NCBI RefSeq assembly: GCF_902832845.1
Contig: NZ_CADFDB010000003.1
Span: 124,001 to 188,000 of the forward strand
DNA length: 64,000 bases
From: Burkholderia metallica
GTDB taxonomy: Bacteria > Pseudomonadota > Gammaproteobacteria > Burkholderiales > Burkholderiaceae
Reading direction: 5' to 3'
Below are positions 1-64,000 of the stretch, piece after piece. Both the position numbers and the translations under genes were made by a program. The notes under the pieces were generated by a model. That model worked only from the letters and a program-made list of their open reading frames with translations, made no database searches and had not been told where the DNA came from. Positions within the stretch are counted from its first letter, which is position 1; each line of letters begins with the position of its first letter.

Positions 1-74
1 GACGGCCCTTTCGCGGCCGCGCCGTCATTCCTGAGATACTGGCGGTTGCTTCGTTTTCGCTTACGCCCGCTGCC

Positions 75-1004
75 ATGTCCGTTCCCGATACTCCCCGCCT
101 CGGCTTCATCGGCGCCGGCCGTCTCGCGCGCTGCGTCGCGCAGCGCTTCGCGCAGGCCGGCTTTCCGGTCGTCGCGATCGCGAGCCGCACGCCCGCGTCG
201 GCCACGACCCTCGCCGCGCGCATCGACGGCTGCCGGGCGGTCGACACGCCGCAGCAGGTCGTCGACGCCGCCGACCTGATCTTCCTGACGGTACCCGACG
301 ACCATCTCGCGTCGACCGCCGCGGCGCTGCACTTCGATCCTTCGCGCGCCGCGCAGCAGGCGATCGTTCATTGCAGCGGCGCGTCGGCGGTCGCGCTGCT
401 CGATCCGGCGAAACGGCAACGCGCGGCCACCGGCGGCTTCCATCCGCTCTACCTGTTCGGCGGCACCGATGCCGACCTCGCCCGCATCGACGGCTGCTCG
501 GTCACAATCGAAGCCGACGGCGCATTGCACGCCACGCTGATGCGACTTGCTGCCGCACTCGGCTGCCATCCGCTGTCGATTCCGGCCGGCGGCCGGATGC
601 TCTATCACGCGGCCGCGCACTACGCGGCGAGCTTCGCGCTGTGCGGGCTGGCGGAAGCGGTCGAACTGTGGCGCGGCCTCGGTTTCGACGAGGACGCCGC
701 ACTGCGCGCGCTGCTGCCGATGCTGGCCGGCACGATCGAGACCGCCCGCGACAAGGGGCTCGCGAACGCGCTCTCAGGCCCGGTGTCGCGCGGCGACACG
801 GGCATCGTCGAGCGCCAGCTCGCGCTGCTCGAGGCGCGCGGCGGCGATCACGCGACGCTGTACGCGCTGCTGACGCGCCGCGCGGTCGCGCTCGCCGCGC
901 AGCGCGCCACGCCGCCGGCGACGCTGCCGGCGCTCGCCGAAGCCGTCGAAACGTCGCTCGCGCGCACGGCCGTGCCCCCCTCCCCGTCGCGAGACGAGGC
1001 GTGA
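75..1004 (+). CDS. DUF2520 NADP-binding dehydrogenase-like protein
   Basis: A 309-residue protein with an N-terminal Rossmann fold: the dinucleotide motif GFIGAGRLA is at residues 10-18. The second half carries marks of the DUF2520 family: GGFHPLYLF at about 120-128 and ALSGPVSRGD at about 232-241. The fold is that of pyrroline-5-carboxylate reductase and related NADP-dependent dehydrogenases, with an all-helical C-terminal domain. The substrate is not known for this family. It is cytosolic, with no signal peptide or membrane segment. The ATG at 75 gives a complete N-terminus just before the dinucleotide motif. It is followed after about 70 bp by the yggT-like gene on the same strand, a possible short operon. 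Confidence 0.85.
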   Translation: MSVPDTPRLGFIGAGRLARCVAQRFAQAGFPVVAIASRTPASATTLAARIDGCRAVDTPQQVVDAADLIFLTVPDDHLASTAAALHFDPSRAAQQAIVHCSGASAVALLDPAKRQRAATGGFHPLYLFGGTDADLARIDGCSVTIEADGALHATLMRLAAALGCHPLSIPAGGRMLYHAAAHYAASFALCGLAEAVELWRGLGFDEDAALRALLPMLAGTIETARDKGLANALSGPVSRGDTGIVERQLALLEARGGDHATLYALLTRRAVALAAQRATPPATLPALAEAVETSLARTAVPPSPSRDEA

Positions 1005-1071
1005 TAAGGTGTCGGCCGATGCGCCGCCATCCGGCGTTGGCGGCCGCACGCTACTGACCGTATAAAAAAGG

Positions 1072-1644
1072 ATGCCAACGATGTTCGGCGAGATCGCCCG
1101 TTTTCTGCTCAATACCATCTTCACGCTGTTCGGCGCCGCGCTGATCCTGCGCGTCTGGATGCAGGCCGTCCGCGTGCCGCCGTACAACCCCGTCACGCAG
1201 GCCGTGCTGCAGGCGACCAACTGGCTCGTGCTGCCGCTGCGCCGCGTGATCGCGGGCGTGCGCGGCATCGACTGGGCCAGCGTCGTCGCCGCGCTGCTCA
1301 CCGCGCTCGTCTACGTCGTACTGATGGTCGTGATGGCCGGCTTCGATCCGGCCGCGGTGATCGCGACGCTCGTCGTGGTCGCGCTGCTCACCGTCGTGAA
1401 GTGGGCGCTCAATCTCGTGATCTGGATGACGATCCTGATGGCGCTGCTGTCGTGGCTCAATCCGCGCTCGCCGGCCATGCCGATCCTCTACCAGCTCACC
1501 GCACCGTTCCTGAACCCGCTGCGCCGCGTCATCCCGAATCTCGGCGGCATCGACCTGTCGCCGATCCTGCTGTTCGTGATCGTCCAGGTGCTGCTGATGA
1601 TCGTCACGCGCGCGGCCGTGTCGCTGACGATGTTCGGCATCTGA
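1072..1644 (+). CDS. YggT family integral membrane protein
   Basis: A 190-residue hydrophobic protein with two similar halves, each containing a pair of membrane segments, which is the usual two-repeat YggT architecture. The tell-tale stretches are the segment before WLVLPLRRVI in the first half and the matching FLNPLRRVIP in the second half. The biochemical role is unknown; the family is widespread in inner membranes and has been linked to osmotic tolerance and cell-envelope processes. GGATGCCAACG lies just before the ATG. It is convergent with the DUF190 gene, whose end lies 12 bp downstream. Confidence 0.88.
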   Translation: MPTMFGEIARFLLNTIFTLFGAALILRVWMQAVRVPPYNPVTQAVLQATNWLVLPLRRVIAGVRGIDWASVVAALLTALVYVVLMVVMAGFDPAAVIATLVVVALLTVVKWALNLVIWMTILMALLSWLNPRSPAMPILYQLTAPFLNPLRRVIPNLGGIDLSPILLFVIVQVLLMIVTRAAVSLTMFGI

Positions 1645-1656
1645 CGCAGCCGCACC

Positions 1657-2010
1657 CTACGCCGCCGGCCCTTGCGCCGGCGGTGCCGCGCCAAGCGTGT
1701 CGATCACGCCGAAGTGCGCGGGCATCATCGCGTAGCACACGCGCACCTTCTCGTGCGACAGCCGCTCGAGCAAGCGCTGCGCCTCGTCCTCGGTGACGAT
1801 GAATTCGACCTCGATCGCGAGCGACCCCTGCAGTTCGAAGAAGCGGTCCTCGTGCAGCACGCGGTGCTGACCGAAACCGGCCATCGCGCGAAACGCGGAC
1901 CCGCCCGCGACGCCCATCCGGTTCGCCTCCTCCAGCAGCCATTCCCACAGCGGCTTCCAGTGCAGCCGGTGCCGCTCGTGCACGTAGAAGCGCAAGAAGA
2001 CCTTGTCCAT
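1657..2010 (-). CDS. DUF190 domain protein
   Basis: A 117-residue protein beginning MDKVFLRFYVHER. The DUF190 fold is PII-like (ferredoxin-like), and the central part with FFELQGSLAIEVEF and the helix TEDEAQRLLERL fits. Family members are often coded beside crcB fluoride exporters, as here: crcB ends 23 bp upstream on the same strand, so the two are very likely co-transcribed. A regulatory or auxiliary role for the exporter is inferred from that linkage only. The start was chosen at the ATG giving the conserved N-terminus; longer in-frame extensions are simply crcB in another frame. Confidence 0.85.
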   Translation of the reverse strand: MDKVFLRFYVHERHRLHWKPLWEWLLEEANRMGVAGGSAFRAMAGFGQHRVLHEDRFFELQGSLAIEVEFIVTEDEAQRLLERLSHEKVRVCYAMMPAHFGVIDTLGAAPPAQGPAA

Positions 2011-2033
2011 CGCTCCCTCCGATGGCGGCGCGC

Positions 2034-2420
2034 TCAGGCCGCCGCGAGCCACGCGCGCGCGGTCCACATGCCGAGCGCCGTCAGCGCGAACGATCCAGTC
2101 AAGTGTAGGGCAGCCACCGCAAACGCCCATCCGAATTCGCCCTGCAGCGCATGCGTCATCACTTCGACCGAATAGGTCGAGAACGTCGTGAGGCCGCCGA
2201 GAAAGCCCGTGATCACGAACAGCCGCCACTCGGGCGGCAGGCCTACGCGCATCGTGAACACGACGGCGGCGATGCCGATCACGTAGGCACCGATCAGGTT
2301 CGCGGCGAGCGTGCCGAGCGGCACGGCAGGAAAGAACGGGTTGAGCGCGAGGCTCAGGAACCAGCGCAGCAACGCGCCGAGGCCGGCGCCGACGAAGATC
2401 GCGACGATCGAATAGAACAA
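2034..2420 (-). CDS. crcB: CrcB/FluC fluoride ion channel
   Basis: A 128-residue, four-helix inner-membrane protein that works as a dual-topology dimer to expel fluoride. Family motifs are present: [10 protein letters not shown] near the N-terminus, the Asn-containing NLIGAYVIG in helix 2, and [15 protein letters not shown] in helix 3, which contains the helix break and the central sodium-coordinating region. The length is normal for the family. The DUF190 gene follows on the same strand. I looked for a crcB-type fluoride riboswitch in the 200 bp upstream and did not recognise its conserved core, so regulation is unknown. Confidence 0.95.
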
Positions 2421-2620
2421 GGGCGCTCCCGGTCGATGATTCGGCTGAAATCAGCCGCCGCCCCGCGGCTTGGCGGGGCCGTGTCCGTGTCCTCCGTCCG
2501 GACGCGCGTGGTGCGTTCGCGGCGGCACTGGGTGAACTGTATGCGGATTCGCCACGCGCCCGCAACGACGTCGGGCGGCTGGACGGCGGGGCGTTCGGGT
2601 CGTCTCGCCCGCCGGCGGGC

Positions 2621-3493
2621 TCACGCGCGTTGCCAGGCTGCGTCGAGCACCTTCAGCGTCGCCAGCGCACCGCCCTTCAAGCCGATCACGTCCGCCCGGC
2701 GCGCATGCGCTTCGCGCGCGTTGATGCGGATCACGTCGACGCCGAGCCGCTCGCCCAGCAGCCGCACGGTCGGGATGGCGGTACCCGCGCCGATTTCGAC
2801 CACGACGACGCGCCCGGCCCGCGCGATCCAGTCTTCCAGCGCACGCTCCTGCGCGTCGTAGCGCGCACCGAGCCAGCCGCTGTCGCCGAACATCAGGATG
2901 TTCGGCCGGGCAAGGCCGCCGCAGTGCGGACAGCGCGGCATGTCGCCGACGAGGCGACACGTGGCTTCGTCGACTTCCGGCGCGAACGACGCCGCATCCC
3001 ACGTGTCGTCCGAACACGGGCGCAGGCACTGCATCGCGTGGATCGACCCGTGGATCTCGACGATCCGCGCCGGATCGAAACCGGCTTTCTGGAACTGGCC
3101 GTCGACGTTGCTCGTCAGCACGAAGCCGCCGTTCGGCATCGCGTCGATCCAGCGGCGCAGGATTGCGAAGCCCGCATGCGGCACCGTCGCACGATAGAGC
3201 GCGAGACGATGCCCGTAGAAGCCCCACGCGAGCGGCGCGCGCGCACGGAACGCGTGCGGCGACGCGATCTCGTGGAATTCGAAACGCTCGTGGCGCAGCG
3301 CCGGATACGCGCGCCAGAATCCGTCCGTGCCGCGAAAATCGGGCAGCCCGGAATCGACACCGATACCGGCGCCGGCGGTCACGAGCAACGCGTCGGCGCG
3401 CGCGAGCGCGGCAACGGCGGAGGCGACGAGCTCGGGGGGCAGGTGCGCGCTGGTGGCGTCAGCGTCGGAGTTGGCGGAGTCGGGAAACGGCAT
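2621..3493 (-). CDS. Sir2-family NAD-dependent protein deacylase (sirtuin)
   Basis: A 290-residue sirtuin. It removes acyl groups from protein lysines using NAD and gives nicotinamide and O-acyl-ADP-ribose, in the cytosol. Visible elements: the NAD loop GAGIGVDSGLPDFRG (residues 41-55), TSNVDGQFQKAGF (127-139), the catalytic His148 in EIHGS, and four zinc-binding cysteines at 156, 160, 188 and 191. The usual GAGxS has Gly in place of Ser, a variant found in one bacterial subgroup, so the preferred acyl group should not be assumed. It stands alone; the neighbours give no substrate hint. Confidence 0.92.
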   Translation of the reverse strand: MPFPDSANSDADATSAHLPPELVASAVAALARADALLVTAGAGIGVDSGLPDFRGTDGFWRAYPALRHERFEFHEIASPHAFRARAPLAWGFYGHRLALYRATVPHAGFAILRRWIDAMPNGGFVLTSNVDGQFQKAGFDPARIVEIHGSIHAMQCLRPCSDDTWDAASFAPEVDEATCRLVGDMPRCPHCGGLARPNILMFGDSGWLGARYDAQERALEDWIARAGRVVVVEIGAGTAIPTVRLLGERLGVDVIRINAREAHARRADVIGLKGGALATLKVLDAAWQRA

Positions 3494-3675
3494 GATGGGG
3501 CGGAGGTAGCGTCGAACGAAGCGCGGGAATCGTCGCGATCATACGCCGGTTCGCGCGCAGCGCGGCGTGCGCGATGCGACGCCATGACGCGATGCTTGCC
3601 TCGCCTCGAATAGTGCGGCCGCCGACACGAAACGAGGCACCGCCGGCCGTCTCAAGGCCCCCCCTCGCGGCCTGT

Positions 3676-4056
3676 TCAGTGATCCGAATCGTCCTGCACG
3701 ACCGGAATCTCGTCGACCGAGAAATAGACCGTCTTGCCGAGCCGCCGCGCAAGCGTGACATCCGCGTCGGCCCCGCGCGACGCACCGTCGATCCGCCACA
3801 CCGCATCGCAACGACGCAGCAGCCGGTGCGCGGCCGGATACAGGAACGCTTCGCTGATCGCATCGCCGACCTGTCGCGACCCGGCCGCGACGGCGAGCGG
3901 CAGCGACACCCACTCACCGATCATCGGCACGTGCCCGCGGCGATACACGGCGAGCGCCGCCGCCTCCAGCCGGTGCAGGTTCGCGGCGATGCGCGCGGGG
4001 TCGCCGTCCGTGCCGCTGCGATAAGGGCCGGCGACCAGCACGAGCAGCGGCGTCAT
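3676..4056 (-). CDS. DUF4406 / nucleoside 2-deoxyribosyltransferase-like protein
   Basis: A 126-residue protein with the N-terminal beta strand and loop LVLVAGPYRSG typical of DUF4406, a member of the nucleoside 2-deoxyribosyltransferase-like fold. The acidic end of the fold (CDAVWRIDGASRGADADV) is also recognisable. No substrate can be named. Its ATG overlaps the stop of nudK (ATGA-type overlap at 4053-4056), so the two are translated from one message, suggesting a shared role in nucleotide or nucleotide-sugar clean-up. The overlap also fixes the start, which would otherwise be ambiguous. Confidence 0.75.
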   Translation of the reverse strand: MTPLLVLVAGPYRSGTDGDPARIAANLHRLEAAALAVYRRGHVPMIGEWVSLPLAVAAGSRQVGDAISEAFLYPAAHRLLRRCDAVWRIDGASRGADADVTLARRLGKTVYFSVDEIPVVQDDSDH

Positions 4057-4652
4057 GCCGTGCGCACGTCGGCGGTTTCCCGCAGCGCGACGTACTGGAG
4101 CAGCATGATCGTCTTCGCATCGACGATCTCGCCGCGCTCGGTCGCGTCCAGCGCCGCCTGCAGCGGCATCTCGACGACCTCGAGATCCTCGCCCTCTTCC
4201 GCGACGCCGCCGCCATCGCCGGCGCGCAGCGACGCATCGTATTCGCCGACGAAGAAATGCAGCTTCTCCGTCACCGAGCCCGGGCTCATGAACGCTTCGA
4301 ACACCTTGCGCACGCCACGCACGCGATAGCCGGTCTCCTCTTCGGCCTCGGCGCGGATCCGCACTTCGGGCGTCGCGTCGTCGAGCAGGCCGGCCGCGGT
4401 CTCGAGCAGCATGCCGTCGTGCCCGCTGACGAATGCCGGCATCCGGAACTGGCGCGTCAGCAGCACGTCGCCCGTATCGGCATGACGCAGCAGGATCGTC
4501 GCGCCGTTGCCGCGATCGTAAGTCTCCCGGCTCAGGCGCTGCCACGTCCCGTCGCGACGCAGGAAATCGAACGTCACCTTCTTCAGCACATACCAGTCAT
4601 CGGACAGCACCGTCGTATCGACGATGCGGACCCGGTCGCGTGTTGCAGCCAT
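4053..4652 (-). CDS. nudK: NudK-like GDP-mannose/ADP-ribose Nudix pyrophosphatase
   Basis: A 199-residue Nudix hydrolase that follows E. coli NudK along its length: SDDWYVLKKVTFDF, YDRGNGATILL, a Nudix box from Gly88 to Tyr109, and SPGSVTEKLHFFVGEY. NudK hydrolyses GDP-mannose and related nucleoside diphosphate sugars to NMP and sugar phosphate. The metal-binding glutamates of the box are E102, E105 and E106; the usual Arg of the REUxEE motif is Ala101, so the box is slightly non-canonical. It is first of a two-gene operon with the DUF4406 gene and divergent from the DeoR-type regulator 81 bp away, which may control both. Confidence 0.88.
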   Translation of the reverse strand: MAATRDRVRIVDTTVLSDDWYVLKKVTFDFLRRDGTWQRLSRETYDRGNGATILLRHADTGDVLLTRQFRMPAFVSGHDGMLLETAAGLLDDATPEVRIRAEAEEETGYRVRGVRKVFEAFMSPGSVTEKLHFFVGEYDASLRAGDGGGVAEEGEDLEVVEMPLQAALDATERGEIVDAKTIMLLQYVALRETADVRTA

Positions 4653-4698
4653 TCCGGCCTCCCGTTCGACAAAAGACGGGGCCCATGGTAACGTGCAT

Positions 4699-4729
4699 AT
4701 TCGTGCAACTTCAAGAACATTCGTGCAAC
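4699..4729. promoter_or_regulatory. Direct repeat ATTCGTGCAAC x2, candidate operator
   Basis: Two exact copies of ATTCGTGCAAC at 4699-4709 and 4719-4729, exactly 20 bp apart start to start (about two helical turns). They lie in the 81-bp spacer between nudK and the DeoR-type regulator, the second ending 5 bp before the regulator's ATG. Their position and phasing suggest the operator bound by that regulator. This is inference. Confidence 0.4.
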
Positions 4730-4733
4730 CGCG

Positions 4734-5489
4734 ATGCTGACGACACAACGCAAGAAAGCGATCCTCGACGCACTCGCGCGCGACGGCCAGGTACTGGCGG
4801 TCGAGTTGAGCGCGCAATTCGGCGTATCCGAAGACACGGTCCGCCGCGACCTGCGCGAGCTCGCGGCCGAAGGCCTGCTGCAGCGCGTGCATGGCGGCGC
4901 GCTGCCGGCGTCGCCGGCCGTTGCGCCGTTCGCGCAGCGCGAGGCGCTCGAGACGGCCGAAAAACGGCGCATCGCGCGGCGCGCCGCGGCGATGATCGCG
5001 CCCGGACAGGTGGCGATCGTCGACGGCGGCACGACTTCGGCGCTGCTCGTCAGCCAGTTGCCGGCCGATCTGCGCGCGACGATCGTCACGCACAGCCCGA
5101 GCGTCGCGGTCGCACTCGCCGCGCATCCGTCGATCGACGTGATCCTGATCGGCGGGCGGCTCTACAAGCATTCGATCGTCGCCGTCGGCGCGGCGGCGAT
5201 GGAGGGCATCGCGCGCATCCATGCGGACCTCTACTTCATGGGCGTCACGGGCGTGCATCCGGTCGCGGGGCTCAGCACCGGCGATTTCGAGGAAGCGGCG
5301 ATCAAGCGCGCGCTGGCCGAACGCGCTGCCGAAACGGTCGTGCTCGCGTCGCAGTCGAAGCTGCGCGCGGCATCGCAGTTCGTGATCGGCGAAATCACGC
5401 TGGCGCATACCGTGGTGGTCGAAAAGGAAACCGCCGCCGAATTGACGACGCCGATCGAGGCCGCGGGGGTGACGATCGTGCGCGCGTAG
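4734..5489 (+). CDS. DeoR/GlpR-family transcriptional regulator
   Basis: A 251-residue repressor-type regulator. Residues 1-57 are the DeoR winged helix, with the family signature around DTVRRDLRELAAEGLLQRVHGGAL. The rest is the ligand-binding DeoRC domain with IVDGGTTSALL (sugar-phosphate site) and the downstream GVTGVH and STGDFEEAAIK segments. Regulators of this family usually sense phosphorylated sugars or polyols. It is divergent from nudK, and two 11-bp direct repeats precede its start. The target operon cannot be named. A direct role in nudK control is plausible from the shared promoter region only. Confidence 0.88.
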   Translation: MLTTQRKKAILDALARDGQVLAVELSAQFGVSEDTVRRDLRELAAEGLLQRVHGGALPASPAVAPFAQREALETAEKRRIARRAAAMIAPGQVAIVDGGTTSALLVSQLPADLRATIVTHSPSVAVALAAHPSIDVILIGGRLYKHSIVAVGAAAMEGIARIHADLYFMGVTGVHPVAGLSTGDFEEAAIKRALAERAAETVVLASQSKLRAASQFVIGEITLAHTVVVEKETAAELTTPIEAAGVTIVRA

Positions 5490-5669
5490 TGGGGGGTGCG
5501 GCTGCGCTGGACGGGCTGGATCTGTCGGATCTGCGGGCGCGCGATGCCCCGAACACGCTGTAACACCACCGTCGAGCCCACCCGCCTTCATCGCCCCCCC
5601 TGTCAGCGGGCTGACAGTATCCGCTTGCTAACATGGGCACCCGCCCAACCGCCACGCACCGCCCGTCCG

Positions 5670-6281
5670 ATGCCTCCGCCCTCCGCCGCCCCTTCCCCGA
5701 CTCCGCCCGCGGGCGATGCACCGCCGCCCGGCGTCCTCGCGCTGTTCATCGCGTTCTCGCAGATCGGCCTGACCAGCTTCGGCGGCGGGCTCAGCGGCCG
5801 GATGATGCGCGACTTCGTGTACGAGCGACGCTGGCTCGACGAGGAGGCGTTCCTCAACGGCCTCGCGCTGTCGCAGGCGCTGCCGGGCGTCAACGTGAAG
5901 AACCTCGCGATCTGGATCGGCTACCGGCTCGCCGGATGGCGCGGCGCGGTGGCCGGCTTCACCGGCATCATCGCGCCGCCGGCCGTGCTGATCGTGCTGT
6001 TCGGCATCGCGTTCTCGACCCTCACGCGCTTTCCGCTCACGCATGTCGCGCTCGCAGGCGCCGCGGCCGCGGCGATCGGGCTGTCGATCTCGATGGCGAT
6101 CACCGCCGTGCGCCGGCTGCCGCGCCGCGCACTGCCGTTCGCGGTGATGGCGCTGACCTTCGTCTCGGTCGCGGTGCTGCACTGGCCGCTCGTATGGACC
6201 GTGCTGGTCGGCGGCACGCTGAGCGTCGCACTCGAATACCGCCGTGCGGCCGCGACACCGACCGGGAGCGACACGCGATGA
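5670..6281 (+). CDS. chrA1: Chromate transporter, N-terminal-type ChrA subunit
   Basis: A 203-residue membrane protein equal to one half of a classic ChrA (CHR) carrier. Motifs: FSQIGLTSFGGGLSG, the acidic RRWLDEEAFLNGLALSQALPG segment and the NLAIWIGYRLAGWRGA block. Short-chain ChrA proteins occur in pairs and are thought to act together in chromate efflux driven by the proton motive force, though many homologues have unproven substrates. The ATG at 5670 is placed before the Pro/Ala-rich leader; longer starts run through non-coding sequence. Its stop overlaps the start of chrA2 by 4 bp. Confidence 0.88.
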   Translation: MPPPSAAPSPTPPAGDAPPPGVLALFIAFSQIGLTSFGGGLSGRMMRDFVYERRWLDEEAFLNGLALSQALPGVNVKNLAIWIGYRLAGWRGAVAGFTGIIAPPAVLIVLFGIAFSTLTRFPLTHVALAGAAAAAIGLSISMAITAVRRLPRRALPFAVMALTFVSVAVLHWPLVWTVLVGGTLSVALEYRRAAATPTGSDTR

Positions 6282-6817
6282 CTGCGTCGCAGCGCTACGC
6301 CGCGCTGTTCGGCGTGTTCGCGCCGCTGTCGATCGCGACGATCGGCGGCGGACAGGCGATCATCGCCGACATCCAGCGACAGGTCGTCGACGTGCATCAC
6401 TGGATGACCGCCACGCAATTCGTGAACGACTTCGCGATCGCGCGGATGGCGCCGGGCCCCGGCTCGCTGCTGGCGACGTTGATCGGCTGGCAGGTGGCCG
6501 GCTTCTGGGGCGCGGTGATCGCGACGCTCGCGCTGTTCGGCCCGACCGCGTTCCTCATCTACGGCGTCGCGCATCTGTGGCGCCGCCACCAGGGCGCGCG
6601 CTGGCAGATCGCGCTCGAAGCCGGCCTGCGCCCGGTCGCGGCCGGCATGATCCTCGCGTCGGTGTGGGTGTTGCTGCAGGCGCTCGACGGCGGCTGGGCC
6701 GCTCGCGCGATCGCGGTCGCGTCGACGCTGTGCGTGATCTATACGCGCGTTCATGCGCTGCTGCTGATCGCGGTCGGCGCGTTGTTGCTGGTCGGCATGC
6801 ATGCGCTCGGCATGTAG
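6278..6817 (+). CDS. chrA2: Chromate transporter, C-terminal-type ChrA subunit
   Basis: A 179-residue membrane protein, the second short-chain CHR partner. It carries its own CHR signature in altered form: IATIGGGQAIIADIQRQVV, MTATQFVNDFAIARMAPGPG and LATLIGWQVAGFWGA. The ATG lies inside the stop of chrA1 (ATGA), so expression is translationally coupled and the two polypeptides probably form one carrier in opposite membrane orientations. The substrate is chromate by family; transport has not been shown for this pair. Confidence 0.88.
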   Translation: MTASQRYAALFGVFAPLSIATIGGGQAIIADIQRQVVDVHHWMTATQFVNDFAIARMAPGPGSLLATLIGWQVAGFWGAVIATLALFGPTAFLIYGVAHLWRRHQGARWQIALEAGLRPVAAGMILASVWVLLQALDGGWAARAIAVASTLCVIYTRVHALLLIAVGALLLVGMHALGM

Positions 6818-6939
6818 CCGGCACGGAATGTGCGACGGCGATGCGATGCGACAGCGTGGCACGCGCCGGCAACCGCGAACGACGCAGCCGATACCGGTGC
6901 CTTTCACCGCTTGGATGTCCGGCTCGCACGACACCTCGC

Positions 6940-7749
6940 CTACACCCCGCGAAACACCGGCGCGCGGCGCTCCGCAAACGCCCGCAGCCCTTCGTCGAAA
7001 TCCGCGCCGGCGCACGCGTGCCGGCGCAGCTCGGCGATCCGCTCGAACGCGTCGGCCGGCAACGGTCGCGCGTCCTGCAGCACGCGCAACTGCTCCTTCA
7101 CCGCATACACCGCGAGCGGCGCCTTCGCGGCGATCGTGCGTGCGACGTCGAGCGCCGCCTCGTCGACGCCGCCGGCTTCCGCCAGCCGGTTCACGAGCCC
7201 GTGATGCGCGGCGCGCTCCGCATCGAGCGGCTGCGCGCAGAAGAACATCTCCTTCAGCACGTGGATCGGCAGGTTGTCGTAGAAACGCAGCAATCCGCTC
7301 GTCGAATACGGCAGGCCGATGTTCGCCGGCGTCATCGCGAAACGCGCGTCGCGCGACGCGACCACCAGGTCGCAGCTCATCACGAGATCGACCGCCCCGC
7401 CCCACGCGGAACCCGACACCGCCGCGATCACCGCGCCCGGATAGGTCCGCACGCGGCGCAGCGCACGTTCGAGCGGCTTGCCATACGCGAGCGGATCGCG
7501 ATCGTCGGCCAGCTCACGCAGGTCGTGCCCGGCGCTCCACACGTCGCCGCTGCCGTCGTTCGACAGGATCACGACGGGCGGCGGACGGTGCGCGGCCAGC
7601 GTATCGAGTCGCGCGACGAGCGCATCGAGCAACGGTGCGTCGAGTGCATGCCGTCGCGCGGGATTCGCGAACCGCACGCGCGCGATCCGTTGGCCGATCA
7701 TGTCGACCGTGACGTTCGACGCTCGGTCGTGTTTTGTCGTATCGCTCAT
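6940..7749 (-). CDS. Methylmalonyl-CoA decarboxylase-like crotonase (ScpB-like)
   Basis: A 269-residue crotonase-fold enzyme that follows E. coli ScpB (methylmalonyl-CoA decarboxylase) closely: WSAGHDLREL, RDPLAYGKPL, SGSAWGGAVDLVMSCDL, MTPANIGLPYS, HVLKEMFFCA and KAPLAVYAVKEQLRVL. Residues matching the ScpB active site are His75 and Tyr148; a typical enoyl-CoA hydratase Glu pair is not seen. The likely reaction is decarboxylation of (R)- or (S)-methylmalonyl-CoA to propionyl-CoA, in the cytosol. Its start overlaps the end of the CaiB-type gene by 4 bp, so the two form an operon. The function is well supported by similarity, but the true acyl-CoA substrate here is unproven. Confidence 0.78.
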   Translation of the reverse strand: MSDTTKHDRASNVTVDMIGQRIARVRFANPARRHALDAPLLDALVARLDTLAAHRPPPVVILSNDGSGDVWSAGHDLRELADDRDPLAYGKPLERALRRVRTYPGAVIAAVSGSAWGGAVDLVMSCDLVVASRDARFAMTPANIGLPYSTSGLLRFYDNLPIHVLKEMFFCAQPLDAERAAHHGLVNRLAEAGGVDEAALDVARTIAAKAPLAVYAVKEQLRVLQDARPLPADAFERIAELRRHACAGADFDEGLRAFAERRAPVFRGV

Positions 7750-8969
7750 TGCGCGGCCTCCACCGGCGCTTCGGCCTGAAAGATCGTGCGCGCGGCCAGC
7801 AGCGCGTCGATCGCATCGTCGTCGTAGCCGGCTTCGCGCAGTACGTCGACCGTATGCTCGCCGAGCAGCGGCGGCGCATGGCGCGTGCGCGGCTCCGGCA
7901 GTTCGTCCCCCATCCCGCCGAGCGGCGTGACGACCTGCCGCAGCGTGCCGAGCGTCGGATGCGCAACCGGCTCGACCAGCCCGCAATGCGCGAGTTGCGG
8001 ATCGTCGAACACTTCGTCGAGCGTATTGATCGGCCCGGCCGGCAGCCCGGCGTCGACGAAACGCTGCGTCCATTCGCGCTTGCCGCGCGTGCGCAGCCGG
8101 CTTTCGAGCAACGCTTTCAGTTCGTCGCGGTGCGCGACGCGTGCATCGTTGGTCGCGAAACGCGGATCGTTCGGCAGCTCGGGCAGATCCAGCAGCTGGC
8201 ACAGCCGCAGCCACATGTCGGTCGTGATCGGCGCGAGATTGAGCGGCCCGTCGGCCGTCTCGAACACGCCGTACGGCGCGATCACCGCATGCGCATTGCC
8301 GGTGCGGCGCGGCACGTCGCCGAGGCTCAGGTAGCGCTGCCCGTGCACGCTCAACAGCGACACGAGGCTCTCGAGCAGCGACGTGCCGACATGCTGCCCG
8401 CGCCCCGTCCGCTCACGCTCGAACAGCGCGGCCGTCACGCCGGTCGCGACCCATATACCCGAGCTGAGATCGCCGATCGCCGTGCCCGTGCGAGTCGGCT
8501 CGCCGTCGGGGAAACCGGTGACGCTCATCAGCCCCGCATAGCCCTGCGCGATCTGGTCGAAGCCCGGCCAGTCGCGCAGCGGCCCGCGCGGGCCGAACGC
8601 GGTGACGCTGCCCATCACGAGCCGCGGATCGCGCGCACTCAGCGCCGCATAGCCGAGCCCCATCGCATCCATCGTGCCGGCTTTGAAATTCTCGATCACG
8701 ACGTCGGCCTGCGCGATCAGCCGGCGCACGACGTCGAGACCGGCCGGTTGCCGGAAATCCACGCAGATACCGCGCTTGTTGCGGTTGCAGGACAGGTAGT
8801 ACGTGCTCACGCCGCGATCGAACGGCCCCCATGCGCGGCTCATGTCGCCGTGCGGCCCCGACTCGACCTTGATCACGTCGGCGCCGAGATCGGCGAGCAC
8901 CATCGAGCAGAACGGCCCCGACAGCGCGCGACTCAGATCGACGACCCTGATTCCTTGTAATGCCTGCAT
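7746..8969 (-). CDS. CaiB/BaiF family (class III) CoA transferase
   Basis: A 407-residue class III CoA transferase. The N-terminus QGIRVVDLSRALSGPFCSMVLADLGADVIKVE is the family's opening (split here: QGIRVVDLSRALSGP then LADLGADVIKVE). The catalytic aspartate is Asp167 in GTAIGDLSSG, and the adjoining TGFPDGEPTR stretch matches formyl-CoA transferase-type enzymes. It moves CoA between a donor acyl-CoA and an acceptor acid. Operon partners are the ScpB-like decarboxylase downstream (4-bp overlap) and probably the MFS carrier upstream (61 bp), so the trio looks like uptake, CoA activation and decarboxylation of one dicarboxylic acid. The acid could be methylmalonate or a relative; that is inference. 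Confidence 0.88.
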   Translation of the reverse strand: MQALQGIRVVDLSRALSGPFCSMVLADLGADVIKVESGPHGDMSRAWGPFDRGVSTYYLSCNRNKRGICVDFRQPAGLDVVRRLIAQADVVIENFKAGTMDAMGLGYAALSARDPRLVMGSVTAFGPRGPLRDWPGFDQIAQGYAGLMSVTGFPDGEPTRTGTAIGDLSSGIWVATGVTAALFERERTGRGQHVGTSLLESLVSLLSVHGQRYLSLGDVPRRTGNAHAVIAPYGVFETADGPLNLAPITTDMWLRLCQLLDLPELPNDPRFATNDARVAHRDELKALLESRLRTRGKREWTQRFVDAGLPAGPINTLDEVFDDPQLAHCGLVEPVAHPTLGTLRQVVTPLGGMGDELPEPRTRHAPPLLGEHTVDVLREAGYDDDAIDALLAARTIFQAEAPVEAAQ

Positions 8970-9030
8970 TCCCGACTCCTGATATTGATGATGAGGTGTA
9001 GCTCGTTCCCGAACGATCGCGGCGCGCCGC

Positions 9031-10353
9031 TCATTCGGGCAGCGTCTGGTGGCGCGTTTCGACCGCGAACGGCAGGATCAGGATGCCGAGCCCGAACACG
9101 GCCGCGGTCCATGCGACCGGCACGCCGAGCGATCCGTAGCCGTGAATCGCGGCGCCGAGCAGGAAGTTCACGCCCGCGCCGATGAAGCGGCCGACCGACG
9201 CGTTGAACGCGAACGCGGTGGCGCGCACGCGTGTCGGATACTGCTCGGGCAGCCACAACGAGAAGATCGCGAAGTTGCCGCCGAAGAAACCGAGGAACGC
9301 GAGCGACACCATGAACGCCGTGAGCCCGTTCGGCTGGTAGAACGCCCAGCCGAACGCGAACACGATCGATGCGGCCATGCCCGCGAAATACACGCCGAGC
9401 GCGGTGCGCCGGCCGAGCCGTTCGGACAGCCACGGCGCGACCAGGCAGCCGGCGATCGTCGCGCACGACAGGATCGCCGCGCCGACCGACGCGAGCCGCA
9501 TTGCGCCGATGTGGTCGATGCCCGCGCGCGCCGCCAGCGTGCTGACCGCGCTCGCCTCGTAGACGGAGCCGGCCCACAGCCCGACGATCGCGACGCCGAC
9601 GAGGCTCGCGCTCGTCAGCGTGCGGCGCAGGAACGCCGGCGCGAAGATCTCGCGCAGCGGATGCGCACGCTTCGCCTGCGCGGCGTCGCCGTCGCGCGCA
9701 TCGTGGCGGCGCCACTGCCCCGGCTCCTTCACGCGCATCACGGTGAACACCGCGAGCAGCGCGGGCGCGAGCCCGCACAGGAACATCGCGCGCCAGCCGT
9801 AGGTCGCGCCGATCGTATAGTTCAGGCACGCCGCGATGAAGAAGCCGAAGTAGTAGCCCGTCTGCAGATAGCCGGCGCCCATCTTGCGACGGTCCTCCGG
9901 CCAGCTCTCGGCCACGTAGGTGCCCGCGAGCGCCCATTCGCCGCCGACGCCGATCCCGGCGATCAACCGGCACGCGGCCAGCGCCCACACGTCGTGCACG
10001 AACGCGGCCGCGCCGGTGAACACCGAGTAGATCAGGATGCTCGCGGCGAGCGTGCGCACGCGGCCGAAGCGGTCGGCGAGCGGCCCCCAGATGAACGACA
10101 GCCCCCAGCCGATCAGGAACAGCGCGAACAGGATCGAGCCGTACATCCCGAGATTCGCGGGCGTCGCCGCGATGCCGGACGCCGGCAGCAGTTCGGTCAG
10201 CGCCGGAATCAGCACCAGCGCGTAGATCACCGAATCCACGCCGTCGAGCACCCAGCCCGCATACACGGCCCAGAAGCCCTTGACCTGCTCGCGCGTGAGC
10301 GGCGTGCGCCGCGGCTTCGCGCCGGCGGCGGGCGCGTCGATCGCCTTGAACAT
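9031..10353 (-). CDS. MFS transporter, metabolite:H+ symporter type
   Basis: A 440-residue, 12-helix carrier of the major facilitator superfamily. The loop 2-3 signature is seen in GPLADRFGRVRTLAA, helix 4 has RLIAGIGVGGEWALAG, typical of the sialate/aromatic-acid symporter group, and SERLGRRTALGVY follows helix 8. It begins with a short soluble N-terminus. It lies directly upstream of the CaiB-type gene on the same strand and is divergent from a LysR regulator, so it is probably the uptake carrier for the acid handled by those two enzymes and is probably controlled by that regulator. Confidence 0.85.
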   Translation of the reverse strand: MFKAIDAPAAGAKPRRTPLTREQVKGFWAVYAGWVLDGVDSVIYALVLIPALTELLPASGIAATPANLGMYGSILFALFLIGWGLSFIWGPLADRFGRVRTLAASILIYSVFTGAAAFVHDVWALAACRLIAGIGVGGEWALAGTYVAESWPEDRRKMGAGYLQTGYYFGFFIAACLNYTIGATYGWRAMFLCGLAPALLAVFTVMRVKEPGQWRRHDARDGDAAQAKRAHPLREIFAPAFLRRTLTSASLVGVAIVGLWAGSVYEASAVSTLAARAGIDHIGAMRLASVGAAILSCATIAGCLVAPWLSERLGRRTALGVYFAGMAASIVFAFGWAFYQPNGLTAFMVSLAFLGFFGGNFAIFSLWLPEQYPTRVRATAFAFNASVGRFIGAGVNFLLGAAIHGYGSLGVPVAWTAAVFGLGILILPFAVETRHQTLPE

Positions 10354-10524
10354 CTTCGTCTCCTTGCCGGCGTGGGCCGGCGCTTTCGCCGCGTCCGGTC
10401 CGGGATGGCCGGCAGTCGGGCTCTTTTGTGAGACGAGTATAGAAACCCTATCGATCGCAGAAAAATATGATATTCATCTTGCTCGATCGGATTGGCTTAT
10501 GGCTTGAATCGGGAGACGGCGACG
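10354..10524. promoter_or_regulatory. Divergent promoter region, MFS operon / LysR gene
   Basis: A 171-bp spacer between two divergent starts. The part at about 10436-10500 is much richer in A and T than its surroundings (for example GAAAAATATGATATTCATC), as expected of a shared promoter with LysR binding sites. I could not fix individual boxes with confidence. Confidence 0.4.
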
Positions 10525-11454
10525 ATGGACTTGAGACAGTTGCGCTATTTCGTGAAGGTCGTCGAATGCGGCAACGTCACGCATGCGAGCGAGGCGCTGC
10601 ACGTCGCGCAGCCGGCGGTGAGCCAGCAGATGCGCAATCTCGAACAGGATCTCGGGATGCAGTTGCTCGAACGCAGCGTGCGCGGCGTCGCGCCGACCGC
10701 CGCCGGCCGCACGCTGTACCGGCACGCGCTTGAACTGCTGCGCCAGGCCGACGGCACGCGCGAGCTGCTGCGCCGCGACGCCGACACGCCGCAGGGCCGC
10801 GTGACGGTCGGCATGCCGTCGAGCACCGCGCGCGTGCTGGCCATTCCGCTCGCCCGCGCGGTGCGCGACCGCTTTCCCGGCATCATGCTGGAGCTGATCG
10901 ACGCGCCGAGCGCCGATCTCGACACGCTGCTCGAACGCGCGCGGCTCGATCTCGCGATCGTCGTCGATGCGGTGGAAACGCGCGGCATCGCAGTCCACCG
11001 GCTGCTGACCGAGACGCTGTACCTGATCACGTGGCCCGGGTTTCCGGTGCCGGACGATCCCGTGCCGCTCGACGCGATCGCGCGGATGCCGCTCGTGCTG
11101 CCGAGCGCGCCGAACACGATCCGCAACCGGGTCGACTGGGCGATGCGCGAGGCCGGGTTGTCGTACGAAATCAGCTTCGAGGCGAGCTCGACCGGGCTGC
11201 TGTTCGCGGCCGTGATGGCGCAGCTCGGCGTGACGATCCTGCCGTGGACGGCCGCGCACGTCGAGATCGAGGAGCGCAAGCTCAAGCTGTCGACGGTCGC
11301 GCACCGGCTGTTCGCGCGCGATCTGTCGCTGTGCTGGCACGATACGGCGCTCGTCAGCAACGCGGTGCTGAAGGTGAAAGCGGAGATCGTCCGGCTGTTC
11401 GACACGCTCGGGCAGCGGCCGGAGTGGGCGGCCGGGCAGGCCGACCGTGCGTGA
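10525..11454 (+). CDS. LysR-family regulator, Nac/Cbl-like
   Basis: A 309-residue LysR regulator. The helix-turn-helix is at residues 1-60 (MDLRQLRYFVKVVECGNVTHA, then LHVAQPAVSQQMRNLEQDLG), followed by an effector-binding domain. The N-terminus and the GVAPTAAGRTLYRHA stretch resemble Nac-type regulators, but many Burkholderia LysR proteins of unrelated role share this. The ATG at 10525 gives the canonical LysR start; the longer reading from 10492 adds residues not seen in the family. It is divergent from the MFS-CaiB-ScpB-like operon, its most likely target. Confidence 0.88.
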   Translation: MDLRQLRYFVKVVECGNVTHASEALHVAQPAVSQQMRNLEQDLGMQLLERSVRGVAPTAAGRTLYRHALELLRQADGTRELLRRDADTPQGRVTVGMPSSTARVLAIPLARAVRDRFPGIMLELIDAPSADLDTLLERARLDLAIVVDAVETRGIAVHRLLTETLYLITWPGFPVPDDPVPLDAIARMPLVLPSAPNTIRNRVDWAMREAGLSYEISFEASSTGLLFAAVMAQLGVTILPWTAAHVEIEERKLKLSTVAHRLFARDLSLCWHDTALVSNAVLKVKAEIVRLFDTLGQRPEWAAGQADRA

Positions 11455-11573
11455 CTGGAGCGGCGCGGGCACGTGCCGCGCGTGGTTCTTTCGCATGGCG
11501 CGTGCTCGATTTCTTCGTCGCGGCGATGATGCTCGGCTTCGCGGTGCGTTTCGCGGTCGACGCGCTTCAAGGG

Positions 11574-12740
11574 TCAGCGGCCGGACATCGATACCGCACG
11601 AAACACGTCGCGCGCGCCGGCATGAAGCTCGAAGCCGATGCCCGGTGCCTGCGGCACGCGTGCGTATCCCGCGTCGACGGTTTCGCCGTCGGCGAGCCCG
11701 CTGAACGGATGGAATGCGAAGGGGCTGACTTCCGCGCCGCCGAGCCCGAGCGCCGCGACGACGTGCAGCGAGAACAGGTGGCCGCCGTGCGGCCAGAACG
11801 CGTCGCGCCGCCAGCCGCGCGACGCGAAGTGTTCGACGATTTGCAGATAGCCGGGCAGCCCGTAGCAATGCACCGGATCGAACACGAGCACGTCGCGCTC
11901 GGGACGCAGGCCGCCGTAGCGGTCGAGCAGCTTCGCTTCCGCGAGCGAGAACAGCGCCTCGCCCGCCGCGATCGGCGCTGCGTAGCGCGTGGCGACATGC
12001 GCCTGAAGCGGCAGGTCGAGCGGGTCGCAGACGTCCTCGAACCACCAGAGATCGAACGGCGCGAGCATCGCGGCGGCCGCGTCGACGGTCGTCGCGTCGT
12101 ACGTGTTCATCGCGTCGACCGCGAGATGCGAGCTGTTCGCCAGGTGCGCGGCGGCGGCTTCGATGCGCCGGCGGTCCTGATCGAAATCCGTGCCGCCGAT
12201 CTTGATCTTCGCGTGCGTGTAGCCGAGATCGGCGATGCGGCGCATCTCGTCCGACAGCCGCGCGAGATCGTCATGCGGATAGCGGTAGCCGCCGCCTGCG
12301 TACACGCGCACGCGCGGTGCGGCCGTGCGTTCAAGCCGGTCAGCGAGAAAGCGATGGAGCGGCAGGCCGGCGATTTTCGCGGCGGCATCCCAGATCGCCA
12401 TGTCGAGCGTGCCGACCGCCACGCAGCGTTCGCCGTGTCCGCCGGGCTTTTCGCCGGCCATCATCGCGCGCCATGCGCGGAACGGATCGAGGTTCGTGCC
12501 GGCTTCGTCCGCGAGCGTGTCGGCGGCGGCCAGCAGGCGCGGCGCGAACCGTTCGCGGATCAGGCCGCCCTGCGCGAAGCGGCCGATCGATGCGTAGCCG
12601 TGGCCCGTCACCGGGCGGCCGTCGCGCACGACGTCGGTGGTGACCGCTACGACGCTCGTCGTCAGCCCGCCGGACGGGATCGCCGGATCGGCATAGCGGG
12701 AGACGGGAATCGCTTGCTCGTGGATCGCGGTAATGCGCAT
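11574..12740 (-). CDS. Enolase-superfamily dehydratase, D(-)-tartrate dehydratase-like
   Basis: A 388-residue member of the mandelate racemase group. It carries segments matching Bradyrhizobium D(-)-tartrate dehydratase (TarD): GQGGLIRERFA-like AQGGLIRERFA (57-67), MMAGEKPGGHGERCVAVGT (93-111), the base pair of lysines in KIKIGG (K178, K180) and HGGH at 318-321. The expected magnesium ligands are Asp209, Glu235 (WWFEDV) and Glu261. The likely reaction is dehydration of a D-tartrate-like acid sugar to oxaloacetate in the cytosol. It lies alone, convergent with the LysR gene; the neighbours do not confirm the substrate. Confidence 0.8.
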   Translation of the reverse strand: MRITAIHEQAIPVSRYADPAIPSGGLTTSVVAVTTDVVRDGRPVTGHGYASIGRFAQGGLIRERFAPRLLAAADTLADEAGTNLDPFRAWRAMMAGEKPGGHGERCVAVGTLDMAIWDAAAKIAGLPLHRFLADRLERTAAPRVRVYAGGGYRYPHDDLARLSDEMRRIADLGYTHAKIKIGGTDFDQDRRRIEAAAAHLANSSHLAVDAMNTYDATTVDAAAAMLAPFDLWWFEDVCDPLDLPLQAHVATRYAAPIAAGEALFSLAEAKLLDRYGGLRPERDVLVFDPVHCYGLPGYLQIVEHFASRGWRRDAFWPHGGHLFSLHVVAALGLGGAEVSPFAFHPFSGLADGETVDAGYARVPQAPGIGFELHAGARDVFRAVSMSGR

Positions 12741-13267
12741 GGTCGGGGTTCCGGGAAAACGGTCGGTGTTCGCGGGTCATGCTCGCATGGCGGCCGGCGC
12801 AACTGCCGGATCGCTGCATCATAGGCGCATGCGCGAAGTCACGCAGGCTCGCGACCGTCGTGCAATTCGATCGGCAGCGGCGGAATCATGCCGCTCCTTA
12901 CCGCATCGGCGTATGGACGCGATCGCTGCCTGCGGCGTGCGGTTCGTCGAACGACACGCCAGGCACTGGGCATGAATGGCCGTGATACGGGCGTGGCGAC
13001 TGGCCCCAAGCTACGCCGCGTCGCGATGCTGTCGATCGAGGGCGTGATCGGCGGGATGGCCGAACCGGCCGAGCATGCGACCACGCACGATGCGTTGTTT
13101 CCGAACTGGAACTTCCGAACTGGAACGAGTGCTATTGAGCCGAAATTCCTCGCGGGTCATCCCGGCAGCAATCCCTGTTCGCTGGTATCGGCCGAAGGGT
13201 GCGGTTCAATGCGCCGGAACGACCGGCGCCTTTTGCGCAGGTCGAACCGGTCAACCGGTCAACGTGC
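12741..13267. other. 527-bp stretch with no recognisable gene
   Basis: No reading frame here looks like a real protein. It should hold the promoter of the tartrate dehydratase-like gene at its left end. The only clear structure is a 14-bp sequence repeated twice in tandem at 13099-13126. It may be the remains of a lost gene, but I cannot name one. Confidence 0.6.
13099..13126. repeat. Tandem 14-bp repeat TTCCGAACTGGAAC x2
   Basis: Two exact, head-to-tail copies of TTCCGAACTGGAAC at 13099-13112 and 13113-13126. Each unit contains the imperfect inverted pair TTCC...GGAA, so the array could be a pair of operator half-sites or a simple slippage product. It is in a stretch without genes. Confidence 0.7.
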
Positions 13268-13612
13268 TCAGGCGAAGACGAAATACTTGCGCACCGTTTC
13301 CACCACTTCCCACGTCCCTTTCATGCCGGGTTCGATCACGAACACGTCGCCGGCTTTCAAGTGCACCGCCTTTTCCCCTTCCGGCGTGATGATGCAGTAG
13401 CCGTCGAGGAAGTGGCAGTACTCCCATTTCTCGTAGTTCACCTCGAACTTGCCCGGCGTGCAGATCCAGGTGCCCATGATCTTGCTGCCGTCGTTCGAGA
13501 CGTAAGCGTTGAGGTTCACGGTATGCGGGTCGCCGCCGATGCGCTTCCACTTGGTCGCATCGAGGACCGGGGTCGGGCAGGTTTCGCGCAGAACGGTGAT
13601 GAAATCGGACAT
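13268..13612 (-). CDS. Cupin-domain protein (Cupin_3/DUF861-like)
   Basis: A 114-residue single-domain cupin. The small beta-barrel shows as GTWICTPGKFEVNYEKWEYCHFLDG followed by GEKAVHLKAGDVFVIEPGMKGTWEV (here cited in two parts), the usual pattern of the DUF861 group, to which (S)-ureidoglycine aminohydrolase-like proteins belong. The first cupin motif has Glu and His (WEYCH) but the full metal set is incomplete, so catalysis is not assured. A good ribosome site, TCTGGAG, precedes the ATG at 13612 and decides against the longer start at 13783. It appears monocistronic. Confidence 0.85.
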   Translation of the reverse strand: MSDFITVLRETCPTPVLDATKWKRIGGDPHTVNLNAYVSNDGSKIMGTWICTPGKFEVNYEKWEYCHFLDGYCIITPEGEKAVHLKAGDVFVIEPGMKGTWEVVETVRKYFVFA

Positions 13613-13950
13613 GTCAGCTCCAGAGCAACGATCGAATGAGAGGACTGTCACGTTAGTGCGAAAGGGCTGTCGGGACTTGTATGGGTCCGACGCCGACTCG
13701 TCTATTTTCGACACCGGCTCGTCTGCAAGCGCGCTTCCCTCTGGCTCGGGCGCAACGGCCCCTAGATTTGCGGATTCAACCAATCGAGCAAATTGCGTTG
13801 ACGAACCTCGTTTTTATCCGCATCCCCAGCCGCCGAAATCTTCGCGAACCGCCGCAGAATGTAGTGGCGCACCTTCTCGAAGCGCTTGTGCTACTTGTAA
13901 TTCAGGGTAGACGACAGCGCGTGCGAATACCCTATTGCCTCGGCAGCTAT
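13613..13950. other. 338-bp gap holding a decayed reading frame
   Basis: The right part of the cupin promoter is here. On the minus strand, 13762-13950 reads as a protein end broken by one in-frame TAG at 13891-13893 (see the separate entry). Otherwise nothing was recognised. Confidence 0.5.
13762..13950 (-). pseudogene. Protein C-terminal remnant, possibly of a lost T6SS effector
   Basis: Reading the minus strand from just after the stop of the immunity-like gene gives AIGYSHALSSTLNYK, a TAG (13891-13893), then KRFEKVRHYILRRFAKISAAG and RNLLDWLNPQI before a stop at 13762. The lysine/arginine-rich helical end looks protein-like, but there is no start and one internal stop. Its position directly downstream of the immunity-like gene suggests debris of a toxin or effector gene. 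The identity is not known and could be something else entirely. Confidence 0.25.
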
Positions 13951-15027
13951 TCAATTGTCCGGTTGCGGATCGGCATAATGCCAAATGACCATCCCCCACG
14001 CCGTGCGCTGCGGCCCCGGCATAGGCGCTCCGGCCTCGACATGAACCGAATCTTTCACAGCCGGGCTTTGCCAGTAACCGGTGCGCGGACAAGGCTCTCC
14101 GGGCAGCACCCGTAGCCTCGGTTGCGCGACGGGCGTGGGGAAGTAGGTTTCCTCCTCCGCTGGAATGCTGCCATCACGGTAGCGCTTGTCCTCCCACAGC
14201 AGCCGCCAGCGCACCACATGTTCGTCGTTCGTACCTTCTAACAGGTACTTGTGGGCAATACTGCCTTTGAGGAAGTAGCTCGGACAGCCCACCTTGCCGG
14301 ACGGAAACCACGGCTCCCAGATACCCTCGACAGGAATCTCCTGATCGCTGTAAATCTCACCGCTTGCGGATTCGTTCTTCGGCGGACAGGGAGGAAGCGA
14401 TGCGGGATAGGTGCGACCGGGTGGCCAATACCGCCATGCAGGCAGGGGCGCATTTTCAAACATGGATTCATAGGTCCAGTGCTCAAATACCCGGGTCCCG
14501 CCATCCGCACGTGTTCCGTATGCAAGCATCCCGGTATAACCGAATCCGACCGTGCACTTGAGCGCGTAGCAAATCAATCTCTCGATCCATACTCCCTCGG
14601 CGAACCCGGTGGCATACACCGGGTCCGAAAAGTTGGTGTCCTTCAGTCCCAGTGAATGAAAAAACGGATCGTATTTGCGACCGATTTCAAGCGCGCTCCG
14701 TCCAAACAACAGGTCGCCACCCTGCTGGCTTCCTATGACCAACGCGTCGTATGCTGCTCGTTTGTCAAGACCTCGGCGCAATGCGTCGATGCCCAGATCC
14801 ATGTGCACCAGGGCCCCCAAGAAATCGTGTGTGTAGGCTTCCTCAAGCTCCGCCTGATTTGGGCTCGGTGTGTCCAGTTGTTTGGCGTACGCGCCGAGAA
14901 AATCCCGATATAGTCCAACGGCGTATTCCAGGAACGTGAAACTCGTCCATTTCTTGAGCAGATAAAACGCCTTTGCTCGCGCATCCTGTTCCTGCTCGGG
15001 GGTCATGGTCAAAATATTCAACATCAT
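13951..15027 (-). CDS. T6SS immunity-like protein (Imm71/Imm72 type)
   Basis: A 358-residue soluble protein. The N-terminal half is helical (EQEQDARAKAFYLLKKWTSF and similar). The C-terminal half has the blocks SGEIYSDQEIPVEGIWEPW, ending in GEPCPRTGYWQSP and GPQRTAWGMVIWHY, a pattern I associate with polymorphic-toxin immunity families Imm71/Imm72 coded next to type VI secretion effectors. It would protect the cell from a cognate effector, probably by direct binding. The upstream neighbour is a vgrG fragment (38 bp away), which supports the type VI context. No intact effector lies beside it, so it is an orphan. The family name is given with moderate certainty. Confidence 0.55.
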   Translation of the reverse strand: MMLNILTMTPEQEQDARAKAFYLLKKWTSFTFLEYAVGLYRDFLGAYAKQLDTPSPNQAELEEAYTHDFLGALVHMDLGIDALRRGLDKRAAYDALVIGSQQGGDLLFGRSALEIGRKYDPFFHSLGLKDTNFSDPVYATGFAEGVWIERLICYALKCTVGFGYTGMLAYGTRADGGTRVFEHWTYESMFENAPLPAWRYWPPGRTYPASLPPCPPKNESASGEIYSDQEIPVEGIWEPWFPSGKVGCPSYFLKGSIAHKYLLEGTNDEHVVRWRLLWEDKRYRDGSIPAEEETYFPTPVAQPRLRVLPGEPCPRTGYWQSPAVKDSVHVEAGAPMPGPQRTAWGMVIWHYADPQPDN

Positions 15028-15064
15028 GGAACCTGTTCGTCCGTCGATTGTTTGCCGCTATCGG

Positions 15065-15397
15065 CTAGCGCTCTCCGCGCGTAACCTTCCTGTCTGATCT
15101 TGGCCGATCGCTCGCGCGCATCCACGACGCGACGACAAGTTGATAGCTGGAATGGCTACCGTCGCTGCCCAGCCTGCGCGCCGTATGGATATAACCGTTG
15201 ACTGGCAGATAAGACTTGTTCGCCTGCTGAATCCACAGCGTCATCGTTTGAGCGATCAATGTCTTGGGTTCGATATCGCCTGCCATGGATACAATGTCGA
15301 GCGTGACGCTGAAGTCGCGATCGAATTCGGAATAGATCACGGCCCGGCACGGCATGAGCGCATTGTCTGGCAGCGGCGGAATGTCTGCCTTGAGCAA
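15065..15397 (-). pseudogene. vgrG N-terminal fragment (T6SS spike)
   Basis: The reading frame matches the N-terminal gp27-like domain of VgrG: an early RAVIYSEFDRDFSVTLDIVS, then DIEPKTLIAQTMTLWIQ, NGYIHTARRLGSDG and YQLVVASWM. In full VgrG proteins this domain runs on for another 500 or more residues; here it stops at 110 residues, in the first beta-barrel segment, with no continuation in any frame before the immunity-like gene at 15027. It is therefore a truncated remnant that cannot form a spike. It marks the area as a former orphan vgrG-effector-immunity module. Confidence 0.7.
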
Positions 15398-15736
15398 GCT
15401 AGCTAGTTGAATCAGGCCACCGCGAATTGCCTGAGGTCATTCAGTCATGTTCATGCGTTATCCATCTTCTTATTTGTTGCAAGCCCACGGTGGCTCGCGC
15501 TCTCACGGGGACGGCTCCCCGGTTATATCGCCGGAATTGAAGCGGGGCCGACAAGTCATGAGAATCTAGTCCGCCGAGGCCCGCAATGTATCGAACCAGG
15601 CGTTAAAACGCGAATCGCTCGAGAAGCGTATTCGATACATCCGTTCGGCCGTTGCAATTCGGCTTCGATGCTACAGCGCGCCGAAGGAATACCCTCGGCG
15701 TGGATGGTCGATCCCGTAAATGCCGGAGGGTTCACC
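15398..15736. other. 339-bp non-coding stretch upstream of the vgrG remnant
   Basis: I see no supported gene. Short open frames here have no recognisable motif. It probably contains the old vgrG promoter; it borders the left island repeat. Confidence 0.5.
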
Positions 15737-15810
15737 AAGCACTGCCAGGGACGCCACCGCTCCAGCATCGAGCCATGCCAGTTTCGCTGCCACCGGCCAG
15801 AATCCTCCGC

Positions 15811-15840
15811 TTGCCATCCCCGCCCGACCCCCTGTAGAAT
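15811..15840 (+). promoter_or_regulatory. Retained tRNA-type promoter at the left junction
   Basis: TTGCCA at 15811-15816 and TAGAAT at 15835-15840, 18 bp apart, identical in elements and spacing to the promoter of the intact tRNA-Gly. It should still fire to the right into the truncated tRNA and the island, against the direction of the first island gene. Confidence 0.55.
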
Positions 15841-15850
15841 TACGCGTTCT

Positions 15851-15892
15851 GCGGGCGTCGTATAATGTGGCCATTACCTCAGCTTCCCAAGC
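15851..15892 (+). pseudogene. Truncated tRNA-Gly (5' part only)
   Basis: GCGGGCGTCGTATAATG, a 2-nt insertion, then the D-arm and anticodon arm as far as CTTCCCAAGC. The variable loop, T-arm and 3' acceptor strand are missing, so it cannot fold into a tRNA. The intact gene is at 22903-22977. Confidence 0.8.
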
Positions 15893-16055
15893 CTCAGCGC
15901 GTTAATCAAAACCACTATTCACGCGCGTTCTTACGTCGTATTTTCTCCCGACTCCACGAAGAACCACTGTTCATGCGGGGCTCACGGCGATGCCAGTTTT
16001 CATGCCAGCGCCAATCTCAAGAAGCTGCTGTCGTATCGTGAAATAGAGGCAGGCT

Positions 16056-17156
16056 TTAGCTCTGCTCAAGCAACTCCTCGATGGAAGCTCCTTGAGTAGC
16101 CAATGCCCGCAAACGCACCGCTTGCTTCACGGTGTAGGAAATATGATGGTTCTGGTCGACCAGCACCCACGTCCCGGGGTTGCCTGTACCGGCGTGACCA
16201 GTCGCACACTCGTAGATGTATCGATCGCCGTAACTGAACGTGCGATCTTGATAGTAACTGCTTCCAACCACTGCAGCAGCGAGCCTCCGGTACTGCTCGT
16301 ACTTCTCACCTTGGCGAAGGCTATGTCCGCGATGAATGTGCAGCTTCGCACCATGCGTATAGCGGATTTTCCCGTTGATGTGGGTGCTCGGCGTCAGGTC
16401 GCTAAAATCGGGATGAATCACACCATAATCCCCGAAGACCATGTTTGCAGGTAGTCGCTGCGTCGCCACGTTGGCCCACAACGTTAGCTCCTGCCTTGCT
16501 ACTTCACCATGAGAGTTCCGCTCGATCTCGGCAACAGTCTTCGGAGAACTCGAGCCAGCAACGATGATGGCTCGTGCACTGACAAAGCGCGTTAGTGCAT
16601 CCACAAAGTCACAAGTATTCGCAGCAGCGGCAAGAGCGTCCGCTTCCGTCCCGAGGTATCGGTGATCTACCAACAAGTCGAGCATCCGAAGATCCAAACC
16701 CATAGCCCGCAATTCGAAGATTCGCTCTATGGTTTCATCGGGAAAATCCAAGTCATCTCGATCCAACCTCAGCAGCAGCCCTCCTTGCTGCTGAGCCCAT
16801 TGAACAACGGTGGACAGCTCTGCTTCGTCCCGATCAAAACCATACACCGGCTCGAAATTAACGCCAGCGTTTTTGAGTAAAGCGAAGCCCACCATAAGAG
16901 CGGATTCCCCTGTCTCGACCCGCGTGCCGGGCTTCAACATTGGGAAGTCTACGTAGCATTGCCGAGGACCAGACATCTTCGCCAAACGCTTCACAAATCG
17001 AGTCAACTCCTCTTCCGGCTTTTTCGTAGGCAGAAACGGAGGCAACTCGTACAGCGGTTTAGTCTGGCTGGCAAGGCTATGATCAACGTATGCCATAGCC
17101 TTGATGTCGTTAAGTTTTCCCTTGATGATCGGGCTATACACGAATCCTTGATTCAT
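16056..17156 (-). CDS. Beta-family protein (PF14350-like)
   Basis: A 366-residue soluble protein of the phage 'beta protein' family: YSPIIKGKLNDIKAM at the N-terminus, PLYELPPFLP, CYVDFPML, and a C-terminal part with GDYGVIHPDFSD, INGKIRYTH, GAKLHIHRGHSL and HISYTVKQAVRLRAL. The conserved histidines, aspartates and arginines suggest an enzyme-like TIM-barrel core, but no activity is established. It follows the HigA-ImmA/IrrE gene by 35 bp on the same strand, so it is third gene of a HigB-HigA operon, a linkage seen in other bacterial defence loci. The ATG at 17156 has GGAG 6 bp upstream; a TTG at 17168 is less likely. Confidence 0.75.
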   Translation of the reverse strand: MNQGFVYSPIIKGKLNDIKAMAYVDHSLASQTKPLYELPPFLPTKKPEEELTRFVKRLAKMSGPRQCYVDFPMLKPGTRVETGESALMVGFALLKNAGVNFEPVYGFDRDEAELSTVVQWAQQQGGLLLRLDRDDLDFPDETIERIFELRAMGLDLRMLDLLVDHRYLGTEADALAAAANTCDFVDALTRFVSARAIIVAGSSSPKTVAEIERNSHGEVARQELTLWANVATQRLPANMVFGDYGVIHPDFSDLTPSTHINGKIRYTHGAKLHIHRGHSLRQGEKYEQYRRLAAAVVGSSYYQDRTFSYGDRYIYECATGHAGTGNPGTWVLVDQNHHISYTVKQAVRLRALATQGASIEELLEQS

Positions 17157-17191
17157 TCTTAACTCCAATCAACGACACCAAGCCGAGATGT

Positions 17192-18415
17192 TTAACGGTT
17201 CATAAACAGCGGTTTAACAGCACCCTGGCCAATCATATCCTTGAAAATTGCGTAGTTCTCAGTTTCTCGCTGCAACCGGCCGGCAACGATAGCGGGATGT
17301 ATCCCTTGCTCTCGTGCGAAACTGACAATTCCTGTCTTTGTCGGCATTTGGCGAACCGAGGCACTACGCCAGTGTGCCCGCGAGATAAGCACATCTCTCG
17401 CAATGCGATTTGCCTCTTTCTCAATGGCCTCCGTGCTTTCGGCATCTACCAGACGATCCAGAATCACATCACCTGGCCGACTAAGGTGCTTCCAAATATG
17501 AGCACACTCGTGCAGAAGCGTAAACCAAAAGTTGTCCAACCGGTCGAAGCGGAGTGTCAGACCAATAACTGGTACACCAGACCCCGATAGCATGGCAGCA
17601 CCATCCAGTTTAGTCTTAGCCAAATGTTCCTCCACCACTACGGCAATACCTGCATCACGCAGATAATCAACCGCTCGCAAAGGTCCGTCTTCTAAAGGAC
17701 TGAATGACACCAGCTCCTTGAAAAAAGACTCGCTAAGCTTGTCGATATGGAAAGGCCCACGTGGGCAATAGGAGGGCTCCGCAGCCTTTTGCAACACACG
17801 GGCCTGCCATGCCGTCAAGGCGCAAATTGCCTCTGGCGCGAACGCATCGCCTTTGACCGTGCGTCGCGCTAAGACGCCCATACGCGCACCGCCCATTGCC
17901 TTCTCGACAAACGTCCGAGCAAGTTCGGCAGCTTTAGCAGAATCGATACGGCGCTGGTCGAATTGAATCCAGCCCCGCTTGATCATTTCCTTGACGGGGA
18001 ACAGCGACCAATCTACCTCTTCACTCCTCGCTTCTTCACTCGAAACAACAAGAGGCGTCTCCTGAACCAGAACCTCTGTGGGAATACCCAGCCCCGCGGA
18101 AAGCTGTCGAATCATGCCTACCGTCAGTGGGCGCTGCCTTGACAGAAACTCAGAGACACGGCTTCGCGAGCCGAAATATGGCACCAAATCAGCCTGTCGA
18201 AGTCCCTGCTCCATCATTCGGAATTTCACCGCCTCCACAGGATCTGGCTTCTCAAAGTGGTAGGTCCGGCGTTCGTAGTCTTCGACCAGCAAAGACAGCA
18301 ACTCCAACTCGCCCCCCTCCGGCGAGTCCGGAGTTGGGTCAAGCACAACGAGGTCCTCAATACGAGTCATGTACTCCCGGTATTGGGCCTCAGACTTAAC
18401 GACTGCTAGCTTCAT
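17192..18415 (-). CDS. HigA-type antitoxin fused to ImmA/IrrE metallopeptidase
   Basis: A 407-residue fusion. Residues 1-120 are a HigA-like antitoxin: an N-terminal YREYMTRIEDLV segment, then an Xre-type helix-turn-helix around GLRQADLVPYFGSRSRVSEFLS and PLTVGMIRQLSAGLGIP. Residues from about 240 to 350 form an ImmA/IrrE zinc peptidase with HECAH (302-306) and the third ligand region EKEAN (332-336). The antitoxin half should neutralise HigB and repress the operon; the peptidase half probably cleaves a regulator in response to a signal. Its start overlaps the end of the toxin gene by 20 bp, which fixes the ATG at 18415. The combination is unusual and may make antitoxin activity switchable. 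Confidence 0.8.
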   Translation of the reverse strand: MKLAVVKSEAQYREYMTRIEDLVVLDPTPDSPEGGELELLSLLVEDYERRTYHFEKPDPVEAVKFRMMEQGLRQADLVPYFGSRSRVSEFLSRQRPLTVGMIRQLSAGLGIPTEVLVQETPLVVSSEEARSEEVDWSLFPVKEMIKRGWIQFDQRRIDSAKAAELARTFVEKAMGGARMGVLARRTVKGDAFAPEAICALTAWQARVLQKAAEPSYCPRGPFHIDKLSESFFKELVSFSPLEDGPLRAVDYLRDAGIAVVVEEHLAKTKLDGAAMLSGSGVPVIGLTLRFDRLDNFWFTLLHECAHIWKHLSRPGDVILDRLVDAESTEAIEKEANRIARDVLISRAHWRSASVRQMPTKTGIVSFAREQGIHPAIVAGRLQRETENYAIFKDMIGQGAVKPLFMNR

Positions 18416-18710
18416 TTTGCCTGACTTCCCAATTGATCTTGCTGTATTCCGCGTGCGTTCCAATCCACGTTACAACCACGATTCCCATTCGGTACGCGAC
18501 ATTGCTCACCATTCGATAGTCGTTACCTTTCACGTTAAAAATAACTCGATTCCCTGCCAAGAAGCTTGCTGTCGGGTACCTGAACTTGATGTCGTGCGAG
18601 CTCAACCACTTCGCATCGCGAGCATCCGCCAACCACGCGTTAATCCACGCCCGAGCCGGGGGGTGCTTGGAAACGAAGCCATCTAGCTTGTCTAGTCCAT
18701 GTACCTTCAT
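18396..18710 (-). CDS. higB: HigB-type mRNA-interfering toxin
   Basis: A 104-residue toxin of the HigB_toxin family (RelE fold). Typical blocks are present: FVSKHPPARAWINAWLADA, AKWLSSHDIKFRYPTASFL, NRVIFNVKGNDYRMVSNVAY and WIGTHAEYSKI, the last containing the catalytic His/Tyr area. It would cleave mRNA at the ribosome. As usual for higBA, toxin precedes antitoxin, with a 20-bp overlap. The ATG at 18710 is chosen because it gives the canonical MKVHGLDKL start and lies 33 bp from the operator; a longer reading would run across the palindrome. Fully intact. Confidence 0.85.
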   Translation of the reverse strand: MKVHGLDKLDGFVSKHPPARAWINAWLADARDAKWLSSHDIKFRYPTASFLAGNRVIFNVKGNDYRMVSNVAYRMGIVVVTWIGTHAEYSKINWEVRQNEASSR

Positions 18711-18742
18711 CGTCAACCGAGACCTTATGCACTGCATCCACT

Positions 18743-18783
18743 GTATCACACCTTGTTCCCAAATTGGGAACAAGGTGTGATAC
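18743..18783. promoter_or_regulatory. Perfect 41-bp palindrome, higBA operator
   Basis: Left arm GTATCACACCTTGTTCCCAA (18743-18762), one central A, and an exactly complementary right arm to 18783. No mismatch in 20 bp. It lies 33 bp upstream of the higB start, between higB and the divergent TIR gene. A length and symmetry of this kind suit autorepression by the HigA-type helix-turn-helix, whose operators often contain TTCCCA-like half-sites. In RNA it would form a long stem, so an attenuator-like effect is possible too. Confidence 0.8.
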
Positions 18784-18899
18784 GCTTGCTCCATCGAGCT
18801 TGGCGTGGCCCTCATAAAAGGGGGGGCATCGCCACCCCGAAGCTATCGCTGCGCATTCGGCAGTCGATACGACGAGACTGAAAATGAAAGGATTACGAC

Positions 18900-19592
18900 A
18901 TGGCTAGATGCACAGCACCGGTACGCGGCCATCGCACTGCGAGCGCGGCAGCGGAATGTCCGGCATGTGGTAGTCGCTATAGCGGCTACCGGTCATACTC
19001 ATATTCTCCCCCGTCCTACTCCTCGCCGGGGTACAGCGGGGGTGGCCACAGTACTGCCAGTGGGTCCAGCAGCAGTGTGAGGCCGCGCTGGTCACGCGCA
19101 GGCTCGTCCGTGGTGTACACGCCTGCAGAAGTGCGGACACTCACGCCAGTCCGCGAAAACGTCGAGAAGCGAGCGTCCGTGCCCGATCTTCGAGACGTCT
19201 TTCTTTGCCACGCGTGGGACGACCGAAAAGGGGCTGCTAAAGATCTGCACGATATGCTTGAGTCGCGCGGTGTTTCGGTTTGGTTCAGCGAGAAAGACGT
19301 GGCGCTCGGCACGTCGCTGCTTCGCGAAATCGACAAGGGACTGGCGAAATCGCGAGTCGGGATCGTACTGGTCACTCCGGCGCTGCTCAGCCGCGTCCAA
19401 GGAGAAGGCATCGCCGACAAAGAGCTTTCGGCACTACTAGCACGGGACCTACTCGTTCCTATCGTGCATAACACGACTTACGAAGCTCTCCGCGAAGTTA
19501 GCCCGCTGCTCGGCTCGCGAAGCGGCCTGAGCACTGCTGAATCGTCGATGACAGAAGTCGCGATCAAGCTCGCCGAACTGCTCACCATCTAG
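18900..19592 (+). CDS. TIR-domain protein with N-terminal zinc-ribbon-like segment
   Basis: A 230-residue protein. Residues 1-25 hold C4, H11, C20 and C23 (CTAPVRGH...ECPACG), a probable small zinc-binding module. Residues 26-75 are a Ser/Tyr/Gly-rich linker. From about 97 to the end is a TIR domain: DVFLCHAWDDRKG (99-111), VSVWFSEKDVALGTSLL (125-141), IVLVTPALLS. The Glu143 in LREIDKGL is at the position expected of the catalytic glutamate of NAD-cleaving TIR domains. Bacterial TIRs often deplete NAD during phage defence. AAAGGA precedes the ATG. No cyclic-nucleotide or STAND sensor domain is fused. It is divergent from higB. Confidence 0.8.
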   Translation: MARCTAPVRGHRTASAAAECPACGSRYSGYRSYSYSPPSYSSPGYSGGGHSTASGSSSSVRPRWSRAGSSVVYTPAEVRTLTPVRENVEKRASVPDLRDVFLCHAWDDRKGAAKDLHDMLESRGVSVWFSEKDVALGTSLLREIDKGLAKSRVGIVLVTPALLSRVQGEGIADKELSALLARDLLVPIVHNTTYEALREVSPLLGSRSGLSTAESSMTEVAIKLAELLTI

Positions 19593-19689
19593 GTCTCTTT
19601 GTCGAGGCAGCCAGCCGGACGTCGCGCGACTAGTCCAATCGCTGACGCGAAAGCATTGAGGGAGAACAGCAGAGCGCGAACGCCCAAAC

Positions 19690-19713
19690 AAAAGGCTCCC
19701 GAAGGAGCCTTTT
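19690..19713. terminator. Bidirectional terminator
   Basis: AAAA-GGCTCC-CGAA-GGAGCC-TTTT: a six-pair GC stem with an A-run on one side and a T-run on the other. It lies between the convergent TIR gene and the small gene at 19739, and can serve both. Confidence 0.85.
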
Positions 19714-19738
19714 GCGTTACGCGCGATCACCGCGTCAC

Positions 19739-20149
19739 TCACTTCTTGCTCATGGGCTCGTGCTTGTCTTTGATCAGCTGATAGTAGGTGCTTGCACCGG
19801 CCTTCGTCAGTTTCACCTCGGCGATGAACTTGTCGATAATGTCCTTCCGAGTCACGTCCTTGACGGTCCGCATCCGCTTGTAGATTTCGGTCGCCAGTTC
19901 CATTTTCGTCGGCGCGGCCGCCGTCGCCTGTGCCGCCTTCGCTGCGGTATCGTTCCCCGTCGAGGTCGAGGCCGCGTCCTGCTTCTGGTCAGCAGCAGTC
20001 GGCTTGCCAGCTTTCTCGTCCTTGCCCATTGCACCTTGCTCCGCTCGTGAAAGCTTGCCGCCGCAATCTTCACACACAGCTGCAGCCAGATCGCAAATCT
20101 GGTCGATGGTCAGCAGCGGAAAATTGTTGGGGTGTCGAGTGTTGTCCAT
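19739..20149 (-). CDS. Small protein with C-terminal GASTYY-type domain, function unknown
   Basis: A 136-residue protein. Near the N-terminus are Cys26, Cys29 (CEDCGG), a possible half zinc site. The middle, about 40-80, is Ala/Thr/Lys-rich and probably disordered. The C-terminal 50 residues, MELATEIYKRMRTVKDVTRKD and EVKLTKAGASTYYQLIKDKH, form a helical domain that I have seen in many small proteobacterial proteins, likely a DNA- or protein-binding helix bundle. No function is established. The ATG at 20149 has AGGGA upstream at long spacing; starts further upstream lack a ribosome site. It is divergent from the cyclase operon and could regulate it. Confidence 0.6.
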   Translation of the reverse strand: MDNTRHPNNFPLLTIDQICDLAAAVCEDCGGKLSRAEQGAMGKDEKAGKPTAADQKQDAASTSTGNDTAAKAAQATAAAPTKMELATEIYKRMRTVKDVTRKDIIDKFIAEVKLTKAGASTYYQLIKDKHEPMSKK

Positions 20150-20280
20150 GCGATGACTATCCCTGAGCCCCATGAGAGAAACAACGGCTAGATCATTCAC
20201 TCTCGATCCAAACATAAAATCATCTGTGTCGGCGCGTACCTTCGGGCCGACCCACAACTAATAATAATTCTCACTTCTAC

Positions 20281-20320
20281 ATCACGCACAGGCCGCTTAC
20301 GCGGCTTGTGCTTCTGTGAT
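20281..20320. promoter_or_regulatory. Long inverted repeat in the 20149/20356 divergent spacer
   Basis: GCACAGGCCGC (20286-20296), TTAC, GCGGCTTGTGC (20301-20311) pair with one G-T step. The outer ATCAC (20281-20285) and GTGAT (20316-20320) extend the symmetry. It lies 36 bp before the start of the cyclase operon, in the spacer shared with the small divergent gene. It may be an operator or a stem-loop in the leader. Confidence 0.5.
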
Positions 20321-20355
20321 AACGTGCAAAAAAACGGGGATTAAAATAGCAACGT

Positions 20356-21198
20356 ATGACTCAGCCTAGCGAAGAAAAAGAAGTAAGCGCCCTCATCCGT
20401 GTTGAAGGCGGCACCGCAGACGAAGGCATCTTAGATTTGCACGACGGAGCTAAGACTATGCTCGGCATCGCTCGGGCAGTTAACATTGCTAGCCACGCGT
20501 TTGCCAACAACGATCAGATTCGCACCCGTGCCGACAGAGCTCATGGCGTTCAAGCGTTCGTCCACTCATCCCTCAAAGGTTGCTTTGAAGAGCGCATCGA
20601 CATTAGATTCAATGCGACAACAATCAAGCGAATCGGCCCCAGTAAGTTGGTCAATAGCTTTTGGGACTATCTAACTTGCTGCTGGTCTGCGGCGCTGGGA
20701 TTGTCGTACACACCAGAAACCGCATATGTCGAGGCCACTCTTAGTAGAGACCCTGATTTTATATATGAAATCGCTGATGCGTTAGAGTCGGCGATGAGAG
20801 AATTGCAACGCCCTATTGAATCAAACGACAGCGTAAGCATTACCTTGGCTCGTTTACGCAAAGGCGACCTACTCACAATGAATTGGCAAACGCGCGACTT
20901 CGTAACTGTTCGCGAAATAAAGTCCGACAAGCGAGTAATTCGAGGCAACATCACGAGATATAACGTTCTTAGTGATTTTGGCCGCCTCTATTCCGATGAA
21001 GACGGGAAAGTAATTTCCTTTGAAATAGCCAAAAGCTCCGGGAATAAAGTTAAGAAACTCGTAGTCAATTCCATGGAGAAACGCATAGACGGCCTGACCG
21101 GAAAGCTACAACTCAAGGTATCATCCATTGAAAGCGCACAAGGATTTGTAAAGCGATATGTAATCCATGACGCAACCCCGATCCAAGGCGATGACTAA
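20356..21198 (+). CDS. Protein of unknown function, first gene of the cyclase operon (DUF7946-like)
   Basis: A 280-residue soluble protein, no signal or membrane segment. The opening IRVEGGTADEGILDLHDGAKTMLGIARAVNI resembles a family recently named DUF7946 (cited here as GGTADEGILDLHDGA and AKTMLGIARAVNI). The C-terminal third is predicted to be beta-rich (FVTVREIKSDKRVIRGNITRY, FGRLYSDEDGKVISFEI). I do not recognise a catalytic motif. It has low-GC codon use unlike the backbone. Its stop overlaps the next gene's start, so it is the first of three co-translated genes with a membrane protein and a cyclase-like protein. A sensor or effector role is possible but not shown. Confidence 0.6.
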   Translation: MTQPSEEKEVSALIRVEGGTADEGILDLHDGAKTMLGIARAVNIASHAFANNDQIRTRADRAHGVQAFVHSSLKGCFEERIDIRFNATTIKRIGPSKLVNSFWDYLTCCWSAALGLSYTPETAYVEATLSRDPDFIYEIADALESAMRELQRPIESNDSVSITLARLRKGDLLTMNWQTRDFVTVREIKSDKRVIRGNITRYNVLSDFGRLYSDEDGKVISFEIAKSSGNKVKKLVVNSMEKRIDGLTGKLQLKVSSIESAQGFVKRYVIHDATPIQGDD

Positions 21199-21760
21199 CA
21201 CCCCAAGCTTGTTTTGTGTATTGCACACATCAAGCTGCATGCTGATGTCGGAGTGGGGTGTCTATTGGCAAGCCCTTGGAACGTTCGCCGCAGTAATCTT
21301 CGGCGCATTCGGACTCTATAAAATTCGCGCGGAACTCAAACGTCTTAATGAACAACGAGAGAAAGAGATTACAGACAGAGATGCGGCCGCAAAATTAAAA
21401 AGAACAGAATTTTTCTTAAATCAGCACCGCCGACTTTTTGACAATCCAGAGCTATACGCCGTACTGTGCTTGGTCGACTCTGACAATGAGGCTCTAGCAA
21501 ATACCGACATGTGGGATCGGAAGAGGAAATTTATTACATTTTTCGAAGAAATTCAAATCCTCATCGACAGCGGTCAACTGGACAAGCAAGTTGCCCTCTA
21601 TATGTTTGGCCATTACGCTAGATGCGCCATGTACGGCAGCAATTTTCAAGTGGGCATAGCCATGACCGAAGCGTATTGGCGTCTGTTTTTTCGTTTTGTG
21701 CGAGACGCTGACGATTTTTTTGAAAAAAATCCGAATGGTCCAGAATCGGTCTCTCTTTGA
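21191..21760 (+). CDS. Single-pass membrane protein in the cyclase operon
   Basis: A protein of 189 residues from the ATG at 21191, which lies inside the last codons of the previous gene (8-bp overlap, coupled translation). One membrane helix is visible, in YWQALGTFAAVIFGAFGLYK, followed by a charged helix that may form a coiled coil (IRAELKRLNEQREKEITDRD) and a helical cytosolic part with EFFLNQHRRLFDNPELYAVL. The layout suits a membrane effector held in check in the cytosol. I see no recognised cyclic-nucleotide-binding fold, so a direct equation with PycTM is not supported. An alternative start is 21239. Confidence 0.6.
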   Translation: MTNTPSLFCVLHTSSCMLMSEWGVYWQALGTFAAVIFGAFGLYKIRAELKRLNEQREKEITDRDAAAKLKRTEFFLNQHRRLFDNPELYAVLCLVDSDNEALANTDMWDRKRKFITFFEEIQILIDSGQLDKQVALYMFGHYARCAMYGSNFQVGIAMTEAYWRLFFRFVRDADDFFEKNPNGPESVSL

Positions 21761-21816
21761 CCCCATAAGGTGAGCCTCCCTCAATATGCTGCCGTACGGA
21801 CATCTAGGAGGAGCGC

Positions 21817-22719
21817 ATGCGAAGTTTTCAGGGAGCAGTGCTATTCGTTGATATGCTAGGCTTCAGTGCGCTTACCAGAGGCACGCTTAGCCTTGGCATA
21901 GATGAGTGCAAGCCGTGGAAGGTTGACCCACATGGCAATTTCCCGCACCAGCTACTTGCCGCAAAGATTTTATTGGCGTTTCGCAGTGTGCTGGTGAAGA
22001 CGAAAGATAAATTTCCCGACGTAAGGGTGGCGCAATTGTCAGACTGCGCATTTCTCTGGTCGGCTAACGTAGGAGTGGTGGGAGATGCCGGACGCCATCT
22101 GATGCACGAAGCCGCACTGAAGGGGCTTCTGTGCCGCGGAGGATTCTCCATTGGAGACATTCACGAACCAGAAAAAGTGAATCGCTCCCTAGGGGCGTTT
22201 ATCGTTGGCGATGCAGTGACTCGAGCAGCAACCTACGAGACAGCAGGCAAAGGCATGCGCATTTTCACCGACCAAGAAGCCGCTCGCAGATTGTTGACGA
22301 TACGACCTAATGAAGTATTTCACCAACTCATAAACCCATTGACGGGCGAGATTGTTGACGAATGGCAGTGGTACGCGCCAAGCCAATCAATGTGCGCGCA
22401 GCAAGACAAAGCTGGATTACGACAGAAGATAGATCGCTTGGTCGGTTGCTATGCGACGCTTCGATATTCACCAAAGCTAGCCTGGAGTGCAACGACACCC
22501 GAAGGGCGTCGCCAGATAGCCTGTTCTGTTGTTACGTTGTCCGAGGCGATTGATAAACTGAATGGAAACAGCGGTAGATACCAGCTATCCATCGAACACC
22601 TGTTGCCTGGCTTGGACGACGGAAGACGCTCCGACCGTGCTTGTAAGCAAATCCGAGAGCAGTTCGTGAGCGAACTGACAACACCAAACCTGCCCATTCC
22701 ACGGAGCAGAGAAAGATGA
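21817..22719 (+). CDS. Class III nucleotide-cyclase-like protein (Pycsar PycC-like candidate)
   Basis: A 300-residue protein with the outline of a class III nucleotidyl cyclase: GAVLFVDMLGFSAL at 6-19 (first metal Asp12), VAQLSDCAFLW at 71-81 (second metal Asp76), CRGGFSIGDIH at 106-116 and GDAVTRAATYE at 131-141. In ordinary adenylate cyclases the last block reads GxxVNxAxRxE; here the transition-state Asn and Arg positions are Thr135 and Thr139, a marked change. Standalone cyclases of this type, coded beside an effector gene, make cCMP or cUMP in the Pycsar anti-phage systems. A perfect AGGAGG precedes the ATG. It is third in the operon, 56 bp after the membrane protein gene, and is low in GC. 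Confidence 0.7.
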   Translation: MRSFQGAVLFVDMLGFSALTRGTLSLGIDECKPWKVDPHGNFPHQLLAAKILLAFRSVLVKTKDKFPDVRVAQLSDCAFLWSANVGVVGDAGRHLMHEAALKGLLCRGGFSIGDIHEPEKVNRSLGAFIVGDAVTRAATYETAGKGMRIFTDQEAARRLLTIRPNEVFHQLINPLTGEIVDEWQWYAPSQSMCAQQDKAGLRQKIDRLVGCYATLRYSPKLAWSATTPEGRRQIACSVVTLSEAIDKLNGNSGRYQLSIEHLLPGLDDGRRSDRACKQIREQFVSELTTPNLPIPRSRER

Positions 22720-22785
22720 GGTTGCTGGTCGCTGTCCGATGCAACTACTTTATGAGCGATCGTTTCCGACCGACCTCAACCCATC

Positions 22786-22941
22786 GCTCACGACTGCCAG
22801 CGATGCCACCGCGCCGCCAGTGAGCCATGCCAGTTTCGCTGCCACCGCCCTAAACCGCGCGCTTGCCATCTCCACGCCAAACCCTGTAGAATTACGCGTT
22901 CTGCGGGCGTCGTATAATGGCCATTACCTCAGCTTCCCAAG
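22786..22941 (+). repeat. Right island repeat: promoter and 5' half of tRNA-Gly
   Basis: The counterpart of 15737-15892. Shared stretches include GAGCCATGCCAGTTTCGCTG and CCTGTAGAATTACGCGTTCT, and the last 20 bp before the end, CATTACCTCAGCTTCCCAAG, are identical. The outer 90 bp are noticeably diverged, as expected if one copy came from another strain with the element. The probable exchange point is the anticodon arm. Confidence 0.8.
22863..22892 (+). promoter_or_regulatory. tRNA-Gly promoter
   Basis: TTGCCA at 22863-22868 and TAGAAT at 22887-22892, spaced 18 bp, with the tRNA beginning 11 bp after the -10 box. Confidence 0.65.
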
Positions 22942-22977
22942 CTGATGACGTGGGTTCGATTCCCATCGCCCGCTCCA
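22903..22977 (+). tRNA. tRNA-Gly (anticodon CCC)
   Basis: 75 nt including encoded CCA. Acceptor strands GCGGGCG (22903-22909) and CGCCCGC (22967-22973) pair fully, with U as discriminator. The anticodon loop CTTCCCAAG gives CCC, and the T-arm is GTGGGTTCGATTCCCAT. It is intact and forms the right border of the island; a truncated copy is at 15851-15892. Confidence 0.97.
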
Positions 22978-22986
22978 GTCTCTCTC

Positions 22987-23018
22987 AAACCCTTGCCGCG
23001 CAACGCTTGCGAGGGTTT
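22987..23018 (+). terminator. Probable terminator after tRNA-Gly
   Basis: AAACCCTTGC and GCGAGGGTTT can pair with one wobble around a short loop, 10 bp after the tRNA. The T-run after it is short, so efficiency is uncertain. Confidence 0.5.
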
Positions 23019-23223
23019 CCGGCAGTCGCCGAACCTCCCCCTTCCTGAGATATCCGATCGTGAGCGTGTGCGACGGCGTATTTCCGGTATGCGCTCATCG
23101 CAAGATCTCCCCCGATAACCCGTGGCGAATGATCCGGCGCCTGCTTCATCCGCAACGCACTTGCCACCTGCAGCCCCCTCACCCGACGACGTGCGAACGC
23201 TGCCGATGCATGCAGCATCTATC

Positions 23224-23556
23224 TCATGCCGCCCGCAAAATCACGATGAGGAAGGGCACGCACAGCAGCCCATGAAGCACGATCGCGCAATACGCCGGAG
23301 CCGAATTCGCTCCGGCATCGCCGTGCGCGTGCAGCAACGCGCCGATCGTCCAGACGAGACCGCCCAGCGAAACGATGCCGCACAGGACAACGACCGCCAG
23401 CGCCGTGCCGATCGCGCCGAATCCAGACGCTCCGGCAAAGCCCTCCGGATTGCTCAGAACCGAAATACCGACGACGCCGGCAATCGCACACTCGGCCAGT
23501 GCGAGCACGGCCGAGCCGCTGCCAACCTTGCGACGAACGGACGTGGTTTCATTCAT
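23224..23556 (-). CDS. Small inner-membrane protein, function unknown
   Basis: A 110-residue protein with three predicted membrane segments: SAVLALAECAIAGVVGISVL, IGTALAVVVLCGIVSLGGLV, and AYCAIVLHGLLCVPFLIVIL. There is a short basic N-terminus. No family is recognised. CCTTTGGAGAG just upstream of the ATG at 23556 supports the start. It appears monocistronic, lying between tRNA-Gly and trmB on the other strand. Base composition is like the backbone, so it is probably not part of the island. Confidence 0.65.
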   Translation of the reverse strand: MNETTSVRRKVGSGSAVLALAECAIAGVVGISVLSNPEGFAGASGFGAIGTALAVVVLCGIVSLGGLVWTIGALLHAHGDAGANSAPAYCAIVLHGLLCVPFLIVILRAA

Positions 23557-24279
23557 GGCGTTTCTCTCCAAAGGCCATTGGTCGCGGATCATGCCCACGC
23601 GTCGTCCCGCACGATCGTTGCCAGAGCAACCACATGCGGGATATGACGCATCACGGCGGCCGTCATCGCTTCTTGTCGTTCTGGCCACGGGCAATCGGAA
23701 CGAAACGCGCGCCGTTCATAGTCATCAGCTTGCGCACGCGTCTCACGCATCCGGTCATGCCGGCTGCGTCGGCGATTCTACTCAATCGCCCGGCGATAGC
23801 CCATCGTCCGGGCAATCGCGAACCGCCCAAGGAAAATGGACACGCCTCTCATCGGGAAGACCCGTCCCAAAACCGGCGCCGAGGAGAGCGTCGTTACCGC
23901 CAGTGCAACCCCATCGCTCGATGCGTCGCATGCTGCGCGACTTGCTGGGTCGTCGAGACGAGAACCGAAGCGACACGCGCGACGGACCTCGAGCCATACG
24001 ACCCTCAAGGCGACCTGCGTCGACGCCAGGCCAGCCGCCAGGCGGCCGCGCCCCCGCAACCTTGCCAGTCGGATCAAAGCAGTCCATAATCCGGCTCTTT
24101 CCGGTTGGCCGAACGGGAAATCCTTAAGGATCAACGGCTTGACGGCATACCGCCGCTCCCGTCGCCACGTTCCGCAACCGCGCGCCCAGCCGCCTCGTCG
24201 AAGGCGGCTTTTTTGTACCGCGCTGGCGCGTCCCGCGCGCCCGACGCCTCGCCCGCAACCGAGCCTTTCTCTGTCACCG
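23557..24279. other. 723-bp stretch without a supported gene
   Basis: Open frames run through it on both strands because of high GC, but none carries a recognisable domain or good start. It should hold promoters of the small membrane protein (left) and trmB (right). One clear hairpin terminator lies at 24188-24214. Confidence 0.55.
24188..24214 (+). terminator. Hairpin terminator upstream of trmB
   Basis: AGCCGCCT-CGTCGA-AGGCGGCT followed by six T. It points rightward with no clear gene upstream, so it may end an unrecognised small RNA or act as an attenuator in the trmB leader. Confidence 0.7.
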
Positions 24280-25047
24280 ATGATGCACGACGATCCGAAC
24301 GAAGCCGGCCTGCCGCCGCACGACGACGCCATTTCCGACGAAGCCTCCGAAGGCGCCGACGAAATCAACCCGCTGCACCGCCGCCGCATCCGCAGCTTCG
24401 TGACGCGCGCCGGCCGCGTGTCGACCGGCCAGCGCCGTGCGCTCGACGAACTCGGCCCGCGCTTCGTGGTGCCGTACGCACCGGAACTGCCCGACTGGAA
24501 CGCTGTGTTCGGCCGCAGCGCGCCGCGCATCCTCGAGATCGGCTTCGGCATGGGCGCCTCGACCGCGGAAATCGCCGCGAACCGCCCCGGTGACGACTTC
24601 CTCGGCGTCGAGGTGCACGAGCCGGGCGTCGGCGCATTGCTGAAGCTGATCGGCGAGCAGGATCTGACGAACATCCGCATCATCCAGCACGACGCGGTCG
24701 AGGTGCTCGAGCACATGCTCGCGCCGGAGAGTCTCGACGGCGTGCACATCTTCTTCCCCGATCCGTGGCACAAGGCGCGCCATCACAAGCGCCGGCTGAT
24801 CCAGCCGCCGCTCGTCGCGCATCTCGCGTCGCGCCTGAAGCCCGGCGCGTATATTCACTGCGCGACCGACTGGCAGAACTACGCGGAGCAGATGCTCGAC
24901 GTGCTCGGCACGGAACCGACGCTCGAAAACACGGCCGCCGATTACGCGCCGCGCCCCGACTACCGCCCGGTGACGAAGTTCGAACGGCGCGGGCTGCGGC
25001 TCGGCCACGGCGTGTGGGACCTGGTGTTCCGCAAGCGCGCAGGCTGA
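24280..25047 (+). CDS. trmB: tRNA (guanine-N7-)-methyltransferase TrmB
   Basis: A 255-residue SAM-dependent enzyme that methylates G46 at N7 in the variable loop of tRNAs. Motifs: [15 protein letters not shown] (SAM loop), [28 protein letters not shown], which contains the catalytic Asp/His area, and [10 protein letters not shown]. The [20 protein letters not shown] end is typical. The N-terminal acidic leader is usual for Burkholderia. The ATG at 24280 (second one at 24283) begins the family-like [10 protein letters not shown]; upstream in-frame sequence is not protein-like. A strong terminator lies just after the gene. Confidence 0.95.
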
Positions 25048-25091
25048 TCCTACCTGCCGCTGCGGCGCACGCCGCCGCGCTCCGGACAAGA

Positions 25092-25127
25092 AAAAGCCCG
25101 ATCGGCGTTGCGCCGATCGGGCTTTCT
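25092..25127. terminator. Bidirectional terminator between trmB and uppP
   Basis: GCCCGATCGGCG, TTG, CGCCGATCGGGC: a perfect 12-pair stem flanked by AAAAA on the left and TTTC on the right. It serves both convergent genes. Confidence 0.92.
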
Positions 25128-25159
25128 TCATCGGAGGCGCGCCCGCCTCCCTATCAGCA

Positions 25160-25990
25160 TCACGCCCAGTTCAGCCAGCCGCTGTACCCGACCAGCAGCA
25201 CGAACAGCCCGAACGCGATCCGGTACCACGCGAACACCGTGAAATCGTGCGTCGCGACGTAGCGCAGCAGCCAGCGCACGCATACGAACGCGCTGACGAA
25301 CGCCGCGACGAGCCCCAGTGCGAACAGGCCGAGCGAATCGACGGTGAACGCCTGCCAGTCCTTGACGGTTTCATAGAGCGTCGCGCCGAAGATGATCGGA
25401 ATCGCGAGGAAGAACGAGAATTCGGTGGCAACGCGCCGGTCGAGGCCGAACAGCATCCCGCCGATGATCGTCGAGCCCGAGCGCGACATGCCGGGAATCA
25501 GCGCGAAACACTGCGCAATGCCGACCTTCAGCGCGTCGAGCGGCGTGAGCGCATCGACCGACACCACGCGCGGCGGCTCGCTGCGCTCACGCTGCCTCGC
25601 CTCGGCCCACAGGATGATCGCGCCGCCGACGACGAGCGCGAACGCGACGGGCACCGGCGAGAACAGCACGGCCTTGATCTTCTTCTCGAACAGCAGGCCG
25701 AGCGCGATCGCCGGAATCGTCGCGATCACGACGTTCAGCGTGAAGCGCTGCGCGTCGGGCCGGCTCGGCAGCCCCGACACGATGGATGCGATCCGCTGCC
25801 GGTATTCCCAGCAGACGGCGAGGATCGCACCGAACTGGATCACGACGTCGAAGGTCTTCGCGTGCGAATCGTTGAAATTCAGGAAGCTGCCCGCGACGAT
25901 CAGGTGGCCGGTGCTCGACACCGGCAGGAATTCCGTCAGCCCCTCGACGACGCCGAGGATCAAAGCCTTGCAGATCAGGATCCAGTCCAT
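25160..25990 (-). CDS. uppP: Undecaprenyl-diphosphatase UppP/BacA
   Basis: A 276-residue polytopic membrane enzyme that removes one phosphate from undecaprenyl diphosphate, recycling the lipid carrier for peptidoglycan and O-antigen synthesis; extra copies give bacitracin resistance. Both catalytic motifs are visible: [15 protein letters not shown] at 16-30 (Glu16, Glu20, Ser26, His29) and the [13 protein letters not shown] loop with its Arg. The start at 25990 gives [13 protein letters not shown], as in relatives. It is convergent with trmB; upstream, 81 bp away, ends the lipoprotein gene. Confidence 0.96.
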
Positions 25991-26071
25991 CCGTGGCCCA
26001 ACTCCGAAATGGTCGAATGAATGGGCCACTGTTGCGCGCGCGGCCCCCGTCCGGCCGAGCGCGGTTCGTCG

Positions 26072-26653
26072 TCATTTTTCGACGATCGCCACGCGTATGC
26101 CGTTTGTAAGAATCGTAATTGTACCGGGTTCGTAGTTCACCCCGGCAAATTGCAGTTGCTCGGGCTTGAACGTGTAGATCGGATAGTTGGTCAGCAACTG
26201 CGTCGCGAGCAGGCCGGCGGCCGCGCCGACCTGCTGCGCATACATCTGCGCGTCGCCGTCGAGCGCGAGGCTGTCGACGGCCGGCGACCGCAGCACGACC
26301 GAACGGGTCGGCGCGTCGTAAGCCAGCTGGCCCGACACGGTGAACTTGCCGCTGACCGGTGCCCGCAGGAACGGGCTCGCGAAATGCGCGTCGAGCTGCA
26401 CGGCCACGCGGTTCTGGTCGGGCAGCAGGTTGACGGCCGGGTTCGCGAGCGACACGTCGACGACCTGCGCGACCGTCTTCTGGTACGGGAACTTGCGCGC
26501 GACGGCTTTCTGCACGTCGCCGCGCGAGAACGTGTAGTGATCGGGGATGAATGGAAACGTCGACGCGCACGCGGCGAGCGAGAGCGTCACGCCGATGGCG
26601 CCGACGGTTGCGGCGAGAAAACGGCGCCGGCCGGGCGCGCAAGGTGCGGTCAT
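26072..26653 (-). CDS. DUF1439-type lipoprotein
   Basis: A 193-residue exported lipoprotein. The signal peptide has [21 protein letters not shown] with a lipobox LAAC at Cys29; two arginines before the hydrophobic run leave twin-arginine export possible. The mature part resembles the YceB/DUF1439 group ([38 protein letters not shown]), which has a lipid-binding-like fold. Function unknown; it is predicted to sit in the periplasmic face of a membrane. The start overlaps the stop of the upstream cysteine-cluster gene (ATGA). Confidence 0.85.
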
Positions 26654-26967
26654 GCTGAACCCTCTTCTGATGACGACGGCCGCGTCGCGGCCTCGAGATG
26701 CGTGAGCCACGCGAGCGCGTCGTCGCGCGACGCGCCGCACATATCCGCGGCCGGCTGCAGCCCGGAACAGCACGCGGGCCGCTCGGGGCGGCCGAAGATC
26801 CGGCAGCGCAGGTCGTCGCCGAGCTGCACGCAGCGTACGCCGGCCGGCTTGCCGCCGGGCATGCCGGGAATCGGGCTGGAAATCGACGGTGCGATGCAGC
26901 ACGCGCCGCAGCCCTCGCGGCACGCATGCGGCGGCGGGACATCGGCGGGCGCCGGGCGGGCAGGCAT
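26650..26967 (-). CDS. YkgJ-family cysteine-cluster protein
   Basis: A 105-residue protein with eight or more cysteines in the UPF0153/YkgJ pattern: [10 protein letters not shown] near residue 16-25, [22 protein letters not shown] at about 46-67 (given here as [13 protein letters not shown] and PERPACC), and a final Cys77. The cysteines probably bind zinc or an iron-sulphur cluster. The precise function is unknown. The ATG at 26967 is preferred; an in-frame GTG about 12 bp upstream is possible. It overlaps the lipoprotein gene by 4 bp and is divergent from hemN. Confidence 0.85.
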
Positions 26968-27138
26968 TTCGACGGACACGCAACTCTCTCGAACGAACAA
27001 CGAAAACGGTGCGGCAACCGGACGCGGTGCCGGCAGCCTCACCCCGCATTGTGCCATCGCCGGCTGCGACGTTATTACACAATGCAGCCGAATCGCGCGT
27101 TTATATACTCGAAAGCATCTAAAAAGCGCGAGATCGTC

Positions 27139-28530
27139 ATGCGTTCCGGTTCTGCCGACACAATGTTCCGTCCCGATTTACTCGCGAAATACGGCGCGAA
27201 TGGGCCGCGCTATACGTCGTACCCCACCGCGCTGCAGTTCCGCGACGATTTCGACCCGGCCGACTACGTGCGCGCGGCCGGCGATCCCGGCGCATCGTCG
27301 AGCGAGCTGTCGCTGTACTTCCACATCCCGTTCTGCAACACCGCGTGCTTCTACTGCGGCTGCAACAAGATCGCGACCGGCAACCGCCGCCGCGCGCGCC
27401 CGTATCTCGACCAGCTCAAGCGCGAGATGACGCTGCAGGCCGCATTGTTCGATCCCGCGCGCCCGGTCACGCAACTGCACTGGGGCGGCGGCACGCCGAC
27501 CTTCCTGTCCGACGACGAAACGGCCGAGCTGATGGCGGCCACCCGCGAGCACTTCGCGCTCGCGCCGGATGCCGACGCCGAGTTCTCGATCGAGATCGAT
27601 CCGCGCACGGTCACGCCCGCGACGCTCGTGCATCTGCGCAACATCGGCTTCAACCGGCTGAGCCTCGGCGTGCAGGATTTCGATCCGGCCGTGCAGCAGG
27701 CGATCAACCGCATCCAGCCGCTCGCGATGACGGCCGATCTGCTGTCGGCCGCACGCACGACGGGCTTTCATTCGGTGAGCGTCGACCTGATCTACGGGCT
27801 GCCGCACCAGACCGTTGCCGTCTTCGCGCGCACGCTGGAGACGATCATCGAACTCGCGCCCGACCGGCTGTCGGTGTTCGGCTATGCGCACATGCCGCAT
27901 CTGTTCAAGATGCAGCGGCAGATCGACGATGCGACGCTGCCGCCGCCGGAAACGCGCATCGCGCTGCTGGGCCTCGCGGTCGACATGCTGACGTCGGCCG
28001 GCTACGTGTACATCGGGATGGATCACTTCGCGCGGCCGTCCGACGCGCTCGTGTGCGCGCAGAAGCACGGCACGCTGCAGCGCAATTTCCAGGGCTACAG
28101 CACGCGCGCGGATACCGACCTCGTCGGGTTCGGCGTGTCGTCGATCGGCAAGGTCGGCGACGTCTACGCGCAGAACGCGAAGGACCTGCCCGCGTACGGC
28201 GCCGCGCTCGACGCGGGCCGGCTGCCGATCGCGCGCGGCGTACGGCTCACGCCCGACGACCGGCTGCGTCGCGACGTGATCACGCAACTGATGTGCAACC
28301 TCGACCTGCCGTTCTCGCACGTCGAGGCCGCGCACGGCATCCGCTTCGCCGAGCATTTTGCGCGCGAACTCGACGCATTGCGCCCGTTCGAGCGCGACGG
28401 GCTGCTGACGCTCTCGTCCGACCGCCTGACGATCCATCCGGCCGGCCGGATGGTCGTGCGCAACATCGCGATGGCGTTCGATGCGTATCTCGGCCACGCG
28501 TCGCCGCAGCGCTACTCGCGCACCGTCTAG
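27139..28530 (+). CDS. hemN: Oxygen-independent coproporphyrinogen III dehydrogenase HemN
   Basis: A 463-residue radical-SAM enzyme that turns coproporphyrinogen III to protoporphyrinogen IX without oxygen. The cluster motif is [16 protein letters not shown] with C66, C70 and C73, and the HemN-specific extra cysteine C75. The WGGGTPTFL block binds SAM, and [12 protein letters not shown] and [19 protein letters not shown] are typical of true HemN rather than HemW. The length matches the 450-460 expected. The ATG at 27139 gives the family N-terminus. I saw no clear FNR box upstream. It is divergent from the YkgJ gene. Confidence 0.95.
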
Positions 28531-28600
28531 CGCCGGCCCGCCGCACGCGGGCGGCCGGTTTGATACAGTGTGGGGCTTACGCCCCGCCAGAATCCGCACG

Positions 28601-28858
28601 ATGCGCACCACCAAAGCGACCCACGCGGTCGAACGCCTGAAGACCCGCTCCGGCAACCCGCAATTCGCAGCCGTCGCGATGGCGGGCGGCCTGTTCTATC
28701 TGGTCGACCGCTCGGGCGGCACCACCGAAAAGCGCTGCGAGCCGCTGCCGCTCGACGAGTTCGTCAGGTTCGTCGACGAATTCGGCCCCAAAAAGCCGCG
28801 CAAGGCGAGCAAGCTCGACCTCGCGTTCGAGGCGCAGATCAGGAAGAGCAAGGGGTAA
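28601..28858 (+). CDS. Small conserved hypothetical protein
   Basis: An 85-residue soluble protein, basic at both ends (MRTTKATHAVERLKTRSGNP; GPKKPRKASKLDLAF). The centre, AAVAMAGGLFYLVDRSGG and EPLPLDEFVRFVDEF, looks like a small alpha/beta unit. I do not recognise a family. It starts 70 bp after hemN on the same strand and may share its transcript. Confidence 0.6.
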   Translation: MRTTKATHAVERLKTRSGNPQFAAVAMAGGLFYLVDRSGGTTEKRCEPLPLDEFVRFVDEFGPKKPRKASKLDLAFEAQIRKSKG

Positions 28859-28962
28859 AGGTCTGTTGCAGGCCGTCTGAAGGCCTTGCAGCCGCCCCGT
28901 TTGGTACAATCACGAAGTTTCTCTATCCTCGCTGATGGCCGACCTGGCTGCGTGACCACACC

Positions 28963-29619
28963 ATGAATATCGAAAACGCGCGTTTCAACATGATCGAACA
29001 ACAGATCCGGCCGTGGGACGTGCTGGATCTCGACGTCCTGGGCCTGCTGTCGATCGTCAAGCGTGAAAACTACGTTCCCGCCGAATACCGCGATCTCGCG
29101 TTCGCCGACCTCGAACTGCCGCTGCCGGGCGGCAAGAGCAAGATGCTGTTCCCGCGCGTCGAAGCGCGCGTGCTGCAGGAGCTGACGGTCAAGAAACACG
29201 AGAACGTGCTCATCATCGGCGCCGGCTCGGGCTACCTGGCTGCGCTGTTCGCGCACCGCGCGCAGCACGTGACGGCCGTCGAGATCGATCCGACCAACGC
29301 GAAGTTCGCGGAAGACAACCTGCGCAACGACGGCGTAACCAACGCGGAAGTCGTGCTCGGCGACGGTTCGCGCGGCTGGGCCGCCAAGGCGCCGTACGAC
29401 GTGATCTGCGTCGCGGGCGGCCTGCCCGTCGTGCCGCAGGAAATGCTCGAACAGCTGAAGGTCGGCGGCCGCCTCGCGGCGTTCGTCGGCGGCCGTCCGG
29501 TGATGAAGGCACAGATCATCACGCGTATCGACGACAAGCAGTACCGCGTCGCCGACGTGTTCGAAACCTACATCGACCACCTCGTCAACGCGATCGAGCC
29601 GTCGCGCTTCAAGTTCTGA
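28963..29619 (+). CDS. Protein-L-isoaspartate O-methyltransferase family protein
   Basis: A 218-residue SAM-dependent methyltransferase of the PIMT family. SAM motif I is NVLIIGAGSGYLAALFA; the acidic end VTAVEIDPTNAKFAEDNL and the motif GDGSRGWAAKAPYDVICVAGG follow. PIMT repairs isoaspartyl residues in damaged proteins, but this short proteobacterial subgroup, usually linked to a rhodanese and TolC as part of one locus, may act on another substrate. The rhodanese gene starts 14 bp downstream, so they form an operon. Confidence 0.88.
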   Translation: MNIENARFNMIEQQIRPWDVLDLDVLGLLSIVKRENYVPAEYRDLAFADLELPLPGGKSKMLFPRVEARVLQELTVKKHENVLIIGAGSGYLAALFAHRAQHVTAVEIDPTNAKFAEDNLRNDGVTNAEVVLGDGSRGWAAKAPYDVICVAGGLPVVPQEMLEQLKVGGRLAAFVGGRPVMKAQIITRIDDKQYRVADVFETYIDHLVNAIEPSRFKF

Positions 29620-29633
29620 GCAGCGGAGCCTCC

Positions 29634-29957
29634 ATGCAGATCCTGACGGCCGCGATGCTCGCGGAATGGCTCGGCGACGAGGCGCGCCCCGCGCCGATCG
29701 TGCTCGACGTGCGCGAACCGTGGGAAATCGCGACCGCGCAGATCGCCGGCAGCGTGTCGATTCCGATGCAGCAGATTCCCGCGCGCAGTGAAGAACTCGA
29801 CGACGAAGCGGACATCGTCTGCGTGTGCCATCACGGGATGCGCAGCGCCCAGGTCGCGATGTTCCTCGAATCGCGCGGCTTCACGAAGCTGTACAACCTG
29901 CAAGGCGGAATCGACGCGTGGTCGCGCGACGTCGATCCGTCCGTGCCGCGTTACTGA
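29634..29957 (+). CDS. Rhodanese-like sulfurtransferase
   Basis: A 107-residue single-domain rhodanese. It has the DVREPWEIATAQIAGSVSIP segment and the active loop VCHHGMRSAQVA, with the catalytic Cys in CHHGMRS, and the typical ending GFTKLYNLQGGIDAW. The loop length is that of sulfurtransferases rather than Cdc25-like phosphatases. It is cytosolic; the acceptor is unknown. It lies 14 bp after the PIMT-like gene, with a strong terminator 72 bp after its end. Confidence 0.92.
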   Translation: MQILTAAMLAEWLGDEARPAPIVLDVREPWEIATAQIAGSVSIPMQQIPARSEELDDEADIVCVCHHGMRSAQVAMFLESRGFTKLYNLQGGIDAWSRDVDPSVPRY

Positions 29958-30028
29958 TCCCGCCGGCGGCGCCTCACGCGCCGCCGCACCGGCCGGCTCC
30001 CCCTGCCGCCAGTCACACTGATCCCCCG

Positions 30029-30061
30029 AACGGGCGCGCATTGCGCGCCCGTTTCTCTTTT
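30029..30061 (+). terminator. Terminator after rhodanese
   Basis: AACGGGCGCGC, ATT, GCGCGCCCGTT followed by TCTCTTTT: an 11-pair stem with a T-rich tail. Confidence 0.9.
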
Positions 30062-30197
30062 CCGCTCCGGCCGGCTCACGTGTCGCCTCGCTGACTCGTC
30101 TCGATGACGCGCCGCGCGTGCGTGGCGCGCCGTCACGGTGCGCGACGGTTCCCGCGCCGCGTGCAGGTGCACGCACCGGAACGGCGAACCCCGACCG

Positions 30198-30207
30198 TGC
30201 ACCATTT
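30198..30207 (+). promoter_or_regulatory. Possible NtrC half-site upstream of urtA
   Basis: TGCACCATTT matches the left half of the NtrC consensus TGCACCAWWW; the right half is poor. It lies about 115 bp upstream of the sigma-54 -24 element, a usual enhancer distance. Confidence 0.3.
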
Positions 30208-30321
30208 GCGCCCGCGACGCTGCACCGCGACGGACCGCGCATGCCGCACGATGCGTCATGCGCACCGTCCCGACGCCGCGCACTGCCCCGCGCAGGCACG
30301 CCGGACGTGCATCCGCACGAC

Positions 30322-30336
30322 TGGCACATGCCTTGC
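30322..30336 (+). promoter_or_regulatory. Sigma-54 (RpoN) promoter of urtABCDE
   Basis: TGGCAC-ATGCC-TTGC matches the -24/-12 consensus TGGCAC-N5-TTGC exactly in both elements and spacing. It lies 61 bp before the urtA start. It implies activation by an enhancer-binding protein, probably NtrC, under nitrogen limitation. Confidence 0.8.
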
Positions 30337-30396
30337 GTTACCCGTTGGCCGACGCCTTCGCGGCGCACGCATATCCAACACGTCAAGGGGAACCCG

Positions 30397-31704
30397 ATGA
30401 AACGTCGCAGTCTGTTGAAGTTCGGTTCGATGGCCGGCGCACTCGCGCTCGCCGGCAAGAGCCCGTTCGTACACGCGGCCGACGCCGGCACCGGCCCGAT
30501 CAAGGTCGGCATCCTGCATTCGCTGTCGGGCACGATGGCGATCTCGGAGACGTCGCTGAAGGACACCGCGCTGATGACGATCGCCGACATCAACAAGAGC
30601 GGCGGCGTGATGGGCCGCAAGCTCGAGCCGGTGGTGGTCGATCCCGCGTCGAACTGGCCGCTGTTCGCGGAGAAGGCGCGTCAGCTGCTCACGCAGGACA
30701 AGGTCGCGTGCGTGTTCGGCTGCTGGACGTCGGTGTCGCGCAAGTCGGTGCTGCCGGTGTTCGAGGAACTCAACGGGCTGCTCTACTATCCGGTGCAGTA
30801 CGAAGGCGAGGAAATGTCGCGCAACGTGTTCTACACGGGCGCCGCGCCGAACCAGCAGGCGATCCCGGCCGTCGAGTACCTGATGAGCGCCGAAGGCGGC
30901 GCGGCGAAGCGCTTCTTCCTGCTCGGCACCGACTACGTGTATCCGCGCACGACCAACAAGATCCTGCGCGCGTTCCTGAAATCGAAGGGCGTGAAGGATG
31001 CCGACATTCAGGAGGTCTACACACCGTTCGGCCACAGCGATTACCAGACCATCGTCGCAAACATCAAGAACTTCTCGCAGGGCGGCAAGACGACCGTGAT
31101 CTCGACGATCAACGGCGACTCGAACGTGCCGTTCTACAAGGAGCTCGGCAACCAGGGGATCAAGGCGACCGACGTGCCGGTCGTCGCGTTCTCGGTGGGC
31201 GAGGAAGAGCTGCGCGGGATCGACACGAAGCCGCTCGTCGGCCACCTCGCCGCGTGGAACTACTTCATGTCGGTGAAGAACCCGACCAACACGAAGTTCA
31301 AAGACCAGTTCGCCGCGTGGGTGAAGGCGAACAACCTGCCGGGCGGCGCGAAGCGCGTGACCAACGATCCGATGGAGGCGACCTACGTCGGCATCCACAT
31401 GTGGAAACAGGCGGTCGAGAAGGCGAAGAGCACCGACGTCGACAAGGTGCGCGTCGCGATGATCGGCCAGACGGTTGCCGCGCCGTCGGGCTTCACGCTC
31501 GCGATGGACGGCAACCATCATCTGCACAAGCCGGTGATGATCGGCGAGATCCGCGGCGACGGGCAGTTCAACGTCGTGTGGAAGACCAAGACCGCGGTGC
31601 GCGCGCAACCGTGGAGCCCGTTCATCGCGGGCAACCAGGGCAAGCCGGACATCGTCACGTCGATCCCGGCGTTCCTGCGCCGGCAGCGCGCGGCGCTCGC
31701 CTGA
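30397..31704 (+). CDS. urtA: Urea ABC transporter, substrate-binding protein UrtA
   Basis: A 435-residue periplasmic binding protein. The signal MKRRSLLKFGSMAGALALAG has a twin-arginine-type RRSLLK, and the mature protein should begin near ADAGTGPIKVG. The body matches the urea/short amide family: GILHSLSGTMAISETSLKD, GCWTSVSRKSVLPVFEELNG, LLYYPVQYEGEEMSRNVFYTG. It captures urea for UrtBC. AAGGGG precedes the ATG. It is first of urtABCDE and has a sigma-54 promoter. Confidence 0.95.
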   Translation: MKRRSLLKFGSMAGALALAGKSPFVHAADAGTGPIKVGILHSLSGTMAISETSLKDTALMTIADINKSGGVMGRKLEPVVVDPASNWPLFAEKARQLLTQDKVACVFGCWTSVSRKSVLPVFEELNGLLYYPVQYEGEEMSRNVFYTGAAPNQQAIPAVEYLMSAEGGAAKRFFLLGTDYVYPRTTNKILRAFLKSKGVKDADIQEVYTPFGHSDYQTIVANIKNFSQGGKTTVISTINGDSNVPFYKELGNQGIKATDVPVVAFSVGEEELRGIDTKPLVGHLAAWNYFMSVKNPTNTKFKDQFAAWVKANNLPGGAKRVTNDPMEATYVGIHMWKQAVEKAKSTDVDKVRVAMIGQTVAAPSGFTLAMDGNHHLHKPVMIGEIRGDGQFNVVWKTKTAVRAQPWSPFIAGNQGKPDIVTSIPAFLRRQRAALA

Positions 31705-31859
31705 CGCCCGGCGGCGCGTCGTGCGTCACACGCGACGCGACGCTCGCACGCCGATGCCGATGTCGACGCCGCTGCGCCGGCCGCACTTGCCGCGATGAAC
31801 CGCACGCGCGGCCGCCTCGCCGCCGGCATCCGCTTCCCCACGCCCGACAGGATTTCCCG

Positions 31860-33479
31860 ATGCCTACACGCTTTCGCCGAGCCGCCGTCGCGATCGTCGC
31901 GTGCGCCGCCCTCGCGGGCGGCCTGCCGCACGCCGCGTTCGCGCTGACGGCCACCGATACCGCCGCGCTCGCCGGCGACGACTTCGACGCGAAAACGGCC
32001 GCGATCGAGCGGCTCGCCGTCGATCCCGATCCGCGCGCCGTCGCGTTGCTCAACGCGCTGTCGACCGGCGACGCGCTCGCGACCGGCGACGGCCGCCTGC
32101 TGATCCAGACCGGCGACACCGCGCACGACGCGCTCACGCAGGCCGCAACGCCCGCCGGTGACGCGCAGCCCGTGATGCTGAACAACCTGCTGCGCACGAA
32201 GATCGCGGGGGCGCTGTCGGGCCTCGCGCTCGCATCGCCCGACGTCGCCGCGCGGCGCGACGCGATCGATGCGTTGCTGAAAGCGCCCGACCCGGCACTC
32301 AAGCCGATGATCGACCGCGCCCGCGTGAAGGAAACCGATCCCGCACTGAAGCGCCGCCTCGACGCGTTGTGGGCGATCGCCGCGCTGCACGACGCCGATC
32401 CGGCGAAGCGCCTCGAAGCCGTGCAGGTGGTGGCCGCGCGCCGCGACCTCGACATGATCGAACAGTTGCGCCCGCTCGTCGCGAAGAACGCCGACGGCAG
32501 CTACGCGGAGCCCGACGCGCGCGTGCGCGACGCCGCGCAGCAGGGTCTCGAAGCGCTGCATGCGTTGCAGCGCCGCGGCGAGATCGTCGGCACGCTGTTC
32601 GCCGGCCTGTCGCTCGGCAGCGTGCTGCTGCTCGCCGCGCTCGGCCTCGCGATCACGTACGGGCTGATCGGCGTGATCAACATGGCGCACGGCGAATTCC
32701 TGATGATCGGCGCGTACGCAACCTATGTCGTGCAGACGCTGATCCAGCGCTACGCGCCCGGCGCGTTCGACTGGTATCCGCTCGTCGCCGTCCCCGTGTC
32801 GTTCGCGACGGCCGCGCTCGTCGGCATCGTGCTCGAACGGCTCGTGCTGCGGCACCTGTACGGCCGCCCGCTCGAGACGCTGCTCGCGACTTTCGGCGTG
32901 AGCCTGATCCTGATCCAGGCGACACGGATGCTGTTCGGCGCGCAGAACGTGCAGGTCGTGAACCCGTCGTGGATGAGCGGCGGCGTGACCGTGATGCAGA
33001 ACCTGATCCTGCCGTACAACCGGCTCGCGATCCTCGCGTTCGCGCTCGCGGTGGTGTTCGTCTCGTGGGCCGTGCTGACGAAGACGCGGCTCGGGCTGTT
33101 CGTGCGCGCGGTCACGCAGAACCGCCGGATGGCCGCGTGCGTCGGCGTGAAGACGGCCCGCGTCGACGCGTACGCGTTCGCGTTCGGCGCGGGCATCGCG
33201 GGCCTCGGCGGCTGCGCGCTGTCGCAGATCGGCAACGTCGGGCCCGACCTCGGCCAGAACTACATCATCGATTCGTTCATGGCGGTCGTGCTCGGCGGCG
33301 TCGGGCAGATCGCCGGCACCGTGCTCGGCGGCTTCGGGCTCGGCCTCGCGAGCAAGGCGATCGAGCCGTTCTGGGGCGCCGTGCTCGCGAAGATCGCGGT
33401 GCTCGTGATGATCGTGCTGTTCATCCAGAAACGCCCGCAGGGCATGTTTGCGCCGAAGGGCCGCAGCGCGGAGGCTTGA
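31860..33479 (+). CDS. urtB: Urea ABC transporter, permease UrtB
   Basis: A 539-residue permease. A signal peptide (residues 1-29) is followed by about 210 residues of a soluble, helical, repeat-like domain, a known trait of UrtB compared with LivH. The membrane part starts near residue 240 at LFAGLSLGSVLLLAALGLAI and includes GVINMAHGEFLMIGAYATY and ATFGVSLILIQATRMLFG, typical of branched-chain-type permeases. It pairs with UrtC. The intergenic distance from urtA is 155 bp; the genes are still one operon by order. Confidence 0.94.
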   Translation: MPTRFRRAAVAIVACAALAGGLPHAAFALTATDTAALAGDDFDAKTAAIERLAVDPDPRAVALLNALSTGDALATGDGRLLIQTGDTAHDALTQAATPAGDAQPVMLNNLLRTKIAGALSGLALASPDVAARRDAIDALLKAPDPALKPMIDRARVKETDPALKRRLDALWAIAALHDADPAKRLEAVQVVAARRDLDMIEQLRPLVAKNADGSYAEPDARVRDAAQQGLEALHALQRRGEIVGTLFAGLSLGSVLLLAALGLAITYGLIGVINMAHGEFLMIGAYATYVVQTLIQRYAPGAFDWYPLVAVPVSFATAALVGIVLERLVLRHLYGRPLETLLATFGVSLILIQATRMLFGAQNVQVVNPSWMSGGVTVMQNLILPYNRLAILAFALAVVFVSWAVLTKTRLGLFVRAVTQNRRMAACVGVKTARVDAYAFAFGAGIAGLGGCALSQIGNVGPDLGQNYIIDSFMAVVLGGVGQIAGTVLGGFGLGLASKAIEPFWGAVLAKIAVLVMIVLFIQKRPQGMFAPKGRSAEA

Positions 33480-33480
33480 C

Positions 33481-34668
33481 GTGACTTCATTCACCGATTC
33501 GATATCGAACCCGGTCGCCGACGCGTCGAAGCCCGCTGCCGCCGCGCGCGCGGCGGACGGCTTCGCGCTCGGCCTGCCGCCCCGCCCCGCGCTGCTGTCG
33601 CGGCGCGCATGGCTCGCGCTGATCGCGCTGTGCGTCGCGATCGGCATCGGCGTGCCGCTCGCCGCGCTCGTCGCGCCCGAGTCGAGCGCGTTCCACCTGT
33701 CCGCGTACGCGATGACGCTCACCGGCAAGCTGATGTGCTACGCGATCGCCGCGCTCGCGCTCGATCTCGTCTGGGGCTACTGCGGGATTCTGAGTCTCGG
33801 CCATGGCCTCTTCTTCGCGCTCGGCGGCTATGCGATCGGCATGTACCTGATGCGCGAGATCGGCCGCGACGGCAAGTACGGCAGCGACCTGCCCGACTTC
33901 ATGGTGTTTCTCGACTGGCACCAGTTGCCGTGGTACTGGAGCGGCACCCAGCATCTCGCATGGGCGCTCGCGCTCGTCGTACTGGTGCCGGCCGTGCTCG
34001 CGTGGGTGTTCGGCTTCTTCACGTTCCGCTCGCGCGTGAAGGGCGTGTACCTGTCGATCATCACGCAGGCCATGACGTTCGCCGCGATGCTGCTGTTCTA
34101 TCGCAACGAGACGGGCTTCGGCGGCAACAACGGCTTCACCGACTTCAAGCGCATCGCGGGCTTCGCAATCACGTCGCCCGCCACGCGCACGGTGCTGTTG
34201 CTGCTGACGTTCGCGACGCTCGTGCTCGCGTTCGTCGCCGCGCGCGCGATCGTCACGAGCAAGCTCGGGCGCGTCGTCACCGCGGTGCGCGACGGCGAGA
34301 CGCGGCTGATGTTCCTCGGCTACAGCCCGCTCGCGTACAAGCTGTTCGTGTGGACCGTGTCGGCCGTGTTGTGCGGGATCGCGGGCGCGCTGTACGTGCC
34401 GCAGGTCGGCATCATCAACCCCGGCGAGATGTCGCCCGGCAACTCGATCGAGATGGCGATCTGGGTCGCGGTGGGCGGGCGCGGCACGCTGATCGGGCCG
34501 ATCGTCGGCGCGTTCGCGGTGAACGGCGCGAAGAGCCTGTTTACCGCGTACTTCGCCGAATACTGGCTGTTCTTCCTCGGCCTGATCTTCGTGCTCGTGC
34601 CGCTGCTGCTGCCGCGCGGCATCATGGGCCTCGTCGAAACCGTGCTCGCGAAGGGGAAACGCGCATGA
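33481..34668 (+). CDS. urtC: Urea ABC transporter, permease UrtC
   Basis: A 395-residue permease of the LivM type. Segments: LDLVWGYCGILSLGHGLFFALGG (cited as GYCGILSLGHGLFFALGG), ETGFGGNNGFTDFK, GRVVTAVRDGETRLMFLGY, which is the loop meeting the ATPase, and ISPGEMSPGNS-like INPGEMSPGNSIEM. The start is a GTG at 33481 with GGAGG six bases upstream; no ATG is in a suitable place. It starts one base after the urtB stop. The last 4 bp overlap urtD. Confidence 0.94.
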   Translation: MTSFTDSISNPVADASKPAAAARAADGFALGLPPRPALLSRRAWLALIALCVAIGIGVPLAALVAPESSAFHLSAYAMTLTGKLMCYAIAALALDLVWGYCGILSLGHGLFFALGGYAIGMYLMREIGRDGKYGSDLPDFMVFLDWHQLPWYWSGTQHLAWALALVVLVPAVLAWVFGFFTFRSRVKGVYLSIITQAMTFAAMLLFYRNETGFGGNNGFTDFKRIAGFAITSPATRTVLLLLTFATLVLAFVAARAIVTSKLGRVVTAVRDGETRLMFLGYSPLAYKLFVWTVSAVLCGIAGALYVPQVGIINPGEMSPGNSIEMAIWVAVGGRGTLIGPIVGAFAVNGAKSLFTAYFAEYWLFFLGLIFVLVPLLLPRGIMGLVETVLAKGKRA

Positions 34669-35522
34669 ACGGAACGGCTCTCTACCAGTTCACGCCGCCG
34701 CCCGACGACGATCCGCTGACCGTCAGCGGCACCGCGTCGATGGGACGCGTCGTGCAGCCCGGCATCGATACGTCGCACGGCACGATCCTCTACCTCGAGG
34801 ACATCGAGGTGAGCTTCGACGGCTTTCGCGCGCTGAAGAAGCTGTCGCTCGCGATCGACGCGGGCGAGCTGCGCTGCGTGATCGGCCCGAACGGCGCCGG
34901 CAAGACGACGATGATGGACGTGATCACCGGCAAGACGCGCCCCGACGCGGGCAAGGTGTTTCTCGGCCAGACGCTCGACCTCGCGCGGATGAACGAGCCC
35001 GAAATCGCGCGCGCGGGCATCGGCCGCAAGTTCCAGAAGCCGACCGTATTCGAACAGCATCCGGTGTGGGAAAACCTCGAGCTCGCGATGCAGACCGACA
35101 AGGGCTGGCTCGCGTCGCTGCGCGCGCGGCTCGACCGTGCCGCGCAGGCGAAGATCGAGGAGACGCTCGCGCTGATCGGCCTCGAAAGCCACGCGTATCG
35201 CGCGGCCGGCGAGCTGTCGCACGGGCAGAAGCAGCGGCTCGAGATCGGCATGCTGCTGATGCAGCGCCCCGCATTGCTGCTGCTCGACGAGCCGGCGGCC
35301 GGGATGACCGATCACGAGACGATGGAGCTCGCCGAGCTGCTGAACACGCTGCGCGGCACCTGCTCGATGATGGTCGTCGAGCACGACATGGAATTCGTCG
35401 CGGCGCTCGCGGGCGACACCGGACGCGTGACGGTGATGGCCGAAGGCGCGGTGCTCGCGCAAGGCACGCTCGACCAGGTCAAGCGCGACGACGCGGTGAT
35501 CGAGTCCTACCTCGGAAGATGA
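34665..35522 (+). CDS. urtD: Urea ABC transporter, ATP-binding protein UrtD
   Basis: A 285-residue ATPase. Walker A is GPNGAGKT at 74-81, the signature LSHGQKQRLEIGMLL lies near 190, and Walker B is ALLLLDEPAAGM. The fifty-residue N-terminal leader before the first strand is longer than in LivG. Members of this family energise the import of urea through UrtBC. The ATGA overlap with urtC and the 4-bp gap to urtE show one tight operon. Confidence 0.94.
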   Translation: MNGTALYQFTPPPDDDPLTVSGTASMGRVVQPGIDTSHGTILYLEDIEVSFDGFRALKKLSLAIDAGELRCVIGPNGAGKTTMMDVITGKTRPDAGKVFLGQTLDLARMNEPEIARAGIGRKFQKPTVFEQHPVWENLELAMQTDKGWLASLRARLDRAAQAKIEETLALIGLESHAYRAAGELSHGQKQRLEIGMLLMQRPALLLLDEPAAGMTDHETMELAELLNTLRGTCSMMVVEHDMEFVAALAGDTGRVTVMAEGAVLAQGTLDQVKRDDAVIESYLGR

Positions 35523-35526
35523 TGCG

Positions 35527-36219
35527 ATGCTGAAGATCGATGCACTGAACCAGTTCTACGGCGGCAGCCATATCCTGCGCAACGTGAGCCTCGCCGCCGA
35601 CGACGGCAAGCTCACCGTGCTGCTCGGCCGCAACGGCGTCGGCAAGAGCACGCTGCTGCGCTGCCTGATGGGCGTCGTCCCCGCGAAGAGCGGCAGCGTG
35701 TCGTGGCGCGGCACGGCGCTCGGCGCGATGCCGCCTTATGCACGCGTCGCGGCGGGGCTCGCGTACGTGCCGCAGGGCCGCGACATCTTTCCGCGGCTGA
35801 CCGTCGAGGAGAACCTGCTCGTGGGCGCGGCAAGCCGGAAAGCGCCGTCCAGGGTTCCCGACCGCATCTACGACCTGTTCCCGGTGTTGAAGGACATGCG
35901 CGCACGGCGCGGCGGCGACCTGTCGGGCGGCCAGCAGCAGCAGCTCGCGATCGGCCGTGCGCTGATGAGCGAGCCGCAGCTGCTGATCCTCGACGAGCCG
36001 ACCGAAGGCATCCAGCCGTCGATCATCCAGGACATCGGCCGCACGCTGCGCCAGCTCGTCGACGAAGCGGGGATGACGGTGCTGCTCGTCGAGCAGTTCT
36101 ACGACTTCGCGCAATCGATCGCCGATCGATACTGGGTCATGAGCCGCGGCGAAATCGTCGCGGGCGGCGACGCGCGCGACATGGCAGCGAACGGGGTGCG
36201 CGAGCTGATCGCCGTCTAG
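35527..36219 (+). CDS. urtE: Urea ABC transporter, ATP-binding protein UrtE
   Basis: A 230-residue ATPase, the LivF-type partner of UrtD. Walker A is GRNGVGKS at 34-41, followed by the block AYVPQGRDIFPRLTVEENLL, the signature LSGGQQQQLAIGRALM and Walker B QLLILDEPTEGIQPS. It is last in urtABCDE; the urease cluster begins 204 bp later on the same strand. The gap between has no obvious terminator, so read-through into ureD is possible. Confidence 0.95.
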   Translation: MLKIDALNQFYGGSHILRNVSLAADDGKLTVLLGRNGVGKSTLLRCLMGVVPAKSGSVSWRGTALGAMPPYARVAAGLAYVPQGRDIFPRLTVEENLLVGAASRKAPSRVPDRIYDLFPVLKDMRARRGGDLSGGQQQQLAIGRALMSEPQLLILDEPTEGIQPSIIQDIGRTLRQLVDEAGMTVLLVEQFYDFAQSIADRYWVMSRGEIVAGGDARDMAANGVRELIAV

Positions 36220-37299
<1,080 letters not shown>

Positions 37300-37346
37300 G
37301 CGCGCTCGCGCCACGCACCGTTTCGGCGCAGCATCGCGGGCTACGC

Positions 37347-37363
37347 TGCACGCTGCCCATGCA
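37347..37363 (+). promoter_or_regulatory. Candidate NtrC site upstream of ureA
   Basis: TGCAC-GCTGCCC-ATGCA fits the 17-bp NtrC dyad TGCAC-N7-GTGCA with one mismatch. It lies 42 bp upstream of the -24 element, closer than most enhancers. Confidence 0.35.
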
Positions 37364-37404
37364 TCGCGCACCAAGAACGCGCACGACGTGGCGTTCCGTG
37401 CCCT

Positions 37405-37420
37405 TGGCACGGGCCTTGCT
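37405..37420 (+). promoter_or_regulatory. Sigma-54 (RpoN) promoter of ureABCEFG
   Basis: TGGCACGGGCCTTGCT matches the full RpoN consensus TGGCACGNNNNTTGCW in sequence and spacing. The ureA start is about 116 bp downstream. It suggests that urease is turned on when nitrogen is short. Confidence 0.85.
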
Positions 37421-37535
37421 CCTTACATAACCGATACACGACGCACGCAAAACAGCGCGGTGCTACGATGACCCGCGCGTTCGCCCCATTGCGTACGCAC
37501 CGATAAAAATTACGTTTTCCTGAACGTCTGCCTTC

Positions 37536-37838
37536 ATGAAACTGACTCCCCGCGAGAAGGACAAGCTGCTGATCTTCACGGCGGCGCTGCTGGCCGAGCG
37601 CCGTCGCGCACGCGGCCTGAAGCTCAACTATCCGGAGGCCGTCGCCTTCATCACCGCCGCGCTGATGGAAGCCGCGCGCGACGGCAAGACGGTCGCCGAA
37701 GTGATGCATTACGGCACGACGCTGCTCACGCGCGACGACGTGATGGACGGCGTGCCGGAGATGATTCCCGACATCCAGGTCGAGGCGACCTTCCCCGACG
37801 GCACGAAGCTCGTGACCGTCCACCATCCGATCCCGTGA
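37536..37838 (+). CDS. ureA: Urease subunit gamma UreA
   Basis: A 100-residue gamma subunit, exactly the usual size. It begins [20 protein letters not shown] and has the blocks [17 protein letters not shown] and [20 protein letters not shown] and ends with [15 protein letters not shown]. It forms the (UreABC)3 enzyme with UreB and UreC in the cytosol. First gene of ureABCEFG, 13 bp before ureB, driven by the sigma-54 promoter upstream. Confidence 0.98.
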
Positions 37839-37851
37839 GCGAGGTCCGCGC

Positions 37852-38157
37852 ATGATCCCCGGCGAAATCCTCACCGACGACGGCGAACACGAACTGAACG
37901 CGGGCCGCGCGACGCTGACGCTCGTCGTCGCGAACACCGGCGACCGCCCGGTGCAGGTCGGCTCGCACTACCACTTCTTCGAGGTCAACGACGCACTGTC
38001 GTTCGATCGCGCGGCCGCGCGCGGCTTTCGCCTGAACATCGCGGCCGGCACCGCCGTGCGCTTCGAGCCGGGCCAGACGCGCACCGTCGAGCTGGTCGCC
38101 CTCGCGGGCGATCGCGCCGTCTACGGTTTTCAGGGCAAGGTGATGGGGCCGCTGTAA
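37852..38157 (+). CDS. ureB: Urease subunit beta UreB
   Basis: A 101-residue beta subunit: [19 protein letters not shown], then [19 protein letters not shown] and [19 protein letters not shown], ending in [12 protein letters not shown]. It packs against UreC and helps hold the flap over the active site. It sits between ureA (13 bp) and ureC (29 bp). Confidence 0.98.
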
Positions 38158-38186
38158 GCCGCGCCCCGCTCTTCAGGAACAGCAAC

Positions 38187-39893
38187 ATGACACTACGCTT
38201 GAGCCGCCGCGCGTACGCGGAAATGTTCGGGCCGACGACGGGCGACCGCGTCCGGCTCGCCGACACCGAACTGCTGATCGAGATCGAACGCGACTTCACC
38301 ACCTACGGCGAGGAAGTGAAATTCGGCGGTGGGAAAGTGATCCGCGACGGGATGGGCCAGTCGCAGCGCGTGGCCGCCGACGTGCCCGACACGATCATCA
38401 CGAACGCGGTGATCCTCGATCACTGGGGCATCGTGAAGGCCGACATCGCGATCAAGCACGGCCGTATCGCCGCGATCGGCAAGGCCGGCAACCCCGACAT
38501 CCAGCCGGGCGTGACGATCGCGATCGGCGCCGCGACCGAAGTGATCGCCGGCGAAGGGCTGATCGTGACGGCCGGCGGCATCGATACGCACATCCACTTC
38601 ATCAGCCCGCAGCAGATCGACGAGGCCCTCGCATCGGGCGTCACGACGATGCTCGGCGGCGGCACGGGGCCGGCCACCGGCACCAACGCGACGACCTGCA
38701 CGCCGGGCCCGTGGCACATGGAGCGAATGCTGCAGGCCGCCGACGGCTGGCCGATCAATCTCGGCTTTCTCGGCAAGGGCAATGCGAGCCTGCCGCAGCC
38801 GCTCGTCGAGCAGATCGCGGCCGGCGCGATCGGGCTGAAGCTGCACGAGGACTGGGGCACGACGCCCGCCGCGATCGACAACTGCCTGTCCGTCGCCGAC
38901 GAGACCGACACGCAGGTCGCGATTCATACCGACACGCTGAACGAAGGCGGCTTCGTCGAATCGACGGTCGCCGCGTTCAAGGGCCGCACGATCCACACGT
39001 ACCACACCGAAGGGGCCGGCGGCGGCCACGCGCCCGACATCCTGAAGGTGTGCGGCGAGGCGAACGTGCTGCCGTCGTCCACCAACCCGACGCGCCCGTA
39101 CACGATCAACACGCTCGACGAGCATCTCGACATGCTGATGGTGTGCCATCACCTCGATCCGTCGATCGCCGAGGATCTCGCGTTCGCCGAATCGCGCATT
39201 CGCCGCGAGACGATCGCGGCCGAGGACATCCTGCACGACCTCGGCGCGCTGTCGATGCTGTCGTCCGATTCGCAGGCGATGGGCCGCGTCGGCGAAGTGA
39301 TCATCCGCACGTGGCAGACCGCGCACAAGATGAAGGTGCAGCGCGGCGCGCTGCCGGAAGACGGCGCGCGCAACGACAACTTTCGCGCGAAGCGCTACGT
39401 CGCGAAGTACACGATCAATCCGGCGCTCACCCATGGGATCGCGCACGAAGTCGGTTCGATCGAGCCGGGCAAGTGGGCCGACCTCGTGCTGTGGGAACCG
39501 GCGTTCTTCGGGATCAAGCCGTCGATGATCCTGAAGGGGGGGATGATCGCGATGGCGCAGATGGGCGACCCGAACGCGTCGATCCCGACGCCGCAGCCGG
39601 TTCACTATCGCGAGATGTTCGCCACCCGCGGCGGTGCGCTCGCGCGCACGTCGCTGACCTTCGTGTCGCAGATGGCGGCCGATGCGGGCATCGCCGAACG
39701 CTACGGCCTCGCCAAGCGGATCGTGCCCGTGCGCAACTGCCGCAACGTGACGAAGGCCGACATGATCCACAACGCGTGGCGTCCGTCGATCAGCGTCGAT
39801 CCGGAAACCTACGACGTGATCGCCGACGGCCAGTTGCTCACCTGCGAGCCGGCGACGGTGCTGCCGATGGCGCAGCGTTATTTCCTGTTCTGA
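38187..39893 (+). CDS. ureC: Urease subunit alpha UreC (catalytic)
   Basis: A 568-residue amidohydrolase that splits urea into ammonia and carbamate at a dinickel centre. Nickel ligands and active-site parts are in place: His135 and His137 in GIDTHIHF, the carbamylated Lys (about 218) in GLKLHEDWG, His residues in [10 protein letters not shown] and [15 protein letters not shown]-like [13 protein letters not shown], and the flap Cys (about 320) in MVCHHLDP. The length is that of the family (567 in Klebsiella). All key residues are intact, so an active enzyme is expected. Confidence 0.98.
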
Positions 39894-39915
39894 TCCGTTG
39901 CAGGTTTTCGATTTC

Positions 39916-40543
<628 letters not shown>

Positions 40544-40557
<14 letters not shown>

Positions 40558-41224
40558 ACTCGTCGCGCTGCTGCATCTCGCGTCGCCTGCGCTGCCGATC
40601 GGCGCGTACAGCTATTCGCAGGGCCTCGAAGCGGCGCTCGACGCGAACCTGATCCACGACGCCGATTCCGCGCGCGACTGGATCGCGAGCGGCCTGACCG
40701 ACGTGCTCGCGCACGGCGAGCTGCCGTTCCTCTCGCACCAGCTCGCACGCTGGCATGCGCACGACGCGCACGCGCTTGCCACGGAAAACGCGTGGTACGT
40801 CGCGAGCCGCGAATCGGCGGAACTGCGCCGCGAAACCGAACAGATGGGCTGGTCGCTCGCGCAGCTGTGCGCGTCGCTCGAATGGGGCGACGCCGCGCGT
40901 CGCGCGACACTCGCGTCGCTGTCGCCGGTCGCACTGCCCACCGCATTCGCATACGCAGCCGCCGCACACGACGCGAGCGCCGACGCCGTGCTCGCCGCCT
41001 ACGCATTCGGCTGGGTCGAAAACCAGACGTCCGCCGCATTGAAGGCCGTGCCGCTCGGCCAGCTCGCCGGGCAACGCATCATCGTCGCGCTGCGCGGCGC
41101 GATCGACGCGGCCGTGCGCCGCGCGCTCGCGACGCCGCCCGACGCCGTCAACACGTTCGCGCCGCAGCTCGGCATCCTGTCCGCGCGGCACGAAACCCAG
41201 TATTCGCGGTTGTTCCGCTCCTGA
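40544..41224 (+). CDS. ureF: Urease accessory protein UreF
   Basis: A 226-residue all-helical accessory protein that bridges UreD and UreG during nickel insertion. The N-terminus [25 protein letters not shown] carries the UreF signature (cited as [19 protein letters not shown]), and [18 protein letters not shown] near the C-terminus is also typical. The ATG at 40544 lies inside the end of ureE. An upstream ATG at 40514 would add ten non-conserved residues. Confidence 0.95.
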
Positions 41225-41239
41225 TCCCATCGCCAGACC

Positions 41240-41887
41240 ATGAACGCACCTGCCCCCTCCTCCACCCGCCGCACGAAGAAACTGCCGCCGCTGCGCGTCG
41301 GCATCGGCGGCCCCGTCGGCTCCGGCAAGACCACGCTGCTCGAAATGCTGTGCAAGGCGATGCGCGACCGGTACGACCTCGTCGCGATCACCAACGACAT
41401 CTATACGAAGGAAGACCAGCGACTGCTGACGGTCGCGGGCGCGCTGCCCGAGGAACGCATCATGGGCGTCGAGACGGGCGGCTGCCCGCATACGGCGATC
41501 CGCGAGGATGCGTCGATCAACCTCGAAGCCGTCGACCGGATGCTCGCGCGCTTTCCCGATGCAGACATCGTGTTCATCGAATCGGGCGGCGACAATCTCG
41601 CCGCGACCTTCAGCCCCGAACTGTCGGACCTGACGATCTACGTGATCGACGTTGCCGGCGGCGAGAAGATTCCGCGCAAGGGCGGCCCGGGCATCACGAA
41701 GTCCGACCTGCTGGTGATCAACAAGACGGACCTCGCGCCGCTGGTCGGTGCGAATCTCGACGTGATGGCGTCCGACACGAAGAAGATGCGCGGCGAACGG
41801 CCTTACGTGATGACGAACCTGAAGGCGCTCGAAGGCGTCGCGGACGTGATCGCGTTCATCGAGAAGAAGGGGTTGCTCGCGGTCTGA
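41240..41887 (+). CDS. ureG: Urease accessory GTPase UreG
   Basis: A 215-residue SIMIBI-class GTPase that powers nickel delivery. The P-loop is GPVGSGKT at 24-31; other motifs are [26 protein letters not shown] with the conserved Cys-Pro-His nickel site, [15 protein letters not shown], and [11 protein letters not shown] for guanine recognition. Last gene of the urease operon, convergent with waaA, 63 bp away. Confidence 0.98.
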
Positions 41888-41950
41888 GCGGCACGGCGGC
41901 GCCCTCCGGTGCCGCCGCGCAGGCTCCCGGCGGCATTGCGCCGCCTTCGC

Positions 41951-43306
41951 TTAGTCGTCGGACGTGTCCTGCTCGTCCTGCAGCGCCCGCGCGCCGCGCT
42001 CGGCGGGCGGCAGCAGCGCCGCGAGCACGTCGACCGTGCGCGCGGTCGCACCGCGGTGACGCGACGCGAATGCCGCGCCGGCCGCGCCCATCGCGATGCG
42101 CCGCGCGTTGTCGGCGAACAGCGCGTCGAGCACGTGCGCGAGATCGAGCGGGTCCGCGACCTGCAGCGCCGCGCCGGCCGCGACCGCGTCGGCGGTCGCC
42201 TGCGTGAAGTTGAACACGTGCGGCCCGATCAGCACCGGCACGCCGACCGCGCATGCTTCGATCAGGTTCTGGCCGCCGAGCGGCAGCAGGCTGCCGCCGA
42301 TGAACGCGATGTCGGCCGCCGCGTAATATGCGCCGAGCTCGCCCATCGAATCGCCGAGCAGCACCGTCACGTCGTCCGGCAGCGGTTCGGCGGCCGGCTT
42401 GCCGGCCGCGAGCGCCCCTGCGTCGGCGGCCCACACCGAGCGGCGCACGCACTTGAGCCCGCTGCGCACAACGAGCGCCTCGACTTCGGCGAATCGCTGC
42501 GGATGACGCGGCACGAGCACCAGCAGCGCGCCGGGCGTGCGCATTTCCGCGAACGCCTGCAGCACCAGCGCCTCTTCATTCTCGCGCGTGCTGGCGGCCA
42601 CCCACACCGGCCGCGCGCCGATCGCGTCGCGCCACGCATGGCCGCGCGCCGCGAGTTCCGGCGGCGTCGTCATGTCGAACTTGAGGTTGCCGAGCACGGT
42701 CACGTTGCGCGCGCCGAGCGACGTCAAACGCTCCGCATCGGCCGGGCTCTGCGCGAGCACGCGCGAGAAGCCGCCGAACACGTCGCGCGTCGCCGCGCCG
42801 AACTTCGCCGCGCGCCGGAACGAACGCGCGGACATCCGCGCATTGGTCAGCACGAGCGGCACGTCCGCGCGGCGGCATTCGTCGATCAGCGTCGGCCACA
42901 CTTCGGTTTCCATCACGAGGCCGAGCGTGGGCCGCCACGCGCGCAGGAAGCGCCGCACCGCGCCGGGCATGTCGTACGGCAGGTAGCCGCGCAGCACGCG
43001 ATCGCCGAAGATCTGCTCGCCGGTTGCGCGCCCGCTCGGCGTCATGTGCGTGAGCAGGATGCGCGCATCGGGGCGCACGCGCATCAGCGCGTCGATCAGC
43101 GGCTGCGCCGCGCGCGTCTCGCCGACCGATACCGCGTGCACCCAGATCAGCGGCGCGCGGTCGTCGCGCGAGCGGCCCGCCACGCGGCCGAAACGTTCGC
43201 CGATGTGCTCGCGATAGCCGCGCTCCCTGCGCGAGCGCACGTAGAGCCGGATGACGGCGATCGGGGCGACGAGCCACCACAGCGCGCGATAGATCACCCT
43301 CAGCAT
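41951..43306 (-). CDS. waaA: Kdo transferase WaaA (KdtA)
   Basis: A 451-residue GT30 enzyme that moves Kdo from CMP-Kdo to lipid IVA. The N-terminal membrane anchor ALWWLVAPIAVIRLYVRSRR is followed by RERGYREHIGERFG, WVHAVSVGETRAAQPL with the catalytic Glu, LMETEVWPTL and TNARMSARSFRR. The second domain has VAASTRENEEALVLQAF, LGDSMGELGAYYAAADIAFIG and GQNLIEACAVGVPV. It is inner-membrane bound on the cytosolic side. It follows kdoO (37 bp) in a waaC-kdoO-waaA order on the minus strand. Confidence 0.95.
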   Translation of the reverse strand: MLRVIYRALWWLVAPIAVIRLYVRSRRERGYREHIGERFGRVAGRSRDDRAPLIWVHAVSVGETRAAQPLIDALMRVRPDARILLTHMTPSGRATGEQIFGDRVLRGYLPYDMPGAVRRFLRAWRPTLGLVMETEVWPTLIDECRRADVPLVLTNARMSARSFRRAAKFGAATRDVFGGFSRVLAQSPADAERLTSLGARNVTVLGNLKFDMTTPPELAARGHAWRDAIGARPVWVAASTRENEEALVLQAFAEMRTPGALLVLVPRHPQRFAEVEALVVRSGLKCVRRSVWAADAGALAAGKPAAEPLPDDVTVLLGDSMGELGAYYAAADIAFIGGSLLPLGGQNLIEACAVGVPVLIGPHVFNFTQATADAVAAGAALQVADPLDLAHVLDALFADNARRIAMGAAGAAFASRHRGATARTVDVLAALLPPAERGARALQDEQDTSDD

Positions 43307-43343
43307 GCGGCGACCCTCGTCTTGCTTCGGAGCAGCGGCGCGC

Positions 43344-44228
43344 TCAAACCAGCGCCCTGCCCGTCAGGCGTTCGAGAATGCCGAGCGGCGCGCATTCGCG
43401 GCGCACCATCGCATCGACCGGCAGGAAGAAGGTCTGTTCGAGCATGAACTGGCCGGACATCACAGCGTGCGAAGTCTGATCGGAGAAACATATCCACACG
43501 CTGCCCGGCGGGAACGGCATCGTCTGCTGCGGGCAGGTTTTCTGGTAGTCGAGATCGGCCTTCATCCCGTCGTGCAGGTTCAGCATCAGGTGGTCGTACG
43601 CGCTGCGCGGCGACTTCGTCACGTGCAGCAGGTTCAGCAGCCACGCGGAACCGGGGAACTGCGGCCTGATGCGCGGCAGGAAGCGCTTCGCGACGTCCTC
43701 GAACGGCTCGCCGACGCGCCACACGCGCGGCACGCCGGCCGGGTTCACGTTCGTGAACACGCGCAGGATGCGTTCGCCGTAGTTCGGCCGCGACGGAAAC
43801 GCGTCGACGTGCAGTCGGCTGTCGTCCTTGCGCCACGACGTCTGGCGCGTTTCGACCTGCATCAGCCGCAGGCTCGTCGGCGCGACGCGCAGCTTGCCGC
43901 GGTATTCGGGAAAGAGGCCGTCGACGAGCGTGCCGGCCTGCTGCTGGAAGCGCGCGACGAGCGCGCGCACCGCCGACTGGGTGACGCTGTCGCCGAGCAC
44001 CCCGGCGAGCGCGCCGCCGTTCGGCGCGAGGCTGATGTTCTTGCGTTTCGGATCGGCGAGCGCCGGATCGAGCAGCGCTTCCTCGCCGCCTTCGATCGCG
44101 AAGCGCAGGTGCGGGAAATACAGCACCTTGCCTTCCTCGACGGCGGCCAGCAGGTGTTCGCGCGGCGCCGACAGGTTGTGTCCGCTCCAGTCGGCGGACG
44201 GGACTTCGATGATCTGGGATTCGCTCAT
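43344..44228 (-). CDS. kdoO: Kdo 3-hydroxylase KdoO
   Basis: A 294-residue Fe(II)/2-oxoglutarate dioxygenase that hydroxylates Kdo in the inner core to give Ko, as described for Burkholderia and Yersinia. The iron-binding triad is visible: His140 and Asp142 in RLHVDAFPSRP, and His254 in DQTSHAVMSGQ. The FTNVNPAGVPRVWRVGEPF block is also conserved. Its place between waaA and waaC fits its role after Kdo addition. Ko is more acid-stable and is characteristic of Burkholderia lipopolysaccharide. Confidence 0.92.
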   Translation of the reverse strand: MSESQIIEVPSADWSGHNLSAPREHLLAAVEEGKVLYFPHLRFAIEGGEEALLDPALADPKRKNISLAPNGGALAGVLGDSVTQSAVRALVARFQQQAGTLVDGLFPEYRGKLRVAPTSLRLMQVETRQTSWRKDDSRLHVDAFPSRPNYGERILRVFTNVNPAGVPRVWRVGEPFEDVAKRFLPRIRPQFPGSAWLLNLLHVTKSPRSAYDHLMLNLHDGMKADLDYQKTCPQQTMPFPPGSVWICFSDQTSHAVMSGQFMLEQTFFLPVDAMVRRECAPLGILERLTGRALV

Positions 44229-44261
44229 GATCGGTTCGCGTGGGTTCGCATGTGACGGGCG

Positions 44262-45257
44262 TTACAGCAGACCGAAGCCCGCGAGCGCCGACTTCACCTG
44301 CCCGATCGACGGGGGCTGCCCCGCCGTGCCGAGATTGACGACGTTCGGCGACCAGTAGCCGCCGGTCCGCCAGGCCGTCGAGAAATTGTACAGTTCGACC
44401 GTCGGACGCTTCAGCGCGGCCGCGATGTGAACCAGACCTGTATCAACCCCGACGGTCGCGGCCGCGCCGTCGATCAGCCCGACCACGGCCGGCAGCGACA
44501 GCTTCGGCGGCACGATCGCCGCCGCGCCGAATTCCTTCGCGAGCCGCTCGCTGGTCGCGCGCTCCGCGTCGTTGCCCCACGGCAGCACGAGCGACGCGCC
44601 GCGCCGCACGAGCGCCTGGCCGAGCTCGATCCACGCGGCGTCCGGCCACTGCTTGTCGGCGCGCGACGTCGCATGGACGAACACCACGTACGGCACCGGC
44701 AGGTTCAGGCCGAGCGCGGCCACGGCGAGCGCCGCCGCGCGCGTGTCGAGCCCGAAATCGACCGGATCGGCCGGCGTCGGCACCGGGTCGCCCAGCGCGG
44801 CCGCGACGAGTTGTCGCGAGCGCTCGACCACGTGCGTGCGCGGCGCGATCGGCACCCGCTTGCGGTAGAAGAAGCGCACCGGCCACTCGTAGCCGGCCCC
44901 GTCGGTGCGGTTGCCGAGCCCGACGAGCGGGCCGCGCGCCCAGCTCGCGACCCAGGCCGTCTTGATGAGGCCCTGACAGTCGATCACGAGGTCGTACTGC
45001 TCGGCCGCGAGACGTCGGCGAAACGCGCGGATCTCGCGCCACGTGGCGCCCGAGAACGGCTTCTTGCGCCAGCGGCGCAGCGAGAACGGCAGCACGTTGC
45101 GCACGCCTTCGACGAGCTTGACCAGGTCGACGAAGCTTTCCTCGACGAGCCAGTCGATCTGCGCTTCGGGGTGGCGGCGCCGGATATCGGCGATCACGGG
45201 CATGTTGTGCACGACGTCGCCCAGCGACGACACGCGCACGATCAGGATCTTTTGCAC
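44262..45257 (-). CDS. waaC: Lipopolysaccharide heptosyltransferase I WaaC
   Basis: A 331-residue GT9 enzyme that adds the first L-glycero-D-manno-heptose to Kdo2-lipid A. Motifs: KILIVRVSSLGDVVHNMPVI at the N-terminus, DWLVEESFVDLVKL, IDCQGLIKTAWVASWA, FVHATSRADKQWP and the nucleotide site DTGLVHIAAALKRPTVELY. The start is taken as the GTG at 45257 (VQKILIV), since longer readings cover non-conserved sequence. It is 33 bp upstream of kdoO in the same operon. Confidence 0.92.
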   Translation of the reverse strand: MQKILIVRVSSLGDVVHNMPVIADIRRRHPEAQIDWLVEESFVDLVKLVEGVRNVLPFSLRRWRKKPFSGATWREIRAFRRRLAAEQYDLVIDCQGLIKTAWVASWARGPLVGLGNRTDGAGYEWPVRFFYRKRVPIAPRTHVVERSRQLVAAALGDPVPTPADPVDFGLDTRAAALAVAALGLNLPVPYVVFVHATSRADKQWPDAAWIELGQALVRRGASLVLPWGNDAERATSERLAKEFGAAAIVPPKLSLPAVVGLIDGAAATVGVDTGLVHIAAALKRPTVELYNFSTAWRTGGYWSPNVVNLGTAGQPPSIGQVKSALAGFGLL

Positions 45258-45333
45258 GCTGAAAAAACGCCGGCAGGCAGCCGGCGACAAGCAGAAAGGG
45301 GGGATTTTAGCTCGCCCGGCGGCCCGGACAGAC

Positions 45334-45370
45334 AAAAAGCGGCCGCACGCCGCCGGCGTGCGCCGCTTTT
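45334..45370 (-). terminator. Terminator of the phosphomannomutase gene
   Basis: AAAAGCGG..CGCACGCC pairs with GGCGTGCG..CGCTTTT in a long stem; on the minus strand it ends in TTTTTGTC. It separates this gene from waaC. Confidence 0.85.
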
Positions 45371-45431
45371 CGGGATGGCGCGACGATCGGAATCGCCGTC
45401 GCGCCGTGGGCGGCCCGCAGGCCGCCGATGC

Positions 45432-46826
45432 TCAGAACGGCAGCTTGACGTCCGGCTTCGCGGCCGTCAGCACGCGGCGGAAGTCTTCCTGGATGCGCTT
45501 GAGGCCTTCCTGCGTCTCCGCCTCGAAACGCATCACGACGACCGGCGTCGTGTTCGACGAACGCGCGAGGCCGAAGCCGTCCGGGTACTCGACGCGCAGG
45601 CCGTCGATCGTCACGACTTCCTCGGCGCCGTCGAACTTCGCCTCTTTCTGCAGCTTGTCGATCAGGCGGAAGTTCTCGCCTTCGTCGAGCCACAGCTGCA
45701 GTTCGGGCGTGCTCATCGCATCCGGCAGCCCGTTGAGCAGCGCGCTCGGATCGGCCGTCTTCGCGAGGATCTCCAGCAGGCGCGCGCCCGTGTAGAGGCC
45801 GTCGTCGAAGCCGTACCAGCGATCCTTGAAGAACACGTGGCCGCTCATTTCACCGGCGAGCGGCGCACCCGTCTCGCGCAGCTTCGCCTTCACGAGCGAG
45901 TGGCCCGTCTTCCACATCAGCGGCTCGCCGCCCTTCGACTTCACCCATTGCGCGAGGTGGCGCGTGCACTTCACGTCGTAGATGATCTGCGCGCCCGGGT
46001 TGCGCGACAGCACTTCCTCCGCGAACAGCATCAGCTGGCGGTCCGGATAGATGATCTGGCCGTCCTTCGTGACGACGCCGAGGCGGTCGCCGTCGCCGTC
46101 GAACGCGAAGCCGATCTCGGCGTCGGTGTCCTTCAGCGCCTGGATCACGTCCTGCAGGTTTTCCGGGTGCGCGGGATCGGGGTGATGGTTCGGGAACGTG
46201 CCGTCGATGTCGGTGAAGCGCTCGACGAGTTCGCAGCCGAGCGCCTTGAACAGACGCGTCGCGAGCGGGCCGGCCACGCCGTTGCCGGCGTCGACGACGA
46301 GCTTCATCGGGCGGGCCGGCTTGATGTCGCCGACGATGCGCGCGATGTATTGATCGGCGACGTCGAATGCTTCATACGAGCCGCTGCCCGTTTCGAAGCG
46401 CTCGTCGACGATGCGGCGGTACAGCGCCTGAATCTGCTCGCCGTAGATCGCGGCGCCGCGCAGCACCATCTTGAAACCGTTGTAGTCGGGCGGGTTGTGG
46501 CTGCCCGTGACGACGATGCACGAATCGACGCGGCGCTCGCCGCCCTTCAGCGCGAGCGGCACGTTCGCGGCGAAATAACCGACCGGGGTGGGCACCATGC
46601 CGACGTCGACGACGTCGACGCCCGCCGCACGCAGGCCATCGGCGAGCGCGCCGACGAGTTCCGGCCCGGACAGGCGGCCGTCGCGCGCGACGACGACCGC
46701 ATCGCCGCCCTGCGCGCGCACTTCGCTGCCGAATGCCCGGCCGATCGCGCGCGCCGTGTCGGTGTCGAGCGTCTTGCCGACCACGCCACGGATGTCATAT
46801 GCCTTGAAGATGGATTGGGAGATCAT
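45432..46826 (-). CDS. Phosphomannomutase/phosphoglucomutase
   Basis: A 464-residue alpha-D-phosphohexomutase of the AlgC/ManB type. It interconverts mannose-6-P and mannose-1-P, or the glucose pair, and so feeds nucleotide-sugar synthesis for core, O-antigen and exopolysaccharide. The phosphoserine is Ser109 in VVTGSHNPPDYNG; the metal loop is FDGDGDRLG; the sugar loop is GEMSGHVFF; the phosphate loop is RSSNTTPVVVMRFEA. It is divergent from the flippase gene that opens the polysaccharide locus. Which mutase activity dominates cannot be told from sequence. Confidence 0.93.
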   Translation of the reverse strand: MISQSIFKAYDIRGVVGKTLDTDTARAIGRAFGSEVRAQGGDAVVVARDGRLSGPELVGALADGLRAAGVDVVDVGMVPTPVGYFAANVPLALKGGERRVDSCIVVTGSHNPPDYNGFKMVLRGAAIYGEQIQALYRRIVDERFETGSGSYEAFDVADQYIARIVGDIKPARPMKLVVDAGNGVAGPLATRLFKALGCELVERFTDIDGTFPNHHPDPAHPENLQDVIQALKDTDAEIGFAFDGDGDRLGVVTKDGQIIYPDRQLMLFAEEVLSRNPGAQIIYDVKCTRHLAQWVKSKGGEPLMWKTGHSLVKAKLRETGAPLAGEMSGHVFFKDRWYGFDDGLYTGARLLEILAKTADPSALLNGLPDAMSTPELQLWLDEGENFRLIDKLQKEAKFDGAEEVVTIDGLRVEYPDGFGLARSSNTTPVVVMRFEAETQEGLKRIQEDFRRVLTAAKPDVKLPF

Positions 46827-47091
46827 CGATTCTCTTCTCTCTCAGTTGCGTGCATGGAAAATTGTCTGGCCTGCGTGGCGGCCTCTCGCCGGTGCCGCGC
46901 ATGATACATGCCTGCCCGGCACGGCGCGAAACCGCAGGGGTGCAACGGCGGGAGCGATCCCGATCCCACTTATAATCGCGGGTTTCGATGACGCGCATGC
47001 CGCCCATTTTAATGCCTAGCCGTTCCGCCGCCGCCACTCCGCAGCCTCCGGGCGCCCTGCCGGCCGCCTTGCGCGCACGCGGCCACCGCGC

Positions 47092-48348
47092 ATGCTGAAG
47101 CGTTTCGGCAACCCGGACGTCGCGAAGGCCGTCGCGAACCTCGTCTGGCTGGGGCTCGAACGGCTCACGCAGATCGGCGTCGCGATCGCGATCAGCGGCC
47201 TGCTGGCCCGTTATTTCGGGCCAGATGTGTTCGGCAAATGGCAGTATGCGAATACGCTCCTCCTCGTGCTGGCGCCGCTCACCTGGGTGTGCGGCGCGGA
47301 AATCCTCGTCCCGACCATCGTCCAGCGCCCGCCCGCCCAGCTCGGCGCGGTGCTCGGCAGCGCGTTCGCGCTGCGCATCGCCGTCTCGGCCGCCGCGCTC
47401 GTCGCGACCTGGCTTGCGATCGCCGCCGGCGCGTTCGATCCGCTCGTCGGCGCGATGCTCGCGGGCCTCGCGGTCACGATGGTGTTCCGCGAGCCGTTCG
47501 TCGGCGTCATCAACGCGTGGCTGCAGAGCATGACCTACAGCAAGCCGCAGCTCGTCACCAGCATGGTCACCGCGCTGGTGAAGGCGCTGCTCGTCTGGCT
47601 GCTGGTGCGCGCAGCCGCCGGCCCCGCCCGCTTCGCGTGGCTGTGGGCGCTCGAGGCCGCCGCGATCGGCTTCGCGCTGGTGCTGTACTACCGCCATCGT
47701 AACGGCGGCGCGCTCGGCTGGACGTTCGACAAACCGCTGTTCCGGCACTTTGCGACGGCCGGCACCGTGTTCTGGCTCGGCCTCATCTGCATGTATCTGT
47801 TCCTGAAGCTCGACCGCCTGATGCTCGAGCGTCACGTGTCGTTCGCCGATCTCGGCCGCTACTCGGCCGCGCAACAGCTCAACGAGAACTGGATCACGCT
47901 CGCGCTGATGCTCGCGCAGACGCTCGCGCCCGCCTTCGTCTACCGCGTGCAGGACGTCGCGCGACTGCGCCGCAACATCGTCCGGCTGATCGCGATGACG
48001 GCCGGCCTGATGACGGCCGGCGCGCTCGTGCTCGACGCCGCCGCCCCGCTGATCGTCGGCAAGGTGTTCGGCCGCGGCTACGAGGCGTCGGTCGACATCT
48101 TCCGCTGGGCCGTCTGGCTGTCGGTGCCGGCCGGCATCGAGGCGATAGGCAATCTTATCGTCCTCAAATATCAAGCAAAATTCGTGTTGCTGTCGAAATG
48201 GCTGCTCGCGCTGGCGATCGCCGCGCTCGTCAACCTGTTCGCGATCCCGCGGCTCGGCCTGTACGGCGCGCTCGCCGGGCTCGCGGCCGGCTATCTGGCC
48301 GCCGCCGCCGTCAATTTTTATTACATCCGTTTCAAGCTGAAACCATGA
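47092..48348 (+). CDS. Wzx-like oligosaccharide flippase
   Basis: A 418-residue polytopic protein with about 12 membrane segments in the MATE/MVF fold of Wzx flippases: ERLTQIGVAIAISGLLARYFG near the start, then AMLAGLAVTMVFREPFVGVIN, FWLGLICMYLFLKLDRLMLE, and a C-terminal AIPRLGLYGALAGLAAGYLA. It would move undecaprenyl-linked repeat units across the inner membrane. It opens the polysaccharide locus and its stop overlaps the following glycosyltransferase start by 4 bp. Confidence 0.82.
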   Translation: MLKRFGNPDVAKAVANLVWLGLERLTQIGVAIAISGLLARYFGPDVFGKWQYANTLLLVLAPLTWVCGAEILVPTIVQRPPAQLGAVLGSAFALRIAVSAAALVATWLAIAAGAFDPLVGAMLAGLAVTMVFREPFVGVINAWLQSMTYSKPQLVTSMVTALVKALLVWLLVRAAAGPARFAWLWALEAAAIGFALVLYYRHRNGGALGWTFDKPLFRHFATAGTVFWLGLICMYLFLKLDRLMLERHVSFADLGRYSAAQQLNENWITLALMLAQTLAPAFVYRVQDVARLRRNIVRLIAMTAGLMTAGALVLDAAAPLIVGKVFGRGYEASVDIFRWAVWLSVPAGIEAIGNLIVLKYQAKFVLLSKWLLALAIAALVNLFAIPRLGLYGALAGLAAGYLAAAAVNFYYIRFKLKP

Positions 48349-49169
48349 CGTCCCCTGATTGCACGCCCCCGCTCGACGACGTGGCCGTGCTGATGCCGGC
48401 CTACAACGGGCACGACGACGTCGTTCGGACCCTCGCATCGTTTCGCGAGGACGCGCCCGTGCACGTGCTGATCGTCGACGACGGCAGCACGCCGCCGATC
48501 GTCGCCCCCGACCTGCCGGGCCTCGCGATCGACGTGCTGCGCATGCCGCGCAACGGCGGCATCGAGCGCGCGCTCGCGGCCGGCATCGACGCGCTCGCCG
48601 CGCGCGGCTTCCGCTACGCGGCGCGCATCGACGCGGGCGATCTCGCCGTGCCGCAACGTCTCGCGAAGGAGCGTGCGTATCTCGGCGCCCACCCGCGCGT
48701 GGCCTGCGTCGGCATGTGGACGCAGGTCGTGTCGCGCGCCGGCGAACCGCGCTTCATGCTGACGCCGCCCGCCGATCCGCAGACGCTGCGCCGCACGCGC
48801 TTCCTGCGCTCGCCGCTCGTGCATCCTTCTGTGATGTTGCGCATCGACGCCGTGCGCGAAGTGGGCAACTATCGTGCGAAGTACCGCGCGGCCGAGGATC
48901 TCGATCTTTTTTTACGGTTAATGCAACGCTACGATTGCGCGAACCTGCCGGAACTCGGCCTCTATTACGAGCTGAACGAGGGCGGGATCAGTGCGACCAA
49001 GCGCCGGCGCCAGCTCGTGTCGACGCTCACGCTGCTGCTGAGCCACTTCAACGTGCTGAACCCGTACGACTGGGCCGGCCTCGCCAAGAACCTGCTGCAT
49101 TTCGTGACGCCGTACCGTACGCTGCAGCGGATCAAACAGACGCTGTTCGCCGCGCGGCCGTCCGCCTGA
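48345..49169 (+). CDS. Family 2 glycosyltransferase
   Basis: A 274-residue GT-A-fold enzyme. It begins with VAVLMPAYNGHDDVVRTLASF, has VLIVDDGSTPP for the nucleotide, RIDAGDLAVPQRLAKER (the DxD-like area, here DAGD) and a distal AEDLDLFLRL, where ED is the probable catalytic site. Cytosolic, acting on lipid-linked sugar. The donor and linkage cannot be told. Its ATG lies within the flippase stop. Confidence 0.88.
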   Translation: MTSPDCTPPLDDVAVLMPAYNGHDDVVRTLASFREDAPVHVLIVDDGSTPPIVAPDLPGLAIDVLRMPRNGGIERALAAGIDALAARGFRYAARIDAGDLAVPQRLAKERAYLGAHPRVACVGMWTQVVSRAGEPRFMLTPPADPQTLRRTRFLRSPLVHPSVMLRIDAVREVGNYRAKYRAAEDLDLFLRLMQRYDCANLPELGLYYELNEGGISATKRRRQLVSTLTLLLSHFNVLNPYDWAGLAKNLLHFVTPYRTLQRIKQTLFAARPSA

Positions 49170-49220
49170 CGCGCATCCGGCGCTTTCGGCAATTTCGACG
49201 CTTTATTTTTTCTTTTTTTC

Positions 49221-50357
49221 ATGTCCGCCACCTCCCCGCTGCGCATCGCGCTCGTCTGCAACACGGCCTGGGCGATCTACACGTATCGCCACGGGCTGAT
49301 CCGTGCACTCGTCGCGCGCGGCGCCGAGGTCGTCGTGATCGCGCCGCACGACCGTACGGTGCCCTTGCTCGAACGGATGGGCTGCCGCTATGTGGCGCTC
49401 GCGGTCGCATCGAAAGGCACGAGCCCGCGCGAGGATCTCGGCACGCTCGCCGCGCTGGTGCGTCACTACCGCGCGCTGAAGCCCGATCTCGTGTTCCACT
49501 ACACGATCAAGCCGAACATCTACGGCTCGGTCGCCGCGTGGCTCGCGCGCGTGCCGTCGATCGCGGTGACGACCGGGCTCGGCTACGTCTTCATCCAGAA
49601 GAGCCGCGCGGCGAGCGTCGCGAAGCGCCTGTACCGGTTCGCGTTCCGCTTCCCGCGTGAGGTGTGGTTCCTGAACCGCGACGATCTCGCGACCTTCAGC
49701 GACGAACAGCTGCTCGCGCATCCCGATCGCGCGCGGCTGCTGCACGGCGAAGGCGTCGATCTCGAACAGTTCGCGCCCGTGCCGCTGCCCGCCGGCGACG
49801 CGCCCGTGTTCATCCTGATCGGCCGGCTGCTGTGGGACAAGGGCGTGCGCGAATACGTGGAGGCCGCGCGCGTCGTGCGGGCGCGCTTCCCGCACGCGCG
49901 CTTCCAGCTGCTCGGGCCGCTCGGTGTCGATAATCCAAGCGCGATCGGGCGCGCGGATGTCGATGCGTGGGTCGCCGAAGGCATCGTCGAGTACCTCGGC
50001 GAAGCGCACGACGTGCGCCCGCACATCGCGGCGGCCGACTGCGTCGTGCTGCCGTCGTACCGCGAAGGCGTGCCGCGCACGCTGATGGAAGCATCGGCGA
50101 TGGGCCGGCCGATCGTCGCGACCGACGTGCCGGGCTGCCGCGACGTCGTCGCCGACGGCGACACGGGGTTCCTGTGCCGCGTGCGCGACAGCGGGAGTCT
50201 CGCGGAACAACTGGATCGCATGATCGCGCTCGGCCCGCAAGGCCGGGCGGCGATGGGCGCACGCGGCCGGCACAAGGTCGCGGCGGAATTCGACGAACAG
50301 CAGGTCGTCGAGCGCTACAGGCAGACCATCCATTCGTTGACCGGATTCACATTCTGA
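49221..50357 (+). CDS. Family 4 glycosyltransferase
   Basis: A 378-residue GT-B enzyme of the GT4 group. N-terminal: RIALVCNTAWAIYTYRHGLIRAL. A conserved FHYTIKPNIYGSVAAWLARVP matches GT4 enzymes from O-antigen and capsule loci. C-terminal: LIGRLLWDKGVREYVEAARV, the nucleotide-sugar site PSYREGVPRTLMEASAMGRPIV with the EX7E pair. Donor unknown. A 15-bp gap with AGGAGCG leads to galE. Confidence 0.9.
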   Translation: MSATSPLRIALVCNTAWAIYTYRHGLIRALVARGAEVVVIAPHDRTVPLLERMGCRYVALAVASKGTSPREDLGTLAALVRHYRALKPDLVFHYTIKPNIYGSVAAWLARVPSIAVTTGLGYVFIQKSRAASVAKRLYRFAFRFPREVWFLNRDDLATFSDEQLLAHPDRARLLHGEGVDLEQFAPVPLPAGDAPVFILIGRLLWDKGVREYVEAARVVRARFPHARFQLLGPLGVDNPSAIGRADVDAWVAEGIVEYLGEAHDVRPHIAAADCVVLPSYREGVPRTLMEASAMGRPIVATDVPGCRDVVADGDTGFLCRVRDSGSLAEQLDRMIALGPQGRAAMGARGRHKVAAEFDEQQVVERYRQTIHSLTGFTF

Positions 50358-50372
50358 AGGAGCGCATCAACA

Positions 50373-51395
50373 ATGACCGCCAAAGGCACCATCCTCGTGA
50401 CCGGCGGTGCGGGCTACATCGGCTCGCACACCGCCGTCGAGCTGCTCGACAACGGCTACGACGTCGTGATCGTCGACAATCTCGTCAACAGCAAGGCCGA
50501 ATCCGTGCGCCGCATCGAGCGGATCACGGGCAAGACGCCCGCGTTCCACCAAGTCGACGTGTGCGACGAAGCCGCGCTCGCGAAGGTGTTCGACGCGCAC
50601 CCGATCACCGGCACGATCCATTTCGCGGCGCTCAAGGCCGTCGGCGAATCGGTCGCGAAGCCGCTCGAGTATTACCAGAACAACCTCGGCGGCCTGCTCG
50701 CCGTGCTCAAGGTGATGCGCGAGCGCAATGTCAGGCAGTTCGTGTTCAGCTCGTCCGCGACCGTGTACGGCGTGCCCGAGCGTTCGCCGATCGATGAATC
50801 GTTCCCGCTGTCCGCGACGAACCCGTACGGCCAGTCGAAGCTGATCGCCGAGCAGATCCTGCGCGACCTCGAGGTGTCCGACCCGTCGTGGCGGATCGCG
50901 ACGCTGCGCTACTTCAATCCGGTCGGCGCACACGCGAGCGGACTGATCGGCGAGGATCCGGCCGGCATCCCGAACAACCTGATGCCGTATGTCGCGCAGG
51001 TCGCCGTCGGCAAGCTGGAAAAGCTGCGGGTGTTCGGCTCCGACTACCCGACGCCGGACGGCACGGGCGTGCGCGACTACATCCACGTCGTCGATCTCGC
51101 GAAGGGCCACATCGCTGCGCTCGACGCGCTCACGACGCGCGACGCGAGCTTCGTCGTGAACCTCGGCACGGGCCAGGGCTACAGCGTGCTGGAAGTCGTG
51201 CGTGCGTTCGAGAAGGCGTCGGGCCGGCCGGTGCCGTACGAACTCGTCGCGCGCCGCCCGGGCGACATCGCCGAGTGCTATGCGAATCCGCAGGCCGCGG
51301 CCGACATCATTGGCTGGCGCGCGACGCTCGGCATCGAGGAAATGTGTGCCGACCACTGGCGATGGCAGGAGGGCAACCCGCGCGGTTTTGTATAA
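50373..51395 (+). CDS. galE: UDP-glucose 4-epimerase GalE
   Basis: A 340-residue short-chain dehydrogenase fold. NAD motif GGAGYIG at 11-17, the catalytic Ser128, Tyr152 and Lys156 in SSSATVYG and NPYGQSK, and RYFNPVGAHASG are as in E. coli GalE. It interconverts UDP-Glc and UDP-Gal (and perhaps the GlcNAc forms), supplying galactose for the glycan made here. Length matches. It lies between the GT4 gene and the WecA-like gene. Confidence 0.95.
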   Translation: MTAKGTILVTGGAGYIGSHTAVELLDNGYDVVIVDNLVNSKAESVRRIERITGKTPAFHQVDVCDEAALAKVFDAHPITGTIHFAALKAVGESVAKPLEYYQNNLGGLLAVLKVMRERNVRQFVFSSSATVYGVPERSPIDESFPLSATNPYGQSKLIAEQILRDLEVSDPSWRIATLRYFNPVGAHASGLIGEDPAGIPNNLMPYVAQVAVGKLEKLRVFGSDYPTPDGTGVRDYIHVVDLAKGHIAALDALTTRDASFVVNLGTGQGYSVLEVVRAFEKASGRPVPYELVARRPGDIAECYANPQAAADIIGWRATLGIEEMCADHWRWQEGNPRGFV

Positions 51396-51422
51396 TCCGC
51401 TGTCCATTTTTCGAGCGATCCC

Positions 51423-52529
51423 ATGCTCAGCTTCGCGTCCGGCTTCATCGTCTCCCTGCTCGTCACGCTGTTCATCGTGCGCTACGCGCACCTTCACGAG
51501 AAATTCTCGATCGACAGCGACCTGGCGGGCGTGCAGAAATTCCACGTGCGGCCCGTGCCGCGGGTCGGGGGCATCGGGATCCTTGCCGGGGTCGTCGTGG
51601 CCGCGCTGGTGCTGTCCCGGCGCTACCCGACGATCTCGGGCAGCATTCTGGGCATCGCTGCCTGCGGGCTGCCTGCGTTCCTGTCCGGCCTCGTCGAGGA
51701 CCTGACCAAGCGCGTGTCGCCCCGCGCGCGGCTGCTCTGCACAATGGGTGCGGCCGCACTGGCGTTCTGGCTGCTCGGTATCGCGGTCAAGCGCATCAGC
51801 GTGCCGCCGCTCGATTTCCTGCTCGGCTACGTGGCCGTCTCGGCGTTCATCACCGTGCTCGCGGTTGCGGCGCTGGCGAACGCGATCAACATCATCGACG
51901 GGTTCAACGGGCTCGCATCGATGGTCAGCTTCATGATGTTCGCGTCGCTCGCGTATGTCGCGTTCCACGTCAACGACCCGGTCGTGATGTCCGCGTCAAT
52001 CATCATGATGGGTGCGGTGCTCGGCTTCTTCCTGTGGAATTTCCCGGCCGGGCTGATCTTTCTCGGCGACGGCGGCGCGTATTTCATCGGCTTCATGCTC
52101 GCGGAACTCGCGATCATGCTCGTGATGCGCAATCGCGAGGTGTCCGCGTGGTATCCGGTGCTGCTGTTCATGTATCCGATCTTCGAGACGTGCTTCTCGA
52201 TCTACCGGAAGAAATTCATCCGCGGGATGTCGCCGGGGATTCCGGACGGCGTGCATCTGCACATGCTCGTGTACAAGCGGCTGATGCGGTGGGCGGTGGG
52301 CACGAAACACGCGCACGATCTGACGCGGCGGAATTCGCTTACTTCACCCTATCTGTGGCTGCTGTGCCTCGTCGCGGTGATACCGGCGACGCTGTTCTGG
52401 CGGCATACGGTGCATCTGTTCGTGTTCGTCGTGCTGTTCGCGCTGACGTACGTGTGGCTGTACCTCAGCATCGTGCGGTTCAGGGCGCCGCGGTGGATGG
52501 TGGTGAGGAAGGCGCGGCGCAGTCACTGA
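51423..52529 (+). CDS. WecA/MraY-like polyprenyl-phosphate sugar-1-P transferase (first copy)
   Basis: A 368-residue multi-pass enzyme of the polyprenyl-phosphate N-acetylhexosamine-1-phosphate transferase family. Signatures: HVRPVPRVGGIGILAGVVVAA, GLVEDLTKR, NAINIIDGFNGLASM, with the magnesium/catalytic Asp, and FLGDGGAYFIGFMLAELAI. It should start O-antigen synthesis by transferring a HexNAc-1-P to undecaprenyl phosphate. A second homologue lies at 54511-55527, so the two probably initiate different glycans or use different sugars. A strong terminator follows. Confidence 0.88.
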   Translation: MLSFASGFIVSLLVTLFIVRYAHLHEKFSIDSDLAGVQKFHVRPVPRVGGIGILAGVVVAALVLSRRYPTISGSILGIAACGLPAFLSGLVEDLTKRVSPRARLLCTMGAAALAFWLLGIAVKRISVPPLDFLLGYVAVSAFITVLAVAALANAINIIDGFNGLASMVSFMMFASLAYVAFHVNDPVVMSASIIMMGAVLGFFLWNFPAGLIFLGDGGAYFIGFMLAELAIMLVMRNREVSAWYPVLLFMYPIFETCFSIYRKKFIRGMSPGIPDGVHLHMLVYKRLMRWAVGTKHAHDLTRRNSLTSPYLWLLCLVAVIPATLFWRHTVHLFVFVVLFALTYVWLYLSIVRFRAPRWMVVRKARRSH

Positions 52530-52551
52530 CGCGCGTACCGGCTTCCGGATG

Positions 52552-52582
52552 AAAAAAAGCGCCCTGCGGGCGCTTTTTTTTG
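52552..52582. terminator. Bidirectional terminator between convergent polysaccharide genes
   Basis: A7-GCGCCC-TGC-GGGCGC-T9. It serves the WecA-like gene on one side and the WbpM-like gene on the other. Confidence 0.93.
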
Positions 52583-52614
52583 TCTTGCCGCCCGGTGCTC
52601 GGACCAGGGTCGCA

Positions 52615-54498
52615 TCACCGGCTCGATGCGGCGCGCCCCGACGGCACGCTCTGCAGCACGGGGGCAACGGTCGTCTGATATTCCGGCACCCAGCGCCGCA
52701 AATCGCGTCGAACCTCGTCGTCGCTCAGCACGCGGTGCTGCATCAGCCATGGCAGCAATTCATCGAGCAGGTTGTCCGGCACTTCACGCGCGCGCGCAAT
52801 CCGCAATTTCGGATGAGGCGTACGCGTCGTCGCCTCGTCGTCCGCGAGCAATTCCTCATAGAGCTTCTCGCCGGGCCGCAGCCCGGTGAATTCGATCCGG
52901 ATCTGCTCTTCCGAGAAACCGTACAGGCGGATCAGGTCGCAGGCGAGGTCGACGATCTTCACCGGCTCGCCCATGTCGAGAATGAAGATCTCGCCGCCAT
53001 GCCCCATGCTCGACGCCTGCAGCACGAGTTGCGATGCTTCCGGGATCGTCATGAAGAACCGCGTGATCTCCGGGTGCGTGACCGTGACCGGACCGCCCTT
53101 CGCGATCTGCTGCTGGAACTTCGGAATCACGCTGCCCGCGCTGCCGAGCACGTTGCCGAAGCGCACCGTCTCGAATTGCGTGCGCCCGCTCGTCTGCTGC
53201 AGCGCCTGACAGGCCATTTCGGCGAGGCGCTTGCTCGCGCCCATCACGTTGGTCGGGTTGACAGCCTTGTCGGTCGAGATCAGTACGAAGTGGCGCACGT
53301 CGTGGCGGATGGCCGCGCGGGCCACGCGATACGTGCCGAGCACGTTGTTGCGCAGCGCCTGCCAGGCGTTGTGCTCCTCCATCAGCGGCACGTGCTTGTA
53401 CGCGGCCGCGTGGAACACGATGTGCGGCGCATGGCGCGACATCACCTGGTCGAGCAGCAGCGAATCCTTCGCATCGCCGATGATCGGCAGGACCGGCAAA
53501 TCGGGGAAGCGCTCGCGCAGCTCCTCGGTCAGCCGGTACATCGCGTACTCGGACAGGTCGAACGCGACGAGTTGCGCCGGCGCGAAACGCAGGATCTGCC
53601 GGCAGAGCTCGGAGCCGATCGAGCCGCCCGCGCCGGTGACCATCACGACGCGACCGCGCAGCAGCGCCTCGACGTGCGGCGTGTCGATCGTCACGGCGTC
53701 GCGGCCGAGCAGATCCTCGAGATCGATGTTGCGTACCTGCGACAGGAAGCCCTGCCCCGGCATCAGCGCGGTCAGCGACGGCAAGACCATCGCCTTCACG
53801 CCGGCCCGCACGCACAGCGTCGCGACGCGACGCTGGGTCTCGACCGACGCCGACGGAATCGCGATGATCGCGTACTCGACCTTCATCGCGTCGGTCCAGT
53901 GCTTGAGGTCGTTGAACGAGCCCAGCACCTTGTAGCCGTAGATTTCGCGGCCCTGCTTCGTGACGTCGTCGTCGAGCAGGCCGACGAGGCGCCACTCGCC
54001 AGAGCGCGAAAGTTCGCGCGCGAGGCTCGCGCCGGCCGTGCCGGCGCCGAGCACCAGTACGGGTTTGCCCTTCCCGACGAGGCCGCCGTACAGGTAGTAC
54101 TCCTTCGTCGCGCGATAGAGCGCCCGCGCGCCGCCCATTGCCAGGAACAGCATCAGCGGTGACACGAGCAGCACCGAACGCGGAATGATCGGCTGCGGCT
54201 GGAACATCACGGCGCCGATCATTACGATCACGCCGCCGCCTGCTACCGCCTTCGCGATGCGCATCAGGTCGGGCAGGCTCGCGAACACCCACAGTCCGCG
54301 ATACAGGCCAAACCCGTGGAACATCAGCGCGTAGACGGGCAGCACCCACGTGAGCGCCATCAGCGCGCCGCTCAGGAAATCATGTGGGATGCTACCGTTG
54401 AAACGAACGAGATAGGCGAACAACCACGCGGCAACAACCGCCGTCAGGTCGAACAGGAATGCACTCAATGACAGCCAAGATGCTTTGGATCGCAACAT
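52615..54498 (-). CDS. WbpM-type UDP-sugar 4,6-dehydratase
   Basis: A 627-residue membrane enzyme. Four N-terminal membrane helices (ASWLSLSAFLFDLTAVVAAW and others) are followed by a CoA-like nucleotide fold (VLVLGAGTAGASLARELSRSG) and then the catalytic SDR domain with VTGAGGSIGSELCRQIL. The family's Met-for-Tyr active site is seen in TDKAVNPTNVMGASKRLAE (Met and Lys). WbpM-type enzymes convert UDP-GlcNAc to the 4-keto-6-deoxy product, the path to QuiNAc and FucNAc residues. It pairs with the adjacent WbpL-like transferase and the epimerase. Confidence 0.92.
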   Translation of the reverse strand: MLRSKASWLSLSAFLFDLTAVVAAWLFAYLVRFNGSIPHDFLSGALMALTWVLPVYALMFHGFGLYRGLWVFASLPDLMRIAKAVAGGGVIVMIGAVMFQPQPIIPRSVLLVSPLMLFLAMGGARALYRATKEYYLYGGLVGKGKPVLVLGAGTAGASLARELSRSGEWRLVGLLDDDVTKQGREIYGYKVLGSFNDLKHWTDAMKVEYAIIAIPSASVETQRRVATLCVRAGVKAMVLPSLTALMPGQGFLSQVRNIDLEDLLGRDAVTIDTPHVEALLRGRVVMVTGAGGSIGSELCRQILRFAPAQLVAFDLSEYAMYRLTEELRERFPDLPVLPIIGDAKDSLLLDQVMSRHAPHIVFHAAAYKHVPLMEEHNAWQALRNNVLGTYRVARAAIRHDVRHFVLISTDKAVNPTNVMGASKRLAEMACQALQQTSGRTQFETVRFGNVLGSAGSVIPKFQQQIAKGGPVTVTHPEITRFFMTIPEASQLVLQASSMGHGGEIFILDMGEPVKIVDLACDLIRLYGFSEEQIRIEFTGLRPGEKLYEELLADDEATTRTPHPKLRIARAREVPDNLLDELLPWLMQHRVLSDDEVRRDLRRWVPEYQTTVAPVLQSVPSGRAASSR

Positions 54499-54510
54499 CG
54501 GCGGGAGACC

Positions 54511-55527
54511 TCAAGAATTGTTTTCGGCGGCCGCTTGAAACCGGCGCCAACGCATGTCGATCAACCACCCGAACCATGCCAGGACGCCATACCACGCGAA
54601 GAACGACAGCCATTGCTGCAGTTCGGGGCGGCCCTTTGCCCACACGGCGAGAATTATGCCCGCGAGCATGATGAGGTACCAATACAGAGCGGTTCGACCG
54701 TGACTGATGCCCGATCGGACCATTCGTTGATAATAATGCTCGCGGTGCGCTTGCCAGAACTTTTCGCCGCGTAACAGACGTCTCAAAAGTGTTACAGATG
54801 CGTCGGCAATAAAGGGGGCGAACACCATCGCGGGGAACCAGATCGGCCAGACGTCGGTACGCCAGCCCCAGTAGCCTAGCGCACCGGCCAGGAATCCGAG
54901 CGGAATCGAGCCCGCGTCGCCGAGGAACAGCCGGGCCGGATGGAAGTTGAGCAGCAGGAACCCTCCCGCCGCTCCGGCCACTGCGGCGCCGGCCACGACG
55001 AGGTCGGGCGACGCCTGAGCGCCGTCGAACGCCGCGACCGCGTATGCGCCGAAGCCGAACAGCGCCATGCCGCCCGCGAGCCCGTCGGCGCCATCCATGA
55101 AGTTGTATAGATTCGTCAGCCAGACCATCGCGAAACCCACGCCGGCGAGCAGCCACCACGGTGCGTCGGCCGGAAACACGACGATCAGGGCGACGATTGC
55201 CGCAAGGTGCGCCGAGAACCGCAGGCGGGCCGGCAGCCCGCGCCGGTCGTCGATCTGGGATATCGCGGCGAGCCCCGTCGCGGCGACGGCAATCAGCCAC
55301 AGCCGAGGCGTGAGTGCCAGCAATGCGACGACGCACACCGGCACGATGCCCCATCCACCGACACGTGGGGTCGGCAGCGCATGAAGCGAACGGTCGTTCG
55401 GAATGTCGGTGGCGAGGCGCCAGGCCAGCCCTGTGGCGAGTAACGTACGAAGAATCGTCGTCGAAGCGAGTGCGGCGGCCAAGGCCACCGCGGCCGTGGT
55501 GAGCCAGGTGGGATTCGCGAGAAGCAT
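54511..55527 (-). CDS. WbpL/WecA-like undecaprenyl-phosphate sugar-1-P transferase (second copy)
   Basis: A 338-residue multi-pass protein of the same family as 51423-52529: LHALPTPRVGGWGIVPV, SQIDDRRGLPARLRF, NLYNFMDGADGLAGGMALFG with the catalytic Asp pair, and ARLFLGDAGSIPLGFLAGAL. It most resembles WbpL-type enzymes that use UDP-FucNAc or UDP-QuiNAc. The neighbours, an epimerase upstream and the WbpM-type dehydratase downstream, make that sugar set, as in the wbpV-wbpL-wbpM order of Pseudomonas. The start at 55527 is chosen because the upstream extension lacks conservation; 8 bp separate it from the epimerase. Confidence 0.86.
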   Translation of the reverse strand: MLLANPTWLTTAAVALAAALASTTILRTLLATGLAWRLATDIPNDRSLHALPTPRVGGWGIVPVCVVALLALTPRLWLIAVAATGLAAISQIDDRRGLPARLRFSAHLAAIVALIVVFPADAPWWLLAGVGFAMVWLTNLYNFMDGADGLAGGMALFGFGAYAVAAFDGAQASPDLVVAGAAVAGAAGGFLLLNFHPARLFLGDAGSIPLGFLAGALGYWGWRTDVWPIWFPAMVFAPFIADASVTLLRRLLRGEKFWQAHREHYYQRMVRSGISHGRTALYWYLIMLAGIILAVWAKGRPELQQWLSFFAWYGVLAWFGWLIDMRWRRFQAAAENNS

Positions 55528-55535
55528 GTGCCTTA

Positions 55536-56498
55536 TTATCGTGTATCGCGCGAACGATACCATGCGGCGGTCGCTTCGAGGCCCTGGCGGGTCGTGAAGG
55601 GCGGCTGCCAGTCGAGCACGCGCTTGATCCTGCTCGTGTCGAGCTCCAGGCTGCCCGTCAGGCGATCGATGGCCGCACTGCGGCCGGTCAGCTTGCCGGC
55701 TAGACGGAGCGCAGCGACCGGTACTGGGAAAAGCCGCGCCGGGCGACCAAGCACGTCGCCCACCATCGTCAGCAGCGCGGCGACCGAAGGCGGATCGTCG
55801 TCAGCGACGTGAAAGCACTCGTCCGCCGCACGCGAATCGGTCACGCAGTGCAGCAATGCATCCGCGAGATTGTCGACGCAGACGACGCTGCGACGTGCCG
55901 TGACGGCGCCGAGCGGTAACGGAACGCCACGTGCGACGGTATCCATCATCCGCAGGAAGTTCGCGCGCACCCGAGGGCCATACACCAGCGGCGGCCGGAC
56001 CACCACCGTCTCGATGCCGCTCGCAGCGCCGAACTGCCGAAGCTGCACTTCTGCGTCATGCTTCGAACGGCCGTAGGGATCTTCCGGGCGAGCTGGCGAA
56101 TCCTCGCTCAGCGGCCGACCATTGTCGGTCTCGCCAATCGCCTTGATGCTACTGACGAACACGATTCGACGCACGCCGTGCCGACGCGCGGCTTCCGCAA
56201 CATGCAAAGTGCCGTCGACATTCATCGCACGAAATGCAGCATCCGGATCCGCAGCCGCGTCGTCCATCACATGGACACGCGCCGCGAGATGCACTACGCA
56301 GTCGACAGCGCCGGGCGCGGCCGCCCAGTGCGTTCCGATATCCCTGAATTCAGGGCTCGTATCGACCCATTCCTCGACACCGGCCGGCACCGCGCCGGCA
56401 CGGCGGACAATGCCGGTCACCCGATGACCGTTTTCGATCAAGGTCCGGCATAGGGCTCGACCCACGAAGCCGCTCGCCCCCGTTACCACGACATGCAT
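55536..56498 (-). CDS. NAD-dependent sugar epimerase/reductase (WbpV-like)
   Basis: A 320-residue extended short-chain dehydrogenase. N-terminal HVVVTGASGFVGRALCRTL, the SSIKAIGE segment, and PYGRSKHDAE with the Tyr/Lys pair are visible. VVVRPPLVYGPRVRANFLRMM is typical of this group. Beside the WbpM- and WbpL-like genes, it is likely to act as a C4 reductase making UDP-QuiNAc or UDP-FucNAc from the 4-keto intermediate; this is inference from synteny. First gene of its minus-strand operon. Confidence 0.85.
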   Translation of the reverse strand: MHVVVTGASGFVGRALCRTLIENGHRVTGIVRRAGAVPAGVEEWVDTSPEFRDIGTHWAAAPGAVDCVVHLAARVHVMDDAAADPDAAFRAMNVDGTLHVAEAARRHGVRRIVFVSSIKAIGETDNGRPLSEDSPARPEDPYGRSKHDAEVQLRQFGAASGIETVVVRPPLVYGPRVRANFLRMMDTVARGVPLPLGAVTARRSVVCVDNLADALLHCVTDSRAADECFHVADDDPPSVAALLTMVGDVLGRPARLFPVPVAALRLAGKLTGRSAAIDRLTGSLELDTSRIKRVLDWQPPFTTRQGLEATAAWYRSRDTR

Positions 56499-56864
56499 CA
56501 GCGATGTTTTCCACGCAAGCGGTTGGAGAAGTAGCATCAATGCGACGGATACTCGTGCGCGTCGCGTACATCACGCCGATGATGCCAATGAGGCCGACAG
56601 TATACAAGCTGGGCTCCGCGCGGTCGCCCTGCGCGGGGTGCCAGTGAGCCCGGACATCGCTCGACAGAACGGTGCCGACGCAGGCACATGCTCACGTCCG
56701 CCGCTGCAAGCGTTCAAGTGTCGCTGAGAAGCCGGGCGGCGTGCCCCAATGGATTGAAGCCCCCTGCTTTTTCCTGCATGATGGCGTCCAGTTTCAAATG
56801 AAAGCTGCCCCGAAGATCACGATTGGGTCGCAAGCAATCAATAAAACAAAGCTGACGACAGCAC
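56499..56864. other. 366-bp spacer, divergent promoters
   Basis: No gene. It should hold the promoters of the WbpV-WbpL-WbpM-like operon and of the HAD-UbiA gene. The right 160 bp are lower in GC than the rest, with CAATCAATAAAACAAAG near the right start. I recognise no operator. Confidence 0.5.
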
Positions 56865-58295
56865 ATGCACATGAGCAGCAGACCACTTGTTGTTGACCTC
56901 GATGGGACCCTGCTTCGCTCGGACATCCTCGTCGAGTCGGGATTCTCTTACCTGAAGTCCTACCCGCTCCGTTTCTTCTCCCCGCTCTTGTGGCTGGCCG
57001 GGGGCGGCAAGCCCGCACTGAAATCGGCGCTCGCCGCCCGGGTTGATCTCGACGTCAGCGTGCTTCCGTACGATCCGCAGATCGTCGCGTGGCTCGAGGA
57101 GGAGCGCGCAAGCGGGCGAACGATCGCCCTTGCCACCGCGAGTCACGAGAAGTACGCCCACGAGATTGCCCGGCATCTCGACCTGTTCGACGAAGTCTTT
57201 GCGACCGACGACCAGATCAATCTGTCTTCGCACATGAAAAAGGACCGGCTCGTGGCCCGTTTCGGCGAGCAGGGTTTCGACTATGCGGGTAACTCCCGGG
57301 ACGACCTCCCCGTCTGGCGCGCAGCCGGGCGGGCATATGTCGTCAACGCGCCGGCCGCCGTCCGGCGCTCGGCGGAGAAAGCCGGTAACGTTGAACGCGT
57401 GTTCGAGACACGCCCTCCGGCCCTGAAGACGTGGGCCCGGTCCCTGCGCATGCATCAGTGGTTGAAAAACCTGCTGATTTTCCTGCCGCTGCTTGCCGGA
57501 CACATGCTCGGGTCGACCCGATTGGCCGGCGATGCGGCGCTCGCATTCGTCGCCTTCGGTCTTTGCGCCTCGAGTGTCTATCTGCTCAACGACTTGCTCG
57601 ATCTCGAGGACGATCGTCATCATCCGTCCAAACGCCGGCGCCCGTTTGCCAGCGGGGCGCTGCCGCTGATGTACGGACTCGCCGCGTTTCCCGTCCTGCT
57701 CGTCAGTGCTTTCACGCTGGCATTTACCGTACTGCCATGGCGATTCTCGGCCGTGTTGCTCGGCTACTATGCGCTGACGCTGCTCTACTCGACGCTACTG
57801 AAGCGACTGGTCATGGTCGACGTTGTGGTGCTCGCGATGCTGTACACCGTGCGCATCGTGGCGGGCACCACCGCGATCGCGGTGCACCTGACGTTCTGGC
57901 TGCTGGCCTTCTCGATGTTCATCTTTCTCAGCCTTGCCCTCGTCAAGCGCTACGCGGAACTACTTTCGATGAAGAAACGCGGACTGAGCCAAACGCGTGG
58001 ACGCGGTTACATCGCAAGTGATCTCGAGGTGGTCTCGTCACTGGGGTGTGCGGCTGGGTATCTGTCCGTACTGGTGCTGGCGATGTACATCCAGGATCCG
58101 AAAACTGCACACCTCTACAGCCACCCGCAGATCATCTGGCTCGCTTGTCCGCTGCTGCTCTATTGGATCAGCCGTACATGGATCATCGCGCATCGCGGTC
58201 ACATGCACGACGACCCGATCGTCTTCGCGGTTCGCGACTGGGTCAGCCTGATCGTGATCGCGCTGTGCGGCCTCGTCTTCTGGGCAGCCATCTGA
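56865..58295 (+). CDS. HAD phosphatase-UbiA prenyltransferase fusion
   Basis: A 476-residue two-domain protein. Residues 1-190 are a HAD-type phosphatase: VVDLDGTLLRSD (Asp11, Asp13) and DYAGNSRDDLPVW near the end. Residues 200-476 are a membrane UbiA prenyltransferase with RSLRMHQWLKNLLIFLPL, the metal site SVYLLNDLLDLEDDRHHPSKR (cited as NDLLDLEDDRHHPSKR) and TVRIVAGTTAIAV. Relatives resemble decaprenyl-phosphate phosphoribosyl-transferases that make the arabinofuranose donor. A role in building a prenyl-linked sugar for the polysaccharide is likely; donor and acceptor are unknown. Confidence 0.85.
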   Translation: MHMSSRPLVVDLDGTLLRSDILVESGFSYLKSYPLRFFSPLLWLAGGGKPALKSALAARVDLDVSVLPYDPQIVAWLEEERASGRTIALATASHEKYAHEIARHLDLFDEVFATDDQINLSSHMKKDRLVARFGEQGFDYAGNSRDDLPVWRAAGRAYVVNAPAAVRRSAEKAGNVERVFETRPPALKTWARSLRMHQWLKNLLIFLPLLAGHMLGSTRLAGDAALAFVAFGLCASSVYLLNDLLDLEDDRHHPSKRRRPFASGALPLMYGLAAFPVLLVSAFTLAFTVLPWRFSAVLLGYYALTLLYSTLLKRLVMVDVVVLAMLYTVRIVAGTTAIAVHLTFWLLAFSMFIFLSLALVKRYAELLSMKKRGLSQTRGRGYIASDLEVVSSLGCAAGYLSVLVLAMYIQDPKTAHLYSHPQIIWLACPLLLYWISRTWIIAHRGHMHDDPIVFAVRDWVSLIVIALCGLVFWAAI

Positions 58296-58623
58296 GCGAG
58301 TTCGGGTCGGCGTCGTCCCCGCGACACCGCGCACGGCGAGTTGTGGCGGATTCCGATCGCCACGCCTCCTGAAGCGATACTACAAACCAACGAGCGGACG
58401 ATGCCCCGATCGGAAGTTTGCCAATTCGCCCGCCAGCCGTCCCGAAAAGCCACTGATGACGTTTCGGTATCGTGGCCCTGGCGACTCGGCTTCGAAAGCG
58501 CGACGGCACGCCCATATTCCCGGACCTCGTCGCGCCTATCCTCCTTTTTTCTCTTATTGGCAAGCGCCGACATCGGGCTGGTGATCGCTCGTTTAGCGCA
58601 ACGGCGACGGTCACCGCCGTTCG
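58296..58623. other. 328-bp gap between convergent genes
   Basis: No gene or clear terminator recognised. It separates the HAD-UbiA gene from the GT-C-like gene. Confidence 0.5.
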
Positions 58624-60591
58624 TCACCTGATGGTCAACGATGTCAACCCCATCGCCAACCGGCGGTCGTCGCCGCTAATGCCCAGAGCTTTCGGGCTAA
58701 CCGGATCACGGAACTTGAAATCCAGCGTCAGCAGTTCCGCTCGCCCTGTACCCGATAATGCATTCTCGGGCACACGGATGTCGAACCGGTTGTCGTTGGA
58801 GGCGCTCAACACGACGGACCCGGAACTCAGTCCGTTTACAAAAACATCTACGCTCTGCTCCTTGCGCGCTGCATTCACAAGCGCATTTGCTTTGATCGAA
58901 ATTGTGTCGATGCCGCCTTTTTTAAGCGGCAGAACAATGGAAGCGTCAGGTGCGTCAGACCACGTACCCCACGATTCCGGACTCGACCATCCGGAGCTCA
59001 AGTAGAGCTTCCCGCTGCCGGCATTATCGAAGGACAACGTATCGCCGCCGCCGACAGCCGGTGGCACTTCATAAGTCCCCTCACCACCGAATGGCGCCAG
59101 ACATCCGCCTTTCAAATTGTAGTAGACCCATCCCTGTTCGACTCGGGACGTCGAACCAACGTAGTCGCCCACTCCCTTGCCGCCCCTACACTTGAAATCC
59201 ACCACATTACTGTAGCCTTCATTCAGAAAAACCTTTCTGACCTCGCCGTTGCTTGCGTAGTAATAGATGGCCTTGTCATTCATCGCGCCGTCGACATGTC
59301 GCCCCCGTTCGATGAAAATCTCCGGAACAGGGTTGTAAAGACTCGGAAATCTATTCATGACCTTTTCGGCGGCGCGCGTGTAGTGCAAATAACTCCACCA
59401 GTCACCCTTGTAATAAGAGACATTCAAGGCAGAAAAGGCCACGACTCCGATGTACGCTATTGCTCTCCCGCTCGCACCATCGCTACTCAAGACCACCACG
59501 GCAAACAAAAGTGGGATACTTGCCCAATACGCGTAACGAAGAATGAATGACGCCCCGGAATTGAAATTCGTCGCCGAGATGGACGGTACGGCCAACACGA
59601 TGGACGAGAGCACCAAAACCATCGCCACGACAATTTTTTTGGTCTTCAGCCTTTTTCCTGTAACTCCGCATACCACCATCGCCGGCACGATTACCAGCAA
59701 CGGCCACAGCAGCACAATCGCACCCTGACACAGATCGAAGTAGAACGACCAAAGCCTTTCGAACGAGATCAGTCGGGCATCTGTAAACCCTGAACTTGCA
59801 ATTAGATTTCCGACTCCGAAGTGAACAAAGAAGAATGAAATCGAAAGAAATGCAATAGCGATACATGCCGACCATTCCGCCACTTTCCGAACGGACGGTA
59901 CGACAGATCTTGTTTTATGAAAATTAGTATAGAAGTCGAAAACCAGCAGTATGGCTACCAGAAACAAGGCCGGCGGATTCTGCTGCGCCACCATCGCGGC
60001 AGCAATAGATGCGATCACATATCGACGGTTCAGCGCCATTACCACGGAAACGGTCAGAAGCGACGCAGAAAAAACCTCAGGATGCGTCCAGCTGATGTAA
60101 GGAACTGTCCCGCAACTCCAATACAACGTCAGTAAAAATAGCCTTTTCTCAAAACCAACGTCGCGCCATGTGCAAATCGCGCAGGATGCGACGATGGCGA
60201 AAACAAGATTGGTGATGGTAAACGCCCAGGGCGTTGCGATACCGAACAGCTTGACCAGAAACAGAAAAGGCGCAACGAATAAAGAATAAAGCCAAAAATG
60301 ATAAGAATAATATCGCCCATTCTTATCGCGAAAAAATGGGGGGGATGCGGTCGGCGAGCTTCGTCCGGCGACTTCCGAAACGTTCGTTTCAGCATCGCCT
60401 TTATACGACTGCACCTCTCGGTAATCTGCGGACGTTATGTCTGGCGTCCCATGATCCAGAAAAGCCTGGGCCATGAGGGTATATTCCAGTCCGTCTCCGG
60501 AAATGTTCGGCCGCACCTGCCGAACACTCAACCCTGCAAACAAAACAACCAGCGCCAGAGATATCCAGAAAAACTTCCTGCAAGAGAGCAT
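58624..60591 (-). CDS. Large membrane protein, GT-C-like glycosyltransferase (DUF7024-like C-terminus)
   Basis: A 655-residue protein with about ten membrane helices in the first 410 residues. An N-terminal acidic loop, RPNISGDGLEYTLMAQAFLDHG, resembles the GT-C periplasmic loop with catalytic acid. The soluble periplasmic C-terminal part has SSGWSSPESWGTWSDAPDA and SVDVFVNGLSSG, a beta-sandwich seen in sugar-modifying membrane proteins (DUF7024). It may add a side sugar to the O-antigen on the periplasmic side, like Gtr-type enzymes. GC is lower than in neighbours, suggesting transfer. The ATG at 60591 has GGGGGAA upstream. Function is inferred. Confidence 0.65.
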   Translation of the reverse strand: MLSCRKFFWISLALVVLFAGLSVRQVRPNISGDGLEYTLMAQAFLDHGTPDITSADYREVQSYKGDAETNVSEVAGRSSPTASPPFFRDKNGRYYSYHFWLYSLFVAPFLFLVKLFGIATPWAFTITNLVFAIVASCAICTWRDVGFEKRLFLLTLYWSCGTVPYISWTHPEVFSASLLTVSVVMALNRRYVIASIAAAMVAQQNPPALFLVAILLVFDFYTNFHKTRSVVPSVRKVAEWSACIAIAFLSISFFFVHFGVGNLIASSGFTDARLISFERLWSFYFDLCQGAIVLLWPLLVIVPAMVVCGVTGKRLKTKKIVVAMVLVLSSIVLAVPSISATNFNSGASFILRYAYWASIPLLFAVVVLSSDGASGRAIAYIGVVAFSALNVSYYKGDWWSYLHYTRAAEKVMNRFPSLYNPVPEIFIERGRHVDGAMNDKAIYYYASNGEVRKVFLNEGYSNVVDFKCRGGKGVGDYVGSTSRVEQGWVYYNLKGGCLAPFGGEGTYEVPPAVGGGDTLSFDNAGSGKLYLSSGWSSPESWGTWSDAPDASIVLPLKKGGIDTISIKANALVNAARKEQSVDVFVNGLSSGSVVLSASNDNRFDIRVPENALSGTGRAELLTLDFKFRDPVSPKALGISGDDRRLAMGLTSLTIR

Positions 60592-60641
60592 CACATTCCC
60601 CCGAAAATACCCACAACGCGCCCGCATCGGGGTATTTTTTA

Positions 60642-60989
60642 TTATTTAAATGAAATTATAAATATTCCGAGACACACAAAAGCCGCCCCGAGCATTGACG
60701 CCATCGACACCGACTGCGAAAGCATCATCCCGTACGCAAACAACAGCAAGATGGTCAATCCAACCATGACAGGATAAGCCACCTGCAACTGGATCGACTT
60801 CAGCGATATGGAATAGAAAATAAAACCAATTCCATAACATCCGATAGCCACCACTTTCAATCCCGTACCGCCCAGAAACTGCAAAAAACGTGCGCTGTCA
60901 GGCGACAGGTCAGCCGCCAGTTTCAAAAATACGCTCGCAGCAGCACTGGCAATGCTGCTCAGCACCAGCGTCAAATATCCATACATCAT
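60642..60989 (-). CDS. Small EmrE/ArnE-type membrane protein
   Basis: A 115-residue four-helix protein like the small multidrug-resistance/ArnE-ArnF group: LTLVLSSIASAAASVFLKLA, GTGLKVVAIGCYGIGFIFYS, LQVAYPVMVGLTILLLFAYG, MASMLGAAFVCLGIFIISF. The helix 1 Glu essential in EmrE-type drug pumps is not present, so a role as a lipid-linked-sugar flippase, as for ArnE/ArnF, is more likely. It ends 50 bp before the GT-C-like gene starts; together they resemble a Gtr-style decoration cassette. It has low GC. Confidence 0.72.
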   Translation of the reverse strand: MMYGYLTLVLSSIASAAASVFLKLAADLSPDSARFLQFLGGTGLKVVAIGCYGIGFIFYSISLKSIQLQVAYPVMVGLTILLLFAYGMMLSQSVSMASMLGAAFVCLGIFIISFK

Positions 60990-61072
60990 GCCCTCTCCCC
61001 ACCCTGTCGAGCTTTGTTCACCCGGATCCGGAAGCCGGCAGTCCGACTTCCTGCGTCACGAAAAACCGCGCG

Positions 61073-62302
61073 TCAACCCGGCGCGCCGACACCCAGCCGG
61101 CGTGCCGTGCCCCCGGCCAGCAGCGCATCGACGCGTTCGACCAGTTCTCGCGTCATCTCGCTCCAGCCATGCTCCCGCTCGACGAATTTCCGTGCGCGAT
61201 CGGCCATTTCCACGGCAGCCGATTCGTGCGCGATCAGCCACTCGATGCGCTCGACAAACGCCTCTGGCGTGTCCGCGATCAACAGATCCTGCCCGCTCGT
61301 CGCGCCCAAACCCTCATGCCCGAGCGACGTGGTAACGACCGGCAGCCCAAGGGCCATGTATTCGAGAATCTTGTTCTGCACACCCGCGCCGATCCGCATC
61401 GGACACACGCCGATCGACCCTTCGGCTGCGGCTTGCGCGACCGATGCGACGCGGCCGGTCACTTCGACGCCGTCATACGCGCGAAACCGCTCGGCCAGCG
61501 CGGGCGCAATGGAACCCACGATCCTGAAGCGATAGTCCGCACGCCTGCGCAGCAGCGGCAACACTTCCCCGGCAAAGAAATGGCACATGTCCTGGTTCTG
61601 GACCGTGCGCATATCGCCGATGAAAACCAGCAGACGGCCAGCCATCCTGCGCGCAATGTACGGCAAACCCGACAGATCCACGCCGTTCGAGCAGACCATC
61701 ACATTCCTGCCCGACTCGCCGGGAAACAGGTAGTCGCGATCGGTCTTCGACACTAGCACCGACAGATCGAAATCGTTGACGATCGTACGCTCGTAGTCGA
61801 GCAGACGTTTCGCCTCGAGGCTGAACACGCGCGACTTGAGCCCGCGCGCGTTTCTCAATTGCTTGACTCGTCTATAGTTGAGCGAGATTGCATCGGTCAT
61901 TTCTAGGATGCGCGGCTTGTCCGACTTGCGAACGTACTCGGCGCAGCGCACGAGATGAACGAACACCCCGTCGTGCGAAGGCAGCAATCGCGAGACGGCC
62001 GTCGCGAACGCGCGGCTCCGATAGTACGCCACCTGCAACGGTGTGCGAGTAGGCAACGCGAGCAACGTATTGACGTACGACCGCCGCCGGGACAGAAAAA
62101 CTCGTTCGACACGATCGAACACCCCGTCGTCAGGCAGTTCGGCGTACAGTTCTTCGTCGGTCTCGCACAGGCTCAGCAACGTCAGCGAGTAATGGCGGGA
62201 CAGCATCCGGCACAGGTGATAGATCCGCAACTTGTCCCCACCGATCACCGGATACGGAAACCGGGGGGTCAGCACCAGCAATTTCTTCCTGTCCCGGCTC
62301 AT
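61073..62302 (-). CDS. Family 4 glycosyltransferase (TIGR03087/Stp1-like)
   Basis: A 409-residue GT-B enzyme. The start LLVLTPRFPYPVIGGDKLRI and the LCETDEELYAELPD segment resemble the TIGR03087 group of exopolysaccharide-linked glycosyltransferases. The nucleotide-sugar domain has LLVFIGDMRTVQNQDMCHFF, GVCPMRIGAGVQNKILEYMALGLPVV (cited as GVCPMRIGAGVQNKILEYMA) with the EX7E region. The ATG at 62302 overlaps the stop of the preceding gene (ATGA), so the two are coupled. Donor unknown. Confidence 0.88.
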   Translation of the reverse strand: MSRDRKKLLVLTPRFPYPVIGGDKLRIYHLCRMLSRHYSLTLLSLCETDEELYAELPDDGVFDRVERVFLSRRRSYVNTLLALPTRTPLQVAYYRSRAFATAVSRLLPSHDGVFVHLVRCAEYVRKSDKPRILEMTDAISLNYRRVKQLRNARGLKSRVFSLEAKRLLDYERTIVNDFDLSVLVSKTDRDYLFPGESGRNVMVCSNGVDLSGLPYIARRMAGRLLVFIGDMRTVQNQDMCHFFAGEVLPLLRRRADYRFRIVGSIAPALAERFRAYDGVEVTGRVASVAQAAAEGSIGVCPMRIGAGVQNKILEYMALGLPVVTTSLGHEGLGATSGQDLLIADTPEAFVERIEWLIAHESAAVEMADRARKFVEREHGWSEMTRELVERVDALLAGGTARRLGVGAPG

Positions 62303-63375
62303 GACAGACGCGCCCAAAAAGCGTCGAGCGCAGGACGCACGGCCGATTCCGAGAAGGATTGTGCGCGCGCCATGCCGTCGCCGACGGCCACATCGTAGCG
62401 CGTGCCGTCGCACCATACCTTGCCGATCTGTTCAGCCATTTCTTCCACCGAATAGGGATCGAATTGCAGCCCGCAGCCGCCGGCGATTTCAGGCATCGAA
62501 GTCGTGTTGCTGCACGCAACCGGCGTACCCGACGCCATTGCCTCGAGCAACGGAATACCAAATCCTTCGAATAACGAAGCAAACACGAACGCATGGGCAC
62601 GCCGGTAGTGCTCGCGCAGTTCGCTCCGAGATACGTAACCGAGCAGTTCGACGACACCCGCGAGTCCGAGCGCGTCCGCCTGCCCGAGAAAATACGCGTG
62701 ATGTTCGGACTTGATCCCGGCGATCCGCAGCATGGCGTCGTTGCCGAGCGCCGGCCGGGCAATGGCGAACGCCTGCAGGAGACGCTCGACGTTCTTGCTC
62801 GGCGCCTCGCCCGCGACCGTGAACAGATACGGCTCGCGCGCCGCCCGACTCAGCGGCGGCGCGAACCAGTCGTCGGAAATCGTGCAGGGAATGACATGCA
62901 CGTCGTCCTCACGCAACCCGAGCTTCTCTACCAGCTCGCGCTGCGTAAATCGCGAGATGGTCAACACGACGTCCGCTCGGCATGCCAGACGAGGCACGAC
63001 GTGCCGTCGGTAGACGCGACCGGCAGTCTGGTATAGCGATCGCGCCGGCGGCAACTCGCGCCACGGCTTCATGTAGATCAGGTCATGGACGACCGCGATC
63101 AACCGGGTGTTGCCGATGGAGCGCAGCGGCCCCGTGTTGTACGGGCACAGCAGATAGTCGAGCTTCTGCTCGCGACACCGGCGAGGCAACTCGACCTGCT
63201 CCCACCACGGAAAGAAACCGTGCCCCTTGCTGACGCACGGCCATTCGTCGGCCCGCACGCCGCTCGGGCCCAGCCCGAGCACCGACGCACCGACCGGCGC
63301 CACCAGTTGCCTGGCGAACCGGCCCATGCCCCGGTAGTTGCCGACCATCCACGTGATATCGACCCCCAATTTCAC
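62299..63375 (-). CDS. Family 4 glycosyltransferase
   Basis: A 358-residue GT4 enzyme. Seen: KLGVDITWMVGNYRGMGRFA near the start (glycine-rich acceptor loop), VVHDLIYMKPWRELP, TVAGEAPSKNVERLLQAFAI, and the donor site FASLFEGFGIPLLEAMASGT with EX7E. It most resembles mannosyl- or rhamnosyltransferases of O-antigen loci. It follows the next GT4 gene by 25 bp in the same operon. Confidence 0.9.
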   Translation of the reverse strand: MKLGVDITWMVGNYRGMGRFARQLVAPVGASVLGLGPSGVRADEWPCVSKGHGFFPWWEQVELPRRCREQKLDYLLCPYNTGPLRSIGNTRLIAVVHDLIYMKPWRELPPARSLYQTAGRVYRRHVVPRLACRADVVLTISRFTQRELVEKLGLREDDVHVIPCTISDDWFAPPLSRAAREPYLFTVAGEAPSKNVERLLQAFAIARPALGNDAMLRIAGIKSEHHAYFLGQADALGLAGVVELLGYVSRSELREHYRRAHAFVFASLFEGFGIPLLEAMASGTPVACSNTTSMPEIAGGCGLQFDPYSVEEMAEQIGKVWCDGTRYDVAVGDGMARAQSFSESAVRPALDAFWARLS

Positions 63376-63400
63376 GCGGCGCCCCTCGAAACGAATTGGC

Positions 63401-64000
63401 TCATGAACTACGTGTCCCGTCCAAAACAGCCTGGTAGACGGCCAGCGTCTTTTCCGCGCAGGCCGGCCAGTTCAGCTCGCGCGCCCGCACCAGCCCGGCT
63501 TCGCGCAGCACGTCGGCCGTACTAGGTTGCTCGACGATCATTCTCATGCCGTCGGCGATTTCGCCCGTCTGCAACGGATCGACGAGAATCGCCGCATCGC
63601 CCGCGACTTCGGGAACGGACGTCGTGCTGGACGCCACGACCGGCAATCCCGACGCGAAGGCTTCCACGACCGGCAGCCCGAAGCCTTCGCACAGCGACGC
63701 GAACACGAGCGCGCTGGCCGACTGCATCAGCGCGCGCACGTCGTGATCGGGCAGATACTGGAGCCAGCGAACGCTGCCTTCGCCGTCTGCGCGCAGGCGT
63801 GCAACGAGTTGTTCGCAGCCCCACCCGGCCCGACCGACGATGACCAGCGGTATCGCGCGACGCAGGTCCACCGGCAAGCTCGCGTGCGCGTCGAGCACCC
63901 GCTCGAGGTTCTTCCGCGGTTGCAGCGTCCCCACACACAGGAAGAATTGCGTCGGCAAGCCAAGCCGCTTCAGTACCTCGGCGCGCTCGGCTTGATCGAT
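63401..64000 (-). CDS. Family 4 glycosyltransferase (5' end beyond window)
   Basis: The last 200 or so residues of a GT4 enzyme; the frame is open to the right edge, so the N-terminal domain lies outside. Present: LPTQFFLCVGTLQPRKNLER, the nucleotide-binding start of the C-terminal domain, VIVGRAGWGCEQLV, and the donor motif FASLCEGFGLPVVEAFASGL with EX7E. Sequence resembles mannosyltransferases such as WbdB/WbaZ types, but the acceptor cannot be named. Probably co-transcribed with the two GT4 genes that follow. Confidence 0.88.
   Translation of the reverse strand: MDQAERAEVLKRLGLPTQFFLCVGTLQPRKNLERVLDAHASLPVDLRRAIPLVIVGRAGWGCEQLVARLRADGEGSVRWLQYLPDHDVRALMQSASALVFASLCEGFGLPVVEAFASGLPVVASSTTSVPEVAGDAAILVDPLQTGEIADGMRMIVEQPSTADVLREAGLVRARELNWPACAEKTLAVYQAVLDGTRSS

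Follow-up and report, generated by a model that had tools for sequence, protein, structure and literature searches.

A two-gene soluble/membrane protein cassette and a separate cyclase-fold gene in a tRNA-Gly island

In RexAB, as described in PMC12894663, RexA is the infection sensor and RexB the membrane effector that it activates; the same source gives RexBpp, of the RexABpp system of Pseudomonas putida, four predicted transmembrane (TM) segments. For the Pycsar cyclases EaPycC and AnPycC, the account in PMC11224242 places an Asp pair 44 residues apart by their numbering, with a Phe two positions ahead of the first of the pair. We compare with these systems three adjacent genes, here called g1, g2 and g3, in a 64,000-nt stretch of a 7.55 Mb genome (G000:C3:124001–188000; 'the window'). 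All three open reading frames (ORFs) are present as first described, and they had been read in the initial annotation as a single three-gene cyclic-nucleotide operon. The g1–g2 pair and g3 are separable, and a plausible but wrong operon is replaced here by two testable units.

A tRNA-Gly island with variable cargo

Across 13–23 kb of the window the GC content drops from ∼0.70 to 0.47–0.60. A direct repeat of ∼150 nt (15741–15892 and 22793–22942) combines the DNA upstream of a tRNA-Gly(CCC) gene with the tRNA's 5′ half, and both copies end just 3′ of the anticodon. The 7.05 kb inside the repeat holds a PD-Lambda-2-like operon, a TIR gene, a short minus-strand gene, g1, g2 and g3 (Table 1). To the left of the island, on the minus strand, 13951–15397 codes for an Imm71/Imm72 immunity-type protein and a VgrG-like fragment, which are perhaps leftovers of type VI secretion cargo.

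Table 1. Features of the tRNA-Gly island, in window coordinates.
Feature	Position	Strand	Remarks
Left repeat copy, truncated tRNA-Gly	15741..15892	+	Upstream DNA and 5′ half; island boundary
PD-Lambda-2-like operon	16056..18815	-	HigB-type toxin 18396-18815; HTH/M78 protein 17192-18463; Beta protein 16056-17168
TIR-domain protein	18900..19592	+	PADLOC ThsB model, full length, E 1.5e-124
Short gene	19739..20257	-	Ala/Lys/Thr-rich middle; partly recurrent at hotspot sites
g1–g2 cassette, extent	20140..21761	+	86.8% DNA similarity, same tRNA-Gly site in G666 (L054)
g1, DUF7946/DUF7947 protein	20356..21198	+	280 aa, soluble; profiles; proposed sensor or regulator
g2, DUF4760-like protein	21191..21760	+	One N-terminal TM segment and cytosolic domain; proposed membrane effector
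g3, class III cyclase-fold protein	21817..22719	+	Fold in residues 1-189; C-terminal extension of ∼110 residues; separate cassette
Right repeat copy with entire tRNA-Gly(CCC)	22793..22977	+	tRNA gene 22903-22977

DNA flanking the tRNA gene was present in all 65 genomes of the genus, that of the window included. Nine sites (L054–L062), picked because they looked interrupted, were fetched. At seven of them (L054, L056–L061) a truncated repeat copy bounds the cargo as it does in the window; L062 has the upstream part of the repeat only, and at L055 the interruption lies 3′ of the tRNA. The cargo varies among the nine sites and often includes defence genes. When 20 cargo ORFs, picked by hand, were scanned against PADLOC-DB, 11 had matches at 1e-5, spread over six of the nine sites; the other nine ORFs, and three of the sites, gave none at this threshold. 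The matches comprise bSEFIR and a reverse transcriptase (L054), type II restriction-modification (L056), a type II methyltransferase (L061), retron-type reverse transcriptases (L057 and L058), RmrA (L058) and a weak candidate match (L060). In genome G666 another gene occupies the place of g3 (L054, 6251–7078), a weak PADLOC candidate for PDC-S31 (2.8e-6). DNA comparison also found part of the short gene of Table 1 at four of the nine sites, as ∼300 nt at 81–90% identity in L058, L059 and L060 and as 120 nt in L062; this gene may have to do with maintenance of the element itself. A place in a defence hotspot is not in itself proof of a defence role.

The cyclase-fold gene

The description of g3 as a class III cyclase-like protein with Asp12 and Asp76 as its metal pair held up. 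Its predicted structure, weak overall (pLDDT 53), adopts a class III cyclase fold in which strand 1 ends at Asp12 and the turn between strands 2 and 3 carries Asp76. The two are placed as a metal pair, and alignment shows both residues kept in all five relatives that cover them. The C-terminal extension is mostly at pLDDT 34–46 and contains no known domain. No Pfam cyclase family matched g3 and no PADLOC family did so at E 1; viral scans and a phage-record search with g3 gave nothing useful.

Among the 65 genomes of the genus, g3 was found in its own alone. That it stands by itself in a defence island, as originally noted, agrees with the surroundings of its relatives: the DNA around seven of them contained neither g1 nor g2. 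At the three of these seven loci whose neighbours were scanned by PADLOC, using ORFs chosen as defence-looking, GajA/GajB of Gabija (L010), a type II restriction-modification system with MkoC (L011) and DrmA/B/C of DISARM (L012, Citrobacter gillenii) lie nearby. Near the g3 relative on a Citrobacter plasmid (L003, 10363–10965 and 9079–9978, both on the minus strand) a protein whose N-terminus has a single hydrophobic stretch was noticed by eye; it is coded on the other strand from the g3 relative and has no detected similarity to g2, and a role for it as effector is possible but unsupported.

These neighbourhoods bear on whether g3 alone makes up a complete defence system, in which the cyclase domain would be joined to an effector or sensor extension. 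The seven relatives, every one of them apart from g1 and g2, the length of sequence past the cyclase domain and the known defence proteins at the three scanned loci are all consistent with such an arrangement, but the low confidence of the extension and its lack of a known domain argue against it, and we regard it as possible though rather unlikely.

Class III cyclases have a transition-state Asn and Arg motif. At the aligned positions g3 has Thr135 and Thr139, and in its enterobacterial relatives the second (Arg) position is Arg in L003, L010 and L011 and Lys in L012. The two threonines, together with the lack of a Pfam cyclase match, could mean that the fold is kept but is catalytically dead, or serves another chemistry such as nucleotide sensing. 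This is opposed by the retention of both metal Asp residues in the five covering relatives and by the Arg that three of the four enterobacterial rows carry, with Lys in the fourth; we consider a dead or diverted cyclase unlikely.

The g1–g2 pair

The g1 protein of the window matches DUF7946 (PF25678) with 47.6 bits (E 2.6e-12; curated cut-off 27), DUF7947 (PF25679) with 26.9 bits against a cut-off of 27, where a relative in L028 reaches 73.6 bits, and PHROG 13337 with E 1.5e-55. By profile g1 is a member of DUF7946 and PHROG 13337, families of unknown function, and falls just short of DUF7947. A literature search with the two DUF names, the PHROG and three protein accessions returned no paper. 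When 12 g1 and partner proteins were given to PADLOC-DB there was no good match, the one at E 1 being window g1 with PDC-M02B (0.021). Structure prediction, which had borne out the cyclase fold and a plausible metal site for g3, was no help for g1, whose model (mean pLDDT 36) is too poor for fold comparison. No relation of g1 to solved proteins was found by sequence or profile; sequence searches of solved structures with g1, g2 and g3 gave best E values of 0.64, 1.1, 0.02, 0.19 and 0.14, all to unrelated proteins, and one search had no match. A phage-record search with g1 and viral scans with the L007, L037 and L028 proteins gave nothing useful.

The reading frames of g1 and g2 overlap, with the start of g2 at the ATG at 21191 (21167 is also possible). 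The TM segment of g2 is weak, with a hydropathy of 1.5 against the script threshold of 1.6. Window g2 does not match DUF4760 (PF15956), and three of five aligned members do so at E 1, one of them above the curated cut-off. A search for g2 among plasmids and viral scans with g2 gave nothing useful, and a literature search on DUF4760 gave nothing related.

DUF7946 was found in only three of 299 genomes of a phylum sample; these include the window's own genome, and one of them scores below the cut-off. Carriers of g1 include E. coli chromosomes, IncX and small plasmids, plasmids of Acinetobacter, Plesiomonas and Photobacterium, a Klebsiella phage and a Vibrio phage of Vinavirales; in two more phages g1 lies next to an integrase gene and has no partner. 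The E. coli chromosomal pair is present in 82 of 5,426 complete genomes at 99% or more. On an IncX plasmid carrying the pair (L038), SLATT-domain and HEPN-domain genes lie within ∼4 kb according to the record annotation (247–921 and 7017–7750).

Twenty g1 loci were surveyed, and in 15 the end of g1 and the start of a membrane-protein ORF lie no more than 30 nt apart (the script counts 14; the fifteenth is window g2, just below the hydropathy threshold). This survey is not a random sample because it took in nine of 26 counted records; L054 and L064 were found later and stand outside the count. The partners are DUF4760-like proteins with one TM segment (window, L023, L024, L025 and L031), related proteins of 242–259 aa with two N-terminal TM segments (L007, L033 and L037–L041; in L033 four segments pass), a 285 aa protein with two TM segments (L028), and proteins of 80 and 83 aa (L030 and L034, respectively). 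They are not all independent, as the partners in L037, a small Klebsiella plasmid, and L038 are near-identical (88%) and those of L030 and L034 are related. No downstream membrane gene was found in the remaining five loci: L026 has one upstream of g1, and L005, L006, L035 and L036 have none. The partner groups share no detected similarity while g1 stays. Such exchange around a constant g1 is what would be expected of a sensor with exchangeable effectors, and it would also fit a chaperone or antidote role.

If g1 were an antidote and g2 a membrane toxin, the two would form a toxin–antitoxin pair serving plasmid or island stability, a reading in keeping with their tight coupling and with the small and conjugative plasmids among the carriers. 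The four loci in which g1 lacks any membrane gene (L005, L006, L035 and L036) argue against this, as does the size of g1, since the usual antitoxin is smaller, and we think it doubtful. To the same degree we doubt that g1–g2 is a superinfection-exclusion or surface-modification moron acting without a cell-death step; phages and prophages do carry g1, in some cases close to genes for integrase or lysis (L030, L034, L035 and L036) and in two without a partner (L035 and L036), but plasmids carry g1 as well, as do islands in which intracellular defence systems lie alongside.

Within the genus g1 was found in four of the 65 genomes (G000, G666, G011 and G668), and a g2 relative directly follows it in G666, G011 and G668 (read from translation in G668). 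In G666 the DNA similarity to the window covers g1, g2 and ∼200 nt upstream, stops one base past the g2 stop and returns only at the tRNA repeat, with a different gene after g2. Between the two genomes the proteins are 94% (g1) and 91% (g2) identical, and dN/dS is 0.064 for g1 and 0.024 for g2, for which the synonymous distance is near saturation; both genes have few amino-acid changes against many silent ones. Counted by locus, six besides the window (L023, L024, L025, L031, L054 and L064, the last read from translation) have a g2 relative immediately after g1. Outside the genus the pair was found in G178, in G147 and in a viral contig (L031), with no g3 in the DNA fetched. G131 (L026) has g1 without g2, and G056 (L027) has a weak g2 relative (32% over 106 residues) without g1. 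In L031 the pair adjoins matches to the PADLOC LmuA/LmuB models. Beside the pair in G178 (L024, 5276–7236) a Beta-family-like protein and a RES-domain-like protein were recognized by eye, and the former had no PADLOC match at 0.001.

It is highly improbable that the three genes are one system in which the g3 cyclase signals via a ligand-binding g1 to a membrane effector g2: a shared strand, the g1/g2 overlap, a gap of just 56 nt from g2 to g3 that contains a good ribosome-binding site, and the cyclase fold of g3 favour it, but g3 is unmatched in the g1–g2 carriers G011, G666 and G668, being absent from the very site at which G666 keeps the pair, the similarity of the cassette DNA stops at the g2 stop, and neither g1 nor g2 was found in the DNA around the seven g3 relatives. 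The check for co-occurrence did not find the three genes together outside the window; therefore, g1, which recurs without g3, is not the additional sensor or ligand-binding partner of a cyclase system that had been suggested, nor is g2 the cyclase's effector. Judged by gene distribution, one conserved three-gene unit is refuted.

Two cassettes compared with Pycsar and RexAB

On balance, we think it somewhat more likely than not that the locus combines two independent tRNA-Gly-hotspot cassettes, a RexAB-like g1–g2 module and a separate stand-alone defence cyclase, g3. The former would be a mobile two-gene module of soluble g1 and single-pass membrane g2, in which g1 most likely senses infection and then triggers g2 at the inner membrane; g2 would perturb the membrane such that the infected cell is stopped, as in RexAB-type abortive infection. 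For its part, g3 probably makes a cyclic mononucleotide upon infection, and this product would act through a receptor encoded elsewhere than beside g3. More tentatively, DUF7946/DUF7947 could be the common sensor of a broad, undescribed two-gene anti-phage system with swapped membrane effectors (DUF4760-like with one TM segment, two-TM of ∼245 aa, and others), spread over hotspots in chromosomes, over IncX plasmids, small plasmids and phages; in addition there would be a separate family of stand-alone class III defence cyclases without a neighbouring effector.

In the g1–g2 pair a soluble and a membrane protein are joined in an undescribed combination, found repeatedly on chromosomes, plasmids and phages. 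If it defends, a function would be gained for two Pfam domains of unknown function, and for gene pairs on IncX plasmids and in the E. coli genomes counted above (82/5,426). A stand-alone defence cyclase, if true, raises the question of where its receptor is located.

The initial annotation had likened the locus to Pycsar. Shared features are the class III cyclase fold of g3, its Asp metal pair and its setting in a defence island, and Phe10 lies two residues before Asp12, as described for AnPycC and EaPycC. In contrast, the Asp spacing of g3 is 64, against the 44 given for those two proteins; g3 has a C-terminal extension and no PADLOC match, and in the window no recognised cyclic-nucleotide effector lies alongside it. 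As had been said of the membrane protein, g2 has no recognisable cyclic-nucleotide-binding domain; a profile search found none in g1, g2 or the TIR protein. The TIR protein was rejected as a Pycsar effector, as no cyclic-nucleotide domain was found in it and it matches the CAP12/Pycsar TIR model only at E 0.014. No match to the PycTM family was found in the window's own genome (G000). The cyclase of L043, which lies beside a PycTM-type gene (a PycTM match below the curated cut-off), finds solved BcPycC (7R65) by sequence, whereas g3 does not. When the g3 family was aligned by hhalign with two cyclases that neighbour PycTM-type genes, the probability was 0.1; the profile holds just two sequences and one of them is the L043 cyclase, so that this result carries little weight in either direction. 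PycC chains, 7R65 for example, were not among the 50 matches listed for the g3 fold, which excludes nothing. A Pycsar assignment is not supported: with no effector recognised beside it, no PADLOC match and no PycTM-family match in its genome, g3 is not filed as Pycsar. By analogy, it may act as the cyclase component does in Pycsar.

With RexAB-type systems (lambda RexA/RexB and RexABpp) the likeness of g1–g2 is of the works-like kind. Membership cannot be claimed because no sequence relation of g1 to solved proteins was found and its model is poor; a 20-member g1 profile run against solved chains listed no RexA at E 10. The systems differ in the number of TM segments, which is one in g2 and two in the E. 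coli-type partner, against the four predicted for RexBpp in the published description, and in that g1 has no detectable relation to solved proteins. In both, as far as RexAB is described in that source, a gene for a soluble protein adjoins one for a membrane protein, and some g1–g2-type copies lie in prophages. By this analogy, RexAB is the best works-like model for g1–g2.
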